A program made the position numbers and the translations under genes. Below the pieces are notes generated by a model that was given only the letters and a program-made list of their open reading frames with translations, did not search any database and was not told where the DNA came from. DNA of 64,000 nucleotides from Geoalkalibacter ferrihydriticus DSM 17813 (GTDB lineage Bacteria; Desulfobacterota; Desulfuromonadia; Desulfuromonadales; Geoalkalibacteraceae), in assembly GCF_000820505.1 (NCBI RefSeq), contig NZ_JWJD01000001.1, forward strand, positions 993,314-1,057,313, read 5' to 3'. Each line of letters begins with the position of its first letter. Positions within the stretch are counted from its first letter, which is position 1. This document shows positions 1 to 64,000 of this stretch, one piece after another.

Positions 1-3000
1 GTGGATTTGCAGTGGAGCCCGGCGACTGACGACACCGAGCCCCTCACCTATCTGGTGTACTGGGTTCCGTCAAGCCAGACCATCGACTGGAACAATCCCC
101 AGGCCACCACCACGGCGACGGCCTTTCACGTCACCGGACTGCAGAACGGGCTCGATTATCTGTTCGCGGTGCGCGCGCGCGATGCCTCACCGGCGCAGAA
201 CGTGGATGCCAACGCGGTGATCCGCATCGCCATCCCGCAGTCGCCCAGTGAAAATGACATCTTCGGGCGCATGTACTTTGCGGTGGCCGACAGCGGCACC
301 AACATCGGTGGCACTAGCACCAACCTGAGCTTGAGCTGCGACAGTTCCACGGACTTTAGCTCCCCTCTCATCTCGCTTATGCAGCCGGGCGGTTACAAAT
401 GCAGCCGCGACCGCGACCGCAACCGCCTTCGCAATATCCAAAGCAGCGGCAATATCGTCACCTGGGTGCTGGACAGCGCCTATACTACCAATACCAACAT
501 TCACGGCGGCTCCTTCACGCTGTATATGCGCAATCGCGAGGACAGCAACACCATCACCGTGCATTTCGACCTGGGTTACTGGGATAATGGCTTTGTGCAA
601 CTTGACAGCTACACGCGGGTGTTGCCGCGTCGCCATCGCGGCAGCGTCAAGGCGTATTTCCCGTCCGAAGACGGTAAGGTCGTGACCGTGCCCGAGGGCA
701 AGCGCCTGGCTCTTAGAGTGCGCAAGGACGGCACGCGCGAGATGGAGATCTGGTTCGGCTCCAAGCGCGGCACCAGCATGCTGATTGTCTACGAACAGGA
801 GCAGAATCTGCTGCCCGATCCCTTCAGCGTCACGACGCCGGGTTCGCCGGCGAGCGGGGTCGTGCCCATCACCTGGAATGCGGCCACGGACCCTGAAGGC
901 GATGAGGTGCGCTACGATGTCTATGGTTCGGTGGACGGCGGACAGAGCTGGCCTTATATCATCGCTCTGGACGAGGAAGGCACCAGCGCGCTGTGGGATA
1001 CCAAAAAGGATGGTCTGGCACTGACCGCGCCACTCAACAACGTGCGGGTGCGGGTGGGGGCCGGCGACGGTCTGATGCACCGCATTCTGGACGTTGATCC
1101 CGGAGGGCTTGAAGTCGGCAGCTTCCACGACAGGCGCTACGCCCTGACCGGCACCTTCAGCGTCGACAACTCGGTGGATGTCACGCCGCCTGCCGCCATT
1201 ACCGATCTGATGGCCGAGCACCGGCCCAAGGCGGGCACCGTGTGGCTTTATTGGCATGCGCCCGGTGACGACGGCATGGAGGGGCGCGCCCATCAGTATG
1301 ACATCCGTTATCAGGAGTCGGTGCCCTACAATCCCGCCGACGCCATCGACAGCGAGGCCAAATGGACGGCGGCAACCCCCGTCGTCGGCGCTCCGCCTCT
1401 TCCCGCCGAGCCGGGCAGCAGCCAGGGTTTCGAGGTGTTGGGCCTGAATCCTGGCAAGGATTATTTCTTTGCGGTCAAGACCGCCGACGCAGCGGGCAAC
1501 TGGTCGGGGCTGTCCAACTCGCCTTCGGCCAAGGGGGGCTTGCGCTGCGGCGTCTGCCACGGCAACCCTCCCGATGATTATGCCACCAAGGGCAGTCACC
1601 AGATGCATGGCTACACCCAGACGGATTGCGCCAAGTGCCACGGCGAGGAGGCGATTAACTACGATCTTAAGCATAATGAAGGAAACATCAAGCTGGGGTG
1701 GAACAACCCGAAAAAGGGCATTGTCAACGAGGCATCCCCCCATACGACCTTGAGTTCCAACCTGGTGGAGTATCACGATGACGGGGTGCTGATCTATCGT
1801 GACACGACGGGTCCGGGCGGTTTCAACGACCTCTCCATCGAAATGCAGAATGTCGACAGTGGCAGCTGCTTCGGCTTCAACGCCACCGGAGTCACCGGCT
1901 GCCACGGCAGTGGCTCGCCCGTGTGGGGCGAGCGCGATTCGGTGTCCTGCGCCCTGTGCCACGGCGATCCTGAGCGCTCGGATAAGGATTACTACGGCCG
2001 GACCTGGGAGGATCTGACCACCGATACCCGCTATGGCGGCAACAAGCCTATCTACATGGCGGCGCCGCCCATCAGCCTGCTGGGCAACAGCAACGATTTC
2101 GCCGTTGGCCAGCATCTGCGCCATCTCAACTTCTCCTATAGGTTCACCGGCGACCAGTGTTCGCTGTGCCATCTGGGCGCCGATCATGCCGACGGCACGG
2201 TGGATGTGCGCCTGCATCCGGCCGCCGGCAACAACGCCGCATGGGTGCCGCCTCAGGGGGGCGATCCCGGCACCTGCATGGGAACCTCGCAGATGCGCTG
2301 CCACGGCGACAATGCCGAGCCGCCCCAATGGATGCCGCGTGCCGCAGAGCCTGACGGCCCCAAGCTGGTGAATTGCAACGAATGCCACGGTCACACGTCC
2401 AATGTCTTCTGGCCTGGAGCTACCCTGGTCGAGGCTGCCGCCGGGCGTTCCTCGACGGTGAGCGGCAGCCAGGGCGGCGACGGGATCGAAACGACTTTGA
2501 CCGTTTCAAGTACCGGCAACAACTTGCAGGTTGGCGATCGTTTCAAAAAGGACGAGACCTTCTTCAAAGTCGTCGCCAAGGCAGGTACGACGCTGACTTT
2601 ACATCGACCGATTCCGGTTGGGATTGATTTTGCCGACGGCGAAGTGCTGCCCACCGAGCACATCCCCCATACCAGCGATGGCGGGTTCGTGCGCGACTGT
2701 ACCTGGTGCCATGTCGAGGGTCATCCCCAGGGCGACGAAACTGCCGAGGGGCGCAACCCCGAAGGCGAAGAGACGGTCTTCATCCCCAACTTCCCCATGG
2801 TCGGCATCGACTACAGCTCCGGCGGCATTCACCTGCGCAAGGAAATCGGCGGCCGAGGCCCCTTCAACACCGAAGCCGAAATCTGCTGGGGCTGCCACGA
2901 CGCCCAGACACCGCGCATCTCCGAATGGGGCTACGCCGGGCTGTCTTCAAGCAAAAATATCGAAGGCTCGATCACTGGTGTGAGTCAGGGCTCGACCACC

Positions 3001-4506
3001 ACCATTACCAGCAGCAGTCACGGATTGCAGACCGGCGACCGGGTGGTGATCTTCATGCCCAACGGCGTTACCGTGCTCAATGGATGGGCGGGCACCATCA
3101 CCCGCACCGGTGCAAATACTTTTACCCTGGATAACACTGATACCAGCAGCCTAGATAGCAACAGCCAGAGCGGCAGCTTTAGTTCCACAGGGGCGCGCTG
3201 GAAGCTGGCTACAAGCTTTGATTACGGCCTGTTGCACGACGGCAGCGGCAGTTGGGGCGACCGCACACCGAGTTCCAACTGGGTGGCGGGCACCTGGGAC
3301 AGTGCCTATTTCCCGTATAAAACCGGGGTGGTGCAATCAACCCACTCGGTCAATCCCGATGTGATCCGCCCGGGCCTGGACGAGGTCGCGCAACTGCGTT
3401 GCAGCTACTGTCACGACGTCCACGACCTCAACCTGGCGCCGGGGGATGAATCCAGCGGCCGGCCCTATCTGCGCGGCAGCTGGCAGGGCAATCCCTATTT
3501 CGAGGACGGCGCCCCGGGACGTTTTGCGGGGTTCGCCGATCTCTCCACGAACCGGCGCAAGGCCGAGTATTACTACACCGGCGAACGGGACGACTATGGC
3601 ATGGTGCCGCGCGCCTCTGCCTCCATGAATAAGATGGGTGGCTACTGGATCGATCAGAACAGCGACTATCCCACCGTGACCTGGACTCTGCAGAATTCGG
3701 CGGGACTGTGCACCCTGTGCCACGGCACCGACGTCAACAACATGAACAAATTCGATGTGGATGAGCAGGGTAATGCCGACAACGCCTGGGTCGGTGACAA
3801 TGGCCATTCCAACGCGGTGATTGGCGGGAGTGGGGTAAACCGCTTCAACGTTTACAACCCGAACGTGCGCAAAGAAGGCAGTGTCTCGCGTAAGCCGGGG
3901 ATTGGTTATCAAGACACCGACGGAATGAAGAGCGGCTCCGACATCATCCGCATGTACGGCCTGCGCAACAACGACAGCAGCAGTACCTACATCAATGATG
4001 GACATCGCACCCAAAGTGGCGGCCGCGGCGTTTATCCCTATGCCTGGAGTACCACCGAGCGAGAAAATCGCTATGCCTACGAAGAGTTCGCCTGGGGCGT
4101 GAGTCTGGAGACAGACGTATCCGAGCCCATGTATCATCGCTTCAGTTGCTCCAAGTGTCACAACCCTCACGCTTCGCGCCTGCCGCGCTTGATGATCACC
4201 AACTGCCTGGACGTCAGCCACAACAAGTGGGACGACCTTTTTGCCGACGATCCCGATTGGGATGAGGGGCGCGACAATGTTTCGGATCCGGTGCGCTGGT
4301 CGGGGGTCGGCTCGGGGACCAGGGCCGAGGTCATGCCTTATACTGGCGACGACGTCAGCGGCAAGCCGCGCAACAAGCAGTTTGCCTACGCCACCAGCGC
4401 GCAGAACTGTCACCGCTACGTCGAGGTCAACGGCGTGGTGGAGGAGCCGGGGTGGAACCGCATCACACCCTGGGAGGAAACCTCGACCTGGTATAACAAC
4501 AATTAA
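1..4506 (+). CDS. Giant multiheme c-type cytochrome with fibronectin III modules (5' end outside window)
   Basis: The frame is open from the first base and begins inside a fibronectin III module with no signal peptide, so the real start lies upstream; at least 1501 codons are present. Further FnIII-like segments lie near residues 275-360 and 395-515. From about residue 518 a heme-binding region carries ten CXXCH motifs (CGVCH, CAKCH, CALCH, CSLCH, CNECH, CTWCH, CWGCH, CSYCH, CTLCH, CSKCH) plus two longer-spaced motifs, CX10CH and CX7CH, typical of the Geobacter CXnCH/CXXCH cytochrome family. Two beta-type inserts lie between heme motifs near residues 815-880 and 985-1060. Such proteins are usually exported and surface-exposed. 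The role in extracellular electron transfer is inferred from family; I do not recognise a named orthologue. Confidence 0.85.
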   Translation: MDLQWSPATDDTEPLTYLVYWVPSSQTIDWNNPQATTTATAFHVTGLQNGLDYLFAVRARDASPAQNVDANAVIRIAIPQSPSENDIFGRMYFAVADSGTNIGGTSTNLSLSCDSSTDFSSPLISLMQPGGYKCSRDRDRNRLRNIQSSGNIVTWVLDSAYTTNTNIHGGSFTLYMRNREDSNTITVHFDLGYWDNGFVQLDSYTRVLPRRHRGSVKAYFPSEDGKVVTVPEGKRLALRVRKDGTREMEIWFGSKRGTSMLIVYEQEQNLLPDPFSVTTPGSPASGVVPITWNAATDPEGDEVRYDVYGSVDGGQSWPYIIALDEEGTSALWDTKKDGLALTAPLNNVRVRVGAGDGLMHRILDVDPGGLEVGSFHDRRYALTGTFSVDNSVDVTPPAAITDLMAEHRPKAGTVWLYWHAPGDDGMEGRAHQYDIRYQESVPYNPADAIDSEAKWTAATPVVGAPPLPAEPGSSQGFEVLGLNPGKDYFFAVKTADAAGNWSGLSNSPSAKGGLRCGVCHGNPPDDYATKGSHQMHGYTQTDCAKCHGEEAINYDLKHNEGNIKLGWNNPKKGIVNEASPHTTLSSNLVEYHDDGVLIYRDTTGPGGFNDLSIEMQNVDSGSCFGFNATGVTGCHGSGSPVWGERDSVSCALCHGDPERSDKDYYGRTWEDLTTDTRYGGNKPIYMAAPPISLLGNSNDFAVGQHLRHLNFSYRFTGDQCSLCHLGADHADGTVDVRLHPAAGNNAAWVPPQGGDPGTCMGTSQMRCHGDNAEPPQWMPRAAEPDGPKLVNCNECHGHTSNVFWPGATLVEAAAGRSSTVSGSQGGDGIETTLTVSSTGNNLQVGDRFKKDETFFKVVAKAGTTLTLHRPIPVGIDFADGEVLPTEHIPHTSDGGFVRDCTWCHVEGHPQGDETAEGRNPEGEETVFIPNFPMVGIDYSSGGIHLRKEIGGRGPFNTEAEICWGCHDAQTPRISEWGYAGLSSSKNIEGSITGVSQGSTTTITSSSHGLQTGDRVVIFMPNGVTVLNGWAGTITRTGANTFTLDNTDTSSLDSNSQSGSFSSTGARWKLATSFDYGLLHDGSGSWGDRTPSSNWVAGTWDSAYFPYKTGVVQSTHSVNPDVIRPGLDEVAQLRCSYCHDVHDLNLAPGDESSGRPYLRGSWQGNPYFEDGAPGRFAGFADLSTNRRKAEYYYTGERDDYGMVPRASASMNKMGGYWIDQNSDYPTVTWTLQNSAGLCTLCHGTDVNNMNKFDVDEQGNADNAWVGDNGHSNAVIGGSGVNRFNVYNPNVRKEGSVSRKPGIGYQDTDGMKSGSDIIRMYGLRNNDSSSTYINDGHRTQSGGRGVYPYAWSTTERENRYAYEEFAWGVSLETDVSEPMYHRFSCSKCHNPHASRLPRLMITNCLDVSHNKWDDLFADDPDWDEGRDNVSDPVRWSGVGSGTRAEVMPYTGDDVSGKPRNKQFAYATSAQNCHRYVEVNGVVEEPGWNRITPWEETSTWYNNN

Positions 4507-4638
4507 TGGGGAAGGGTCGCTGTTCAGCGGCAACGCCCTCTCGCGTCCCGGCCTGAGGTGCATGCTGAGCGGTTATTGAGAAAGAAGGCCGTACATCAAG
4601 CCCAGGGTGGTCGGAACCGTGGATATTCACCCTAAACG

Positions 4639-4668
4639 CCGAAGGCCCGGATCGCTCCGGGCCTTCGG
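4639..4668. terminator. Hairpin between convergent genes
   Basis: A perfect 13-bp stem with a 4-base TCGC loop lies between the convergent cytochrome and lipoprotein genes. There is no strong T-run on either side, so it may be a bidirectional, weakly intrinsic terminator. Confidence 0.6.
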
Positions 4669-4693
4669 CTGTTCAAGAGGGTTTGTTCAAGGA

Positions 4694-5383
4694 TTAAAGT
4701 GGCTCGATAAGAATTTCATCGAACCCCACCGGACGGCGGTCGGCGGTGCCTTCGCGAAACAGGATCAGATGAATCATGCGGGTGCGCGGGCCGGTAGTGA
4801 AGGTGAAGACATGTTCGCTCCAGTCATGGTCGCCCTCAAGGCGCAGGCCATTTTGCGTGCCGCTGCGGTGGCGCGCGTCGAGTTCCGCCGTGAATTGCTC
4901 GCCGATCCACAGAAACTCATCGTACTCCAGTATGCCGACTCCGGTGCTGCCGCCTTCGGGCAGATCGGCCTTGAGGCGGAAGCTGACCCTGTAGGGGGTC
5001 AGGGGCTCCACTGAAAGGGGCGAAAAGAAGCCCGTCGAGTCGATGTCGCGCATTCCGCGAAAGCTCCAGGCGCGGTTGCCGCCATTCATTTCGGTGTAAA
5101 CCACGCCCGAGGTCTTGACCAGATGCTCGACGAAGGTCAGCCACAACGCCAGGTTCTCGGGGTCGTCGTCGGCGGGACGATAGTCGCCGAGACGCGGGAA
5201 CAGAGAGAGTTGCGGCACGTCGTCGAATGTTTCATGAAGAGGTGGTGTCGGGGGCTGTACGTCCTGGTCGGGTGGCGACTGCGGCGCGGAGTGATTGTCC
5301 GCGGGTGCAGTCGGTGGCGAAGGGTCGCATCCGGCGACAAGGGTCAGAACCAAAAAAAGGACGAGGGGAATAAGTTTCGACAT
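4694..5383 (-). CDS. Hypothetical lipoprotein
   Basis: 229 residues. The N-terminus is a lipoprotein signal: a hydrophobic stretch followed by the lipobox LVAGC near residue 19. A proline-rich linker (about residues 22-50) leads to a predicted beta-rich domain that resembles a carbohydrate-binding-module-like or jelly-roll fold, judged only from alternating hydrophobic and aromatic strands. No catalytic motif is seen. It faces the giant cytochrome convergently and is divergent from resB across an AT-rich gap (about 5385-5440). Function unknown; it is likely anchored in the periplasm or outer membrane. Confidence 0.7.
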   Translation of the reverse strand: MSKLIPLVLFLVLTLVAGCDPSPPTAPADNHSAPQSPPDQDVQPPTPPLHETFDDVPQLSLFPRLGDYRPADDDPENLALWLTFVEHLVKTSGVVYTEMNGGNRAWSFRGMRDIDSTGFFSPLSVEPLTPYRVSFRLKADLPEGGSTGVGILEYDEFLWIGEQFTAELDARHRSGTQNGLRLEGDHDWSEHVFTFTTGPRTRMIHLILFREGTADRRPVGFDEILIEPL

Positions 5384-5486
5384 AAAAAACCTCTGTTCAA
5401 AATATTAAAAAAATATTATAAATAAAGAGCCAGAAATAATCCAGGAGAAAACCCGCCCTTAGCGGGGCAAGACTTGCGGGAGTCCC

Positions 5487-6698
5487 ATGAAAATTTTCGA
5501 CCTTCTCACTTCGGTCCGCCTGACCTTGTTTTTACTGCTCGGCCTGGCTCTGGCAGCGGTGTTCGGCACCTTCAACGTGCCCTCGCCGGGCCGCTATGAG
5601 GTCTATTTCCAGAGCTTCTGGTTCCGCCTGGCTCTGGCGCTGCTCGCCCTGAACATGGCGGCCTGCACCCTCAAAACCATCCGCCGCAACAGGCATGATC
5701 GGGATAACCTGTTTTCCCGTCTTTTGCTGGGCGGCGCGGCTTTGGGGTGCGATCTTCACCGCGGGAGCGATCTTGAGGGATTGGACCGGGTTCTGCGCAA
5801 ATCGGGCTACCGGGTGCGACAGCGCGGGCAGGCACTGCTTGGCGAAAAAGGGCGGGTCGGACGCTGGGGTTCGACGGTGGTGCATGTTTCGGTGCTGGTG
5901 ATCATGGCCGGGGCGTTGGCCGCGAGCCTGGGGTTTGTCGGTACCCTCAATATTTACGTCGATCACGAATCGGCGACATATTTCGACTGGAAAGCGCAGG
6001 CCGACCGCGACCTGGGCTTCACCTTTCGCCTTGAGGATTTCGACGCCGAATATTATCCCATCGATGTCGAGATTACCGCCTATGCGCCGGACACCCGCCA
6101 AGTCCTCAGCGTCTGGACTACCGCCGAGGGGCAAACCATCGAGTTCGCCGAGGCCGGCGTGAGTGCGCGGGTGCGAGGTTTTGACCCGCATCTCGCAATC
6201 CTCACCCTCGATCTTTTTGCCGGTGGGCGGAACCTGGGCGAATACCGCGCCTCGGCGGGCGCCAAGACTTTCTGGGAGGGTGTGGATGTCGGTGTGGTCT
6301 TCATGCCGACCGGATTCCGCGATCCGATTCTCAAGCAGACACGCAGCACCGTGAGTATCCTTGAGGAGGGCCGGGTGGTGGCGGAGGGCGACATCTACAT
6401 CAATCGCCCCTTGGTCCATGAGGGCGTGGCCATCTACCAGACCTCCTTCGATCGGGACGCGTACGGCTTCTGGTATGCCGGGTTCCAGTTCACCCGCGAT
6501 CCGGGCAAGCCGCTGGTGTGGGTGGGCTCGATTACGCTGCTGCTTGGCCTGCTGCTGGCCTTTCTGCTGCCTTACCAAGTGGTGGGCGTGGCCGAGCGCG
6601 ACGGTGTCCTGCATCTGACGGCCTTGCGCGGTTTTCACGGCGAAGGCGGCGCGGGCGCCCTTGAACGACTCGCGGCGCAGCTCGGCGGAAAAGACTGA
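5487..6698 (+). CDS. resB: ResB-like cytochrome c biogenesis protein
   Basis: 403 residues of the ResB/Ccs1 family, the System II component that with CcsA/ResC delivers heme to apocytochromes c on the periplasmic side. Transmembrane segments are visible near residues 12-30, 46-62, 130-150 and 348-370, with the large extracytoplasmic domain between the third and fourth, which is the family layout. The N-terminal LTSVRLTLFLLLGLA pattern and the GTFNVP segment are typical. The usual partner ccsA/resC does not follow; mgtE is next. The neighbouring giant cytochrome would be a natural client. ATG start at 5487 follows a GGGAG-type site. Confidence 0.85.
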   Translation: MKIFDLLTSVRLTLFLLLGLALAAVFGTFNVPSPGRYEVYFQSFWFRLALALLALNMAACTLKTIRRNRHDRDNLFSRLLLGGAALGCDLHRGSDLEGLDRVLRKSGYRVRQRGQALLGEKGRVGRWGSTVVHVSVLVIMAGALAASLGFVGTLNIYVDHESATYFDWKAQADRDLGFTFRLEDFDAEYYPIDVEITAYAPDTRQVLSVWTTAEGQTIEFAEAGVSARVRGFDPHLAILTLDLFAGGRNLGEYRASAGAKTFWEGVDVGVVFMPTGFRDPILKQTRSTVSILEEGRVVAEGDIYINRPLVHEGVAIYQTSFDRDAYGFWYAGFQFTRDPGKPLVWVGSITLLLGLLLAFLLPYQVVGVAERDGVLHLTALRGFHGEGGAGALERLAAQLGGKD

Positions 6699-6726
6699 AG
6701 GGGGTAGGGCTGCCCACCTATGGTGG

Positions 6727-6756
6727 TTGACAGTCGGGGGGGCAGGTTCTTAGAAT
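6727..6756 (+). promoter_or_regulatory. Sigma-70-type promoter for mgtE
   Basis: TTGACA at 6727-6732 and TAGAAT at 6751-6756, 18-bp spacer, 46 bases upstream of the mgtE start. Both boxes are close to consensus. Confidence 0.7.
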
Positions 6757-6801
6757 GCCTCGTCCGCCAGTGACCTATCACCGCGCCCGAGGAGATCCGC
6801 C

Positions 6802-8157
6802 ATGGAACAAAAGCACCAGATTCTCCTTGACACGGCACGCCGCCTTATCCGCCGCGGCGCTTATCCCCACCTCTCCAAACTGCTCGGTAAGATTCATCCC
6901 GCCGACATCGCCCATCTCTTTCGCTATCTCGATCTCAAGGAGCAGCGCATCCTCTTCAATCTTCTCGAGGATGCGGAGACTTCGGCCTATGTACTCTCCG
7001 AACTCGATCATGCCGTGGGCGCCCTGCTGCTTGAACAGATTGATAAGGAGACCATTACCGAGGTTCTTCAGGAAATGCCCTACGATGATGCCGTCGACAT
7101 CATTCGCAACATGCCTGAAGAGCTGGCCGAGGAAATCCTCAACATCATGCAGGATGAGGATTCCACCGAGATTGAGCAACTGCTGCAGTACGACGAGGAT
7201 ACCGCCGGCGGGATCATGGCCACGGAAATCTTTTCGCTGCGCGAGGACATGCGCGTGCGCGAGGCCATTGAAGCGCTGCAGCAGGCGCAAGACGCGGAAA
7301 TGGTTTTCTATGTCTACGTCACCGACGACTATGGACACCTGGTGGGGGTGTTGTCGCTGCGCCAGTTGCTGACCGTGGCACCGGACACCCACCTCAAGGA
7401 CATCATGACGCGCGACGTGATCCGGGTGGCGACGGACACCGATCAGGAAGAGGTGGCGCATCTGGTGGCACGCTACAACATTCTGGCGATTCCCGTCGTC
7501 GACGAGCACAACAAGCTCATGGGTATCGTCACGGTCGACGACGTCATCGACGTTCTTCGCGAAGAGGCCACCGACGACATCTTCAAAATGGCGGGTACCC
7601 GCGAAGAGGAACTTCTTTACGGCTTCCAGGCTTTCAAAATCGCGCGCCTGCGCCTGCCCTGGCTCATCACCAACCTCTTCGGCGGGGTCATCACCGGTTA
7701 TCTTATGTGGATGTTCAAGGCGACCCTGGAGCAGATCATCGCTCTGGTGACCTTCGTGCCGGTAATCACCGGCATGGGCGGCAACGTCGGCGGGCAGTCG
7801 GCGACCATCGTGGTGCGCGGTTTCGCCACCGGTCGCATCGATTTCGGCACTCTACGCCAGGTGTTTTTCAAGGAATTGCGGGTGGGGGTGATCATGGGCG
7901 CGGTGTGCGGGCTGGTGGTCGGGGTGGTGGCGCTGATCTGGCACGGCAACCCCTACCTTGGGCTGGTGGTCGGCCTGGCCATGGTTTCCGCCATGAGTGT
8001 CGCGGCTTCAACCGGCGTGCTTGCGCCCAGTTTCTTCAAGAAAATCGGGGTTGATCCCGCCATCGCCTCGAGCCCCTTCGTGCAGACCGCCAACGACATC
8101 ACCGGTATTCTCATCTATTTCGGAACGGCGACGATATTTTTGCAATATCTGCGTTAG
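6802..8157 (+). CDS. mgtE: Magnesium transporter MgtE
   Basis: 451 residues, the usual MgtE length. An acidic N-terminal MgtE-N domain (about residues 10-130) is followed by two CBS domains (about 130-250) and a C-terminal channel domain with five hydrophobic helices (about 280-450). The motifs PVITGMGGNVGGQS and PFVQTANDITG are signatures of the MgtE pore. It acts as a Mg2+-gated inner-membrane Mg2+ channel; the CBS and N domains sense cytoplasmic Mg2+. GAGGAG ribosome site just upstream of the ATG. It has its own promoter and is not obviously co-transcribed with resB. Confidence 0.95.
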   Translation: MEQKHQILLDTARRLIRRGAYPHLSKLLGKIHPADIAHLFRYLDLKEQRILFNLLEDAETSAYVLSELDHAVGALLLEQIDKETITEVLQEMPYDDAVDIIRNMPEELAEEILNIMQDEDSTEIEQLLQYDEDTAGGIMATEIFSLREDMRVREAIEALQQAQDAEMVFYVYVTDDYGHLVGVLSLRQLLTVAPDTHLKDIMTRDVIRVATDTDQEEVAHLVARYNILAIPVVDEHNKLMGIVTVDDVIDVLREEATDDIFKMAGTREEELLYGFQAFKIARLRLPWLITNLFGGVITGYLMWMFKATLEQIIALVTFVPVITGMGGNVGGQSATIVVRGFATGRIDFGTLRQVFFKELRVGVIMGAVCGLVVGVVALIWHGNPYLGLVVGLAMVSAMSVAASTGVLAPSFFKKIGVDPAIASSPFVQTANDITGILIYFGTATIFLQYLR

Positions 8158-8196
8158 CTCTCCACGCCTTCCCCCGTCAGGAGATGGCGAAAAAGC

Positions 8197-8218
8197 ATCC
8201 CCCTCCGAGAAGGGGGAT
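8197..8218. terminator. Hairpin after mgtE
   Basis: An 8-bp perfect stem (ATCCCCCT with AGGGGGAT) with a 6-base loop lies between mgtE and the convergent small secreted-protein gene. It lacks a clean T-run. Confidence 0.45.
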
Positions 8219-8243
8219 TGGTGTTGTTACGCCTGGGACGCCA

Positions 8244-8768
8244 CTACCGCGCCGGAATGCGCGGTTTCGCATAGTCGCCGGGAGCCCGCGCCGCGCCGCA
8301 GATTTCTGCTTTTACTTCCATCCGGTTCCAGCCGCATTCAGCTCGCCCCGAAATCCAGGCGGTTCCCGCCCAGCCTGCAAAGGGGCCGTCCACGCCCACC
8401 ATGGATGAGGATTCCTCAAAGCCGGCGATGATTCCGGGACGGCCCTGAGCCTGACAATCCCCTTCGACCTGCATCACGGTATGCGAATCGAGGATAAACA
8501 CCGTGTGGTCATCGCAGACAACGGTATGTTTGAAATAAAGCGATCCGTCGTCCTGGTTTATTCCCTGCAAGGCGCCCTGAAGTCCGCAGCGCAAATCCAC
8601 TCCCTTGATTCCTTTGAGGCGGGCTGAGCCCATTGTCGTGACCTCGCTGAGGCTGTTGGTGTATGCCTGGCCCCTGAGGGTTAAGCACTCGGTTGCAAGC
8701 CCCAGGGTTGGGGAAAGAAAACCGAGGAGTAAAACAGTGGACAGGATGAGAAGTAATTTTTCTTTCAT
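8244..8768 (-). CDS. Small secreted protein of unknown function
   Basis: 174 residues with a clear Sec signal peptide (about residues 1-25, lysine-containing n-region, leucine-rich core). The mature part has six cysteines spaced along the chain and many short polar segments, suggesting a disulfide-stabilised periplasmic or extracellular domain. No motif that I recognise. A near-consensus promoter at 8813-8840 and a GGAGAT ribosome site indicate that it is an independently expressed gene. Convergent with mgtE. Confidence 0.6.
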   Translation of the reverse strand: MKEKLLLILSTVLLLGFLSPTLGLATECLTLRGQAYTNSLSEVTTMGSARLKGIKGVDLRCGLQGALQGINQDDGSLYFKHTVVCDDHTVFILDSHTVMQVEGDCQAQGRPGIIAGFEESSSMVGVDGPFAGWAGTAWISGRAECGWNRMEVKAEICGAARAPGDYAKPRIPAR

Positions 8769-9079
8769 AAATATCTCCAGCAGGTTTGTTTGGGCCGTGA
8801 TTGGCTCTCATCTGTATAGCAGAGCGTAAGGGCTTGTCAAATCGGTTTTTTTTTGAAGAAAGCCGCAGGCGGTAAGGTTCTTGAGAAAGGTTAAAAGACT
8901 TATTTTGTCTGTAACCTTTCGAAATTTTAAGCTCGGGGTTCAACGAAGTCTTAAAAAGTTCTGGCATTCTCACCGAGGGCCTTTTACATTGGCTTGATCT
9001 GTCTTCAGCTCTGCCTTGATCGCGGTATGGCACGGCGTTTTTTTCAGGTTTGATTATAAGGTGCTTGCACCCCCAACCC
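8769..9079. other. Intergenic region with promoter and hairpin
   Basis: A 311-base divergent gap between the secreted-protein gene and recO. It holds the minus-strand promoter at 8813-8840 and an imperfect hairpin at 8885-8920 whose arms pair over nine outer bases (GAAAGGTTA with TAACCTTTC) and four inner bases (AGAC with GTCT). No RNA family is recognised, and nothing like a clear recO promoter is seen. Confidence 0.5.
8813..8840 (-). promoter_or_regulatory. Sigma-70-type promoter for the secreted-protein gene
   Basis: Reading the minus strand: TTGACA (8840-8835), 16-bp spacer, TATACA (8818-8813). This is about 45 bases upstream of the start codon at 8768. Confidence 0.75.
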
Positions 9080-9850
9080 ATGCAGACTCATACCTCCGAA
9101 GCCATTGTCTTACGTCATGTCGACTACGGCGAAGCCGATCGCATCGTGACCTTCTATGCGCGCGACGTCGGTCTGCTCAAGGGTTTTGCGCGTAACGCAC
9201 GCAGCAGCCGACGACGGTTCGGCGCGGCGCTTGAGCCTTTTGCCGAGGTCCGGGTGCAATGGAAGAAGGCCCGCGGCGAGGGGCTGGTGAGTCTGCAAGA
9301 GGTTGAGCTGGAGGATCTGCGCGCCGCTTTGCGCACCCGTTTGGAGGCTCTGGCCCTGGCGGCTTATGGCTGTGAGCTGGTGGAAGAGTTGTTTGGCGGC
9401 GGCGCGCCGCATCCTGAGGTGTTCGATCTGTTGCGCGCCTTTCTTGACGCGCTGGCGGGCGATGGTGGAGGCCCGGCTGTCTTGAAGCTGCTGTTGGAGT
9501 TGCGGTTGTTGCGGGCGGCAGGGTATGTGCCTCATCTGCTGCATTGTTCTGAATGTGGTTGTGCCGGCGGCGAGGCGGTACTGTTTGCGGCCGCGCGGGG
9601 TGGGCGCCTGTGTCTGGATTGCGGTGGCGAGGCGGTCCTGCGGCTTTCGCCCTTGACCCTGGGTACGCTGGCGCGCTGCCTGAAGACCCCGGATGAGCTG
9701 TTCACCGGATTTCGTTTTGGCGCGCAGACTCTGGACGAGGGCGCGGCGTTGCTGGCCGATGCTCTGCGTCTGCATCTTGTCCGGCCGTTGCGCAGCCAGA
9801 GGTTTCTGGAGCGTTTCACGGCGTTCTGCGCGCCGCGCGAAGTCAGGTAA
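9080..9850 (+). CDS. recO: DNA repair protein RecO
   Basis: 256 residues from the ATG at 9080; an upstream in-frame start at 9050 would add ten residues not seen in the family. RecO acts in RecFOR recombinational repair, binding SSB-coated ssDNA and helping to load RecA. The N-terminal OB-fold begins with the typical EAIVLRHVDYGEADRIV segment, followed by a helical middle domain. A four-cysteine zinc site (CSECG near residue 155 and CLDCG near 178) is present, as in most RecO proteins. It ends 139 bases before glyQ. Confidence 0.93.
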   Translation: MQTHTSEAIVLRHVDYGEADRIVTFYARDVGLLKGFARNARSSRRRFGAALEPFAEVRVQWKKARGEGLVSLQEVELEDLRAALRTRLEALALAAYGCELVEELFGGGAPHPEVFDLLRAFLDALAGDGGGPAVLKLLLELRLLRAAGYVPHLLHCSECGCAGGEAVLFAAARGGRLCLDCGGEAVLRLSPLTLGTLARCLKTPDELFTGFRFGAQTLDEGAALLADALRLHLVRPLRSQRFLERFTAFCAPREVR

Positions 9851-9877
9851 AATGGGATTTTGCCGAGGTTTTCGTCC

Positions 9878-9906
9878 TTGACAGCTCCATTTTTGTGGGC
9901 TACCCT
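9878..9906 (+). promoter_or_regulatory. Candidate promoter for glyQS
   Basis: TTGACA at 9878-9883, 17-bp spacer, TACCCT at 9901-9906. The -35 box is consensus; the -10 box matches at only three of six bases. Confidence 0.4.
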
Positions 9907-9924
9907 TTTCCACCTGTTCTTTTT

Positions 9925-9937
9925 GTATACAGTATAC
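9925..9937. promoter_or_regulatory. Palindromic operator-like site before glyQ
   Basis: GTATAC-A-GTATAC, a perfect 13-base inverted repeat, flanked by T-rich sequence. It lies just downstream of the candidate glyQS promoter, where a repressor site would be expected. The binding factor is unknown. Confidence 0.4.
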
Positions 9938-9989
9938 GAATTTTTGCGTCGGAGCGGACGCAAACATCTTGATTTTTCCTGGAGGCAGC

Positions 9990-10862
9990 GTGACTTTTCA
10001 AGAATTGATCCTGGCTCTGCAGAACTACTGGGCCGAGCAGGGTTGCATCATCCAGCAGCCCTATGACCTGGAGAAGGGCGCCGGCACCTTCAATCCCGCC
10101 ACTTTTCTGCGCGTTCTCGGGCCGGAACCCTGGAACGTCGCTTACGTCGAACCCTCGCGCCGGCCGACCGATGGGCGCTACGGCGAAAATCCCAACCGCC
10201 TGCAGCATTACTATCAGTTCCAGGTCATCCTCAAGCCCTCGCCCATGAATATCCAGGATCTGTATCTTGATTCCCTGCGCAGTTTCGGTATCGACCCGGC
10301 GAAGCACGACATCCGCTTCGTCGAGGACGACTGGGAATCTCCGACTCTGGGCGCCTGGGGACTGGGCTGGGAAGTGTGGCTCGACGGCATGGAAATTACC
10401 CAGTTCACCTATTTTCAGCAGGCCGGCGGCATCGATCTCAAGCCGGTCTCCGGGGAAATCACCTATGGCATCGAGCGCATCGCCATGTACCTGCAAGGGG
10501 TCGACAATGTCTATGACCTCGAATGGATCAAGGGGATTCGTTACGGCGATGTGCATCACCAGACCGAGGTGGAATTTTCCACCTATAACTTCGAAGTCGC
10601 CGATACGACCATGCTCTTCGCCTTGTTCGGCATGTACGAGAAGGAATGCATCCGCCTGGCGGAAAAAGAGCTGGTGTTTCCCGCCTATGATTTTGTGCTC
10701 AAGTGTTCCCATACGTTCAACCTGCTCGATGCCCGCGGCGCCATTTCCGTCACGGAGCGCGCCAACTACATCGGACGGGTGCGCAACCTGGCGAAACTTT
10801 GCGCCCAGGGCTATGTCGCCCAGCGCGAAAAACTGGGCTACCCGCTGTTGAAGCAGGGGTGA
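9990..10862 (+). CDS. glyQ: Glycyl-tRNA synthetase alpha subunit
   Basis: 290 residues from a GTG start at 9990, preceded by GGAGG at 9981-9985. A more upstream TTG in frame is rejected because GlyQ proteins start with the [18 protein letters not shown] segment. GlyQ is the catalytic class II subunit of the alpha2beta2 enzyme that charges tRNA-Gly. The motifs [28 protein letters not shown] and [17 protein letters not shown] are strongly conserved in the family. The beta subunit gene glyS follows after 70 bases in the same orientation. Confidence 0.97.
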
Positions 10863-10932
10863 GTCCCTGCTTGTTTCCGATTGTGCCTGATGTCCGCTAC
10901 CTGGAACCTGTTATCCACCTTTCGGAGTTTTC

Positions 10933-12999
10933 ATGTCTGCCGAACTCTTTCTTGAAATAGGAACCGAGGAAATCCCCGCCGGTTTTTTGCCCCAGGCCAT
11001 GGCCGATCTGCAACGGCTGATCCGCAAGGAATTCGAGGGGGCGCGTATCAGCTTCGATACGCTGCGCACCTACGCCACGCCCCGGCGCCTGGCTCTGGTC
11101 GTCAGCGGCGTGGCTGCAACCCAGGAGCGCCAGGAACTGAGTCTCATGGGGCCCTCGGTCAAGGTGGCCTTTGACGCCGAAGGCAATCCGACCAAGGCGG
11201 CTATGGGATTCGCCCGCGCCAACGGCGTTGAGGTTGACGCGTTGTCTCGTGCGCAAACGGACAAGGGCGAATACCTGTTCATCGCCAAGGTCATTGAGGG
11301 GCGCCCGACCGCCGAGCTGCTGCCGGAGATGCTGCCGCGTCTGCTGACCGCCATTCCCTTCAAGAAATCCATGCGCTGGAAGGATCTCGATATTCGCTTC
11401 GCGCGCCCGGTGCACTGGATCGTGGCTTTGTTCGAAGGCCAGGTGGTGCCCTTTGCCTTTGGAAATCTGCACAGCGGAAACATTTCCCGCGGGCATCGCT
11501 TTATGGCGCCCGGCACCTTTGCCGTGAGCGGCGAGCAGAACTGGCTGGCCGAATGCGAGCGGCATTTCGTGATGCCCGATCCCCAGCGCCGCCAGGACAT
11601 TATCGCTCGCGAGATCGAGCGGGTCGCGGCCGCCGCAGGCGGGCGCATCAATCCCGATCCGGCGTTGCTCGAAGAAGTCTCCTATCTGGTTGAGTTTCCC
11701 GTGCCCCTGTGCGGCTCTTTCGAAGAAAAATACCTGCAATTGCCCCGTGAACTGCTCATCACCACCATGCGCGAGCATCAACGCTATTTCACCCTGGCCG
11801 GCGCGGACGACCGGCTGCTGCCGCGATTCATCACCATCGCCAACACCGAGCCTCTGGATCCGGAGGTAGTCGTGAAAGGCAACCAGCGGGTTCTGCGGGC
11901 ACGTCTTGACGATGCCATGTTCTTCTGGCAAGAGGATCAGAAAAGCAAACTGGAAGCCCGCCTGGAGGCTCTCAAGAGCGTGGTCTACCAAGCCAAGCTG
12001 GGCACCAGCTATGAGAAGGTCATGCGCTTTAAGGTCATTGCCGAATCTCTCGCGGAAAAATTTGAGCCCCAGGCCAGAGACCTGACCGCGCGCGCCGCCC
12101 TGTTGGCCAAATGCGATCTGGAAACGGGCATGGTCTACGAGTTTCCCGAACTGCAGGGTGTCATGGGCCGCGAGTACGCGCGCCTCGAAGGCGAGGACGC
12201 GCGTGTCTGCACCGCCATCTACGAACATTACCTGCCCCTGCATGCCGGGGGTGAGCTGCCCGCTGACAGCATCGGCGCGTTTATCTCCATCGCCGACAAG
12301 ATCGATACCCTGTGTGGCTGCTTCGGCGTCGGTCTGATTCCCACCGGCACCGCCGACCCCTATGCCCTGCGGCGCAATGCCATCGGCATTCTCAATATCA
12401 TCCTCGACCGCAAATTCCGCCTGTCGATCCCCGAACTGATTGAGCAGAGTCTGGAATTGCTGCGCGAGAAGCTCACCCGCCCCTTTGATGAGGTGCGTGG
12501 CGACGTGGTGGAATTCATTCGCCTGCGGTTCTTCAACATGCTCACCGGGCAGGGTTATCCCCAGGATGTGGTCGACGCGGTCTTGGCGGCAGGTTTTGCC
12601 GAGCCCGTCGATGCCCTGCAGCGGGTCAGGGCACTGGCCGAAATGAAACAGCGCGAAGATTTCGAAGCTCTCGCGGTTGCTTTCAAGCGCGTGGTCAATA
12701 TCATCAAGGGTGGAGTGCCCGAGGCCGTGCGCCCGGAGTTGTTGCAGGCCGATTGTGAAAAGCAGCTGGCGGCGGCGGTGCAGCGTGCCGCCGAGGAGGT
12801 TCGCGCTCTGGTTGGGCAAGGGGACTATGCCGCAGCGCTGCAAGCCGTTGCGGCCTTGCGCCCTCCGGTGGATGCTTTTTTCGACGGGGTCATGGTCATG
12901 GCGGAGGATGCGGCGCTACGCACCAATCGCCTGGCGTTGCTCACCGCGGTGGCTCGTCTATTTGAGGGGATTGCCGACTTTTCACGGATTTCTGATTAA
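10933..12999 (+). CDS. glyS: Glycyl-tRNA synthetase beta subunit
   Basis: 688 residues, the usual GlyS length. The N-terminus ELFLEIGTEEIPAGFLPQA is the family signature. The B3/B4-like and HD-like middle domains and a C-terminal anticodon-binding region follow; TADPYALRRNAIGI near residue 475 is highly conserved. GlyS binds tRNA-Gly for the alpha subunit. A GGAG ribosome site lies about seven bases before the ATG. Co-transcribed with glyQ by position. Confidence 0.97.
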   Translation: MSAELFLEIGTEEIPAGFLPQAMADLQRLIRKEFEGARISFDTLRTYATPRRLALVVSGVAATQERQELSLMGPSVKVAFDAEGNPTKAAMGFARANGVEVDALSRAQTDKGEYLFIAKVIEGRPTAELLPEMLPRLLTAIPFKKSMRWKDLDIRFARPVHWIVALFEGQVVPFAFGNLHSGNISRGHRFMAPGTFAVSGEQNWLAECERHFVMPDPQRRQDIIAREIERVAAAAGGRINPDPALLEEVSYLVEFPVPLCGSFEEKYLQLPRELLITTMREHQRYFTLAGADDRLLPRFITIANTEPLDPEVVVKGNQRVLRARLDDAMFFWQEDQKSKLEARLEALKSVVYQAKLGTSYEKVMRFKVIAESLAEKFEPQARDLTARAALLAKCDLETGMVYEFPELQGVMGREYARLEGEDARVCTAIYEHYLPLHAGGELPADSIGAFISIADKIDTLCGCFGVGLIPTGTADPYALRRNAIGILNIILDRKFRLSIPELIEQSLELLREKLTRPFDEVRGDVVEFIRLRFFNMLTGQGYPQDVVDAVLAAGFAEPVDALQRVRALAEMKQREDFEALAVAFKRVVNIIKGGVPEAVRPELLQADCEKQLAAAVQRAAEEVRALVGQGDYAAALQAVAALRPPVDAFFDGVMVMAEDAALRTNRLALLTAVARLFEGIADFSRISD

Positions 13000-13073
13000 T
13001 TCCAGAGATCGTAGGCGTAGAAGTGGGTCATGGTGGCCCGGCATATCATCACTGAACGAGGAGGAGTAGGTTG

Positions 13074-15737
<2,664 letters not shown>

Positions 15738-15759
15738 AGTTCCTTTCTCGTCTCACCGC

Positions 15760-15789
15760 AAAAGGCCGCCCCGTTCAGGGCGGCCTTTT
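15760..15789 (+). terminator. Intrinsic terminator after ppdK
   Basis: Stem AAGGCCGCCC / GGGCGGCCTT with a short loop, followed by TTTTC, 22 bases after the ppdK stop. Confidence 0.85.
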
Positions 15790-15907
15790 CATTTCGTCCT
15801 GATCCTTGACGGCGCGCCAGGCACAATGGTAAAAGATGTCCCTTTGCATCCGCTCCGCAATGCTGCGGGGGGGAAGCTCCCCAACCGTTTTTTTCTATCG
15901 GAGTCCC

Positions 15908-16342
15908 ATGAGTTCCAGGAATACACCAACCGTCGGCGGTCACATCGATTCCCAATGCACCCGTTGCCGCATGCTGACCAACCATACCGTGGTGGCCATG
16001 GTCGCTGATCGCCCGGTCAAAGTGCAATGCAATACCTGCGGCGGCCTGCATGGCTACCGTGCCCCCAAGGCCGCGCCCAAGGCCCGCGCTGCCGTGCCGC
16101 GCCGGGTTACCGACAAGCCCGCAGCGGCCTCGCGCAGCGCCGATCATGAACAATGGAACAGGGCGGTGGCGGACAAGGACCAGGGTGAGGCGCGTGCCTA
16201 CGGCATGGATGACGTTTTTCGCGCCGATGAACTGATTCGTCACCCCATGTTCGGTCTCGGGGTGGTCACGGCCACCATCAAGCCCAATAAGATGGAAGTG
16301 TTGTTCGAGCAGGGACGTAAGACATTACGCTGTCGCCTTTGA
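15908..16342 (+). CDS. Zinc-ribbon protein with a C-terminal HPxFGxGxV motif
   Basis: 144 residues from the ATG at 15908; the frame is open upstream but there is a GGAG site at about 15900. An N-terminal zinc ribbon is suggested by CTRC near residue 17 and CNTC near 41. A basic, alanine- and proline-rich linker follows, and the C-terminus contains RHPMFGLGVVTATIKPNKME, which resembles the Tudor-like element at the end of UvrD/PcrA helicases and in CarD-related domains that contact RNA polymerase or nucleic acid. I know no named orthologue. A nucleic-acid or RNA-polymerase-associated role is inference. Confidence 0.65.
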   Translation: MSSRNTPTVGGHIDSQCTRCRMLTNHTVVAMVADRPVKVQCNTCGGLHGYRAPKAAPKARAAVPRRVTDKPAAASRSADHEQWNRAVADKDQGEARAYGMDDVFRADELIRHPMFGLGVVTATIKPNKMEVLFEQGRKTLRCRL

Positions 16343-16444
16343 TCCCACGGGGCTGTTCAGTCCGCAGCGCAGATCGCGGCGGCATCCCTTGCGGCAAAAG
16401 GTTCCGACAATGCCTGCGGCCGGACCCAAAAGGCTTTTCGTCCC

Positions 16445-17137
16445 GTGATAATTTCTGATCTCCATCCATGGAATCTGGCGCCGCGAGATGCGGCGGCTTT
16501 GCAGCGGCAACTTGCCGCGCAGGTGGTGGTCAAGGATCATTTGCCGCCTGAGGTCCGCCAGGTGGCCGGGGTCGATGTCTCGTATAAAAAACACGGCAAA
16601 ATGTTTTTTGCGGCCGTCTCGGTGTTGTCGTTCCCCGATCTTGAACCGCTGAGCCGCGCAACCGCGCAGGGACTGTCGGAGTTTCCCTACATTCCGGGCC
16701 TGCTGTCGTTTCGCGAACTCCCCATTGTTCTGGAGGCCTTTCGGCGGTTGCCGCAGGCCCCTGACGTGATCCTGGTGGATGGGCAGGGCATCGCTCACCC
16801 ACGCCGCCTGGGGTTGGCGAGCCACCTCGGTTTGTGGTTGGGGGTGCCGACCATCGGCTGCGCCAAGAGCCGGCTGTGCGGCGAGCATCCGGCGCCGGGG
16901 AAGGATAAAGGCGATGCGGTTCCCTTGCGCGACGGCGAGGACACCCTCGGTACGGTGCTGACCACACGCACGGGCACGCGTCCGCTGTACGTCTCACCCG
17001 GCCACTTGATTGATCAACGCCGGGCGGTGGAAATCACTCTCGCCTGTTGCCGCCGTTATCGCCAGCCCGAACCCACGCGCAGTGCCCACCTCTTGAGCAA
17101 TGAACTGCGGCGCGCCGCCGCGGATTTGCCTTCCTGA
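16445..17137 (+). CDS. nfi: Endonuclease V (deoxyinosine 3' endonuclease)
   Basis: 230 residues from a GTG start. Endonuclease V cleaves the second phosphodiester 3' to deoxyinosine in DNA (or inosine in RNA). Family motifs are all present: GVDVSY near residue 40 with the first catalytic Asp, YIPGLLSFRE near 82, VDGQGIAHPRRLGLASHLG near 112 with the second catalytic Asp, GCAKS near 139 and SPGHLID near 184. No clear ribosome site is seen before the GTG. Stand-alone repair gene between the zinc-ribbon protein and a convergent hydrolase gene. Confidence 0.93.
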   Translation: MIISDLHPWNLAPRDAAALQRQLAAQVVVKDHLPPEVRQVAGVDVSYKKHGKMFFAAVSVLSFPDLEPLSRATAQGLSEFPYIPGLLSFRELPIVLEAFRRLPQAPDVILVDGQGIAHPRRLGLASHLGLWLGVPTIGCAKSRLCGEHPAPGKDKGDAVPLRDGEDTLGTVLTTRTGTRPLYVSPGHLIDQRRAVEITLACCRRYRQPEPTRSAHLLSNELRRAAADLPS

Positions 17138-17145
17138 CTTTCCCC

Positions 17146-17802
17146 TCAGAGTACGCTGACCTCAAGGCTGCCGACCTGCTCAATTTCGGCCCGCAGCCTG
17201 TCTCCAGCGACCACCTCACCGACTCCCGCGGGGGTGCCGGTCAAAATCAGATCCCCCTCTTCCAGAGTGAAAATTCGCGACAGATAGGCGAGGATGTTCG
17301 GAATGCGATGAAGCATCTGACTGGTATGGCCATCCTGGCGCAGCTCTCCATTGACCCACAGGCGGACAGCCAGATTGTGCGGGTCCGAAACCCAGGCCCG
17401 CGGCGCGAAATCGGAAATCGGACAGGAGGTGTCGAAACCCTTGGCGATTTCCCAGGGCAGCCCTTTCTTTTTCAGGCGGTTCTGCACATCACGCAGGGTC
17501 ATGTCGAGGGCCACGCCGTAGCCGGCAATGTGGTTCAAGGCCTCATTTGCGGGAATGTTCTTTCCGTAACGGCCGATGAGCAGCGCCAGTTCCACCTCGT
17601 GCTGGCATTGGCGGGAGTAGGGAGGGATGACGATTTTTTCACCGGCGCGGATAATGCTGGTCGCCGGTTTCATGAAGACCACGGGTTCTTCGGGAACTTC
17701 GTTGCCGAGTTCCTGGATATGCGCGGCATAGTTTCGTCCCAGGCAGATGATCTTGCCGATGGAAAAATTGCGGTTGCTCTCCTGAAGACGCACAGTGATC
17801 AT
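17146..17802 (-). CDS. Fumarylacetoacetate hydrolase (FAH) family protein
   Basis: 218 residues of the single-domain FAH family (FAHD1-like acylpyruvase or oxaloacetate decarboxylase, or 2-hydroxyhepta-2,4-diene-1,7-dioate isomerase). Typical features are the CLGRNYAAHIQELGN segment near residue 21, the metal-ligand acidic HEVELALLIG segment near 68, GYGVALDMTLRDVQ near 94 and the C-terminal LILTGTPAGVG motif. Substrate cannot be set from sequence. Its stop is 8 bases from the convergent endonuclease V gene. Confidence 0.88.
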   Translation of the reverse strand: MITVRLQESNRNFSIGKIICLGRNYAAHIQELGNEVPEEPVVFMKPATSIIRAGEKIVIPPYSRQCQHEVELALLIGRYGKNIPANEALNHIAGYGVALDMTLRDVQNRLKKKGLPWEIAKGFDTSCPISDFAPRAWVSDPHNLAVRLWVNGELRQDGHTSQMLHRIPNILAYLSRIFTLEEGDLILTGTPAGVGEVVAGDRLRAEIEQVGSLEVSVL

Positions 17803-17995
17803 AAGAAGTCATCCTTTGTGGAAAATTCTCAAGAAAATAAGAGTATCCTCTGTTCAGATATAGCATAAGGATCGAGGGTTGCAAGGCAGCTTCCCGCCGC
17901 GGCGGTGCCGTGCTCCGCTGTGGTAAACTCTGACAAGAGCGCTCGCAGACCTCTGAAGATGCGTGACCTTTCCCCATACCCTGAAAGGATGCGGC

Positions 17996-19207
17996 ATGTT
18001 TCTGCCCATCGGTGACCATCCCAATCCCCGCTCGACTCCCTGGGTCAATTACCTCCTGCTCGGAATCAACCTGGCTGTGTGGCTGCTGATTGCACTGCCG
18101 ATGAGCAATGTGCCCCCCGAACTCAATGATCCGGTGCTGCTCGAATTTCTCTATGATCTCGGGGTGCGGGGCGCGGTGCCGGCCCAGGCCATTTTCGATC
18201 AGATCAGTGCCTATGATCTGTTTGTCTACCAGTATGGTTTCCGACCGGCGGATCCTTCACTGCTGACCCTTTTCAGCTCGTTGTTTCTCCACGGGGGATG
18301 GATGCACCTGTTCGGCAACATGCTTTTTCTGTGGATTTTCGGCAACAATGTCGAACACCGTCTGGGGTCCTTGGGCTATCTGGGCTGCTATCTGGGGGCA
18401 GGGGTGGCAGCCACCCTGTTCTTCGCCCTGTTTGTCCCCGATTCCACAACGCCGCTCATCGGTGCCTCCGGCGCGATTTCCGGGGTGCTCGGCTTTTATT
18501 TCCTGTGGTTTCCGCGCAACCTGGTGCGGGTGTTTATTTTCCTCTTTCCCTTTATCGTTACCACGGTGATGGTGCCGGCCCGCCTGGTGCTGGGTTTTTA
18601 TCTGGTCCTCGACAATATCTTGCCGTTTCTGCTGACGCGCGGCGGGGCTGAGTCGGGTGTGGCCTACGGGGCGCATATCGGCGGGTTTCTCGTGGGGTTG
18701 GGATTGGCCTGGGGGCTGGAAAAAGTGCCGGGCCTCAATCTCTGGCGCAGTGAACAGCGCTACCGCAAGGAGAGGGTCGAAGCGTCCGCCGAAAACGACA
18801 CGCGGTTATCTCCTGCGGCTCTTATTCATCATCACCTCATCAACGGGCATCCGCGGCAGGCGGCCGATCTTTACCTGCGCCTGAAGCAGCGCCCTGAGCG
18901 CCTTGGTGTTGATGCCGACGATGTTCTGGCCATCGGCGACCATCTTCTGGCGCAGGGGCGCGATGACCTGGCGCTGCCGGTTTTTCGTCGTTTCATTGCC
19001 GAGCGGCCGGGCGCTGCCGGCCTTGACCGCGCCTTTCTCGGAGCCGGCCAGGCCTTGGAGCGCCATCCTCGGCACATCACCAGCGCCTATCAGTATTTTC
19101 TTCAGGCACTGGATGTGGCGCGCAGCGACGCCGTCAAGGACCAGGCCCGACTGCATCTGCGGGCCATTGAACGCCGGGGCCGGAAGGACAACGGCCGCGC
19201 AGACTGA
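17996..19207 (+). CDS. Rhomboid-family intramembrane serine protease with C-terminal tail
   Basis: 403 residues from the ATG at 17996 (AAAGGA-type site upstream). The rhomboid core covers about residues 15-245: the loop with HGGWMHLFGNMLFLWIFGN near 100, the catalytic serine in GASGAISG near 160 and the catalytic histidine in GAHIGG near 225. The C-terminal 150 residues are soluble and rich in short helices with TPR-like spacing. It cleaves membrane-protein substrates within the inner membrane; substrates are unknown. It ends 7 bases from the convergent TonB-dependent receptor gene. Confidence 0.92.
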   Translation: MFLPIGDHPNPRSTPWVNYLLLGINLAVWLLIALPMSNVPPELNDPVLLEFLYDLGVRGAVPAQAIFDQISAYDLFVYQYGFRPADPSLLTLFSSLFLHGGWMHLFGNMLFLWIFGNNVEHRLGSLGYLGCYLGAGVAATLFFALFVPDSTTPLIGASGAISGVLGFYFLWFPRNLVRVFIFLFPFIVTTVMVPARLVLGFYLVLDNILPFLLTRGGAESGVAYGAHIGGFLVGLGLAWGLEKVPGLNLWRSEQRYRKERVEASAENDTRLSPAALIHHHLINGHPRQAADLYLRLKQRPERLGVDADDVLAIGDHLLAQGRDDLALPVFRRFIAERPGAAGLDRAFLGAGQALERHPRHITSAYQYFLQALDVARSDAVKDQARLHLRAIERRGRKDNGRAD

Positions 19208-19214
19208 GGACGCC

Positions 19215-21221
19215 TCAGAATTTCCAGATCGCCTCGGCAAAGATCTGCCGGCGGACCTCGGTGACGGAATTTTTCAGGAAGCTTTCGACGGGGAACTCCT
19301 GGTGCCGACTATCCAGAAGATTGCGGCCCACAAGGGCAAAAGACAGATTGTCGCGTACCGCCCAGGCCAGCTTGGTGTCGAGTTCGAGATAGGAAGGAAC
19401 GGGACCGCGTTCCAGGGCGTCGACATAGCGCAGCCAGGTATTCAACTCCAGGTTATGGGGCAAGTCCAGCCAGGCACGCAGAGAGGCCTGGTGCCGCGGA
19501 GTTTTTTCCTCGCTGAAATCAAAGTCCTCCTCGCCTAGGCGCGGCTCGACATGCAGCAGAATATAGGAATATGCACCCATGAGACGCAAACGTTCATGCG
19601 CCTGCCAGGACAGGGCCGCCTCTAAACCGTGGGAGCGAGCCTTGGTCTCGCTGTTGCGGGTGGTGAAGAGGGCGTCGAGTGGCGGCAGGGGCGGCGGCAA
19701 GACAAACGCGGCCGGAACCCCTTCAAAATTTCGCAGATCATCGTAAAAATTGAAAAAGGTGGCAAGATCCAAGGAGACCCTGTCGTTCAGCAGACCGCGA
19801 TAGCCGAGTTCGAAGGCCGTGACCTTTTCGGTAGCGATGTTGGTGTTGCCGGCCGAAGTCAGGGGCAAGGGAGGATCAAAGGGCCGTACGGACAGAACGA
19901 TCAGGGCGTCCTCTTCGGTGCGGCTTGGAGTGCGCACTGCCCGCGAGGCCGACAGCCACAGGGAATGGCGGGTGGAGGGAGTCCACAGCAGGCGCAGACT
20001 GGGTTGCACTTCAAGCCCTACGGACTCAAAATGCTCGGCTTTGGCTCCGGCATACAGGGTCAGTCGCTCGGCGACCAGGGGCAGTTCGGCCTGGGCAAAG
20101 GCGCTCAGCAGGTGGTCGGTTTTTTTTGAAGGACGGTAGGTGATGACCTGCCCGCTGTCAATGGCGTCGCGGCTGACGCGGTAACCCAGGCCCCAGGTGA
20201 TGTCCAGCAACGCATTCGGCGCGAATTCGTGCTGAAAATCGAGGTCCAGGGTGGTGCGTCTTTCATCCTCGTCGAGCAGGTTGCGGCGGCGTTGGAAGTG
20301 ATCGACATAAGCCTGGAGGCGGTAACGCGTGGAATCATCAGTTTCCCAGGAGCGCCGTGCCAGCAGAAATCCGCCATCGGTTTCGGTCGGTTCGTCGTTG
20401 AGTCGCGCGAAAGGCGCTGTAAAAAGAGGCTCGGTGCGCAGGGCTCCGGCGCGGGTCTGGTGCGCCTCGCCCTGCAGGGTGAACTGCTCACCGGCCGCCG
20501 GGTACCAGTCGCTGCGAAATCCGCCGCGCAGGCTGTCCCAATCGCCCTCTGCCGTTTCACCCGGCAATCCATGATGGCGAGTACGGTCGAAGTACTTCAC
20601 AAACCCGCGCCAGTAGAAATTGTCGCCCGTTTTGCCGCCGTAGCGTAGCGCCCCGCTGCCGCGCTCGAGATTTCCCGCGCGCGCCGTGGCCAGGCCGCCC
20701 TGGGTGTCGCGGGCGCTTTTGGTGATGATGTTGACGATACCGTTGACCGCATTGGCGCCCCACAGGCTGCCGCCGGGGCCACGGATGACCTCGATGCGCT
20801 CGATGTCCTCCATCAGGGTGTCCTGGATGTCCCAGTAGACCCCGGAGAAGGTCGGGGTGTAGACGCTGCGTCCATCGATGAGCACCAAAAGTTTGTTGGC
20901 GAAACGACCATTGAAGCCGCGTGCACTGACCGCCCACTTGTTGCCGTCGATGTGCGCGACATGCATGCCGGGTACCATGCGTAACACATCAGGAATGGTG
21001 ACGGCGCCCGAGCGTCTGATGTCATCGGCGGTGATGACAAAGACGGCAGCCGGCGTCTGAGAGAGGCGCTGAGGTGTTTTGGCCTGGGTGGTGACTTCCA
21101 TGGCCATCAGTTCTTCGAGGGAAAAATCGGTCAGAGGTTTTCCGGCGCCCAACGCCAGGGACGCGCAGAGGAGCACGACGAGTAAATTCAGTCCACGAAA
21201 AACAATCAGAGGGTAATTCAT
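19215..21221 (-). CDS. TonB-dependent outer-membrane receptor (second of the operon)
   Basis: 668 residues with a signal peptide (about 1-26). The mature N-terminus FSLEELMAMEVTTQAK precedes the plug domain (about 50-165, with DDIRRSGAVTIPDVLRMVPG and the GGSLWGANAVNGIVNIIT segment), then a 22-strand-type beta-barrel ending in an aromatic residue (Phe). Such receptors import chelated metals, cofactors or sugars with TonB energy. The substrate is not evident. The start codon directly abuts the stop of the histidine kinase gene, so translation is probably coupled. Similar in architecture to the first receptor of the operon. Confidence 0.92.
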   Translation of the reverse strand: MNYPLIVFRGLNLLVVLLCASLALGAGKPLTDFSLEELMAMEVTTQAKTPQRLSQTPAAVFVITADDIRRSGAVTIPDVLRMVPGMHVAHIDGNKWAVSARGFNGRFANKLLVLIDGRSVYTPTFSGVYWDIQDTLMEDIERIEVIRGPGGSLWGANAVNGIVNIITKSARDTQGGLATARAGNLERGSGALRYGGKTGDNFYWRGFVKYFDRTRHHGLPGETAEGDWDSLRGGFRSDWYPAAGEQFTLQGEAHQTRAGALRTEPLFTAPFARLNDEPTETDGGFLLARRSWETDDSTRYRLQAYVDHFQRRRNLLDEDERRTTLDLDFQHEFAPNALLDITWGLGYRVSRDAIDSGQVITYRPSKKTDHLLSAFAQAELPLVAERLTLYAGAKAEHFESVGLEVQPSLRLLWTPSTRHSLWLSASRAVRTPSRTEEDALIVLSVRPFDPPLPLTSAGNTNIATEKVTAFELGYRGLLNDRVSLDLATFFNFYDDLRNFEGVPAAFVLPPPLPPLDALFTTRNSETKARSHGLEAALSWQAHERLRLMGAYSYILLHVEPRLGEEDFDFSEEKTPRHQASLRAWLDLPHNLELNTWLRYVDALERGPVPSYLELDTKLAWAVRDNLSFALVGRNLLDSRHQEFPVESFLKNSVTEVRRQIFAEAIWKF

Positions 21222-23231
21222 CTATTCTCCCGGGAGGCTCAGCCAGCGCTCGATGAGGGCGAGTAATTCGGCTTGGCGGAAGGGTTTGCCAAGGAAGTCG
21301 TTCATGCCGGTTTGCAGGCAGGTTTCGCGGAAGCTGCGCTGCAGGTTGGCCGTCAGTGCGATGATGGGGGTGTGATCGCCCGCCGCGCGCAAACGCCGAG
21401 TCACCTCAAAGCCGTCAATGCCGGGCATCTGGCAATCCATAAGAATGAGGTCGAAGCGTTCGGCTGCAACGGCCGCCAAGGCCTCAACACCATCCTGCGC
21501 CACTTTTAGCGCCAGGTTGTGGGGCTCAAGAAGCAGGCCGATAAGTTTCTGCGTGGTGGGGTTGTCTTCGGCCAGCAGTATGCGTTTGCGTCCGTTCGTA
21601 CCAAGGGAATGTGCAGGCGCGACACCTGACCCGGCTTGTTCAGCAAGGGATGTCTCAGGCTCTTCCCTGGGGACGGCAAAGGGTATTTCACAGGTGACGG
21701 TCGTTCCCTGCCCAGGGGTGCTGTGCAGCGCAACCGTGCCGCCCATCAAATGAACCAATTCGCGCACGATGGCCAACCCCAGGCCCGATCCGCCGTATTG
21801 GCGGCTGGTTGAGTTGTCGCCCTGGGCAAAGGCTTCGAAGATCTTTTCCTGTACTTCTTTCTCGATGCCGATCCCCGTATCCTGAACCTCAAGGCGCAGC
21901 AGCGCAGTTTCGGACGCGATATTCAGGGGCCGCATCTCCACTTGTACCGCGCCTGCGGGAGTGAATTTCACCGCGTTGCCCACCAGGTTGATAATGATTT
22001 GGCGCAGGCGCCCGCCGTCACCGAGAAGATGATGGGGAACGCCGGGGTCGATGTGACAACCGAGACGCAGACCTTTGTTACGGCTCGTCACTTCAAGCAG
22101 ACGCACCGCATCTTCGATGATTTGGTGTGGATCAAATGCCGATGAGACCAGCGTCAGCCGCCCTGCCTCGATTTTTGCGATGTCAAGCAAATCATCGAGA
22201 ATCCCCAGCAACGCCTCGCCCGAGCCGCGCACGGTTTCGGTCAGCTGTTTTTGCCGCTCGTCGAGGGGGGAGGAAAGCAGCAGGTCCGACATGCCGAGGA
22301 CGCCGACCATGGGGGTGCGGAGTTCATGGCTGAGATTTGCCAGGAACGTTGACTTGGCGCGGTTTGCGGCCTCGGCCGCCTCTTTGGTGCGGCGCAGATT
22401 CTGGATGGTTTCGGCCAGGGTGGCATTGGCTTGGGACAATTCCTCGGTTCGGTGAGAAACCTGCTCCTCCAGCCCCTGGCGATGTTCGTCGAGTTGGCGA
22501 TCGCGTTGTTGGACTTGCTCAAGCATGTGGTTGAAACCGTCCATCAGAGTGCCGATTTCGTCGTTGCTCTCGCGCCCGACCCGCAGGGCGTAGTTGCGGT
22601 GGCGTGAAACTTCCTCCATGGCGTCGGCCAGTTTCAGAATCGGCTGGGAAATGATGGATTGCAGGCGCGATGCGAGCAGATAGGCGATGCCCAGAGACAG
22701 GGCAAGAACGGCGAGACTGCCTGCCCCGAACCAGGCCAGACGCCAAAAGAGTTCGTCCATGTCGGTCTTGAGGTGAACGAGGCCGAGATATTCGGTGTCG
22801 AAATAAATCGGCTGAAAATAACACAGGGAACGGGCCCTGATTTGATGATGCCCGGATTCCTGCGGTTCAATCCGAGAAATGCTGGTTTCGCAGCAACAGG
22901 AAATCTGCCCCTCTGGCGGGGTGATCTGCAGGAGCGAAAACGGATTGCCCTGAGCGTCGTAGATGCCGGCCTCAATCAGGTTTTTTTGCACGCGCAAGGT
23001 GCCCAGAAGGTCATCGGCGGCCCCGGGATCATTAAACAGCAGCGGTGCCTGGCTGTTGTTGGCGACAATGCGCGCCAGGGAAGCAAGTTTGTCGATGGCG
23101 TTGTCGCGAAAGCTGACCACTTCGATTGCGATAAACGCCGTGGCCGTCAAGAGCAGAACCACGGTGCTGGTGACCAGGGTCATGGCCGTGAGCTTGCGGC
23201 GAATAGGCAGGCGGCTGAAAAAAGCTTTCAT
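21222..23231 (-). CDS. CHASE8-type hybrid histidine kinase
   Basis: 669 residues. Order: transmembrane helix 1 (about 13-38), periplasmic sensor resembling CHASE8 (about 45-160, with ARIVANNSQAPLLFNDPGA), transmembrane helix 2 (about 166-188), HAMP (about 190-243), coiled coil, HisKA with phospho-acceptor His302 in SHELRTP, HATPase with DTGIGI and GSGLGLAI, and a C-terminal receiver domain (about 545-665, with LMDCQMPG). CHASE8 is the input domain of YfiN, where it is controlled by periplasmic YfiR, and a YfiR-like gene directly precedes this one with a 4-base overlap. Output to an unlinked HPt protein or regulator is expected but none is seen here. Confidence 0.92.
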   Translation of the reverse strand: MKAFFSRLPIRRKLTAMTLVTSTVVLLLTATAFIAIEVVSFRDNAIDKLASLARIVANNSQAPLLFNDPGAADDLLGTLRVQKNLIEAGIYDAQGNPFSLLQITPPEGQISCCCETSISRIEPQESGHHQIRARSLCYFQPIYFDTEYLGLVHLKTDMDELFWRLAWFGAGSLAVLALSLGIAYLLASRLQSIISQPILKLADAMEEVSRHRNYALRVGRESNDEIGTLMDGFNHMLEQVQQRDRQLDEHRQGLEEQVSHRTEELSQANATLAETIQNLRRTKEAAEAANRAKSTFLANLSHELRTPMVGVLGMSDLLLSSPLDERQKQLTETVRGSGEALLGILDDLLDIAKIEAGRLTLVSSAFDPHQIIEDAVRLLEVTSRNKGLRLGCHIDPGVPHHLLGDGGRLRQIIINLVGNAVKFTPAGAVQVEMRPLNIASETALLRLEVQDTGIGIEKEVQEKIFEAFAQGDNSTSRQYGGSGLGLAIVRELVHLMGGTVALHSTPGQGTTVTCEIPFAVPREEPETSLAEQAGSGVAPAHSLGTNGRKRILLAEDNPTTQKLIGLLLEPHNLALKVAQDGVEALAAVAAERFDLILMDCQMPGIDGFEVTRRLRAAGDHTPIIALTANLQRSFRETCLQTGMNDFLGKPFRQAELLALIERWLSLPGE

Positions 23232-23893
23232 GGATGCTGCCCCCGCATGAGTTCTTCGGCGTTGGCGGCCAGTTGCAGCAGGCGCGAGCTGATAACAAGT
23301 CCCGCGGCGTGCGCCGCGTCCAGGTTGATGCGAAAGCGGATGCGGTTGTCGTGCAAGAACATTTCGATCATGCCGCCGCGCGCCGCGAAATCCTCCATAT
23401 CCCCGATGGTGAGAGTTGGAAACAGTTCCAGCCTCGCCAGCACATCCTCAAGCCGCGCGCTTTCCGACTCGGCGATGAACAGCACCTGGCATTCGCGGAT
23501 GGCGGCTGTCGTGTCCGGAAAGCTGATGCGCACCGGTCGTCCTTCGATGGTGCTGCCCTCCAGGCGTTGGATGTGTGGCCCGAAGGGATTTTCCCCGATG
23601 ACCCCGATGCAGAAGGGCGCGTTGGTGGGCGCGGCGGATATTTCGGTTTCAGGCCAATAAACGAATTTTGCGAAGTTGAAAAGGAAGGCGGCCTTGGCTT
23701 CGTATTCTTCAAGGCTGGTGGAAGATGGGCTTGCATTGACCTGCGGCGCGACTGCCCCGAGCAGCCCCAGGCACAGGCACACGCCGACCAGATACAAAAA
23801 TGCCCGATTTCGCCGGGGGCGAATCTTGCTGTCGATCCCCAGGCAATCGAGGATGAGCAGGAGTATCGCTGTGAGGCGGGTCAGAAGTGCCAT
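23228..23893 (-). CDS. yfiR: YfiR-family (DUF4154) periplasmic protein
   Basis: 221 residues. An N-terminal hydrophobic export segment follows a basic patch (about residues 25-52). The mature domain begins with EEYEAKAAFLFNFAKFVYWP and ends with AGLVISSRLLQLAANAEELM, the signature segments of DUF4154/YfiR. In Pseudomonas YfiR binds and inhibits the periplasmic CHASE8 domain of the diguanylate cyclase YfiN. Two cysteines remain in the mature domain. The start codon lies 13 bases inside the preceding receptor gene and the stop overlaps the kinase gene by 4 bases, so the three are translationally linked. Gene symbol by family, not by proven orthology. Confidence 0.85.
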   Translation of the reverse strand: MALLTRLTAILLLILDCLGIDSKIRPRRNRAFLYLVGVCLCLGLLGAVAPQVNASPSSTSLEEYEAKAAFLFNFAKFVYWPETEISAAPTNAPFCIGVIGENPFGPHIQRLEGSTIEGRPVRISFPDTTAAIRECQVLFIAESESARLEDVLARLELFPTLTIGDMEDFAARGGMIEMFLHDNRIRFRINLDAAHAAGLVISSRLLQLAANAEELMRGQHP

Positions 23894-25932
23894 GTCACCT
23901 TGCCGTAAATGCCGCGCGGGACTTCGGTGGCGAGCACCTCAAAAAAATCGTGTCCGCCGAATTCGGCGTGACGGCGCTCCAGGAGATTTTGTCCGACAAG
24001 GGCGAATTCCAGCTTTTTATGAGGATGACGCCAGGCGATGCGGGCATCGAGAGTAATATAGCTGGGTACGCTGATTTTCTCAACATTGACGTCGGCGGCT
24101 ACATTTGACAGGGAGTCTACGTAGCGGAGCCAGAGGTCGAGATCAAGATTGTCTGAGACAGCGAAGGCCGAGCGCAGGGAAATTTGGTGTTTGGGAGCTT
24201 CGGTGTCTTCAAATTGGCTCAGGGTTGGTTCGGGGATGTCCGGTGTTTTGATCTTGAGCTTCAAAAAGGTATAGGCAAGTTGCAGCTTCAGATTGTCCAG
24301 CACCCGCCAGCTTGCGGCAACCTCGGCGCCGTGACTGCGTCCTTCAATCCGATCCGTGGTTTCAACGGCCAGGACCCCGTGGACGAAGGGCTCTTCCGCC
24401 AGGGAAAACCCGGCGATACGGCCGCCGAGGAGGTTTTTGTAGCGATTATAGAACAGCGCCAGGTCGACAAAAAGACTGGGGTGCAACTGTGAGCGGTAGC
24501 CCGCCTCATAGGCATCCACGGTTTCTGCCTGCAGATCGCGCCGGCCGCTGACTGCGACCCGCGTGGGCAGGGGCGCGGCCGGATTATGGGCCGTGTCAGG
24601 AGGGAAAAAACCCATATTGATGCGAATGTCATCTTCGCCGCGCGAGGGGGTGCGCACGGCCCTGGATGCGGCAGCCCAGAGGGTGTGCTGGGGCCCGGGG
24701 GTGTAGAGCAGGCGCAGAGTCGGTTGGAATTGCAGGCCGGAGCTGTCGTGATGCTCCCATTTCGCGCCGACGGTTGCCTCCAGGAGATCGGCAACAATAG
24801 TTATGCGATCCTGAGCGAAAGCGCTGTACAGGTGGTCGGTGCGCTTTCGCGGAGGAAAAAAAGTCAGGGGCGTGTCCACCAGGCGATCAGCCGTGCGCCG
24901 ATAACCCAGGCCCCAGGTCACTTCGTGGCGGGCGAGGGGCACAAAGCGATGTTGAAATTCCAGGTCGTAGGTATGCAGGCGATAGTCAAAACCCAGATCC
25001 TCATAGCGAGAACGATCAACGTAGCCCTGAACCCGGATTTCGTCGCTGTCGCGCAACCGCCGCTCCCAGCGCCCCAGGAGGAATCCGCCGCCATGCTCGG
25101 TATCATCGTCCACCTGGCGGAAAAAAGGTTCGCTCAGCGAATGCTCGACAATTGTCTGGCCGCTTTTGCCTTGAGAAATCTCGCCTGAGAGCATCATGGA
25201 GGTTTGCGCATCGATCTCCCGGTCCCAGCGTAGCCCCGCATGCAGATTGTAGAAATCATCGGCGGGGTCATGGGTTGCGGCATCGTTCTCGCCGTGGCCA
25301 CGATATTTGGCGTAGAGGCGCAGATGAGAGTCGTCGTCCAACCGCAGCCCCTGGCGCAGGGCAACGGAGACGTACTCCTGGGTGCCGGCGGCGGCGCTCA
25401 CCAGGGTGCCCCGGGTGTCGGCGGCATGGCGGGTGATGATATTGATGACGCCGTTGACGGCATTGGCGCCCCACAGGCTGCCACCGGGCCCGCGGATCAC
25501 CTCGATGCGCTCGATGTCCTCGAGAACCAGATCGTGCATTTCCCAGAAAACACCGGAAAACACCGGGAGGTAAATACTGCGCCCATCGATCATGACCAGC
25601 AGCTTGTTGGCGAAGCGGCCGTTGAAACCGCGCGCACTGACCGCCCATTTGTTGGCATCGAGCTTAGCCACCTGCATGCCCGGCACCAGGCGCAGCAGAT
25701 CGGGAATGGTCGTGGCGCCAGAGCGGTGGATATCTTCAGCGCTGATGACGAAAACCGCAGCCGCGGCCTGAGAGAGAGGCTGGGATTTCTTGGATACCGA
25801 GGTGACCTCGATCTCCATGAGCTCTTCGAGGGAGAATTCCGTCAGAGATTTATGTGCGGCCCAGGCGCGAGGGATCAAAAGGAGAACGATCAGCAGCGCA
25901 GGAAAGGCAAAGCGTTTCAGAAAAAATGGCAT
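23881..25932 (-). CDS. TonB-dependent outer-membrane receptor (first of the operon)
   Basis: 683 residues from the ATG at 25932, chosen because it gives a standard signal peptide (MPFFLKRFAFPALL...AWA); an upstream ATG at 25968 is also possible. The mature N-terminus FSLEELMEIEVTSVSKK is typical of a receptor subgroup often found beside YfiR/DUF4154 genes. The plug domain (about 60-165) carries DIHRSGATTIPDLLRLVPG and GGSLWGANAVNGVINIIT; the beta-barrel ends in Phe. The substrate is unknown. First gene of a four-gene minus-strand operon. Confidence 0.92.
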   Translation of the reverse strand: MPFFLKRFAFPALLIVLLLIPRAWAAHKSLTEFSLEELMEIEVTSVSKKSQPLSQAAAAVFVISAEDIHRSGATTIPDLLRLVPGMQVAKLDANKWAVSARGFNGRFANKLLVMIDGRSIYLPVFSGVFWEMHDLVLEDIERIEVIRGPGGSLWGANAVNGVINIITRHAADTRGTLVSAAAGTQEYVSVALRQGLRLDDDSHLRLYAKYRGHGENDAATHDPADDFYNLHAGLRWDREIDAQTSMMLSGEISQGKSGQTIVEHSLSEPFFRQVDDDTEHGGGFLLGRWERRLRDSDEIRVQGYVDRSRYEDLGFDYRLHTYDLEFQHRFVPLARHEVTWGLGYRRTADRLVDTPLTFFPPRKRTDHLYSAFAQDRITIVADLLEATVGAKWEHHDSSGLQFQPTLRLLYTPGPQHTLWAAASRAVRTPSRGEDDIRINMGFFPPDTAHNPAAPLPTRVAVSGRRDLQAETVDAYEAGYRSQLHPSLFVDLALFYNRYKNLLGGRIAGFSLAEEPFVHGVLAVETTDRIEGRSHGAEVAASWRVLDNLKLQLAYTFLKLKIKTPDIPEPTLSQFEDTEAPKHQISLRSAFAVSDNLDLDLWLRYVDSLSNVAADVNVEKISVPSYITLDARIAWRHPHKKLEFALVGQNLLERRHAEFGGHDFFEVLATEVPRGIYGKVTWHF

Positions 25933-26110
25933 TACCGCATCCAAAAGTGAAAATAAAAAGAATTGCATTTTGCCAGATGGGAAAGGTATTTACCACAAAT
26001 TTGTCACTAGGGGTGAGAGAAAGTTAAGCTTTGGCGCATTGATTCGGCAAGCAATGTTTTTAACCTCAGGCTTGCCCTTCGGGCGCCGCCATGTAAAATA
26101 AGCAGTGGCG

Positions 26111-26150
26111 TATAATAAACAGTTTGTTAATCACACCTGCCTCAAGGAGG
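26111..26150 (+). promoter_or_regulatory. Possible -10 box and strong ribosome site of fba
   Basis: TATAAT at 26111-26116 without a good -35 box at the right distance, and AAGGAGG at 26144-26150 ten bases before the fba ATG. Confidence 0.4.
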
Positions 26151-26160
26151 GCGTATTCCG

Positions 26161-27141
26161 ATGGGAGTAAAAGTCAGTTACAAGGAACTGGGTCTGGCCA
26201 ATACCCGGGAGATGTTTAAAAAAGCGGTCAACGGCGGCTATGCCATTCCCGCCTACAATTTCAATAACCTTGAGCAGCTCCAGGCCATTGTGACTGCCTG
26301 TGCCGAGACGTCTTCGCCGGTCATCGTGCAGGTCAGCAAAGGGGCGCGCGACTATGCCAACCAGACCATGCTGCGTTACATGGCCATGGGGGCCGTGGAA
26401 ATGGTGCGCGAGATGGGCGCGCAGATCCCCATTGCCCTGCATCTCGACCACGGCGATACCCTGGAGTTGTGCAAGTCTTGCGTCGACTCGGGTTTTTCTT
26501 CGGTGATGATTGACGGATCGCACCATTCTTATGAGGAAAATGTTGCGCTGACCCGTCAGGTCGTGGAGTACGCTCATGCCCATGATGTGACCGTGGAGGG
26601 CGAACTCGGCGTACTGGCCGGGATCGAGGATGAGGTGCAGGCCGAGCATTCCACCTACACTCGGCCGGAAGAGGTTGAGGATTTCGTGCAGAAGACCGGC
26701 GTGGATTCCCTGGCCATTTCCATCGGCACCAGCCATGGCGCCTTCAAATTCAAGGTCAAGGAGGGTGAAGAGCCGCCGCCGCTACGGTTTGATATTTTGG
26801 CAGAGATCGAGCGGCGCATTCCCGGTTTTCCCATCGTGCTGCACGGCGCATCGAGCGTCGTTCCCGAATACGTTGAGTTGATCAACGCTTACGGCGGCAA
26901 GCTGGAAGGGGCGGTCGGCGTCTCCGAGGAGCAGTTACGCAGGGCTGCGGCCAGTGCCGTATGCAAGATCAATATCGATTCGGACGGGCGCCTGGCGGTG
27001 ACCGCGCGGGTGCGCGAATTTCTGGCCAACAATCCCGGCGAATTCGACCCACGCAAATATCTCGGTGCCGCGCGCAAGGAGCTGATCAAGCTGATCAAGC
27101 ATAAGAACGAGACCGTCCTTGGCAGCGCCGGTAAGGCCTGA
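26161..27141 (+). CDS. fba: Class II fructose-bisphosphate aldolase
   Basis: 326 residues. It cleaves fructose-1,6-bisphosphate to DHAP and GAP, or runs in reverse in gluconeogenesis. Class II zinc-aldolase motifs: IPAYNFNNLEQLQAI near residue 28, zinc-binding HLDHGDT near 94, GFSSVMIDGSHHS near 117, the VEGELGVLAGIED segment near 142 and VLHGASSVVP near 227. It is the type common in delta-proteobacteria and some archaea (about 320 residues) rather than the longer E. coli FbaA. Transcribed alone, divergent from the receptor operon. Confidence 0.95.
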   Translation: MGVKVSYKELGLANTREMFKKAVNGGYAIPAYNFNNLEQLQAIVTACAETSSPVIVQVSKGARDYANQTMLRYMAMGAVEMVREMGAQIPIALHLDHGDTLELCKSCVDSGFSSVMIDGSHHSYEENVALTRQVVEYAHAHDVTVEGELGVLAGIEDEVQAEHSTYTRPEEVEDFVQKTGVDSLAISIGTSHGAFKFKVKEGEEPPPLRFDILAEIERRIPGFPIVLHGASSVVPEYVELINAYGGKLEGAVGVSEEQLRRAAASAVCKINIDSDGRLAVTARVREFLANNPGEFDPRKYLGAARKELIKLIKHKNETVLGSAGKA

Positions 27142-27557
27142 GACAAAAGTGGCACTTTTTGACTTGTCGGCTGACCATTTTTGACACGGAAGGTGGTTTG
27201 GCCGCGGAATTTTTGACTGCCTTCGCGATTTCTGACTAAAATTTGAACAAAATCGCGTGGGAAAAAATTGCAAGAAAAAAAAGCTCGTTTTAACCGCGGT
27301 GAAAAAGGGGTCGTATTTCTTGGGAAATGCGGCCTCTTTTTTTATCCAAAACGAAATATTACTAAAATGGTCGCGTATACGGCACGAGCACTGCATCTGG
27401 TGATAGAATAGTAAATATAGAGCGAAAGAAATTAAATATTCATCGCTCTTATCCGATAAGAAAACAAGAAGATGATTTGAGTTTATTTATGAAGATCCGG
27501 TTTCTGTCGGGAGGGGACCAGCGCCGCACCTCCGAGCGGCATCGAGGAGTCAAGAGT
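27142..27557. other. AT-rich intergenic region with repeated TTTTTGAC motif
   Basis: A 416-base gap between fba and the DUF3024-like gene. TTTTTGAC occurs at 27156, 27178 and 27210, and TTTCTGAC at 27229. The last two contain a promoter-like pair, TTGACT at 27213-27218 and TAAAAT at 27237-27242, 18 bases apart. An intrinsic-terminator-like hairpin lies downstream at 27302-27343. The rest is AT-rich, and I see no gene in it. Confidence 0.5.
27302..27343 (+). terminator. Terminator-like hairpin between fba and the DUF3024-like gene
   Basis: A long imperfect stem pairs AAAAAGGGG-CG-ATTTC with GGAAAT-CG-CCTCTTTTT around a short loop and runs into a T-tract. It may end fba or attenuate transcription starting at the promoter-like sequence just upstream. 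Confidence 0.6.
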
Positions 27558-27872
27558 ATGGTTAAGCATCCGAACGAATTCAGCCGCCGCATTGTTGAAA
27601 GATTTTTCAGCGCCCGTAACGTCGACGTTCACGTGACCAGCGTGAGAAACGGTTACGTCGTCTTCTTCAACCACATCAGCCACTTCGAGGCTTGCGCCGT
27701 TGACGAGCCGGCTGGCCGGTTGATTTTCGATGAGCGCCGTGACGAGTGGGATCTGTTCTGGATCAGCGGCGATTTCCGCTGGCACTATTACGCATCCTAC
27801 GAGAAGCTGCACCTGGCGCTTGAAGTGATGTTCGGCGATCAGGCCGCCAACCTGTTTCATAAGGTTTTGTGA
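27558..27872 (+). CDS. DUF3024-like small protein
   Basis: 104 residues from the ATG at 27558, preceded by GAGGAG at a good distance; upstream in-frame codons lack a ribosome site. The C-terminal part, WDLFWISGDFRWHYYAS followed by LHLALEVMFGD, matches the pattern of DUF3024 (tryptophan-rich strand, W-Y motif, then a helix). Cytoplasmic, no signal. Function unknown. It faces the ChaN-like lipoprotein gene. Confidence 0.65.
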   Translation: MVKHPNEFSRRIVERFFSARNVDVHVTSVRNGYVVFFNHISHFEACAVDEPAGRLIFDERRDEWDLFWISGDFRWHYYASYEKLHLALEVMFGDQAANLFHKVL

Positions 27873-27877
27873 GAAGC

Positions 27878-27912
27878 GCCACGGGGATGGGGCAAAGCCT
27901 TCTTCCCCGTGA
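27878..27912. terminator. Hairpin between convergent genes
   Basis: CACGGGGA pairs with TCCCCGTG around a 16-base loop between the DUF3024-like and lipoprotein genes. No T-run, so a weak call. Confidence 0.4.
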
Positions 27913-27924
27913 CGCTGTTCTTGG

Positions 27925-27960
27925 TTATTTGTCCCTGGTCATTGGTTGTTCATTTTCTTC
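27925..27960. repeat. Degenerate heptamer repeat overlapping a gene end
   Basis: On the minus strand: AACAACC, AATGACC, AGGGACA, AATAACC, AAGAACA in succession, a 7-base period. It covers the last codons and stop of the ChaN-like gene. Related to the arrays at 38337-38420 and 51962-52110. Confidence 0.6.
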
Positions 27961-29169
27961 CGGGATGAAGAAGTCCACTTTTGCCTCCACCTCCGTGCCG
28001 TCGCGCAAAATGCGCAGGTGGGCGGTGTCGCCGGGTTGTTTCCGGCGGACCAGGTAGATGACGTCGAAACTTTCCTGCAACTCTGTTCCATCCATTTCCA
28101 GCAGCACATCTCCTTTTTCAATACCCGCGCGCGCCGCCGGAGAGTCGGGCATGACGCCGGCCACGCCGACGCCGGTCGGGGCGTTTTCGAGCAGAACGCC
28201 CAGTTTGACCGGCGGCGCGGGCAGATCCTCGTATTCCGTGAACACCGTGAAATCATAGGGCGGCATGGGGAAGTGGGGGATGTCCACATCCATGAGGCGA
28301 TCCTGCTTGTCTGGCGGAATGTGGATTTCCTTGCTGCCGATGATCAGATAGGAGGTCGGCAGACGGCGGAATACGCGTCGCGGAATGCCGAAGCCGAAGC
28401 GCACGTGGTTGCCCCCTGCCAGCACCACCATGCGGTGCCGCGCGTTGGCGGGGTCGGCGAGGTAACGGACGATATTGTCCGCCATGGTCTCATCCCACAG
28501 GGTCTGTACGCGCACAAAACCTTCCAGACCGCCGCGGCCCGCCTCATGGCCGGCGAAAATGGCCTCGATCAGCGCGCGCTGGTAGGGATCGTCCATATCC
28601 ATCTCCGGCAGGGCGGCACGCACCTCGTCCGGCAGGGCGTCGGGCGCATGGAGGCTGAGTTGGCGCACCAGGCTGCGCTCGGCGTTCAGGCCGATGACCG
28701 CAATGCCCTGGTCGCGGGCCAGCAGCAGGATGTCGCGGTAGAGGGCGAAATCCATGCGCCAGACCTCGTGCCACCTGGATTCCCTGAGAAATTCCTTTTC
28801 CGATAATTCCCCAGCCACCCAGCGATCCAGAACCTCTTGTTGTGCCGGAACGAACATCTCCATGCCGATGGCGACCTGCCCGGGATGACGCGCGGCGAGG
28901 GCTTGAATAACCTGGAGCTGGACGCGGTGAGCGGCGGGATTGTCATGGGTTTCGCCGACATAGACGATGCGGGCATCAGCGGCGGCGTTGAGCATGGCCT
29001 CTTCGTCGACGTAAAAACCCGTGGGATTGTGCAGGATGTCGCCGACCTGCGGCGGCCGCTCGGGTTCGTAGGGTCGCTGTGGGTCGCCGAGGGGCGCGGT
29101 GAGGGTGGGGGCGCAGGCGCTCATGAGCGCCACCAGAGCGAGAAGCAAAAAAAGGGGGAACAGACGCAT
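27925..29169 (-). CDS. ChaN-like lipoprotein fused to a PDZ domain
   Basis: 414 residues from the ATG at 29169 (AAGGAG eight bases upstream; a GTG three codons earlier is possible). Lipobox MSACA near residue 18. The middle (about 65-290) is a ChaN/DUF399 heme- or iron-related domain with VYVGETHDNPAAH near 67 and LAGGNHVRFGFGIP near 250. The C-terminal part (about 315-400) is a PDZ domain (GVGVAGVMPDSPAARAGIEKGD). The family is tied to iron/heme uptake in some bacteria and to unfolding or proteolysis partners through PDZ. The last residues are encoded by a heptamer repeat. Confidence 0.85.
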   Translation of the reverse strand: MRLFPLFLLLALVALMSACAPTLTAPLGDPQRPYEPERPPQVGDILHNPTGFYVDEEAMLNAAADARIVYVGETHDNPAAHRVQLQVIQALAARHPGQVAIGMEMFVPAQQEVLDRWVAGELSEKEFLRESRWHEVWRMDFALYRDILLLARDQGIAVIGLNAERSLVRQLSLHAPDALPDEVRAALPEMDMDDPYQRALIEAIFAGHEAGRGGLEGFVRVQTLWDETMADNIVRYLADPANARHRMVVLAGGNHVRFGFGIPRRVFRRLPTSYLIIGSKEIHIPPDKQDRLMDVDIPHFPMPPYDFTVFTEYEDLPAPPVKLGVLLENAPTGVGVAGVMPDSPAARAGIEKGDVLLEMDGTELQESFDVIYLVRRKQPGDTAHLRILRDGTEVEAKVDFFIPEENEQPMTRDK

Positions 29170-29260
29170 GGAGCACACTCCTTGAACAAGTTATGGGGAT
29201 TGCGGATCATAACAAACCTCAAGAGCCCTGACCACAGATCTGAGCACCCAAGGGCAATCA

Positions 29261-29363
29261 ACAGGGATGCACAGGATGAACAGAGGATAATAAACCAAGG
29301 CTTGGGCTTAAAGCGCTCTTCATCCTGTCCACCTTGTCCACCCAGTCCATTCTGTCCACCCTG
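29261..29363. repeat. Inverted arms of a roughly 9-base periodic repeat
   Basis: Left arm 29261-29288 (ACAGGGATGCACAGGATG and following) and right arm 29321-29363, which read on the minus strand is a tandem of GGTGGACAG-like nonamers. The arms can pair. Lies between the lipoprotein gene and the end of the RND transporter gene. Repeats of this general kind are common in delta-proteobacterial intergenic regions. Confidence 0.6.
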
Positions 29364-29410
29364 CATTTCTCGCCTTTGAATTTTTTTCCCTGGTCGGCAG
29401 CGACGGCACT

Positions 29411-32400
29411 TCAACCTCGGCTTTCTTCCACCCCCTTGGCGGCGCGCCCGGTCAGCAGAGTGCGCAAACTGAGCAGCAGGCTGAACAGGGCGGGCACCAA
29501 CAGCAGAGTGAACAGGGTTGAAACCACCAGCCCGCCAATGACCACGCTGCCCAACCCGCGATAAAGCTCGCTGCCCGCGCCGGGAAACAGCACCAGGGGC
29601 AGCATCCCGAAGGTCGAAGTGCCCACCGACATGAAAATCGGGCGGATGCGGGTGCGCACCGCTTCGCGCAGGGCCTCACGCGCCTCCATGGCCTGATCCC
29701 GCATGAAGTTCAGCGATTGGTGCACGATGAGTATGGCGTTGTTGACCACGGTGCCCACCAGGATGATGAAGCCGAGCATGGTGAGAACATCCAGGGGTTG
29801 ATAGGTGAGCAGATTGCTCACCAGCCACAGGCCGAGAAAGCCGCCGGCCATGGCCAGGGGCACGGAAAACATGATGACCAGGGGATAGAAGAAGCTCTCG
29901 AACAATGCGGCCATGAGCAGGTAAGTGATGATCAGGGCGAGAACAAAATTCCACTTGAGAACGTCGAAGGTCACCTCCAGCTTATCGGCGGTGCCGGCAA
30001 GGCGGACGCGGACATCGCTGCCCAGGACACCGTCGGCACGCAGGGGTTCGATGACCTGCGTCTGAATGATTTCGATGGCGGTTTCCAAGGGAATGTCCTC
30101 GGGGGGACGCACCTCAAGGGCAATGGTGCGGATTCCCTCGGAGCGATTGATCTGCTCCGGCCCGGCCACCAGTCGCACTTCGGCGACCGCCCCCAGAGGC
30201 ACCTTTTGCCCGCCCGGTGCGCGTAGCAGCAGATTGGGCAGATCCTGGGTGCGTCCGGCAAAAGCTTCGGCGCCCATGACGACCAGGTCGATCTCGCTGC
30301 CGTCGACATTGACAGTGCTCGCGCGGTGGCCGTCGAGCAGTGCATCGACGATGATCCCCAGGTCGCGGGCGCTCAGACCGAGATCGGCCAGGCGCACCCG
30401 GTCGGGCAACACGCGGATCTCGGGATTGCCCAGATCAAGGCTTGGCACCGGGCGGACCTGGGCGCCGGGAAGTTCCTCGCGAAGGGCGCCGAAGGCCTTG
30501 CTGCCGATGTCGACCAGGCGGGTAAGGTCGACGCCGCTGAATTCGACCTCGATGGAGCGCCCCGCCGTGAGACCGCGCTCAAACAGCGAGGTCTGCGCGA
30601 CGATGGCGATCATGCCCGGGGTTTGCGCCAGGCGCTCCTGCAGGTAGGGGATGAGTTCGCGCACCCGCGCCGGGTCGCGGGTGCGCGTGCCCATGAAAAT
30701 CTGGCGACCCGAGGCGACATAGAAAAAATGGCCCATGGCCGGGGTGCGACCGCGGTCGTCGTAATCAGGATCCCATAAGTGAGCGATGTCGGCTTCAAGG
30801 TCTTCGGCGATGCGGATGAATTCCTCGACATTGTAGCCCGGCGGGGGCAGCAGCACTGCGATGAGCAGATTGCGGTTGCCTGTGGGCAGATACTCGGCCT
30901 CGGGGGCGAGGAGCCAGGCCGTGCCCAGGGCGCCGACGGTGAACAGCACAACCACGCCCAGACAGACCCAAACCCGGCGACTGACCCAATAAACGACGCG
31001 GGCCACATGGTTGGTAAAGCGCTCGGCGAGCGCGACCAGACCGAACAATTCCCGCAGGTCGCGGCGCTTGGTGCCGGAGTCGGTTGCGCGCACCACGGCG
31101 CGGTCCGTAAGCAGGCGCGCGGCGGCGGAGGGAATCACCGAAACGGAAATGATCAGGGAGAGGGCGACGGCGGCGCAAATGGCGATGGCGATGTCGCGAA
31201 ACAATTGCCCGGTTTCCTCGACAATGAAAAAGATCGGCAGGAACACGGCGATGGTGGTCAGGGTCGAGGACAGGATCGCGCCCCAAACCTCGCGGGTGCC
31301 GTCGATGGCGGCTTCCTGGCGGCCTTTGCCCATCTGCCGGTGGCGATAGATGTTTTCGAGCACGACGATAGCGTTATCCACCACCATGCCCACGGCAAAG
31401 GCCAACCCGGCCAGGGAAATGACGTTGATGGTGCGCCCGAACAGGGTCATGACGATGAAGGTGCCCACCACCGAAACGGGAATGGCCGTGGCGACGATGA
31501 AAGTCGGCGCGACAGAGCGCAGAAACAGCAGCAGAATCAAAATCGCCAGGCTGCCGCCGATCCACAGGTTGTTCATGACCAGGGTGATGGCCGAATCGAT
31601 GTATTCCGTTTCGTCATAGACTTGATCGAGGGTGAGATTTTCCTCGGGGATGATGCCGGCGTTGAGTTCGCGCAGTGCTTCCCTGAGTCCCTCCATGACC
31701 TCAAGGACGTTGGTGCCTGATTCGCGCTGCACATTGATGGCGATGGCCGGCTCGCCGATCTGGCGCACCGACACTGTCGGCTGCTCGTAGCCAAGGCGGG
31801 TTTCGGCCAGATCCCGCACAAAAACACGTTCCCCCGACGCAGTGCGCAGGGCGATATTCCCCACGTCCTCGGGAGTGGTCAACTCGGCAAGAGTGCGCAC
31901 CAGGTAGCGGCGCTTGCCCTCGTCGAAACTCCCCGCGGATATATTGACGTTTTCGGCGTCGAGAGCGCGGATGAATTCGCCCAGGGTCAGGCCGACGGCG
32001 GCAAGCTTTTCCGGGTCGACGATCACCTGCATTTCCCGCTCGCGACCTCCGAACAGGTTGCTGCGGGCCACGCCGGGCACACGTTCGAAGCGCGCCTTGA
32101 TGTAATCCTCGGCAAAGGTTTTGTAAGTATAGACGGGATTAGGGTTGCCGGGGCCGGGCTTGAGGGCGAACCAGGCGATGGGCTGATCGTCGGTGTTGAC
32201 GGTGGAGATGACTGGCCGTTCGGCATCCAGGGGGATGTTGCGCACCTGATTGAGGCGGTTGCTGACTTTGAGCAGGGCCGAATCCATGTCGGTGCCGGGA
32301 ACGAAGGTCAGCACGATGCGCCCCTGGCTGTCCCGAGACTCGGATTTCATTTCTACGACGCCTTCAACGCCCTTGAGTTCATCCTCCTGGCGCTGAACGA

Positions 32401-32587
32401 TCTCCTTTTCCACCTCTTCAGGCGCGGCCCCGGGCCAGAGGGTACTGACGGTGATTTCCGGGCGTGAGACTTCCGGCGTGAGCTGAATCGGCGTACGCAG
32501 CAGCGAGATCATGCCGAACAGCACCACCAGCAGAACCCCGACGGTGACGCCGACCTGGCGTTTGACCGAGAGAGTGATGAGGCTCAT
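29411..32587 (-). CDS. RND efflux transporter, inner-membrane pump (AcrB/HAE1 type)
   Basis: 1058 residues, typical for the family. Twelve transmembrane helices with the duplicated RND layout: helix 1 near 12-30, helices 2-6 near 335-480, helix 7 near 540, helices 8-12 near 870-1030. The helix-4 proton-relay Asp lies in GLAFAVGMVVDNAIVVLENI near residue 410. It exports drugs, lipids or solvents by proton motive force together with the adaptor encoded just upstream (4-base overlap). No TolC-type outer-membrane factor is in the window. Confidence 0.95.
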   Translation of the reverse strand: MSLITLSVKRQVGVTVGVLLVVLFGMISLLRTPIQLTPEVSRPEITVSTLWPGAAPEEVEKEIVQRQEDELKGVEGVVEMKSESRDSQGRIVLTFVPGTDMDSALLKVSNRLNQVRNIPLDAERPVISTVNTDDQPIAWFALKPGPGNPNPVYTYKTFAEDYIKARFERVPGVARSNLFGGREREMQVIVDPEKLAAVGLTLGEFIRALDAENVNISAGSFDEGKRRYLVRTLAELTTPEDVGNIALRTASGERVFVRDLAETRLGYEQPTVSVRQIGEPAIAINVQRESGTNVLEVMEGLREALRELNAGIIPEENLTLDQVYDETEYIDSAITLVMNNLWIGGSLAILILLLFLRSVAPTFIVATAIPVSVVGTFIVMTLFGRTINVISLAGLAFAVGMVVDNAIVVLENIYRHRQMGKGRQEAAIDGTREVWGAILSSTLTTIAVFLPIFFIVEETGQLFRDIAIAICAAVALSLIISVSVIPSAAARLLTDRAVVRATDSGTKRRDLRELFGLVALAERFTNHVARVVYWVSRRVWVCLGVVVLFTVGALGTAWLLAPEAEYLPTGNRNLLIAVLLPPPGYNVEEFIRIAEDLEADIAHLWDPDYDDRGRTPAMGHFFYVASGRQIFMGTRTRDPARVRELIPYLQERLAQTPGMIAIVAQTSLFERGLTAGRSIEVEFSGVDLTRLVDIGSKAFGALREELPGAQVRPVPSLDLGNPEIRVLPDRVRLADLGLSARDLGIIVDALLDGHRASTVNVDGSEIDLVVMGAEAFAGRTQDLPNLLLRAPGGQKVPLGAVAEVRLVAGPEQINRSEGIRTIALEVRPPEDIPLETAIEIIQTQVIEPLRADGVLGSDVRVRLAGTADKLEVTFDVLKWNFVLALIITYLLMAALFESFFYPLVIMFSVPLAMAGGFLGLWLVSNLLTYQPLDVLTMLGFIILVGTVVNNAILIVHQSLNFMRDQAMEAREALREAVRTRIRPIFMSVGTSTFGMLPLVLFPGAGSELYRGLGSVVIGGLVVSTLFTLLLVPALFSLLLSLRTLLTGRAAKGVEESRG

Positions 32588-33681
32588 GATCCGGAATCTC
32601 CGGCGTTGGTGGCCGCCTCGCGGACGGCCTGACCGCTGCGCAATCGCTCGTTGCCGCGGATCACCACGCGGTCGCCGGCTTCAAGTCGCCCGTTGCGCAC
32701 CTGCACGGCAAAAGTGTCGGCTACGGCGGCGAGAATTCGCACCTCGACGATTTCCGCTTTGCCCTCGACCACTCGCACCACGAAGCCCTCGTCGTCAGGG
32801 CGCAGCACATAGGCGTCTTTGGGTACCAGCAGGGCGGATTGTTGCAGTTCATGGGTAAAGCTGACCCGTGCCAACATGCCGCCGAGAATTTCGCTGTGCG
32901 GATTGGCCACCTCGACCTGCACCGGAAAGGTGCGCGCCGCCGCATCGGCGCGCGGGATGATGGCGCTGACCTTTCCGGAAAAGTCGCGGCCGGGCAAGGC
33001 GTCGAAGCGAACCCGCGCATGGCTTCCGAGGCTGATCAGTGACAGATGCTGCTCGGGAACCGGCACCATGACGTGAACCACGGACAGATCGTCGAGGTGC
33101 ACCACCTCGTCGCCCTCGCGCACCCATTGGCCGACCTCGGTGGCCTCGAAGGCGATGCGCCCGGCGAAGGGGGCGCGGATGGTCATGCGCGCCAGACGGT
33201 CCTCCAGGCTGCGCAGCGCGGCGCGTCGGCTTTGGGCGGATTGCTGCAGGGCGTCATGCTCGGTCTCGCGGCTCTGCAACTCCTCTTCGGAAATGAAGTT
33301 CTGATCAAAAAGTTCCCGCGCCCGGCGCCGATCGGCCTGCGCTTTGACAATGCGTGACTGAACCTCGCCCAGGGCGGCACGGGCTTCCTCCAGTGCCAGC
33401 TCGGTCCGGTAAGTGCGCAGCTGCGCAAGCACTGCGCCTTGCTCAACCTGGCGGCCGCGCCGGGCGGTCAGGGATTCCACCAGTCCTTCAACCTCGGCGG
33501 CGACCGCGGTGCTGTAGCGGGCCTCGCTGATGCCGACCAGGGATGTAGGAATGCGCGGTTGCCCTTCCTCCACCGGCGCGGTGACGACGAGAGCGGCTGG
33601 TGGACCGCCGCCGGGGCGGGGTTGGGCGTGGAGGCTGAGAGGCGCGAGCAGAATCAGCAGCAGTGCGAAAAGAGCGGGCAT
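32584..33681 (-). CDS. RND periplasmic adaptor (membrane fusion protein)
   Basis: 365 residues from the ATG at 33681, with a GGAAG site and a signal peptide (MPALFALLLILLAPLSLHA). An upstream in-frame start at 33717 would add 12 residues and spoil the signal. Domain order: lipoyl/barrel-sandwich halves either side of a helical hairpin (about 80-175), beta-barrel (about 190-275) and membrane-proximal domain. It links the pump to an outer-membrane channel. No regulator gene is adjacent. Confidence 0.93.
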   Translation of the reverse strand: MPALFALLLILLAPLSLHAQPRPGGGPPAALVVTAPVEEGQPRIPTSLVGISEARYSTAVAAEVEGLVESLTARRGRQVEQGAVLAQLRTYRTELALEEARAALGEVQSRIVKAQADRRRARELFDQNFISEEELQSRETEHDALQQSAQSRRAALRSLEDRLARMTIRAPFAGRIAFEATEVGQWVREGDEVVHLDDLSVVHVMVPVPEQHLSLISLGSHARVRFDALPGRDFSGKVSAIIPRADAAARTFPVQVEVANPHSEILGGMLARVSFTHELQQSALLVPKDAYVLRPDDEGFVVRVVEGKAEIVEVRILAAVADTFAVQVRNGRLEAGDRVVIRGNERLRSGQAVREAATNAGDSGS

Positions 33682-33789
33682 CGAGGAGACTTCCTTTCGG
33701 CGGACGGCTTCGGGCAAGGCCTGGACTATAGCTGCTTAATTATTTCGCAGACTGCCCTGCTGTCAAGAAGGGCCGATGCGGGCCGAAAA

Positions 33790-33823
33790 AAAAGCCCCGG
33801 AAGCATGTGGCTCCGGGGCTTTT
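33790..33823. terminator. Intrinsic terminator after thiC, bidirectional
   Basis: A 12-bp perfect stem (AAAAGCCCCGGA with TCCGGGGCTTTT), 10-base loop, with a T-run on the minus strand directly after the stem. It lies 13 bases after the thiC stop. Confidence 0.85.
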
Positions 33824-33835
33824 GGGTTCAAGGGC

Positions 33836-35143
33836 TCAGCCGGCGGCTGCTTTGCGCCGGCGGCTGCCGTCGCTCATCACCTGGTAAGCGCAGAATTCTC
33901 CGCACATGGTGCAGGCGCCATGCTCTTCGTCGACACCGGACTCGGCGCGCAGACGACGGGCCTTATCGGGGTCGATGGCCAGGTTGAACTGGCCTTCCCA
34001 GTCGAGGTTTTTCCGGCAGCGGGCCATGGCGATATCTTTGTCGATGGCGCCGGGCACCCCCTTGACGATGTCGGCGGCATGCGCGGCGATGCGGCACGCC
34101 ATGACCCCTTCATGCACGTCCTCCACGGTGGGCAGACGCAGATGCTCGCTGGGTGTCACGTAGCAGAGAAAGTCGGCACCGGCGGCCGCTGCCAGGGTGC
34201 CGCCGATGGCGCAGGTGATGTGGTCGTAGCCCGGCGCGATATCCGTCACCAGAGGGCCGAGCACGTAAAAGGGCGCGCCGTGGCAGAGGCGCTTCTGCAG
34301 AGTGATGTTGGCCTCGATCTGGTTGAGGGGCACATGGCCCGGACCCTCGATCATGACCTGCACCCCAGCCTCCTGGGCGCGCTGGGTCAGTTCACCGAGG
34401 ACGATCAGCTCGTGAATCTGCGCGCGGTCGGTGGCATCGGCCAGGCAACCGGGACGGAAGCCGTCTCCCAGGGAAAGAGTGGCATCGTAAGGCTTGACGA
34501 TTTCCAGCAGCCGGTCGAAGTACTCGTAAAGAGGATTTTCGGCGTTGTTGTGGGCCATCCATTCGACGGTGAAGGATCCGCCGCGGGACACCACATCCAT
34601 GAGCCGTCCCTCGTTCTTCATGCGCTCTACCACGGCACGGGTCACGCCGCAGTGCACGGTGATGAAATCGACACCGTCATCGAGGTGTTTAATGACGCCA
34701 TTGAAGATGTCATCGACGGTCATGTCGACGAGAGCTTTTTTCTGGCGCAGCACCTTGTCGACGGCGGCCTGGTAAAGAGGCACGCTGCCGATGCACACCC
34801 CGGTTTCGGCGATAATGGCGGCACGAATCTCGTCTACCGGCCCGCCGGTGGAGAGATCCATGATGGCGTCGGCGCCGGCGCGCACCGCAACACGTGCTTT
34901 TTCCAGCTCCTTGTCGATGCTGGTGTCGTCCTTGCTGGTGCCGATATTGGCGTTGATCTTGGTGCGCAGGCCCTTGCCCACGGCCAGGGGACTGCCGTTT
35001 TTGCGCTTGACGTTATGGCAGATGATGGCTGTGCCTTCAGCCATGCGCGCGCGCAGGATTTCGGCGTCGATGCCTTCGGCGGCCGCGGCCTGGCGCATGA
35101 GATCGGTCACGATGCCCTGGCGGGCGGCTTCAAGTTGCGTCAT
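33836..35143 (-). CDS. thiC: Phosphomethylpyrimidine synthase ThiC
   Basis: 435 residues, the shorter ThiC form without the N-terminal extension of E. coli. It is a radical SAM-type enzyme that turns AIR into HMP phosphate for thiamine synthesis. The C-terminal cluster ligands CTMCGEFC are near residue 410. Other conserved segments are NANIGTSKDD near 65, MDLSTGG near 94, SRGGSF near 187 and EGPGHVPLNQIEANI near 265. The substrate AIR is a purine-pathway intermediate. The fused thiE-thiD gene lies upstream in the same direction. Confidence 0.97.
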   Translation of the reverse strand: MTQLEAARQGIVTDLMRQAAAAEGIDAEILRARMAEGTAIICHNVKRKNGSPLAVGKGLRTKINANIGTSKDDTSIDKELEKARVAVRAGADAIMDLSTGGPVDEIRAAIIAETGVCIGSVPLYQAAVDKVLRQKKALVDMTVDDIFNGVIKHLDDGVDFITVHCGVTRAVVERMKNEGRLMDVVSRGGSFTVEWMAHNNAENPLYEYFDRLLEIVKPYDATLSLGDGFRPGCLADATDRAQIHELIVLGELTQRAQEAGVQVMIEGPGHVPLNQIEANITLQKRLCHGAPFYVLGPLVTDIAPGYDHITCAIGGTLAAAAGADFLCYVTPSEHLRLPTVEDVHEGVMACRIAAHAADIVKGVPGAIDKDIAMARCRKNLDWEGQFNLAIDPDKARRLRAESGVDEEHGACTMCGEFCAYQVMSDGSRRRKAAAG

Positions 35144-35330
35144 GGACTAAACCTCGCAGATCTTTAAAGATGTCAAAACCCTGGAAAACGTGTAATTCGG
35201 ACACGGATCAAATCTGATCAGGGCGGATAAATTTGCTCCGTGAGCAAAGGTTTTGGGTTTTGAAAAGGGTATACATTATAGGTCGGGTAGAAAAAAACGG
35301 CACGGAAAAAATGGCAGAATCTGCAAGTGC
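35144..35330 (-). other. thiC leader with hairpin, no TPP riboswitch recognised
   Basis: This 187-base gap before thiC holds a TATAAT on the minus strand (35280-35275) and a perfect 7-bp hairpin with a 3-base loop at 35232-35248 (TTTGCTC with GAGCAAA). I looked for the THI-box hallmarks (a CTGAGA block followed by a CTGAT-GGATAAT-CCAGCG block) and found only a short CTGAT that does not fit. Confidence 0.4.
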
Positions 35331-36743
35331 TTACCCTTCTTGCCCTTTGTGCGCCGCCTGCCAGTGGTTGACCGGGCCGTGACCGCCTCCCAGAGGGCGG
35401 GCGCCGGCAATGGCAGTGCTGATAAAAGTTTTCGCGGCGGCGACCGCCTGCACCAGCGGCCGGCCCTGGGCGAGATAGGTGGCGATGGCCGCAGAAAAGG
35501 TGCAACCGGTGCCGTGGGTGTTGGTCGTGGCGATGCGCGGGGCGCTGAAGCGATGCAGGCGCTCACCCTCCAGCAGCAGATCCACGGCTTCGCCGGCCAG
35601 GTGCCCGCCTTTGATCAGCACATTGCGCGCGCCCATCTCCTGAAGTTTGCGCGCCGCGGCTTCCATTTCGTCGAGGTTGCGCACTGCCATCCCGCAGAGG
35701 GCTTCGGCTTCGGGCAGATTGGGGGTAAGCAGGTAGGTTTCGGGCAGCAGCAGGTCACGCACCGCGCGGACCGCTTCCTGCTCCAGCAGGGGCGCTCCGC
35801 CCTTGGCCACCATCACCGGGTCGACGACGGAAATCAGACTGTGGCGATGAATAGCGCGGCTGACCACGGCGACGATGTCGGCATTAAACAGCATGCCGGT
35901 TTTCAGGGTGTCGCTGCCGATGTCCTCAAGGATGGCCGCAAGTTGCGCGGCGACGAAATCCGCCGGGGCAGGATGGATGCTGCGCACGCCGAGGGTGTTC
36001 TGGGCGGTGAGTGCGGTTATCGCGCTGGTGCCGTAACTGCCCAGTAGGGTAATGGTTTTGAGGTCGGCTTGAATGCCGGCACCGCCGCCTGAGTCGGAAC
36101 CCGCAACGGTCAACACTCGGCCGCGGGGGAAGGTGTGGCGGGAATTGAACTGCAGGGCGATTTCCCGGGCTGCCAGGGCCGGCTCGGGCGCCTGAGTGAC
36201 AGCAGAGATCACCGCGACCGCGTCGGCTCCAGCGGCAATCAATTCGGCGGTTCCCTCCCTATCGATGCCGCCGATGGCGACGATGGGGATCTGCACGGCT
36301 TTGCGCACCCGCCGCAGGGTGTCAACTCCGACCACCACCGCGTCGTCCTTACTGGCGGTGGGGTACATGCTGCCCAGGCCGATGTAGTCGGCACCCTGAC
36401 TCTGGGCCTTCAAGGCCTGTTCGACGGTGCGGGTCGAGACTCCGATGAGTTTGTCAGTGCCCAGAAGCAGGCGCGCTTCGCTCACCCCGGCGTCGCTCTG
36501 CCCAAGGTGCACACCGTCGGCATTGCAATCGCGAGCCAGTTGCGGCGAATCATTGACGATGAATAGGGCTCCGGTCTCGCGACACAGGCGCCGCAGGCGC
36601 GCAGCGACTTCCAGCCGCTGTTCCGGCGGGCGCTGTTTGTCGCGATATTGCAGAATGCGCGCGCCGCCGCGCAGGGCTTGCGCGATGATTTTTTCGGCCT
36701 GGACATCGGCGGCGTCGCTGATCAGATAAAGTCCGTGAAACAT
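35331..36743 (-). CDS. thiDE: Bifunctional thiamine phosphate synthase / HMP-P kinase (ThiE-ThiD fusion)
   Basis: 470 residues from the ATG at 36743, preceded by AGAGG. The N-terminal ThiE barrel (about 1-205: QYRDK near 33, GVHLGQSD near 75, IGLGSMYPTASK near 122) joins HMP-PP and thiazole phosphate. The C-terminal ThiD kinase (about 210-465: VAGSDSGGGAGIQADLK near 212, TPNLPEAEAL near 350, HGTGCTFSAAIA near 415) makes HMP-PP. It thus uses the product of ThiC, encoded next. ThiE-ThiD fusions are known in delta-proteobacteria. Confidence 0.95.
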   Translation of the reverse strand: MFHGLYLISDAADVQAEKIIAQALRGGARILQYRDKQRPPEQRLEVAARLRRLCRETGALFIVNDSPQLARDCNADGVHLGQSDAGVSEARLLLGTDKLIGVSTRTVEQALKAQSQGADYIGLGSMYPTASKDDAVVVGVDTLRRVRKAVQIPIVAIGGIDREGTAELIAAGADAVAVISAVTQAPEPALAAREIALQFNSRHTFPRGRVLTVAGSDSGGGAGIQADLKTITLLGSYGTSAITALTAQNTLGVRSIHPAPADFVAAQLAAILEDIGSDTLKTGMLFNADIVAVVSRAIHRHSLISVVDPVMVAKGGAPLLEQEAVRAVRDLLLPETYLLTPNLPEAEALCGMAVRNLDEMEAAARKLQEMGARNVLIKGGHLAGEAVDLLLEGERLHRFSAPRIATTNTHGTGCTFSAAIATYLAQGRPLVQAVAAAKTFISTAIAGARPLGGGHGPVNHWQAAHKGQEG

Positions 36744-36774
36744 GCAAGCCTCTGGAGTTTGGGGCAAAACGAAA

Positions 36775-36813
36775 ATCGCCGCGACCGGTCGCGGGACCGC
36801 TGCGGCGATAAAT
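36775..36813 (-). terminator. Terminator after cooT
   Basis: A large imperfect hairpin (outer stem ATCGCCGC with GCGGCGAT, inner CGGTC with GACCG). Read on the minus strand it is followed by TTTTCGTTTT, between cooT and thiDE. Confidence 0.55.
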
Positions 36814-36855
36814 TAAACGAGTCGGGGTGGCGGTCGAAGACCCGTCGTGTGGATC

Positions 36856-37044
36856 TCAGGCGGCAATGACGATGCGGCGGTTGAGCAGATCGATCTCTTC
36901 GATGGCGCCGGTAATGTTTTCGATCTTGCCGAAGGCGTCAATCAGGCGCAAGCCCTCTTTGCCTGCAAGGATCGAGGTGACATGCTGCAAGGTGCGTTCT
37001 TCGTCGCCGAGAACGAGATGAAAATGGCCGGGATCTAAACACAT
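36856..37044 (-). CDS. cooT: CooT-family nickel-binding protein
   Basis: 62 residues beginning MCL, with the cysteine at position 2 used for nickel binding in the family. Pattern of short strands ending in IEEIDLLNRRIVIA, which matches CooT family proteins. CooT binds Ni(II) as a dimer and supports CO dehydrogenase maturation in Rhodospirillum; here no CODH genes are nearby, so its client is unknown. Confidence 0.65.
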   Translation of the reverse strand: MCLDPGHFHLVLGDEERTLQHVTSILAGKEGLRLIDAFGKIENITGAIEEIDLLNRRIVIAA

Positions 37045-37135
37045 GGCAAACCTCCTGTAAGTCCTGCCCTCCGAAGCTAAAGCAATCGCGCGGGGGTGTC
37101 AACAGATTTGATCCGAAGAGCGTGAATCTGCGCGC

Positions 37136-37164
37136 TTTACATGCCTTGGTGGCCATGGTAAATA
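37136..37164 (+). promoter_or_regulatory. Possible promoter for alr
   Basis: TTTACA at 37136-37141 and an extended -10-like TG-G-TAAATA ending at 37164, 17-bp spacer. Weak match. Confidence 0.3.
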
Positions 37165-37206
37165 AGAAGTCTTGCCCACAAACGTCTCGGGGGAAATTCC
37201 ATCGTC

Positions 37207-38328
37207 ATGCCCGTTGCTCGCCCCACCCATGTTGACATCGATCTCGCTGCTTTGCGCCACAATTTTCGTCTGGTGCGCCGTCAGGCCGGCGCCGGTCGGC
37301 AGGTGCTGGCCGTTGTCAAGGCCGATGCCTATGGGCATGGCGCCAAGGGCGTGGCGCGTGCGCTGGAATCCGAAGGGGCCGATCTGTTCGGCGTGGCTCT
37401 GCTGGAAGAAGCCAGGGAGCTTCGTGCCGCCGGCATTCGTGCGCCGATATTAATCCTTGGCGGCATCTATCCCGGGCAGGAGGCCGGCTTCTTCGAGCCC
37501 GACCTGATCCCCTGCATTTTTGATCTGACTACGGCCCGGCGCCTCAATGCCGCCGCAAAAAGCGCGGGGCGCATCCTCGGTTGTCATATAAAAATCGATA
37601 CGGGCATGGGGCGGGTGGGCTTTTTCAACGGCGAACTGCAGGATATGTTGCCTGAATTGAATAAGCTCGCCAACCTGCGCATCGACGGGGTCATGTCGCA
37701 TCTGGCTGTGGCCGACGAGCCCCGGCATCCCTTCACGGCCGAGCAAGTTGAACGATTTCGCCGTGCTTTGGCCAGAGTGCGCGAGGCCAGCCATCGTCCG
37801 CGTTTTCTGCATATCGACAACAGCGCCGCGCTCTTTGCTCACGACATCCCTGAATGTAACCTGGTGCGGCCCGGTATCGTACTCTACGGGGCCCTGCCGT
37901 CGGGCCATTTCGCGGGCCGCCTCGATCTGCGGCCGGTCATGCACTGGCGCACCAGCATCGCCCTCCTCAAGACCCTGCCGACGGGCAGCGGCGTGAGTTA
38001 CGGGCATCGATTCATCGCCACGCGACCGACCCTGGTAGCGACCCTGCCGGTGGGTTACGCCGACGGCTACAATCGGCGCCTGACCAATTGCGGCGAGGTG
38101 CTGGTGCGCGGCCGCCGCGTCCCGGTGGCCGGGACTGTTTGCATGGACTGGACCATGATCGACGTCACCGACGTGCCCGGCGTGCAGGTCGGCGACGAAG
38201 TGACCCTCTTGGGACAGGCCGACGGCCAATGGATCCGCGCCGAGGACTGGGCGGAAAAGATCGGCACCATTCCCTACGAGGTGTTCTGCCAGGTGAGCAA
38301 GCGGGTGCCGAGAATTTTCAAAAGCTAA
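37207..38328 (+). CDS. alr: Alanine racemase
   Basis: 373 residues. PLP enzyme that makes D-alanine for peptidoglycan. The PLP lysine is in VVKADAYGHGA near residue 38; the C-terminal beta domain has PVGYADGYNRRLTN near 280 and the VAGTVCMDWTMIDVTD segment near 305. Standard length. Divergent from cooT; a heptamer repeat follows its stop. Confidence 0.96.
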   Translation: MPVARPTHVDIDLAALRHNFRLVRRQAGAGRQVLAVVKADAYGHGAKGVARALESEGADLFGVALLEEARELRAAGIRAPILILGGIYPGQEAGFFEPDLIPCIFDLTTARRLNAAAKSAGRILGCHIKIDTGMGRVGFFNGELQDMLPELNKLANLRIDGVMSHLAVADEPRHPFTAEQVERFRRALARVREASHRPRFLHIDNSAALFAHDIPECNLVRPGIVLYGALPSGHFAGRLDLRPVMHWRTSIALLKTLPTGSGVSYGHRFIATRPTLVATLPVGYADGYNRRLTNCGEVLVRGRRVPVAGTVCMDWTMIDVTDVPGVQVGDEVTLLGQADGQWIRAEDWAEKIGTIPYEVFCQVSKRVPRIFKS

Positions 38329-38336
38329 AACTTTTG

Positions 38337-38420
38337 GTCAGCTGTCAGTTGTCAGGGGGATTAGAGAGGTTTTGAAACACCACGGACCACGGACTGCGGA
38401 CTACGGAAAGCCTTTGTCAA
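38337..38420. repeat. Heptamer repeat element, copy 1
   Basis: GTCAGCT-GTCAGTT-GTCAG at 38337-38355, a 26-base spacer, then ACGGACC-ACGGACT-GCGGACT-ACGG at 38382-38406, then a segment running into TTGTCAAAGGACAGC at 38414. The same three blocks recur at 51962-52110, the first two in inverted orientation, and there too the final block holds the start codon of the next gene. Confidence 0.8.
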
Positions 38421-39646
38421 AGGACAGCCTTTGCTTGGCCCTGGACCTCGGTACGACCACACTGGTCGGGCGGTTGCTCGGTGCGTCCGGGGCGGTGCGG
38501 GCCGCGGGGCGTTGTTCGAATCCCCAGGGCGTGGTAGCCGGTGATATTATTCGGCGCCTGGAGGCGGCGCGGGACGGGCGGGCCCTTGAGCTGCAAGAGC
38601 AGTTGGCGGGTGGTGTGCGCACCTTGAGTGGCGAGCTATTGCGCCAGGCTGGCGCGGGCCGCGAGGAACTTGCGGTGGTGGCGATTGCCGCGAATCCGGG
38701 CATTGCGCATTTGCTGGCCGCCGAGCCGGTCGAGAGTCTGTTGTTTCCTCCCCATCGTCCTTCCTTTCGCGGCGGCGCATTTTTCCCGGCCACCCGCTTC
38801 GGGCTTGATTTCCCCTGTCCGGTTTATCTCTTTCCCCTGGTCTCCGGCTATGTGGGGGGTGACCTGACGGCCTTTCTGTTTGGTCGCGGCGAGCCTGCCG
38901 AGGCCACCCTGCTGGTCGACATCGGCACCAATGCCGAACTCGCGCTCTATGCCGGGGGAAACTGGCTGGTCAGTTCGGTCGCTGCGGGACCAGCCTTCGA
39001 GGGAGGCGATATCACCTGCGGCATGCAGCGCTGCGCGGGGGCGGTCGAGGGGGTGCGGTTGGTCGAAGATCGCCTGGTGCTTGAGGTGGTGGGTCAGGGC
39101 GTCCCGCGCGGTATCTGCGGCAGCGGCCTGGTGGCGGCGGTGGCCGCAGGGTTGGCGGGTGAACTGATTGATGAGGCCGGAACCCTGCGCGCACCGGAGC
39201 AGGTGGCGACCAACCTGGCACGCTATCTTGGCGAAAAGGATGGGCAACGGGTGCTGCGCCTTTATCGCGATGCCGCAACCGACCTCTATCTTACCCAGGA
39301 AGACATTCGCGCCTTTCAGCTCGCCAAGGGGGCGGTGCATGCTGGAGTCGCCTGTCTGCTGGAGCGTGCCGGGGCGCATCCCGAAGCCTTGCGCGAGGTG
39401 GTGGTCACGGGCGCGTTCGGCACCTCCCTGGGGCGAAAAACCCTGAAAAAAGTTGCCATGCTGCCGGAATCCGTGATAGAAAAAGTGCGATTTGAGGTGG
39501 ATGGAGCCCTGCAAGGCGTCGAGCGTTTTCTGACCACCGCCGGAGCTGAGTCGCGAGTGGCGCAATTGGCCGCGGCCCTGCGCCCTTATCCCCTGTCCGG
39601 CACCCCTGCCTTCGAAAAGGCTTTTATCGCAGCGCTCAATTTCTGA
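38414..39646 (+). CDS. ASKHA-fold ATPase related to corrinoid activator RACo (DUF4445)
   Basis: About 410 residues from a TTG at 38414; a TTG at 38372 would start inside a repeat. The actin-like ATP-binding motifs are [14 protein letters not shown] near residue 8, [13 protein letters not shown] near 165, [12 protein letters not shown] near 234 and [16 protein letters not shown] near 335. DUF4445 proteins reduce inactive Co(II) corrinoid proteins; canonical RACo carries an N-terminal [2Fe-2S] ferredoxin domain that is absent here. Electron donor and corrinoid partner are unknown. The start codon is uncertain. Confidence 0.8.
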
Positions 39647-39670
39647 AAACCGCCGTCACCGTCGGTTTTT
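39646..39670 (+). terminator. Terminator after the ASKHA gene
   Basis: AAAACCG pairs with CGGTTTT around a 10-base loop and runs into a T-tract, directly after the stop codon. Confidence 0.6.
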
Positions 39671-39713
39671 TTTGTTTTTTCGGCATTCTAAACCTATGGG
39701 AAAGGATTGCTTC

Positions 39714-41279
39714 ATGGCCGCCATCAAGCGTGCTCTCATCAGTCTCTCGGACAAAACCGGCATTGTCGAATTCGCTCGCGAACTCGCCAGTTTCGGGGTG
39801 GAGATCCTCTCCACCGGTGGTACCGCCAAATTGCTGCGCGACAGCGGTCTGGTCGTCAAGGACGTTTCCGATTTCACCAAGTTCCCCGAAATGCTCGACG
39901 GACGGGTCAAAACTCTGCATCCCAAGGTCCACGGAGGGCTGCTCGGTCTGCGCGACAATCCCGAACATGTCGCGACCATGGCCGAACATGGCATCGAGCC
40001 CATCGATATGGTGGTGGTCAATCTCTACCCCTTCGAAGCCACCGTCGCCAGAGAGAGTTGCACTCTTGAAGATGCCATCGAGAACATCGACATCGGCGGC
40101 CCCACCATGCTGCGCAGCGCCGCCAAGAATAATCGCGACGTTACGGTTATCGTCGACCACGGCGACTACTCCGGCGTTCTTGCGGAAATGAAGGCCAGTC
40201 AGGGCGCGGTTTCCCGAGACACCAATTTCCGCCTGGCGGTCAAAGTCTATCAGCACACCGCGGCCTACGACGGGGCCATCTCCAATTGGCTGGGTAAAAA
40301 ACTCGGCGAGGAGACCAGGGATTTCCCTCCGACCCTGAGTCTGCAGTTTCACAAGGCGCAGGGCATGCGTTATGGGGAAAATCCCCACCAGAAAGCCGCC
40401 TTTTATGTGGAAAAGGAAATCCGCGAGGCCTGCATTTCCACCGCCCACCAGTTGCAGGGCAAGGAGCTGTCCTACAACAATATCGGCGACACCGATGCCG
40501 CCCTCGAATGCGTCAAGCAGTTCAGTGAGGGGCCGGCCTGTGTCATCGTCAAACACGCCAACCCCTGTGGCGTCGCCCTGGGCGCGAATCTTCTCGAAGC
40601 CTATGAGCGGGCCTTTGCCACCGATCCCGAATCGGCCTTCGGCGGCATCATCGCCTTCAACCGCGAACTCGATGCCGCCACCGCCAAGGCGATCGTCGAC
40701 AAGCAGTTCGTCGAGGTCATCATTGCTCCGCGGGTCAGCGCCGAGGCCTCGCAGGTGGTGGCCGCCAAGAAGAACGTGCGCCTGCTTGAATGCGGGTTCT
40801 GGTCCGAACAGTCGATGGATCGTCTGGATTTCAAGCGGGTCAACGGCGGGCTGCTGGTGCAGGATACGGATCTCGCCCTGCTCGACGAGATCAAGGTTGT
40901 GACCAGACGCCAGCCCAGCGACCAGGAGATGGAGGATCTGCTCTTCACCTGGCGGGTGGCCAAGTTCGTCAAATCCAACGCCATTGTCTACGGCAGGGCC
41001 GGCAGGACCATCGGCGTCGGCGCGGGACAGATGAGTCGCGTCAATTCGGCTCGCATCGCCGCCATCAAGGCCGAGCATGCGAAGCTTGATGTCAAGGGCT
41101 CGGTCATGGCTTCCGATGCCTTCTTCCCTTTCCGCGACGGCATCGACAATGCCGCCGCGGCCGGTATCGCTGCGGTCATCCAGCCCGGAGGATCCATTCG
41201 CGACGAGGAGGTCATCGCCGCCGCCGACGAACACGGCATGGCCATGGTGTTCACCGCCATGCGGCATTTCCGGCATTGA
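39714..41279 (+). CDS. purH: Bifunctional AICAR transformylase / IMP cyclohydrolase
   Basis: 521 residues from the ATG at 39714 (AAAGGA upstream); two earlier ATGs in frame lack ribosome sites and homology. Last two steps of purine synthesis. N-terminal MGS-like cyclohydrolase domain (about 1-195: [39 protein letters not shown]); C-terminal transformylase (about 200-521: [13 protein letters not shown], the KHANPCGVA segment near 280, and the [10 protein letters not shown] segment near 465). Followed by a double palindrome and purD. Confidence 0.96.
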
Positions 41280-41285
41280 TGGTGG

Positions 41286-41362
41286 CGTAGGGGCGCAGCA
41301 TGCTGCGCCCGGTGTCGGCGGTGGTGGTATTTGTCCAAGGGCGCACATGCTGCGCCCCTACG
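41286..41362. repeat. Double palindromic repeat between purH and purD
   Basis: Two inverted arms, 41286-41310 and 41339-41362, match except for one missing base. Each arm also contains a palindrome: the left is perfect, GGGCGCAGCATGCTGCGCCC at 41291-41310. The whole forms a long hairpin or cruciform inside the purH-purD transcript. GTAGGGGCG-type palindromes of this kind recur in delta-proteobacterial genomes. Confidence 0.8.
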
Positions 41363-41389
41363 AAGAATTTATCTCAGGAGGCAAGGTCA

Positions 41390-42667
41390 ATGAAGATTCT
41401 GGTTGTCGGTGGCGGTGGTCGTGAACATGCGCTGGTGTGGAAGATCGCTCAATCGTCTCGGGTGTCGCATGTCTGGTGCGCACCGGGTAACCCCGGAATC
41501 GCCCGCCATGCCGAATGCGTACCTATTGCCGCAACCGATATCGATGCCTTGCTCGAATTTGCTCTGGAGCAGGATGTCGATCTGACGGTGGTCGGCCCCG
41601 AAGCGCCTCTTACCCTGGGCATCGTCGATCGCTTCCGCTCCGCCGGCCTGACTATTTTCGGCCCTTCCCGCGCGGCTGCGCGTCTGGAGGGGAGCAAAGG
41701 TTTTTCCAAGGATCTCATGGCCAAATACGGCATACCTACAGCCGCCTATCGGCGCTTCACCGATCGCGACGAAGCCGTGGCTTACATTCGCAACCAGGGT
41801 GCGCCCATCGTGGTCAAGGCCGACGGCCTGGCCGCCGGCAAAGGCGTGGTGGTGGCGGCAAGCATTGATGAGGCCGTTGCGGCGGTGGACAACATGATGA
41901 TTGCCGGGGCCTTTGGTGAAGCCGGTGCCGAAGTTGTCATCGAAGAATTCATGGAAGGTGAAGAGGCCTCTTTCTTTGTGTTTACCGATGGTAAAAATAT
42001 CCTGCCCTTGGCTTCGGCGCAGGACCACAAACAGATTTTCGACGGCGACCAGGGGCCCAACACCGGTGGCATGGGCGCCTATTCACCGGCGCCGGTGGTC
42101 ACGCCGGAACTCTATGAGAAAATCGTCAATAAAATTGTGCGCCCCACCATCAGTGGCATGGAGCGCGAGGGTTGTCCTTATGCCGGAATCATTTACATCG
42201 GTCTGATGATTGTCAAAGGTAAACCGAAAGTTATCGAGTACAATGCCCGCTTCGGCGATCCTGAAGCCCAACCGCTGCTGGTACGCCTCAAATCCGACAT
42301 CGTTCCGGTGCTGCTGGGCTGCGCGCGCGGTGAAATGCGCCAGAGTGAACTTGAGTGGCATGATAAAGCGGCGGTCTGTGTGGTCATGGCTTCGGGCGGC
42401 TATCCCGGCGATACGCAGACCGGCTTTCCCATTTCCGGCCTGGACGATGCGGAAAAAATCGATGACCTTATCGTCTTCCATGCCGGCACCGCTTCGAAGG
42501 ACGGCCAGGTCATCAACAAGGGCGGCCGCGTGCTGGGTGTTACCGGCCTGGGCAAGACCGTCGCGCAGGCCATCGACAAGGCCTACCAGGGCGTGAAGGT
42601 TATCTCCTGGGAAGGGGCACAGTACCGTAGCGATATTGGCCGGAAGGCTCTGAATCGCGACAACTGA
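41390..42667 (+). CDS. purD: Phosphoribosylamine-glycine ligase
   Basis: 425 residues from the ATG at 41390 (AGGAGG upstream). ATP-grasp enzyme, second step of purine synthesis, joining phosphoribosylamine and glycine. N-terminal MKILVVGGGGREHAL, ATP-grasp segments IVVKADGLAAGKGVVVA near 143 and QDHKQIFDGDQGPNTGGMGA near 210, and FGDPEAQPLL near 288. Same direction as purH across the palindrome. Confidence 0.97.
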   Translation: MKILVVGGGGREHALVWKIAQSSRVSHVWCAPGNPGIARHAECVPIAATDIDALLEFALEQDVDLTVVGPEAPLTLGIVDRFRSAGLTIFGPSRAAARLEGSKGFSKDLMAKYGIPTAAYRRFTDRDEAVAYIRNQGAPIVVKADGLAAGKGVVVAASIDEAVAAVDNMMIAGAFGEAGAEVVIEEFMEGEEASFFVFTDGKNILPLASAQDHKQIFDGDQGPNTGGMGAYSPAPVVTPELYEKIVNKIVRPTISGMEREGCPYAGIIYIGLMIVKGKPKVIEYNARFGDPEAQPLLVRLKSDIVPVLLGCARGEMRQSELEWHDKAAVCVVMASGGYPGDTQTGFPISGLDDAEKIDDLIVFHAGTASKDGQVINKGGRVLGVTGLGKTVAQAIDKAYQGVKVISWEGAQYRSDIGRKALNRDN

Positions 42668-42723
42668 GAAGCCGCTGCGCGCAGCCTTATGCGACGAATC
42701 GGTTGAAAGGCCGAGTGTTTTAC

Positions 42724-42750
42724 TTGACAAAAAGGTGTATGGGCCTTAAT
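42724..42750 (+). promoter_or_regulatory. Candidate promoter of the cytochrome cluster
   Basis: TTGACA at 42724-42729 and CTTAAT at 42745-42750, 15-bp spacer, 43 bases before the ATG of the first cytochrome. The -35 is perfect; spacing is short. Confidence 0.4.
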
Positions 42751-42793
42751 GTTTTTGAAACGGATTGGTTTCCAGCTCAGGAGGGTCTGTACC

Positions 42794-43117
42794 ATGAAAA
42801 TTCTTTGGCCTGTCGCGTTGATACTGTTGTTGTTTGCCGCAGCGCCGGTTTTCGCCGAACAGGCGCAGGGCGAAGTTCCCGATGAGGTGATTTTCCCGGC
42901 GCGACTCGGCGAGGTGCATTTCAGTCACGTCGACCACGCCCACTGGGTGCCGGATTGCACCGCCTGTCATCACACCGGTGACTTTCCCAAGTGCAGCTCC
43001 TGTCATGGGGTGCTGGAAGACGCGCGCAAAAAAACCGATGCCTTTCACATGCAGTGTAAAGGCTGCCACCGTGAGGAAGGTATCAGCACCGCCTGCACGG
43101 ACTGTCATATCCGCTGA
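42794..43117 (+). CDS. Small periplasmic tetraheme cytochrome c (c3/c7-like)
   Basis: 107 residues from the ATG at 42794 (AGGAGGG upstream), with a signal peptide ending VFA. Four CXXCH motifs: CTACH, CSSCH, CKGCH and CTDCH. Histidines upstream (HFSHVDHAHW) can supply distal ligands, as in class III cytochromes. It resembles the periplasmic PpcA-type shuttles of Geobacter but has four motifs rather than three. First gene of the electron-transfer cluster and preceded by its own promoter-like sequence. Confidence 0.88.
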   Translation: MKILWPVALILLLFAAAPVFAEQAQGEVPDEVIFPARLGEVHFSHVDHAHWVPDCTACHHTGDFPKCSSCHGVLEDARKKTDAFHMQCKGCHREEGISTACTDCHIR

Positions 43118-43141
43118 TTCCTCGCTCATTCTGCCCATCCC

Positions 43142-43178
43142 CAAACCGACGCCCGGTCTTCCGGCGCGTCGGTTTTTT
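43142..43178 (+). terminator. Terminator after the tetraheme cytochrome
   Basis: ACCGACGC-CCGG pairs with CCGG-GCGTCGGT (one bulge), followed by a run of Ts. Confidence 0.75.
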
Positions 43179-43214
43179 GTTGTGCCTGCCTGATTTTTGA
43201 CAGACCGAAAAAAA

Positions 43215-43320
43215 TTTACCGACGAGAGCGCGAAGATCGCTGAGAAAATCAGTGCGAGAACCTTGGTTTTTAGGCCGTCTCGAGCCTTACTCTGCGTGCT
43301 TCGCGCTCTCGGCGGTGAAA
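43215..43320. repeat. Inverted-arm intergenic repeat, copy 1
   Basis: Left arm 43215-43244 and right arm 43290-43320 are near-perfect reverse complements (core CGAGAGCGCGAAG). The same family recurs at 46201-46295. It fills much of the 304-base gap between two cytochrome genes; the rest shows only the terminator and a TTGACA too close to the start codon to be a -35. Confidence 0.75.
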
Positions 43321-43421
43321 AAGCATTTGTCGGAATGACCCATCTGCAACGGCATGTATTTTGTATGGCCATGAGAGAGATTGTCGAATGTTAATCAGAT
43401 AATTGACAGGAATTTTGGTTA

Positions 43422-45047
43422 ATGAACGATTTCCCGGTGCTTGCAGTTCGGCGCGGTTTTGCCAGGGCACGGCGCATCTTCCTGCTGCCGTCGCTATTTT
43501 TGTTGGGGTTGGTGTTGCTCCCGGCTCTGGTCCCAGCGGTTGAGGCCGCGGCTTTTGCCGGTGGTTGCCTAACCGCCGAATGCCATGGTGATCTGGGCAA
43601 ATCGCGGCATCTGCACGGTCCGGTGGCCATCGGCGAGTGTCTGAGTTGTCACCAGCCGAGCGCGGGCAAGCACCCCCAGGGTGGCGCAAGGATGGGTCTG
43701 GCGGCCGAGGGCGATGACCTTTGTCTGCTTTGCCATGCCGATCCGCGTGGCCGCCATGAGAATGCACATTCAGCCTTGGCCATGGGCTGCACAAGTTGCC
43801 ACGATCCCCATGGCGGGTCCAATGCCGGCATGCTTGCCCAGCCTGCGTCGCGGCTCTGCCTGAGCTGCCACGACAATCCGGCAGATGCCTTCGCGGCTCC
43901 CCATCGGCCGGTCAAGGCTGGCACCTGCACCCTGTGCCACCGGCCTCATTCCGGTTATGGCGAAGCCCTGCTCATCGCCCCCGGCGGCGACCTGTGCTTG
44001 CGCTGCCACAGTGGCGTCACGCGCGACAAGCAGCATTTGCACACCCCCGTGGGGCAGGGCGAGTGCACGGCTTGTCATGGCGCGCACGGTGGCAAGGAAA
44101 AAGGAATGCTGCCGTCGCGCGGCGCGCAATTCTGTGCGCAATGCCACAGTGGCCAGCAGGGCGCGCCGGTGCAGCACACCCCGGTACGCGAGGGCGATTG
44201 CACCGCCTGCCACGACGTGCATGGATCGGCTCATGCTTTTTCGCTGCCCGCCGCGGGCAATGAGCTGTGCCTTTATTGCCATGCCGACATGGAATCCTTG
44301 CGCGATATGGACAATCTGCACCCCGTGTTGGTGCAGGGTTGCGTTGAATGTCACGATCCGCACGGCGACCAGGCGGCGGCCATGCTGCCCGCCGTGGGCG
44401 ACGACCTGTGCATCAGTTGTCACGGCGATATCGGACGCCAGGTGGCCGAGGCCAAGTCGCACCATAGCGTGGTCGCCGATGAGGGGTGTGCCGTTTGCCA
44501 TGACCCCCATGGCACCGGGCATCACAAACTGCTCCACGAACCCGGCGCTCAGCTCTGCTTCGATTGCCATACGCCCATGGCTCAGACGGTCAACGACGCC
44601 GCTTTCGGGCATGGCCCGGTGGATATCGGAGAATGCTGGATCTGTCACAATCCTCATGGCGCCCCTTATGAACCGCTGCTCAATATTTACTACCCGGAAG
44701 AGTTCTACACCGACTTCCATCTCGGCAATTACGATTTGTGCTTTGCCTGCCACGATCATCAGGCTTTTATTTATGAGCGCACTGCCGATCTGACGGGATT
44801 TCGCAACGGCGACGCGAACCTGCACTATTTGCATGTCAATCGACCGGTGAAAAGCCGCACCTGTAAAAGCTGCCACGGGATACACGGCGCCGACCAGCCC
44901 AAGCTTATCAAAAGCCGCATTCCCGGTTTCGGCGCCTGGGAGATACCCATTCGTTTTGAGCAGCACGACACCGGTGCCACCTGCTTTGTCGGCTGCCACA
45001 AGCCCAAGACTTATGACCGGGTGAAGCCGGTGAGGTATTGGCCGTGA
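43422..45047 (+). CDS. Large multiheme cytochrome c, 19 heme-type motifs
   Basis: 541 residues with an N-terminal export segment (about 15-43). Seventeen CXXCH motifs plus one CX4CH (CLTAECH near residue 49) and one CX3CH (CFVGCH near 523). Repeated pairs of the form C-CH-DPHG and L-C-CH follow the doubled-CXXCH pattern. No lipobox, so probably periplasmic or released. In porin-cytochrome clusters a periplasmic multiheme protein of this kind feeds the outer-membrane conduit; this role is inferred from the neighbours. Confidence 0.93.
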   Translation: MNDFPVLAVRRGFARARRIFLLPSLFLLGLVLLPALVPAVEAAAFAGGCLTAECHGDLGKSRHLHGPVAIGECLSCHQPSAGKHPQGGARMGLAAEGDDLCLLCHADPRGRHENAHSALAMGCTSCHDPHGGSNAGMLAQPASRLCLSCHDNPADAFAAPHRPVKAGTCTLCHRPHSGYGEALLIAPGGDLCLRCHSGVTRDKQHLHTPVGQGECTACHGAHGGKEKGMLPSRGAQFCAQCHSGQQGAPVQHTPVREGDCTACHDVHGSAHAFSLPAAGNELCLYCHADMESLRDMDNLHPVLVQGCVECHDPHGDQAAAMLPAVGDDLCISCHGDIGRQVAEAKSHHSVVADEGCAVCHDPHGTGHHKLLHEPGAQLCFDCHTPMAQTVNDAAFGHGPVDIGECWICHNPHGAPYEPLLNIYYPEEFYTDFHLGNYDLCFACHDHQAFIYERTADLTGFRNGDANLHYLHVNRPVKSRTCKSCHGIHGADQPKLIKSRIPGFGAWEIPIRFEQHDTGATCFVGCHKPKTYDRVKPVRYWP

Positions 45048-45112
45048 GAGGGTACAGGGACAGAAACGAACCTGCCCGGATTTACACGGACCGACCAAAA
45101 GGGCGGAAGGGA

Positions 45113-46189
45113 ATGGCTGTTTGGCGCTGGATGGTGGTTTTTGCCGCGCTGGCGCTGCTGGGTGCCTGCGCGCCGGCGCAGCCGGATCGTCAGCGCTTTT
45201 TCTGGCCGCCGGACACCAGTGAAGCGCGCATCGAATATCTTGACTTTTACGAAAAGGCCGAAGATGTGCGGCGCGGCGCGCCGGCGCGCATCAGTGAGGC
45301 GATTCTGGGTCGCGAGAGGCCGCGACCGCTGTTTTCTCGGCCCGTGGATGTGGCCTCCGATGGTAAGGGACGCTTCTACGTCTCCGATGCCGAAAGTCGC
45401 CGCGTGCATGTCTTTGATCTGAATCGCTTCGAGACCCGCGTTCTGCAGGATGAGAACGGTCAACCTTTTGGCTTTCGCCTGCCTCACGGCCTGGCGGTGG
45501 ACGCCCAGGGATTGGTTTACGTGAGCGACATCCACGCCCACCAGATTTTCGTGTTTGGACCCGATGGCCGCAAACTGCGCAGTCTCGGGCAGGGACATCT
45601 GGAAAATCCCGCCGGGCTCGCCGTTTCCCCTGACGGGGCGCGTATCTGGACGGCCGAGCCCCAGCAGCACCGCTTGACCCGCCTCGACGCCGATGGAAAC
45701 CTGGTGCAGCGCCTGGGGCGGCGGGGCAACCGACCGGGCGGTTTCAACTACCCTCTGGACGTGGATCTGGATGCGCAGGGCAATCTCTATGTGCTCGACT
45801 CTCTCAACGCGCGTGTGCAGGTCTTCGACGGCGAGGGCAAGTTTCTGCGCCTGTTCGGCGAGCGCGGCACGGCCCTGGGTTCGTTTCAGATTCCCAAGGC
45901 GTTGGCCGTCGACCCTGAAGGTCATGTTTACGTCACCGACGCGCGCGCCCACCGCTTTGTGGTCTTTGACCTTGAAGGGCGCCACCTGCTTACTCTCGGC
46001 GCCAAGCACTCGGCGGCAGACGGTGTGGCGCCGGGGGGCTTTCTGCTGCCTGGCGGCATCGACGCCGACCCAGCGGGCGGCATCTACGTCGTCGACGGTC
46101 TGAATCGCATGGTGCACCGCTTTCAATACATCAACGATGAATGGCTCGCCGCGCATCCCATCAGGCCGGGCGAGGCAGCGGCGAAATAA
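45113..46189 (+). CDS. NHL-repeat beta-propeller lipoprotein (first)
   Basis: 358 residues from the ATG at 45113 (GGAAGG just upstream, close spacing). Lipobox LLGAC near residue 19. The N-terminal segment FFWPPDTSEARIEYLDFY is shared in pattern with the second NHL lipoprotein of the cluster. Six or so NHL blades follow (repeats of P-G-A-D-G-YVSD and R-V-VFD). NHL propellers bind partner proteins; beside multiheme cytochromes they may act as assembly or docking factors, which is inference. Confidence 0.9.
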   Translation: MAVWRWMVVFAALALLGACAPAQPDRQRFFWPPDTSEARIEYLDFYEKAEDVRRGAPARISEAILGRERPRPLFSRPVDVASDGKGRFYVSDAESRRVHVFDLNRFETRVLQDENGQPFGFRLPHGLAVDAQGLVYVSDIHAHQIFVFGPDGRKLRSLGQGHLENPAGLAVSPDGARIWTAEPQQHRLTRLDADGNLVQRLGRRGNRPGGFNYPLDVDLDAQGNLYVLDSLNARVQVFDGEGKFLRLFGERGTALGSFQIPKALAVDPEGHVYVTDARAHRFVVFDLEGRHLLTLGAKHSAADGVAPGGFLLPGGIDADPAGGIYVVDGLNRMVHRFQYINDEWLAAHPIRPGEAAAK

Positions 46190-46200
46190 ATCGAACGGGT

Positions 46201-46295
46201 TCACCGCGGAGACACAAAGGGCGCGGAGACCAGCAAGAGAAGTCTTGCCCTGCTCTTGTTTTTACTCCGCGGACTCAGCGTCCTCTGCGGTGAAA
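46201..46295. repeat. Inverted-arm intergenic repeat, copy 2
   Basis: Left arm 46201-46228 (TCACCGCGGAGACAC and following) and right arm 46265-46295 pair almost fully, with an inner CAAGAG/CTCTTG pair. Same family as 43215-43320; it resembles the common CACCGCGGAGACGCAGAG-type dispersed repeat of many bacteria. Confidence 0.8.
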
Positions 46296-46313
46296 AGGAC
46301 TTTGGGAGTTAAC

Positions 46314-47309
46314 GTGAACAGACGATTCGCAACAAACATCTTCTGCACCGCCCTGCTTCTGGGGCTGTTGCTGCTTGCCGCGCCGGCCATGGCGTTGCAG
46401 ATCGTCTACCCGGCGGATCGCACCTATGTGACCAAGTCCAACTACCTGATTCTCAAGACCGGCGATCCTCAGATCACCGGGGTGACGGTCACTCTGAACG
46501 GCACCGAGAGCGACCTCATCGACATCAGCGACGAGGTGTATCGCAATGCGTTTGGCGACATCATCATCCTGCTGCCCAACTGGCGCCCCGGCAACAACCA
46601 GATCGTGGTGGCCGGTTTTCGCGAAGGGCGACGGTTGGCGCGCGAGGCGGCCAACATCGTCTATCTGCGCGATCTCAGCGCCATTCCGCCCAAGGGCTTC
46701 GAGCCCTTTGTCATGCACACCCCTGAAGGCGAGGCCCTGTGTGCGCCTTGCCACCTCATGCAGCCGGTTCCGGCTGTGCGGCGCGGCGATACCGCCGCCA
46801 CCAACGCCTGCGGCGACTGCCATCAGGGGTTACTCGACAAGAAGCACGTCCACGGTCCGGCCGGGGTCTGGGAGTGCAGCGTTTGCCATCTCGAAGACAG
46901 CGAACCCAACCGCCACCGCCTGGTGGCGAGTGAAGCCGAGCTGTGCAACAGCTGCCATATCGGAAAAGTCGAGGAGTTCGAACAGCGGCGCTTCGCCCAT
47001 GGGCCCGTTGGCGTGGGGCTGTGCACCATCTGCCATGATCCCCATTCATCGGATCATTCCGGATTTTTGCGCGCCAAACCCAACGAAGTGTGTCTGGCCT
47101 GCCACGAAGGGCTCGATCAGGGCACGCATGTGGTGCGCGGCATCGGCGGCAAGCCCCATCCCCTGAGCGGGCCGGTGAACCCCTTGGATGAGCGCAAGGA
47201 GTTTTCCTGCGTCAGCTGTCACGACCCCCATGGGGGCGACACGCAGTTTTTGTTCCAGGGTGGAGCGCAAACCAAATTCGGTCTGTGCAACCTGTGTCAC
47301 CAGAAATGA
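46314..47309 (+). CDS. Octaheme cytochrome c with N-terminal beta-sandwich domain
   Basis: 331 residues from a GTG at 46314 (GGGAG upstream); earlier frame codons fall in a repeat. Signal peptide ending AMA. Residues about 28-125 form an Ig- or FnIII-like beta domain with no heme motifs; the rest has eight CXXCH motifs (CAPCH, CGDCH, CSVCH, CNSCH, CTICH, CLACH, CVSCH, CNLCH). Such fusions are seen in cytochromes that dock to an outer-membrane partner. It lies between the two NHL lipoprotein genes, 41 bases before the second. Confidence 0.92.
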   Translation: MNRRFATNIFCTALLLGLLLLAAPAMALQIVYPADRTYVTKSNYLILKTGDPQITGVTVTLNGTESDLIDISDEVYRNAFGDIIILLPNWRPGNNQIVVAGFREGRRLAREAANIVYLRDLSAIPPKGFEPFVMHTPEGEALCAPCHLMQPVPAVRRGDTAATNACGDCHQGLLDKKHVHGPAGVWECSVCHLEDSEPNRHRLVASEAELCNSCHIGKVEEFEQRRFAHGPVGVGLCTICHDPHSSDHSGFLRAKPNEVCLACHEGLDQGTHVVRGIGGKPHPLSGPVNPLDERKEFSCVSCHDPHGGDTQFLFQGGAQTKFGLCNLCHQK

Positions 47310-47350
47310 CGGAGTCTGATTCGTCGGCATTTATTCCAGGGAGAAAAAAG

Positions 47351-48412
47351 ATGAAACGTCGGCTGTGGAAAGTGATTTTTTTAATGGTCGCGGTGGGCTT
47401 CATGAGCGGTTGCGCCAAGCCGGAACCGCCTCGCGTACTCTGGCCGCCATTGCCAGATACGCCGCGCCTTGAGTGGCTTGGGGTCTATTATTCCGAAGCG
47501 GACTTTCCCAGATCGAGGGGGGAATCCCTGGTGCAAAGCGCCATGGGCAACGCGGGCCTGGATTATTTCGGACGCCCCTTGGGTATTGCGACCGATGGAA
47601 AAGGGCTGGTTTATGTCTCCGATGCCGATAAGCGCATAGTCAGGGTTTTTGATTTCAACCGGCGCATCGTTCGTCCTTTCGCTGATGGCCGCCGCTTTCA
47701 AGGGGTGCTGGGGGTGGAAGTGGACAGCTCCGGAAACGTCTACATCGCCGAGGGAGGCACGCGCAAGGTTCTGGTTTTCTCGGCGTCTCACCGCCCTTTG
47801 TTCGCCTTTGGAGATGAAGAGATCTTCGAGAGACCGGTAAAGCTTGCCATCAACGAACGACTGGAACGAATTTACGTGTCCGATGGGGCGGGTCACCGCA
47901 TTGCGGTTTTTGATATGCAGGGAGAGCACTTATTCAGCTTTGGCCATCATGGGAGCGGGCATGGAGAGTTTTACTCCCCCCAAGGGATGGCTATCGACGA
48001 TAAGGATCGCCTGTTTGTCGCCGATCAGTTCAATGCGCGCATTCAAGTGTTCGATGCCGAGGGTCAGTTTCTTTATGCTTTCGGCGAGCGCGGCAATCGC
48101 CAATGGAATTTCGAGATGCCCAAAGACCTCGCCTTCGACAGTGACGGCAACCTGCATGTGGTTGATACGCGAAAAGCGGCGCTGATCACCTACAGGCCCG
48201 AGGGCGATTTGCTGCTGTTCACGGGCGGCAAGCCCACCATCAGTCCGGTAGGTTTCAGCATGCCGGTGTCCCTCGCCATTGACGGGAACGACCAAATTTA
48301 CATTACGGACAGCCTTAACCGGCGCTTCGTGCATTGGCGATATTTCTCTGAAGAATATTTGCGCTCTAACCCCTTCGGCGAGTCTTCAGGAGCTTCGCCG
48401 GGGGAGCGATAA
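47351..48412 (+). CDS. NHL-repeat beta-propeller lipoprotein (second)
   Basis: 353 residues from the ATG at 47351. Lipobox MSGCA near residue 20. The VLWPPLPDTPRLEWLGVYY segment and the blades (YVSDADKRIVRVFDFN and similar) make it a clear paralogue of the NHL protein at 45113-46189. The C-terminus FVHWRYFSEEYL also resembles the end of the first copy. Outer-membrane or periplasmic lipoprotein; role inferred from the cluster. Confidence 0.9.
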   Translation: MKRRLWKVIFLMVAVGFMSGCAKPEPPRVLWPPLPDTPRLEWLGVYYSEADFPRSRGESLVQSAMGNAGLDYFGRPLGIATDGKGLVYVSDADKRIVRVFDFNRRIVRPFADGRRFQGVLGVEVDSSGNVYIAEGGTRKVLVFSASHRPLFAFGDEEIFERPVKLAINERLERIYVSDGAGHRIAVFDMQGEHLFSFGHHGSGHGEFYSPQGMAIDDKDRLFVADQFNARIQVFDAEGQFLYAFGERGNRQWNFEMPKDLAFDSDGNLHVVDTRKAALITYRPEGDLLLFTGGKPTISPVGFSMPVSLAIDGNDQIYITDSLNRRFVHWRYFSEEYLRSNPFGESSGASPGER

Positions 48413-48685
48413 CGTCAAAGCTCGAAAGAGGGTTGCCAAAACACGTAAATGCCCAGGGTGATTTTGCGGAATGAATTTTTGAATCAGGGGCACATAGGCC
48501 GAAAAGCCGCAGACGTAAGGCTGGCATTAATTTTGCTTAATAGGAGTTTTCAGTAACGGGAATTTGAATCTTTTTCAAGCATCTTGGTCGCAGTTGCGCT
48601 TAGCGACAGGGGTCTAGCCAGGTCAGGGAACATAAACTGTCGGGCTTTTTGAAAGCGCCGACACCAACAACAAGGAGGTTGACAA
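48413..48685 (+). promoter_or_regulatory. Leader region of the secreted tetraheme cytochrome
   Basis: A 273-base gap. It holds the sigma-54 promoter at 48522-48537, a leader of about 140 bases, a hairpin near 48637-48661 (GTCGG-GCT with AGC-GCCGAC) and AAGGAGG before the ATG. I could not match the leader to the c-di-GMP (GEMM) riboswitch consensus. Confidence 0.5.
48522..48537 (+). promoter_or_regulatory. Sigma-54 promoter of the secreted tetraheme cytochrome
   Basis: TGGCAT, five bases, TTGCT: the -24 GG and -12 GC are exactly spaced as in sigma-54 (RpoN) promoters. It lies about 150 bases upstream of the ATG at 48686. Activation would need an enhancer-binding protein; none is encoded nearby. 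Confidence 0.75.
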
Positions 48686-49336
48686 ATGAAGAGGGTTTTT
48701 TCTTTAGCGGTGGCTCTGGCTCTGTTCGCCACCCCGGCTGCGGCAAGTATCAGGGATACGCCGCATGACTTGTCCTCGAGCAGTTCTGCCACGATCAGGT
48801 CGGACAATGTCGACGATCTGTGCGTGTTCTGCCACACGCCGCACGCCGCCTCGACATCCGTGGATAATGCGCCGCTATGGAATAGGGGAATTGGGGGCGC
48901 GCTTGACGTGGCGGATCTTTACGACAGCCCCTCGCTGACCGATGCCTCGAAACCGGCTGCCGTGCTTGCCGAGATCAACGGTTCCGATGCGCGGCTCTGT
49001 CTGTCCTGCCACGACGGGTCAAGCATGGCCAGCGGTCTGGTCAATCCCCCAGGCGGGGTGCAGCCGACTTTTTTGAACGGCGTCGACACCGTTTCCGGCG
49101 CTGCTAATTTGTTCGACGCGACGAATATGTTGACCAATGACCACCCCATCGGCATGAATTACGCCGCCGCGCAAGGAGACGATGCGGGTTTGCGCGCTGC
49201 ACCGGCGGGTATACGGTTCTTCGACGGGGTCATGTGGTGTGCCTCCTGCCATGATGTGCACAGCAACACCCATCAGCCATTTCTTGCCATGGACAACAGC
49301 GGGTCAAGCCTCTGTCTCGCCTGTCACGACAAATGA
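48686..49336 (+). CDS. Secreted tetraheme cytochrome c, OmcE-like
   Basis: 216 residues with a signal peptide ending AAA. Four CXXCH motifs in the order CVFCHTPH, CLSCHDG, CASCHDVH, CLACH, with LWNR and NDHPIG segments between. This order and spacing resembles the tetraheme family that includes Geobacter OmcE, which polymerises into extracellular cytochrome filaments; the match is by motif memory only. It has a dedicated sigma-54 promoter and a strong terminator, so it can be made in excess of its neighbours. Confidence 0.85.
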   Translation: MKRVFSLAVALALFATPAAASIRDTPHDLSSSSSATIRSDNVDDLCVFCHTPHAASTSVDNAPLWNRGIGGALDVADLYDSPSLTDASKPAAVLAEINGSDARLCLSCHDGSSMASGLVNPPGGVQPTFLNGVDTVSGAANLFDATNMLTNDHPIGMNYAAAQGDDAGLRAAPAGIRFFDGVMWCASCHDVHSNTHQPFLAMDNSGSSLCLACHDK

Positions 49337-49663
49337 CTTGCACCTGAATCGAGCTTTTCAAAGCGGAGGCCATGGCCTCCGCTTTTTTTATGTTGCAAGT
49401 GCCGCAAATAGGAATTGACATTTAATGAAGGTGATTGTGGCGCCGCCCTGCCCTGGGGGAAGCTTTTTGGGTTTCGCCGGCCGGAAGAGTGAATGCCGCG
49501 CAACAGCGTAAGGGCCCCGCCAAAACGCAGAGATTGAAGAAATAAGATTGGATTCTGTTTTTGAAAAACATCTGATTAAGGATTGTTTTTTTCGGAATGA
49601 TTGTTGCAAATACGGCTAAGGACTTTCTTTTTTTTGCATACCTGAGGCAGGTACCACGAGACG
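49337..49663. other. Intergenic region before the beta-barrel gene
   Basis: A 327-base gap. It begins with a strong terminator (49360-49389). Beyond that it is mixed GC-rich and AT-rich sequence without a recognisable promoter or RNA; a TTGACA at 49415-49420 has no -10 partner. The rest shows nothing I can support. Confidence 0.45.
49360..49389 (+). terminator. Intrinsic terminator after the tetraheme cytochrome
   Basis: A 26-base perfect palindrome (arms AAAGCGGAGGCCA / TGGCCTCCGCTTT) running into a T-tract. Confidence 0.9.
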
Positions 49664-51925
49664 ATGATCCTTTGGCTGCGTGTCATCCTTTTGATTTTGG
49701 TCTGTGTCGGCTTTGCGCCGCTGACGACCCATGCCGTGCGCGGCGAACTGGACGGTTCGCTGGAATGGCGTTATGGCGCCCACTCAGCCAAAGAGCGGGG
49801 CGAAAAAGTCCTCGATGCGTCCTGGTTTGCGCAGCAGTACTCCCTGTTGTACCGCACGGCCGGTGATCTTGCCCGCGGCCGCGCCGGTAATTACAACCTG
49901 GCCCTGGGTTACGAGTGGACAGCGCTTGATGGCTCCATCAACGGCGAAAGCACCGATGTCAGTCTCGATAAGATCCTCTACCAGGGCGATATCCTCATTG
50001 CCCCCGGCGGCCTGCCCCTGCATCTGCATCTCTATTCCCACGACCTGCATCGTTCGACCTTTTCCACCGCATCTCCTGGAGGCCTGTTTGAGAGTCTCGG
50101 CTCCGAGGGTCTGGGGGCGCAAAATGCGGTGGTCGGTATTCACAACGGTCAGCAAAACACGACCGGCCTCACTCTCATGCTCGGCTCGGCCAGTGGCGAC
50201 TATGAGGGCATGTATCGCGATGTTCTCGCCCATGCGCCACGCCTGCTCATCGACTATCGGCAGCACTATGTACGTGACCTCAAGGGATTTACCCCCCAGC
50301 ATTACCGTGATCGCAACCTGGCCTTCGTCTCCTTGAACAAAAAGGACAACTGGTTTCACTATCGGGTCTTCGACCACAAGGATTTCATCAACCCCAACAA
50401 CGATTTCATCGAAAAGGCCTATATCATCGGCACCATCGACCATACCTTGCAGCGTCGCTGGGTGCGGTTGACCAACTGGATCGAATTTTCCGTCGACGGC
50501 ACTTATTCCACAAGTAGCATGTCGGCCGGCGGACGTGAACCCGACCGCCGTTACGATCTCAATGCTTTCACTGTGGCGCGGCGCAAAGGCTGGGAGGTCG
50601 CCAACTTCACCACCTTTCGCCGCGACAGCACGGCAACCAGCCTCCAGCGCGATCTCACGGTGCCAATTTACGTGAGCAAGAACCTTGATCCGGAAACCAC
50701 TCTGCGGACGCGTTTTATCGGTGCCCGCGAGGATCGCCTGCTGTTTGCCTCAGATGAGGAATCGACGCGCGAGGTGGTGTTTCTCAGCAACCGCATTGAG
50801 GCCCTGCAACGCCAGCCCTGGAGCCTCACCGGCCAGTTCGACGCCGAACGCAAGACCGGCGATCGCGGTGAGGGAGTCGCGTTACGCGCCCTGGCCGAAT
50901 TGTTCACCAACCGCGCCCATCGGCCCCAGTACGATATCTTCAGTGCCTACTCTCTGGCTTATTTCGGCGGCGAAGGGGTGAGCGGGGACGGGGTCGATTT
51001 CTGGGAGCAGACTTTGACCGGGCGTATCGAAACCGATCTTGCACCCAATTACCGCACCGGACTGACGCAGGAATTCCTCTACGGCACCGGTAACCTGGAT
51101 CGCAACGTGGCGGAATACATCCTGCCGCGCAGCGACCTCGGCCTGCTGCTTTCGGGCGAAGGCGTACAGCGGCGCGACGGTACGGTGTTGCGCTCGACCT
51201 CCACCTGGTTTGGCGAATATCGCAGCAGCCGGCGTCTGACCAGCCGCCTTGAGTTGGTCTACGATTTTCTCTCGGATGAGAGCGGCGAGGACGGAGTCAC
51301 CATGCTCAGCCATCGCCTGCGCTACGATCAGCGCCGCTTTCTCGCGACCCTGCAAAACCGCCTGGTGATGGGTAGTCATCGGGTCACCGGTGGGGTCGGA
51401 TCGGGCTCTGCTCTTGCCGCGAGTTCGCCTGGTGAAGCCAAGCGCACCCTGGAAACCCGTCTGCACATGGCCTACTTTCCCGTGCGCTCGGTGGAAACTT
51501 CCCTGCGCATCGATCACGACTGGCGGACCCTCAACGCCGGCGATTCCCATCAGTATCTGGTCGAGCAGCGGTTGCGCTACAATTACTTTCAACGCGGCGG
51601 CATGGGCCGCAAGCTCTACGCGCTCGGCGAGGAATTCATCTGGGAGCGCCTTGATTCGCCCCTCGCCGATACCCGCATGGCCCGCACTCTGACCTTGTCG
51701 GGAGAATTCTTCCCCAGCATCCGCACCCTGCTCGGTCTGCGCCTGCGCTACCGCTACCTCGAGCCCGAGGACACCACCATCTACACCACCTACCTCACCG
51801 CCGGCATCAATTGGGAAAAACTCCAAATCGCCCTCGACTACTCCTACGGCACCCGCGACGAAGGTGCAATTGTCCCAGAGCGAAAGGAACACCGCTGGGA
51901 AATGCGGGCGAGGAAGACGTTCTGA
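49664..51925 (+). CDS. Outer-membrane beta-barrel, candidate porin of a cytochrome conduit
   Basis: 753 residues with a signal peptide (about 1-24) and alternating amphipathic strands throughout; the C-terminus RARKTF ends in the Phe used for BAM recognition. No CXXCH motif and no plug domain. The size fits the barrel of Geobacter porin-cytochrome complexes and MtrB/PioB-type sheaths. The lack of a plug, and its place at the end of a cytochrome cluster, point to an electron-conduit porin; sequence alone does not prove it. A strong terminator follows. Confidence 0.85.
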   Translation: MILWLRVILLILVCVGFAPLTTHAVRGELDGSLEWRYGAHSAKERGEKVLDASWFAQQYSLLYRTAGDLARGRAGNYNLALGYEWTALDGSINGESTDVSLDKILYQGDILIAPGGLPLHLHLYSHDLHRSTFSTASPGGLFESLGSEGLGAQNAVVGIHNGQQNTTGLTLMLGSASGDYEGMYRDVLAHAPRLLIDYRQHYVRDLKGFTPQHYRDRNLAFVSLNKKDNWFHYRVFDHKDFINPNNDFIEKAYIIGTIDHTLQRRWVRLTNWIEFSVDGTYSTSSMSAGGREPDRRYDLNAFTVARRKGWEVANFTTFRRDSTATSLQRDLTVPIYVSKNLDPETTLRTRFIGAREDRLLFASDEESTREVVFLSNRIEALQRQPWSLTGQFDAERKTGDRGEGVALRALAELFTNRAHRPQYDIFSAYSLAYFGGEGVSGDGVDFWEQTLTGRIETDLAPNYRTGLTQEFLYGTGNLDRNVAEYILPRSDLGLLLSGEGVQRRDGTVLRSTSTWFGEYRSSRRLTSRLELVYDFLSDESGEDGVTMLSHRLRYDQRRFLATLQNRLVMGSHRVTGGVGSGSALAASSPGEAKRTLETRLHMAYFPVRSVETSLRIDHDWRTLNAGDSHQYLVEQRLRYNYFQRGGMGRKLYALGEEFIWERLDSPLADTRMARTLTLSGEFFPSIRTLLGLRLRYRYLEPEDTTIYTTYLTAGINWEKLQIALDYSYGTRDEGAIVPERKEHRWEMRARKTF

Positions 51926-51955
51926 AAAATCCGGGCTTAGACCCGGATTTTTTTT
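51925..51955 (+). terminator. Intrinsic terminator after the beta-barrel gene
   Basis: AAATCCGGG pairs with CCCGGATTT across a 6-base loop, followed by a long T-run, just after the stop. Confidence 0.9.
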
Positions 51956-51961
51956 GTCAGT

Positions 51962-52110
51962 AGTCCGTGGTCCGTTGTCCGTTGTGAAAAGCAAAGGAAA
52001 AGCGTTAATCTCTTAACTGACAACTGACAACTGACAACTGACAACTGACAACTGACAACTGACAACTGACAACTGACAACTGACGATTTCTGACCAATGA
52101 CAAAGGACAG
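51962..52110. repeat. Heptamer repeat element, copy 2, with ten AACTGAC units
   Basis: AGTCCGT-GGTCCGT-TGTCCGT at 51962-51982, a short spacer, ten perfect AACTGAC heptamers at 52015-52084, then degenerate heptamers (GACCAAT, GACAAAG, GACAGCT) that run into the start codon of the next gene at 52097. The first two blocks match 38337-38406 in inverted orientation. The heptamer is the reverse complement of TTGTCAG, a unit known from tandem repeats in cyanobacteria. Confidence 0.9.
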
Positions 52111-52852
52111 CTTTTCCGAAGAAACCCTCGACGAACTGCGCGTCGGCGGCTTAAAAATTCTCCAGCAGAAAAACGGCTACCGCTTTTCCCTCGACCCTAT
52201 TTTGCTTTGTGCCTTTGCGCGGGTGGGGGTGGGGGAGAGGGTGGTGGATCTGGGGACGGGCTCAGGGGTGATTGCCCTGGTGCTGGCGCGCCGCACGGCG
52301 GCTGAGCATATCGTTGGGATTGAAGTGCAGGCGCAGTTGGCCGAGCGGGCACGGCGCAGCGTGGTGCTCAACGGGCTGGAGGCGCGCGTTCGCATTCTCA
52401 CCGCCGATGTGCGCCATGTTGATGAGGTGCTCGAACCGCATTCGTTTTCGGTGGTCGTGAGCAATCCGCCATTTCGTGCTCCGGGCAGTGGCCGGCTGGC
52501 TCCGGTGGGCGAGCGCGCGGCGGCGCGTCACGAGCTGGCGGGTGGGTTGGCGGATTTTTTGCGCGCGGCGGCGGCCTTGCTTGCCACAGGCGGGCGCTTC
52601 TATGTGGTTTATCTGGCCGAGCGCTTGGTCGATCTGCTCGAAGGCATGCGCCGCGTCGGGCTGGAGCCCAAACGGCTGCGCTGCGTGCATGGGCGCGGCG
52701 GGGAGCCGGCGCGCCTGGTGCTGGTGGAGGGCCGACGCGGCGGACGCCCCGGACTGGCGCTGGAGGCGCCGCTGGTGGTTTTTGCGGAAGAGGGTTACAC
52801 TGCCGAGGTGCGGGCGATTTACGACGAAGAGGAACCGGCTGACGACTTTTGA
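52097..52852 (+). CDS. tRNA(Val) adenine-37 N6-methyltransferase-like protein
   Basis: 251 residues. Class I SAM-dependent methyltransferase: FSLDPILLCAFA near residue 29, SAM loop VVDLGTGSGVIAL near 49, and the NPPF catalytic motif near 124, which marks N6-adenine or N5-glutamine methylation. The family includes YfiC/TrmN6. The start codon lies in the heptamer repeat and no usual ribosome site is visible. Its end overlaps the convergent DUF721 gene by 34 bases. Confidence 0.88.
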   Translation: MTKDSFSEETLDELRVGGLKILQQKNGYRFSLDPILLCAFARVGVGERVVDLGTGSGVIALVLARRTAAEHIVGIEVQAQLAERARRSVVLNGLEARVRILTADVRHVDEVLEPHSFSVVVSNPPFRAPGSGRLAPVGERAAARHELAGGLADFLRAAAALLATGGRFYVVYLAERLVDLLEGMRRVGLEPKRLRCVHGRGGEPARLVLVEGRRGGRPGLALEAPLVVFAEEGYTAEVRAIYDEEEPADDF

Positions 52853-53352
52853 GCCTCGCGTCGCGCTTTTTCGACCTGGGCCTGGCGGCGCATGACCCGC
52901 TCCATGTTGCGGCGCAGATCGGGGTCGGTGACGGTTGCCAGGGTGGCGGCGATATACTCTTCTTCCGCAGGGCCGAGCTTGATGCTTTTCCATGCAAGAG
53001 GAGTCGGCGCGCCGGTGGTGGACGGATTCTTTTCGATGCGCCCCTGGCGCAGATAGAGATCGTTGATGACTCCGGGTCCGAGATATTCGGCAAGGCGTGC
53101 GAGAATGCGCGGTTTGAGCAATTGCAGTTGTTGCATCCACACGGGGTGGGCGACGCGAACTTCGAGGATGCCGTCGCGAATGCGCAGGGGTTGAGTCTGG
53201 GCCGCGACCTGGGGGCCGACCGCCCGTGCCCAGCAGGAAAAAGCGCGGTATTTGTGCAGCCGGTCGCTCAGGCCGCGCTCCTTGAGCACCTGCTCAAGGA
53301 TCTCTCCCAAGGGCAGGGCCCGGAACATGCGGCCGCGATCGCTTTTTGTCAT
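52819..53352 (-). CDS. DUF721 (DciA-related) protein
   Basis: 177 residues. The N-terminal half (about 15-100) matches DUF721 with LGEILEQVLKERGL and a W-A-VG core followed by VAHPVWMQQLQLL. DciA, in this superfamily, helps load the replicative helicase. The C-terminal half is charged and low in complexity. Overlaps the convergent methyltransferase by 34 bases and the upstream small membrane-protein gene by 4 bases. Confidence 0.82.
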   Translation of the reverse strand: MTKSDRGRMFRALPLGEILEQVLKERGLSDRLHKYRAFSCWARAVGPQVAAQTQPLRIRDGILEVRVAHPVWMQQLQLLKPRILARLAEYLGPGVINDLYLRQGRIEKNPSTTGAPTPLAWKSIKLGPAEEEYIAATLATVTDPDLRRNMERVMRRQAQVEKARREAQKSSAGSSSS

Positions 53353-53609
53353 GGACGGAGATTGCCGCGGCGCAGCATGCCGCCGAGAAACTGGCCGAGC
53401 AATGCGCAGCCTAGAGTGAAGGGCACGATCTCCCAGCCCAGGCCTTCGGCCAGGCGCCAGATGATGATGAATGGGATGGAGAGGTGGATGTAGGTAAACC
53501 AGGCCAGGGAGTACTTGCGCGCGCCCTGACGCAGATAGCCAAGGGGAACATTGACGCCCAGGGCAAAAATAAGCAGGGTGGAAAGGGGAAGCGTCTGAGC
53601 GTAAATCAC
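53349..53609 (-). CDS. Small inner-membrane protein of unknown function
   Basis: About 86 residues from a GTG at 53609 (a TTG at 53648 would lengthen it). At least two hydrophobic helices (about 8-22 and 40-58) with a third shorter one near 64-77. No motif that I know. Its stop overlaps the start of the DUF721 gene by 4 bases, which suggests co-translation. Confidence 0.6.
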   Translation of the reverse strand: MIYAQTLPLSTLLIFALGVNVPLGYLRQGARKYSLAWFTYIHLSIPFIIIWRLAEGLGWEIVPFTLGCALLGQFLGGMLRRGNLRP

Positions 53610-53660
53610 GGTGGCACGTATCCTATGGAAAAGACGATAAGCGACCAAGGATGAATCGGC

Positions 53661-53688
53661 TTGACGGAATATTTCTGACTAAAATACT
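53661..53688 (+). promoter_or_regulatory. Possible promoter of the DUF3343 gene
   Basis: TTGACG at 53661-53666 and AATACT at 53683-53688, 16-bp spacer. The spacer holds TTTCTGACTAAAAT, a 14-mer also found at 27229-27242. Confidence 0.4.
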
Positions 53689-53811
53689 CTCACTTGATGC
53701 GCGGAGTCAACCGTTGAACGCGTTGCGTCCTTGCATCCGCCGGTTAAAAGTGGCATCATGCCGCCCGATTCTGTATTGGTGGCAAAAGGCTGAATGCTGA
53801 AGGTGGCGCAA

Positions 53812-54087
53812 ATGGTTCGTGACAACGACATCGTGGCGATTTTTCATGGCATTCATCGGGTAATGAAAGCCGAGAAGATACTCAAAGAGGCTGGGGCCGA
53901 GATTCTGTTGATCCCCACCCCGCGCGAGCTGAGTTCGGATTGCGGCCTGGCGATTCGCTTTGTGCCCGCCGAGCGGGAGCGAGTGCTGAAAGTGCTCGCC
54001 GAGGCCGATCTGAACCCGGTGGAACTCTATCGGCGCAGCGGCCGGGACTACGAACTTCTCTTGTCGTCGGCCGGAAATCCCGGCTGA
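53812..54087 (+). CDS. DUF3343 protein (putative sulfur/selenium carrier-like)
   Basis: 91 residues from the ATG at 53812 (AAGGTGG upstream). Pattern VAIFHGIHRVMKAEKILKEAG followed by LIPTPRELSSDCGLAIRF, the DUF3343 signature; the cysteine in SSDCG is the proposed active residue. Usually near selenium or cysteine-metabolism genes, which are not seen here. Ends before a terminator and ffh. Confidence 0.8.
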   Translation: MVRDNDIVAIFHGIHRVMKAEKILKEAGAEILLIPTPRELSSDCGLAIRFVPAERERVLKVLAEADLNPVELYRRSGRDYELLLSSAGNPG

Positions 54088-54108
54088 AAACTTCCCCCGC
54101 GGCGTCCG

Positions 54109-54140
54109 GCCGGAACAAGTGTCCGGCCTTCCGGCTTTTT
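54109..54140 (+). terminator. Terminator before ffh
   Basis: GCCGGAA at 54109-54115 pairs with TTCCGGC at 54129-54135, followed by TTTTT. Confidence 0.65.
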
Positions 54141-54142
54141 CC

Positions 54143-54171
54143 TTGACAAGGTATGGGGCCTTCTCTATAGT
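54143..54171 (+). promoter_or_regulatory. Sigma-70 promoter of ffh
   Basis: TTGACA at 54143-54148, 17-bp spacer, TATAGT at 54166-54171, 40 bases before the ffh ATG. One of the best promoter matches in the window. Confidence 0.8.
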
Positions 54172-54210
54172 TCCAGCTTTGTCCTGTTTTCTGTGTGAGC
54201 GGATTGGTCC

Positions 54211-55560
54211 ATGTTTGACAACCTGAGCGATAAACTTGAGTCGGTTTTCCGCAAGTTGCGCGGGCAAGGTCGCCTGACGGAAGAAGATGTCAGCGAGGCC
54301 CTGCGCGAGGTGCGCCTTGTTCTGCTTGAAGCCGATGTCAACTTCAAGGTGGTCAAGGACTTCGTGGCGGCGGTGCGTGAACGCGCCCTGGGTCAGGAAG
54401 TCCTCAAAAGCCTCACCCCCGCTCAGCAGGTCATCAAGATTGTGCGCGATGAGTTGGCGCGGCTCATGGGCGAAGGGGTCGACAATCGTCTCGATCTGAC
54501 GGCGCGCCCGCCGGTGCCCATCATGCTGTGCGGCCTGCAGGGTTCGGGTAAGACCACCACCTGTGGCAAGCTCGCCCTGAGTCTGCGGCGCGACAAGCGC
54601 AACCCGCTGCTGGTGCCTGCGGACGTTTATCGGCCCGCGGCCATCGATCAGCTCAAAACCCTGGGCCGGCAGCTCGGGGTAACGGTGTACGAATCGATGC
54701 CGGGGCAGGATCCGGTGCGCATCTGTGAGGACGCGCGCCGCTATGCGGAACTCAATGGTTTTGATACGCTGATTCTCGATACCGCCGGCCGTCTGCACAT
54801 CGACGATGAGCTGATGGGTGAGCTCGACCGCATCAAGGCTTCACTCAAGCCGCGCGAAATCCTCTTTGTCGCCGATGCCATGACCGGGCAGGACGCCGTC
54901 AATGTCGCCCAGAGCTTCAACGAGCGTCTTGATGTCACCGGTATCATTCTGACCAAGCTTGATGGCGATGCCCGCGGCGGCGCCGCGCTGTCCATTCGCG
55001 CAGTCACCGGTAAGCCCATCAAATTTGTGGGTATGGGCGAAAAGCTTGATGCCCTGGATGTTTTCCATGCCGACCGCATGGCGCAACGCATTCTCGGCAT
55101 GGGTGATGTGCTGACCCTGATCGAGAAGGCCGAGGCGGCCATCGACAAGGAAAACGCTGCCGAGATGGAGAAGCGCCTGCGCAAGGAGGGCTTCACTCTC
55201 GAGAATTTTCGCGACCAGCTCCAGTCCATCAAGAAGATGGGCTCCATGGAGTCGATTCTCAAGATGATTCCGGGCGCCGGAAAGCAGATGAAGCAGGTCA
55301 AGGACATGCAGCTGCCGGACAAGGAACTCAAGAAGATCGAAGCGATCATCAGCTCCATGACGCCGCAGGAGCGCCGCGATCATCGCATTCTCAACGGATC
55401 GCGACGCATGCGCATCGCCAAGGGCAGCGGCACGACCGTGCACGACATCAATGTGCTGATCAAGCGCTTCAGCGAGGCGCAGAAGATGATGAAAAAAATG
55501 CAAAAACTTGGTCCCAAGGGGATGAAGAACCTGATGCGCGGCGGCGGGCCCTTTATGTGA
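54211..55560 (+). CDS. ffh: Signal recognition particle GTPase Ffh
   Basis: 449 residues. N-G-M domain order: N domain (about 1-90), G domain with the P-loop GLQGSGKTTTCGKLA near 110, DTAGRLHIDDELM near 190, and TKLDGDARGGAALS near 249; methionine-rich M domain (about 300-449) that binds 4.5S RNA and signal peptides. It delivers nascent membrane proteins to FtsY. Own promoter at 54143-54171. Followed by rpsP. Confidence 0.98.
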   Translation: MFDNLSDKLESVFRKLRGQGRLTEEDVSEALREVRLVLLEADVNFKVVKDFVAAVRERALGQEVLKSLTPAQQVIKIVRDELARLMGEGVDNRLDLTARPPVPIMLCGLQGSGKTTTCGKLALSLRRDKRNPLLVPADVYRPAAIDQLKTLGRQLGVTVYESMPGQDPVRICEDARRYAELNGFDTLILDTAGRLHIDDELMGELDRIKASLKPREILFVADAMTGQDAVNVAQSFNERLDVTGIILTKLDGDARGGAALSIRAVTGKPIKFVGMGEKLDALDVFHADRMAQRILGMGDVLTLIEKAEAAIDKENAAEMEKRLRKEGFTLENFRDQLQSIKKMGSMESILKMIPGAGKQMKQVKDMQLPDKELKKIEAIISSMTPQERRDHRILNGSRRMRIAKGSGTTVHDINVLIKRFSEAQKMMKKMQKLGPKGMKNLMRGGGPFM

Positions 55561-55605
55561 ACAGGGCGTGCCCGGGGGCGATTCGCCCGACAGTGCAATT
55601 CGGGC

Positions 55606-55611
55606 TATAAT
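55606..55611 (+). promoter_or_regulatory. Possible -10 box for rpsP
   Basis: TATAAT, 48 bases before the rpsP ATG, without a good -35. Confidence 0.35.
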
Positions 55612-55659
55612 TAAAAGCAGAAGTTAAAGAACCCAGAGTCAATCCAGGAGGAACAGAGC

Positions 55660-55923
55660 ATGTCGGTAAAAATCAGGCTGGCCCGTGGCGGCGCGAAAAA
55701 GAAGCCTTTTTATCAGGTGGTTGTAACTGATGAGCGTAATCCGCGTGACGGCCGGTTTATTGAGCGATTGGGTCAGTACGACCCCAAGCAGGACCCGCCC
55801 ATGATCAGCCTCAATGAAGATCGCACGATGGCGTGGCTGCAGCAGGGCGCCGAGCCGACGGATACCGTACGGCAGATTCTGCGTACCCTGGGGATCTGGA
55901 CCAAGTTCAAGCAACCGGCTTGA
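55660..55923 (+). CDS. rpsP: 30S ribosomal protein S16
   Basis: 87 residues with the family start SVKIRLARGGAKKKPFYQVV and the GRFIERLGQYDP motif. AGGAGG upstream. First gene of the translation block. Confidence 0.98.
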   Translation: MSVKIRLARGGAKKKPFYQVVVTDERNPRDGRFIERLGQYDPKQDPPMISLNEDRTMAWLQQGAEPTDTVRQILRTLGIWTKFKQPA

Positions 55924-55983
55924 CCGATCTGCGCGGTGAGCGATAGCTGAGCGGCGACAGCCTTTTCCCAAAGGTAGGACCCC

Positions 55984-56217
55984 ATGAAAGAGCTTATCGA
56001 ATTCATCGCTAAGTCGCTGGTTGAACATCCTGAAGCCGTTTCCGTCGTTGAGGAACAGGGCGAAGACGGCACGGTCCTCGTCAAGTTGGTGGCCGCGCAG
56101 GACGACATGGGCCGCATCATCGGCAAGCAGGGGCGAACCGCCAAGGCGATGCGCACCCTGCTCAACGCAAAGGCCACCCGCGAGAATCTGCGGGCGACGC
56201 TGCAGATTGTGGAATGA
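55984..56217 (+). CDS. khpA: KH-domain RNA-binding protein KhpA
   Basis: 77 residues, one KH domain with the GRIIGKQGRTAKAMRTLL motif. With KhpB it binds RNA and is linked to cell shape and division in Gram-positives. Standard position between rpsP and rimM. Overlaps rimM by 4 bases. Confidence 0.95.
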   Translation: MKELIEFIAKSLVEHPEAVSVVEEQGEDGTVLVKLVAAQDDMGRIIGKQGRTAKAMRTLLNAKATRENLRATLQIVE

Positions 56218-56756
56218 TGGGTGTTGCGCGGGAAGAACTGTTTCAGGTAGGGACCGTAATCGGCACCCATGGGTTGCGTGGTGATCTCAAGGTGCGGCCG
56301 CTCACCCAGGGGTCCGCGTCCCTGCTGGAGGCTCGCAGCCTCAGCCTGCGTCAGGCCGGGGGCGAGGAATATGCGTCTTATCGTCTGAAAAAGGCGAGTG
56401 TTCATAAGGGAATTATTCTTCTGCGGCTGGAGGGATTGGAAAGCATCGATGCCGTCGCGCCCCTCAAAGGGGCCGAGGTTTTCATGCCCTTGGCTGATCT
56501 GCCCGAAGCCGAAGTGGATGAATCCTATTGGTACGAGTTGCAAGGAGCCGAGGTCGTTGACCGGCGTCTCGGTTCGATCGGTACGCTGGAGGATGTTTTC
56601 ACCACCCCGGCTCACGACGTGTATGTGGTTCAGGGACGCTACGGCGAGGTGATGATTCCCGCCGTCGATGAGTTCATCCTTGAATTCGACGCGCAAAACG
56701 CCTGCCTGCGGGTCGATCTGCCCCTTGGGCTGGTCGATGAGGGCAGGGAAGATTGA
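56214..56756 (+). CDS. rimM: Ribosome maturation factor RimM
   Basis: 180 residues. [19 protein letters not shown] is the RimM signature; the C-terminal PRC barrel has [17 protein letters not shown] and [12 protein letters not shown]. It helps 16S rRNA processing and 30S head assembly, with S19. Translationally coupled to khpA. Confidence 0.96.
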
Positions 56757-56773
56757 GTTCGAAAACGGCCGGC

Positions 56774-57523
56774 ATGACCTTTGACATCCTGACCCTGTTT
56801 CCCGCGATGTTTGCTTCGCCCATGGGTGAGAGCATTCTCGGCAAAGCGGTGGATCGCGGACTGATCCAGGTCAGAGCGCACAACCTGCGTAACTGGGCTG
56901 CCGGGCGTCATCAGGTCACCGACGATGCGCCATACGGCGGCGGCGACGGCATGGTCATGAAGGTCGATCCGGTAGTCGGCGCGCTGCGCGATCTGCGCGC
57001 TGCGGTGCCGGGCGCAAAGGTGGTTCTGCTCACCCCCCAGGGGCGGACTTTTTCGCAGCAGGACGCCGCGGCTCTGGCCGCCGAGCAAGGGCTGGTTTTT
57101 ATCTGCGGCCGCTACGAAGGTTTCGACGAGCGCATTCGTGCTTTCGTCGATGTTGAATACTCGATTGGCGATTTTATCCTGACCGGGGGCGAGTTGGCCG
57201 CCATGGTCATGATTGATGCCATCGCGCGGTTGGTCCCCGGGGTTCTCGGGTGCGAAGGCAGCGCCGCCGGAGATTCTTTTTCCGACGGTTTGCTTGAGTA
57301 TCCTCAGTACACCCGGCCGGCCGAGTTCGAGGGCATGAAGGTGCCCGAAGTGCTGCTCTCGGGCAACCATGGAGAAATCGCCCGCTGGAGACGGCGCCGG
57401 CAACTGGAGCGCACAGCCCAGCGCCGCCCCGATCTTTTGGACGCGGCTCCTTTGAGTAAGGAGGACCGTTGCTTTCTGGCTTCGCTGCAGTCCGGCCCAG
57501 GGGCCGAATTAAATAAGAAATAG
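56774..57523 (+). CDS. trmD: tRNA (guanine-37-N1)-methyltransferase TrmD
   Basis: 249 residues from the ATG at 56774, which gives the normal TFDILTLFP start; a TTG at 56753 that overlaps the end of rimM is also possible. SPOUT knot methyltransferase. Conserved [26 protein letters not shown] and [11 protein letters not shown]. It makes m1G37 to prevent frameshifting. Confidence 0.96.
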
Positions 57524-57567
57524 AGTATCTGACAATCAACGTTTCGACCCACATACAGGAGGACAAC

Positions 57568-57915
57568 ATGAACGTCGTCGATCGCCTTGGCATGGAACAT
57601 ATCAAAAAGAACATCCCGGTCTTCAAGGCAGGGGATACTCTGCGGGTTCACGTGAAGATCACCGAGGGTGACAAGCAGCGCATCCAGATCTATCAAGGGG
57701 TCTGCATCTCACGGATGAACCGCGGCGTGGGCTCCACGTTCACGGTGCGCAAAATTTCCGACGGCTTCGGCGTTGAGAGGGTTTTTTCCCTGCATTCGCC
57801 TGCGGTTGATAAAATCGAGGTGGTCAGCATCGGTCGGGTTCGTCGGGCCAAGCTTTACTACCTGCGGAATCTGCGCGGCAAGGCGGCGCGTATCCGCGAA
57901 AAGCGCTACTCCTGA
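57568..57915 (+). CDS. rplS: 50S ribosomal protein L19
   Basis: 115 residues. [18 protein letters not shown] and the C-terminal [17 protein letters not shown] are typical. A perfect AGGAGG lies before the ATG. Followed by a very strong terminator. Confidence 0.98.
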
Positions 57916-57922
57916 TCAGGGA

Positions 57923-57960
57923 CAACAAAAAAGCCCCGGGCAACCGGGGCTTTTTTGTTG
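57923..57960. terminator. Strong bidirectional terminator after rplS
   Basis: A 17-bp perfect stem with a GCAA tetraloop; T-runs on both strands, so it can also end the convergent small membrane-protein gene. Confidence 0.95.
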
Positions 57961-57984
57961 CTCATTCACCGATGTGCGGCAAGA

Positions 57985-58167
57985 TCAGTGAGGAACGATG
58001 TGGGGGATGTCGGGGTTGGTGAGGATGACAACAATAAATGCGGTGAGCACCACATAAAGAACAATGGACACCCAGCCGCCCTGACCGAGAACCCCGATCA
58101 AGTCTTTCCAGTCGACCAGCAGCGCCAAGTAGGCGACCACGGTGAGAACGATAAGAATGGCAGTCAT
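57985..58167 (-). CDS. Small two-helix membrane protein
   Basis: 60 residues with two hydrophobic helices (about 2-18 and 32-50) separated by a short polar loop containing WKDLIGVLGQGG. A perfect AGGAGG precedes the ATG, which argues that it is real. It lies antisense between rplS and rnhB. Function unknown. Confidence 0.7.
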   Translation of the reverse strand: MTAILIVLTVVAYLALLVDWKDLIGVLGQGGWVSIVLYVVLTAFIVVILTNPDIPHIVPH

Positions 58168-58323
58168 CTTCTCTCTCCTCCTAGGGCAGGTTGGTAAAAC
58201 AATCGATACAAAAAACAGTGCGGGAAAGTGTTGGTGTTGCAGCCCAACGCACGTATACTACACCAGCCCGTAAGCTGAATCCAGAGTATAATCCCTTCAA
58301 TAGCACGCGCAAGGACCGGGCCC

Positions 58324-58968
58324 ATGAAAGAGTTGAGCCTTTTTCCCGAGCAGGAATCTTCCCCCTGGCATTTTGAAATGCTGGCCCGCCGACGCGGTTA
58401 TCGCGCGGTGGCCGGAATCGATGAAGCCGGACGCGGACCCCTGGCCGGTCCGGTGGTGGCCGCGGCGGTTATCCTGCCGGACAAATTTGCCCTGGAGGGC
58501 CTGACCGATTCGAAAAAGCTCAGCGAAAAACAACGTCTGGATTTCTATCCGCGCATTCGCGAGCAGGCTCTTGCCGTCGGTGTGGGGGTGGCTTCGGTGG
58601 TCGACATTGATCGGTTCAATATTCTCCAGGCAACCTTACAGGCTATGCAGCGCGCCATCGGACGGCTAGCCCTGCCGGCCGATTATCTGTTGGTGGACGG
58701 CATCACTCCGGTTCCCACGTCCATTGCGCAACGCACCCTGAAGCAGGGCGATTCACGCTCACTGTCGATCGCGGCGGCCTCGGTAGTCGCCAAGGTGGTG
58801 CGCGACCATATCATGGAGGCTTTCGATCGGGCCTATCCGGGCTATGGTTTTGCCGCGCACAAGGGATACGGCAGTCGCAGTCACCTGGAGGCGATTGCCC
58901 GTCTGCGTCCTTGTCCGCAGCACCGTCGCAGCTTTCGCGGCGTACGTGAGCACCTGGAGTCGCTGTGA
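58324..58968 (+). CDS. rnhB: Ribonuclease HII
   Basis: 214 residues. Removes ribonucleotides from DNA. Active-site motifs VAGIDEAGRGPLAGPVVAA near residue 36 (catalytic Asp-Glu), LLVDG near 121 and AKVVRDHIMEAFD near 157. Its stop overlaps the yraN start by 4 bases. Confidence 0.97.
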   Translation: MKELSLFPEQESSPWHFEMLARRRGYRAVAGIDEAGRGPLAGPVVAAAVILPDKFALEGLTDSKKLSEKQRLDFYPRIREQALAVGVGVASVVDIDRFNILQATLQAMQRAIGRLALPADYLLVDGITPVPTSIAQRTLKQGDSRSLSIAAASVVAKVVRDHIMEAFDRAYPGYGFAAHKGYGSRSHLEAIARLRPCPQHRRSFRGVREHLESL

Positions 58969-59327
58969 GTGTCGCGCGCCAAAGTCTGGGGCGCTGGGGC
59001 GAGGAACGTGCCGGTGACTTTCTGCAACGGCAGGGGTTTCAGATTGTTGAGCGCAATCTGCGCACGCCCTTGGGGGAGATCGATCTGATTGCCCGCCAGG
59101 GCCGTACCCTGGTGTTCGTGGAGGTCAAAACCCGGCGCTCCACGGCCTTCGGCGTGCCCCAGGATGCCGTTACCCCGCGCAAGCAGCGTCAAATCATCCG
59201 CGCCGCCCAGTGGTACTTGGGGCAGGGCCGTCACTCGGGGCTACAGCCGCGCTTTGATGTGATCGCGGTGCTGGCTGCGACCGCGGAACCGCAAATCGAG
59301 CATATTGCCAATGCTTTCACCCTCTAA
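58965..59327 (+). CDS. yraN: YraN-family endonuclease-like protein (UPF0102)
   Basis: 120 residues from a GTG at 58965. Restriction-endonuclease-like core with [25 protein letters not shown] and [10 protein letters not shown] (the D-E-K set). Role in DNA or RNA processing is not settled. Coupled to rnhB. Confidence 0.92.
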
Positions 59328-59346
59328 GCCGCATCAAGGACGAGTC

Positions 59347-61305
59347 ATGAACAACAGCTTCGCTACCCTGGGTTATCTGCGCCTCGGCGTGGCGACGCCG
59401 GCTCTGCGCGTCGCCGATGTCGCCTTTAACACCGGAGAGATTTTGCGCGTCCTCGACGGTTTGCGCGAAGAAGATGTGCAGCTTGCGGTGTTTCCCGAAT
59501 TGTGCCTGACCGGTTATTCCTGCGCTGATCTGTTCTACCAGGATCTGTTGCTGAAGGCTGCCGCCGAAGCCTTGCCGCGGATTGCCGCCCATGCCGAAAG
59601 GCTCGGCATCGCGGTGGTGGTCGGCTTGCCGGTTCGTCAGGCAGGCGCCCTGTTCAACTGTGCGGCTTTTCTCGCGCAAGGTCGCACTCTGGGCCTGGTG
59701 CCCAAAACCTACCTGCCCAACACCAACGAGTTTTACGAGGAGCGCTGGTTCGCCTCGTCGCGCGAGGCGTTTGGCGATGAGGTGCGGCTGGGTGCGGCAA
59801 CGCTGCCCTTCGGCACCGACCTGCTGTTCCGCTGGGCCAAACGGCCAGACTGCATTGTTGGTATCGAAATCTGCGAGGATCTTTGGGCGGTCTGTCCACC
59901 AAGTTCCACCCAGGCTCTGGCGGGCGCCACCGTGCTGGTCAATCCCTCGGCCAGTCCGGAAATTCTCGGCAAGCAGGACTATCGCCGCGCCCTGGTGCAG
60001 TCGCAGTCGGCGCGTTGCCTTGCCGCCTATGCCTATGCTTCGGCCGGCCCCGGCGAGTCGAGTACCGATCTGGTCTATGCCGGACACAGCTTGATTGCGG
60101 AAAACGGGCAGCTTCTTGCCGAAAGCGAACGCTTCTGCTTTGATTCCCGCTGGGCGGTGACTGATGTCGATCTGTTGCGCTTGCAGCAGGAACGCCTGCG
60201 TAACAACGCGTTTTCCGCGCAGGCGCCCCGCAATTCCTGGCGGATGATTGATTTTGAGTGCGCCGATGCACCCCTGACCGCTCTGCGCCGGGACGTCGCG
60301 GCGCGGCCTTTTGTGCCGAGTGGCGAACAGGAACGCAGCGCTCGCTGTCGCGAGATCTTTGCCCTTCAGACCACGGCCCTGGCCAAACGGTTGCGCCATA
60401 CGGGCAGCAAGCAGGTGGTGATCGGGATCTCCGGTGGGCTTGATTCGACCCTGGCGTTGCTGGTCGCCGTGGGTACCTTCGACAAGCTCGGCCTTGATCG
60501 CCAGGGTATTCTGGCTCTGACCCTGCCGGGCTTCGGCACCACCACCCGGACGCGGGGCAATGCCGAAAAACTGGCGGAACTGCTCGGGGTTAGCTTGAAA
60601 ACTATTTCCATCGATGCTGCGGTGCTTCAGCATTTTGAGGATATCGGCCACGACGGCGAGACCCACGACATCACCTATGAGAACGCTCAGGCGCGTGAGC
60701 GCACCCAGATTCTCATGGATGTCGCCAACGCTGCCGGCGGCCTGGTTGTCGGGACCGGGGATCTTTCGGAGCTGGCCTTGGGCTGGTGCACCTACAACGC
60801 CGATCATATGTCCATGTACGGCGTCAATGCCGGCGTGCCCAAGACCCTGGTGCGTCATCTGGTGGAATGGTGCGCGCAGACGGAATTCACCGGCGCGGCG
60901 GCAGAAGTGCTGCACGATATCTGCGCGACTCCGGTGTCGCCCGAATTGCTGCCGCCCGATGCCGAGGGTGCGATCCGCCAGAAGACCGAAGAGCACATCG
61001 GCCCTTATCTGCTGCACGATTTTTTCCTGTTTCAAGCGGTGCGCATGCAGTTTGCGCCGGCGCGTATTCTGTTTCTTGCCGAGCAGGTGTTTGCCGATCA
61101 GTTCAGCCGTGCCGAACTTCTGGGCTGGCTGAAGAATTTTTACCGGCGTTTCTTCTCTCAGCAGTTCAAGCGCTCTTGCCTGCCCGATGGACCCAAAATC
61201 GGCAGCCTCGCGCTTTCGCCCCGCGGCGACTGGCGCATGCCGAGCGATGCCTGCGCCGCTCTGTGGGTCGCTGAACTTGAGCTTCTGGAAAAATCCTCCG
61301 ACTGA
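59347..61305 (+). CDS. nadE: Glutamine-dependent NAD+ synthetase
   Basis: 652 residues from the ATG at 59347. An N-terminal nitrilase-type glutaminase domain (about 1-300: [16 protein letters not shown] with the catalytic Glu, [16 protein letters not shown], and GIEICEDLW with the catalytic Cys) feeds ammonia to the C-terminal synthetase, whose ATP-binding SGGLDST lies near residue 373. Last step of NAD synthesis. The large form is common in anaerobes. Confidence 0.96.
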
Positions 61306-61314
61306 GTTCGAACC

Positions 61315-62157
61315 ATGGCCGCTACTCTCTACATTGTCGCCACGCCCATCGGCAATCTCGAAGATATGACCTTGCGCGCCCTGCGGGTGCTCAAAGAGGT
61401 TGCGGTGATTGCCGCCGAGGACACCCGCCACAGCCGCAAGCTGCTCAGCCATTACGGTATAGGTACGCCGCTGGTCGCCTGCCATGAGCACAATGAGGAG
61501 GCTCGCAGCGCTCAGCTCCTGGCGCGGTTGCAGGGCGGCGAATCCGTGGCTTTGATCAGCGATGCGGGAACCCCGGCCATTTCCGACCCGGGTTTTCTTC
61601 TGGTGCGTCGATGTCGCGCGGCCGGGGTGGAGGTCGTGGCGGTGCCCGGGCCTTCTGCCTTGACGGCCGCTCTTTCGGTGGCCGGTCTGCCCTGTCACAG
61701 GTTCGCGTTCGAGGGATTTTTGCCGCCGAAGAAAAAGGCGCGCGAGGATTTTTTACTGACCCTCAGGGACGAGCCGCGCACCCTGGTCTTTTATGAGGCT
61801 CCACACCGGCTGCAAGTAACACTGGAGGCCGTGGCGCGGATTTTCGGTCGTCAACGCCAGGTGGCGGTGGCCCGCGAATTGACGAAAAAACACGAGGAAT
61901 TATTCACTGGCAGTGCCGAGGAGGCCATCGCCCATTTTGCCGACGGCGCGGTGCGTGGCGAAATTGTGCTGCTGATCGCCCCGGCGGAGAAATCCGCAGC
62001 GGATATTGAGGACGTGCCGACAGCCCTGGCGCGGCTTTGTGGTGAAGAGAGCCTGCCCCCCAGTGAATTGGTCCGCCGCGCGGCCAAGGCGACAGGGGTG
62101 CCGCGCAGCGAAGTCTACCAGGAATACCTCAGGTGGAAAAATAACCGGGCAGAGTAA
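61315..62157 (+). CDS. rsmI: 16S rRNA 2'-O-methyltransferase RsmI
   Basis: 280 residues. Tetrapyrrole-methylase fold. LYIVATPIGNLEDMTLRAL near the N-terminus, SDAGTPAISDPG near 82 and PGPSALTAALSVAGLP near 110 are diagnostic. Methylates C1402 of 16S rRNA. It is 10 bases after nadE. Confidence 0.96.
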   Translation: MAATLYIVATPIGNLEDMTLRALRVLKEVAVIAAEDTRHSRKLLSHYGIGTPLVACHEHNEEARSAQLLARLQGGESVALISDAGTPAISDPGFLLVRRCRAAGVEVVAVPGPSALTAALSVAGLPCHRFAFEGFLPPKKKAREDFLLTLRDEPRTLVFYEAPHRLQVTLEAVARIFGRQRQVAVARELTKKHEELFTGSAEEAIAHFADGAVRGEIVLLIAPAEKSAADIEDVPTALARLCGEESLPPSELVRRAAKATGVPRSEVYQEYLRWKNNRAE

Positions 62158-62186
62158 GCGCTGAGGTCTTCCGTTCCCATAAATCC

Positions 62187-64000
<1,814 letters not shown>

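Follow-up and report, generated by a model that had tools for sequence, protein, structure and literature searches.

The closest described relatives of the locus reported here are the YfiBNR systems of Pseudomonas aeruginosa and Escherichia coli (also AwsXRO or TpbB), in which YfiR (DUF4154) acts with an inner-membrane CHASE8-HAMP partner that carries an AAVVF-type motif, and the operon includes a gene for an outer-membrane partner, the OmpA/Pal lipoprotein YfiB. The output domain of the inner-membrane partner YfiN is GGDEF. Divergent Yfi systems with kinases in place of this GGDEF domain, for example in Geobacter sp. M21 and Thauera MZ1T, were described by Malone et al. 2012 (PMC3375315); in them YfiR accompanies PAS/HAMP regions fused to kinases of the sensor or hybrid type, YfiB is mostly absent, and a word search of that paper returned no mention of TonB. 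A kinase-output Yfi module is already known. In addition, NCBIfam holds curated models for all three protein types considered below (NF053590, TOL_0244 TonB-dependent receptor; NF053591, TOL_0243 YfiR-like; NF053592, HK_near_YfiR_like); their names and locus tags refer to adjacent genes but imply no mechanism.

TonB-dependent receptors (TBDRs) that signal are known from FecA/FecR/FecI, where the signal from a TBDR in the outer membrane reaches the cytoplasm by way of a periplasmic step. The TBDR OmpS of Alcanivorax dieselolei is reported to sense alkanes and trigger signalling; in Thalassolituus oleivorans, TOL_0244 is sevenfold upregulated on n-C28, the reported similarity of the two being just 40.3% (PMC6304351, PMC5174103). 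We found no link between TBDRs and YfiR in the open-access literature.

The window (the whole 64-kb stretch of Geoalkalibacter DNA analysed) contains on its minus strand the genes, in order, for a first receptor (TBDR1), YfiR, a CHASE8-HAMP-HisKA-HATPase-REC hybrid kinase and a second receptor, TBDR2 (Table 1). The first-pass annotation had described four genes that overlap or abut, with the kinase stop touching the second receptor start, and this holds throughout: TBDR1 and YfiR overlap by 13 nt, YfiR and the kinase by 4 nt (ATGA), and the kinase stop abuts the TBDR2 ATG. A convergent rhomboid gene lies 7 nt past TBDR2 and a divergent aldolase gene starts at 26161, so the locus looks like a closed four-gene operon. 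No Rfam elements or tRNAs were found in the window, and promoter and terminator scans of it gave results near chance.

Table 1. Genes and segments of the four-gene locus (window coordinates)
Feature	Coordinates	Strand	Basis
TBDR1 (P0001), TOL_0244-type TonB-dependent receptor	23881..25968	-	Pfam, NCBIfam
TBDR1 residues 41-53 (SLTEFSLEELMEI), pre-TonB-box motif, proposed YfiR binder	25810..25848	-	YfiR couplings, tree test, held-out set
TBDR1 residues 54-61 (EVTSVSKK), TonB-box-like segment by inference	25786..25809	-	Position and conservation ahead of plug
YfiR-like periplasmic protein (P0002), signal sequence and DUF4154	23228..23893	-	Pfam, NCBIfam, AlphaFold
YfiR residues 184-210, C-terminal patch (F187, R204, Q207, L208)	23264..23344	-	Coupled to kinase and receptor
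Hybrid histidine kinase (P0003), TM-CHASE8-TM-HAMP-HisKA-HATPase-REC	21222..23231	-	Pfam, residues
CHASE8 periplasmic sensor domain, kinase residues 42-154	22770..23108	-	PF17152 E=3e-12
CHASE8 residues 59-76 with QAPLLF, counterpart of YfiN AAVVF	23004..23057	-	E. coli DgcN/YfiN alignment, couplings
REC receiver domain, kinase residues 551-660	21252..21581	-	PF00072 E=2e-29
TBDR2 (P0004), second receptor	19215..21221	-	Pfam, NCBIfam
TBDR2 residues 29-41 (PLTDFSLEELMAM), same pre-TonB-box motif as TBDR1	21099..21137	-	Sequence, motif match

YfiR was identified by Pfam (DUF4154/YfiR, E=1e-43) and NF053591 (137 bits, over the cut-off of 125); a signal sequence is present as judged by eye, and the AlphaFold model matches the solved YfiR structure 4yn7 with a TM score of 0.80 by target length. 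The search pattern for YfiR was taken from a narrower alignment, since a broad one yielded none. In another genome (G018), YfiR lies within a 693-aa open frame that resembled a YfiR fusion but proved to be just an overlapping reading frame.

The sensor of the kinase had been called CHASE8 from the sequence, and PF17152 bears this out at 47 bits against a cut-off of 27; its model (pLDDT 91.9) has a PAS/PDC-like fold. Pfam also detected HAMP, HisKA, HATPase_c and Response_reg, the phospho-accepting H302 (in SHELRTP) and the receiver D599 (in MDCQMPG) are both present, and the protein scores slightly under the cut-off of the HK_near_YfiR_like model (186 versus 194 bits). Both receptors carry Plug and barrel domains (E=3e-20 and E=1e-36 in TBDR1) and fall slightly under the NF053590 cut-off of 645 bits (627 for TBDR1 and 617 for TBDR2). 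The likely start of TBDR1 is an internal ATG at 25932, which gives a cleaner signal peptide than 25968. TBDR2 is 47% identical to TBDR1 and 77% identical to its ortholog in another genome (G002).

The locus thus differs from YfiBNR at both ends: its output is a hybrid histidine kinase where that of YfiN is GGDEF, and its outer-membrane partner is a TBDR where theirs is YfiB, the four window genes lacking any OmpA domain in Pfam. The kinase swap, overstated in the first-pass annotation, is not novel, as the systems of Malone et al. 2012 (PMC3375315) are essentially the core of this locus and NCBIfam has models for its protein types. What sets the present cassettes apart from those systems is a receptor as a near-constant neighbour, a candidate replacement for YfiB, with a second one in Geoalkalibacter. 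Unlike in FecA signalling, an STN domain is absent by Pfam from both window TBDRs and from ten other cassette TBDRs (twelve in all), and YfiR with a kinase or cyclase would take that role; no FecR or ECF sigma genes adjoin the locus, the neighbours being YfiR, kinase, rhomboid and aldolase.

CHASE8 is encoded directly downstream of YfiR for 149 of 161 YfiR genes sampled, and the full TBDR-YfiR-CHASE8 trio occurs at 122 of these 161 loci, in about ten phyla, so the arrangement is not due to chance. The two flanking receptors seen in the window are a different matter: both are present here, but just one is conserved, the sandwich being found in two of four Geoalkalibacter genomes and one other genome, and the second TBDR has been added locally. 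Likewise, the proposal that sensing feeds a phosphorelay rather than c-di-GMP fits the HisKA-HATPase-REC output in the window but cannot be generalised, as GGDEF ends 46 of 344 cassettes and 16 of the 76 loci with a long hybrid kinase have a REC-GGDEF gene next in line.

Coevolution between YfiR and CHASE8 was analysed in 344 operon pairs against six shuffles. The pair R204-D74 scored 1.99, compared with 0.90-1.18 for the best of each shuffle, and further couplings joined Q207 to A62 and L75 and F187 to D68. The CHASE8 segment 59-76 and YfiR residues 184-210 hold six of the top 20 couplings (0.3 expected), and the signal persists with kinases only (N=273). In the tree test, YfiR 204 and CHASE8 74 changed together on the same branch 18 times, always concordantly (5.6 expected), and YfiR 114 and CHASE8 147 gave 10 concordant co-changes (1.25 expected). 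The QAPLLF motif in the CHASE8 segment aligns with EAAVVF of E. coli, its F66 kept in 99% of the 344 pairs, and YfiR F187 and L208 align with P. aeruginosa F162 and L183. The coupled surfaces are those of P. aeruginosa YfiR-YfiN genetics and YfiB-YfiR structures. A contact between YfiR and the kinase, through the AAVVF-equivalent motif and the YfiR C-terminal patch, is thereby supported and predicted by coevolution across the 344 pairs.

YfiR and the receptor were compared in 172 sequences. YfiR 114 and TBDR 43 scored 2.39 (z 12.2), with the shuffles reaching at most 1.40, followed by 114-41, 208-51 and 98-47, and TBDR residues 41-62 hold five of the top ten couplings (1.0 expected). The tree test gave five concordant same-branch changes (0.26 expected), and the coupling recurred in 75 held-out sequences (p=9e-7). 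A single residue that swaps charge accounts for most of the signal in the 172 sequences; the window has a serine at YfiR 114, so the 114-43 pair is not exercised there. In a three-protein alignment (N=147) TBDR 43-YfiR 114 stayed the top pair, with TBDR-CHASE8 noise up to 1.14, and the YfiR-CHASE8 signal was lost, 147 sequences being too few for that part. YfiR residues 114 and 187 are coupled to receptor and kinase alike, which suggests that the two may compete for the same YfiR face.

Shared phylogeny among the cassette lineages could produce such couplings as an artefact, given small samples (172 and 344), co-inherited cassettes and few permutations. We consider this highly improbable: mismatched control residue pairs showed few concordant co-changes (1/4 and 4/7) while the coupled pairs were wholly concordant, charge swaps across E114, K43 and K147 (YfiR, TBDR and CHASE8) occur in several phyla, and the sites match independent mutational and crystal data.

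The receptors might instead be merely co-transcribed transport genes, perhaps co-regulated, that do not touch a YfiR controlling the kinase. Regulators often adjoin the TBDRs they control, an upstream TBDR is lacking at about one in four YfiR loci (some of these at contig ends), and YfiR showed no coupling above shuffle with barrel columns. Such an arrangement is nevertheless unlikely, as 62 of the 67 strong TBDRs that this family has in the class adjoin YfiR and the couplings cluster in the periplasmic N-terminus, with the held-out data and tree test in agreement. The same adjacency, couplings and tests favour the receptor-coupled sensory unit suggested by the first-pass annotation.

The N-terminal position of the couplings also counts against YfiR being a periplasmic binding protein that takes a receptor-imported ligand and presents it to CHASE8, turning the kinase on. 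Its model resembles a Rhodothermus substrate-binding protein as well, and vitamin B6 or tryptophan can occupy the YfiB pocket of P. aeruginosa YfiR with weak affinity (PMC4887326), but that affinity is in the ten-millimolar range and known YfiR action is inhibitory; we regard this role as quite improbable.

The locus is likely a receptor-coupled relay, and we give a probability of about two in three to a Yfi relay in which YfiR is contested by the kinase and by the receptor N-terminus, the latter in place of YfiB. Its gene order, domain content, conservation and coevolving surfaces are observed, whereas physical binding, competition, polarity, ligand and output are our inference. Periplasmic YfiR would bind CHASE8 through its C-terminal hydrophobic patch and probably keep the kinase in one state, like YfiR repression of YfiN, the polarity being borrowed from YfiBNR. 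The short periplasmic receptor N-terminus just ahead of the TonB box (consensus D-L-T-D-L-S-L-E-E-L-M) would bind an overlapping YfiR face, so that receptor and kinase would compete for YfiR and the receptor would thereby stand in for the lipoprotein YfiB. Many related TBDRs from such loci, left unpaired with a neighbouring YfiR in the analysis, have this motif too, so it may also serve TonB. Ligand binding or TonB engagement may expose or hide the segment, which would shift YfiR between the outer and the inner membrane and switch the kinase; phosphate would then pass to the REC domain and onward via a phosphotransfer protein encoded outside the locus. A single YfiR may in Geoalkalibacter receive input from two receptors, both of which carry the motif.

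We lean slightly towards a broader form, a widespread mode of signalling by STN-less TBDRs in which the pre-TonB-box segment captures YfiR in competition with a CHASE8 kinase or cyclase, and ligand or TonB engagement sets phosphorelay or c-di-GMP output. This receptor-to-YfiR-to-kinase route from outside to inside is little described, and the model pins single testable residues (YfiR 114 and 204, receptor 41-53, CHASE8 74 and 147). If true, it would name the missing outer-membrane sensor of many Yfi-like systems without YfiB and add a further TonB-receptor signalling route besides FecA/FecR/sigma; with the cassette in about ten phyla, many environmental bacteria would be concerned.

Four genes follow one another without gaps on the minus strand of the window, within a 3.84 Mb Geoalkalibacter genome, in the order TonB-dependent receptor 1 (TBDR1), YfiR, hybrid kinase and TBDR2, with successive junctions that overlap by 13 nt, by 4 nt and not at all. 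An aldolase gene that runs divergently (26161) marks one border of the operon, and a rhomboid gene that converges on it (end 19207) marks the other. Pfam matched all domain assignments of the first-pass annotation, and an STN domain was absent from the receptors examined. A later YfiR start is possible because the start at 23893 gives a long leader ahead of the DUF4154 domain. Upstream on the same strand are a ChaN-like, PDZ-containing haem-binding protein (27925-29178), a possible iron or haem link, and an RND efflux pair made up of an AcrB-type pump and its HlyD-type fusion protein (29411-33717).

Genes of the receptor-YfiR-kinase operon (window coordinates)
Gene	Position	Strand	Pfam domains
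TBDR1	23881-25968, probable start 25932	-	Plug, barrel
YfiR	23228-23893	-	DUF4154
Hybrid kinase	21222-23231	-	CHASE8, HAMP, HisKA, HATPase_c, REC
TBDR2	19215-21221	-	Plug, barrel

The TBDR-YfiR-CHASE8 neighbourhood is widely conserved. Within the class to which the window belongs (194 genomes), 62 of the 67 strong receptors of the TOL_0244 type lie ≤4 kb from YfiR. When YfiR genes were sampled by YfiR sequence alone, blind to neighbours (161 distinct loci, many phyla), a CHASE8 domain was encoded directly downstream in 149, a TBDR directly upstream in 125 and both together in 122. According to record titles, named loci with the trio fall in Planctomycetota, Verrucomicrobiota, Acidobacteriota, Bacteroidota, Nitrospirota, Gemmatimonadota, Myxococcota, KSB1, Pseudomonadota and several desulfobacterial groups. 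Other arrangements include two full TBDR-YfiR-CHASE8 kinase cassettes in tandem in Desulfuromusa, Desulfocapsa and Desulfopila, with a REC-GGDEF gene after the tandem in all three (at short distance in locus L096), and a YfiR-TBDR-CHASE8 kinase order in two acidobacterial loci (L093 and L098). In four loci (L023, L136, L168, and L171) YfiR adjoins a TBDR but the surroundings show no CHASE8 gene; their inner-membrane partner is possibly encoded elsewhere. Locus L060 (5765-8341, genome G323) encodes a natural fusion of YfiR (DUF4154) directly to a kinase (coiled coil, transmembrane segment, HisKA, HATPase and REC, without CHASE8), alongside a divergent TBDR.

The flanking of YfiR and kinase by two receptors is present in the window but rare elsewhere: a TBDR directly after the kinase was otherwise found only in L149, from another Geoalkalibacter, and L150, and is missing in two further Geoalkalibacter contigs (L143 and L147). 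At other apparent loci, the second receptor belongs to a further cassette or sits farther downstream. TBDR1 and TBDR2 share 47% identity and are matched by separate orthologs in L149 (63% and 77%, respectively), thus they are not a recent duplicate.

The replacement of the cyclase by a kinase, the central contrast drawn initially, is already in print: Malone et al. 2012 (PMC3375315) described YfiR with PAS/HAMP partners in which GGDEF is swapped for kinases, GGDEF-EAL or other outputs, counted Geobacter sp. M21 as one of the distant homologues, and noted that YfiB is missing from nearly all such divergent operons. The TBDR, YfiR and kinase types each have an NCBIfam model. A link between YfiR and TonB receptors was not found in the open-access literature searched. 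Phosphorelay output rather than c-di-GMP does not hold throughout, since the 344 paired cassettes comprised 166 HK, 107 HK-REC, 46 GGDEF and 25 undetermined outputs (short flanks over-count HK and under-count HK-REC). Of 76 hybrid-kinase loci with long sequence, 16 have REC-GGDEF as the next gene, so the pathway may yet end in c-di-GMP.

Coevolution supports the predicted YfiR-kinase contact. In a mean-field analysis of the 344 YfiR-CHASE8 pairs (effective number 318), the strongest coupling was R204-D74 (1.99 vs peaks of 0.90-1.18 in six shuffles), followed by S114-E147, Q207-A62 and Q207-L75; F187-D68 was also present. R204-D74 again led with kinase-only cassettes (n=273). CHASE8 59-76 is the counterpart of the YfiN AAVVF motif, with F66 conserved in 99%. 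YfiR F187 and L208 align with P. aeruginosa F162 and L183, which belong to a genetically identified patch (PMC3375315) that the crystal YfiB-binding surface overlaps. On trees built from the same proteins minus only the tested columns, the 204/74 and 114/147 pairs change together far above expectation, always in a compensating direction, and mismatched control pairs do not follow this pattern. The YfiR model best matches solved YfiR structures, and in the modelled kinase sensor region (pLDDT 91.9) a long TM helix is accompanied by a second helix, with the motif at its end, and by a PAS/PDC-like sheet. A low-confidence CHASE8 loop carries three consecutive cysteines (residues 112-114; 22890-22898), shared with Geoalkalibacter relative L012 and possibly a metal or redox site.

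YfiR also couples to the receptor. Where the receptor sequence was complete (172 pairs), YfiR 114 couples to TBDR 43 (z 12.2, relative to the same coupling matrix) and 41, and the leading pairs also include L208-M51, V98-L47, M178-I53 and F187-M51. For both contacts, mean-field couplings from a few hundred sequences and few permutations call for caution. The receptor residues map to a conserved segment immediately ahead of the putative TonB box. The 114/43 association recurs in 75 sequences outside the first set (p=9e-7), and concordant same-branch changes number 5 vs 0.26 expected on a tree omitting YfiR 114 and using receptor columns from residue 56 on. Sequences with E114, from several phyla, mostly have K/R at TBDR 43 and often at CHASE8 147. 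YfiR 114 and 187 thus show couplings with both partners, the pattern that competition between receptor and kinase for a single YfiR face would predict.

A lead to the type of ligand, by analogy only, comes from TOL_0244 of Thalassolituus, which rises sevenfold on n-C28, and OmpS of Alcanivorax, a reported alkane sensor with a stated similarity of 40.3% to TOL_0244. The model we favour is a Yfi relay where the N-terminus of the receptor would substitute for YfiB.
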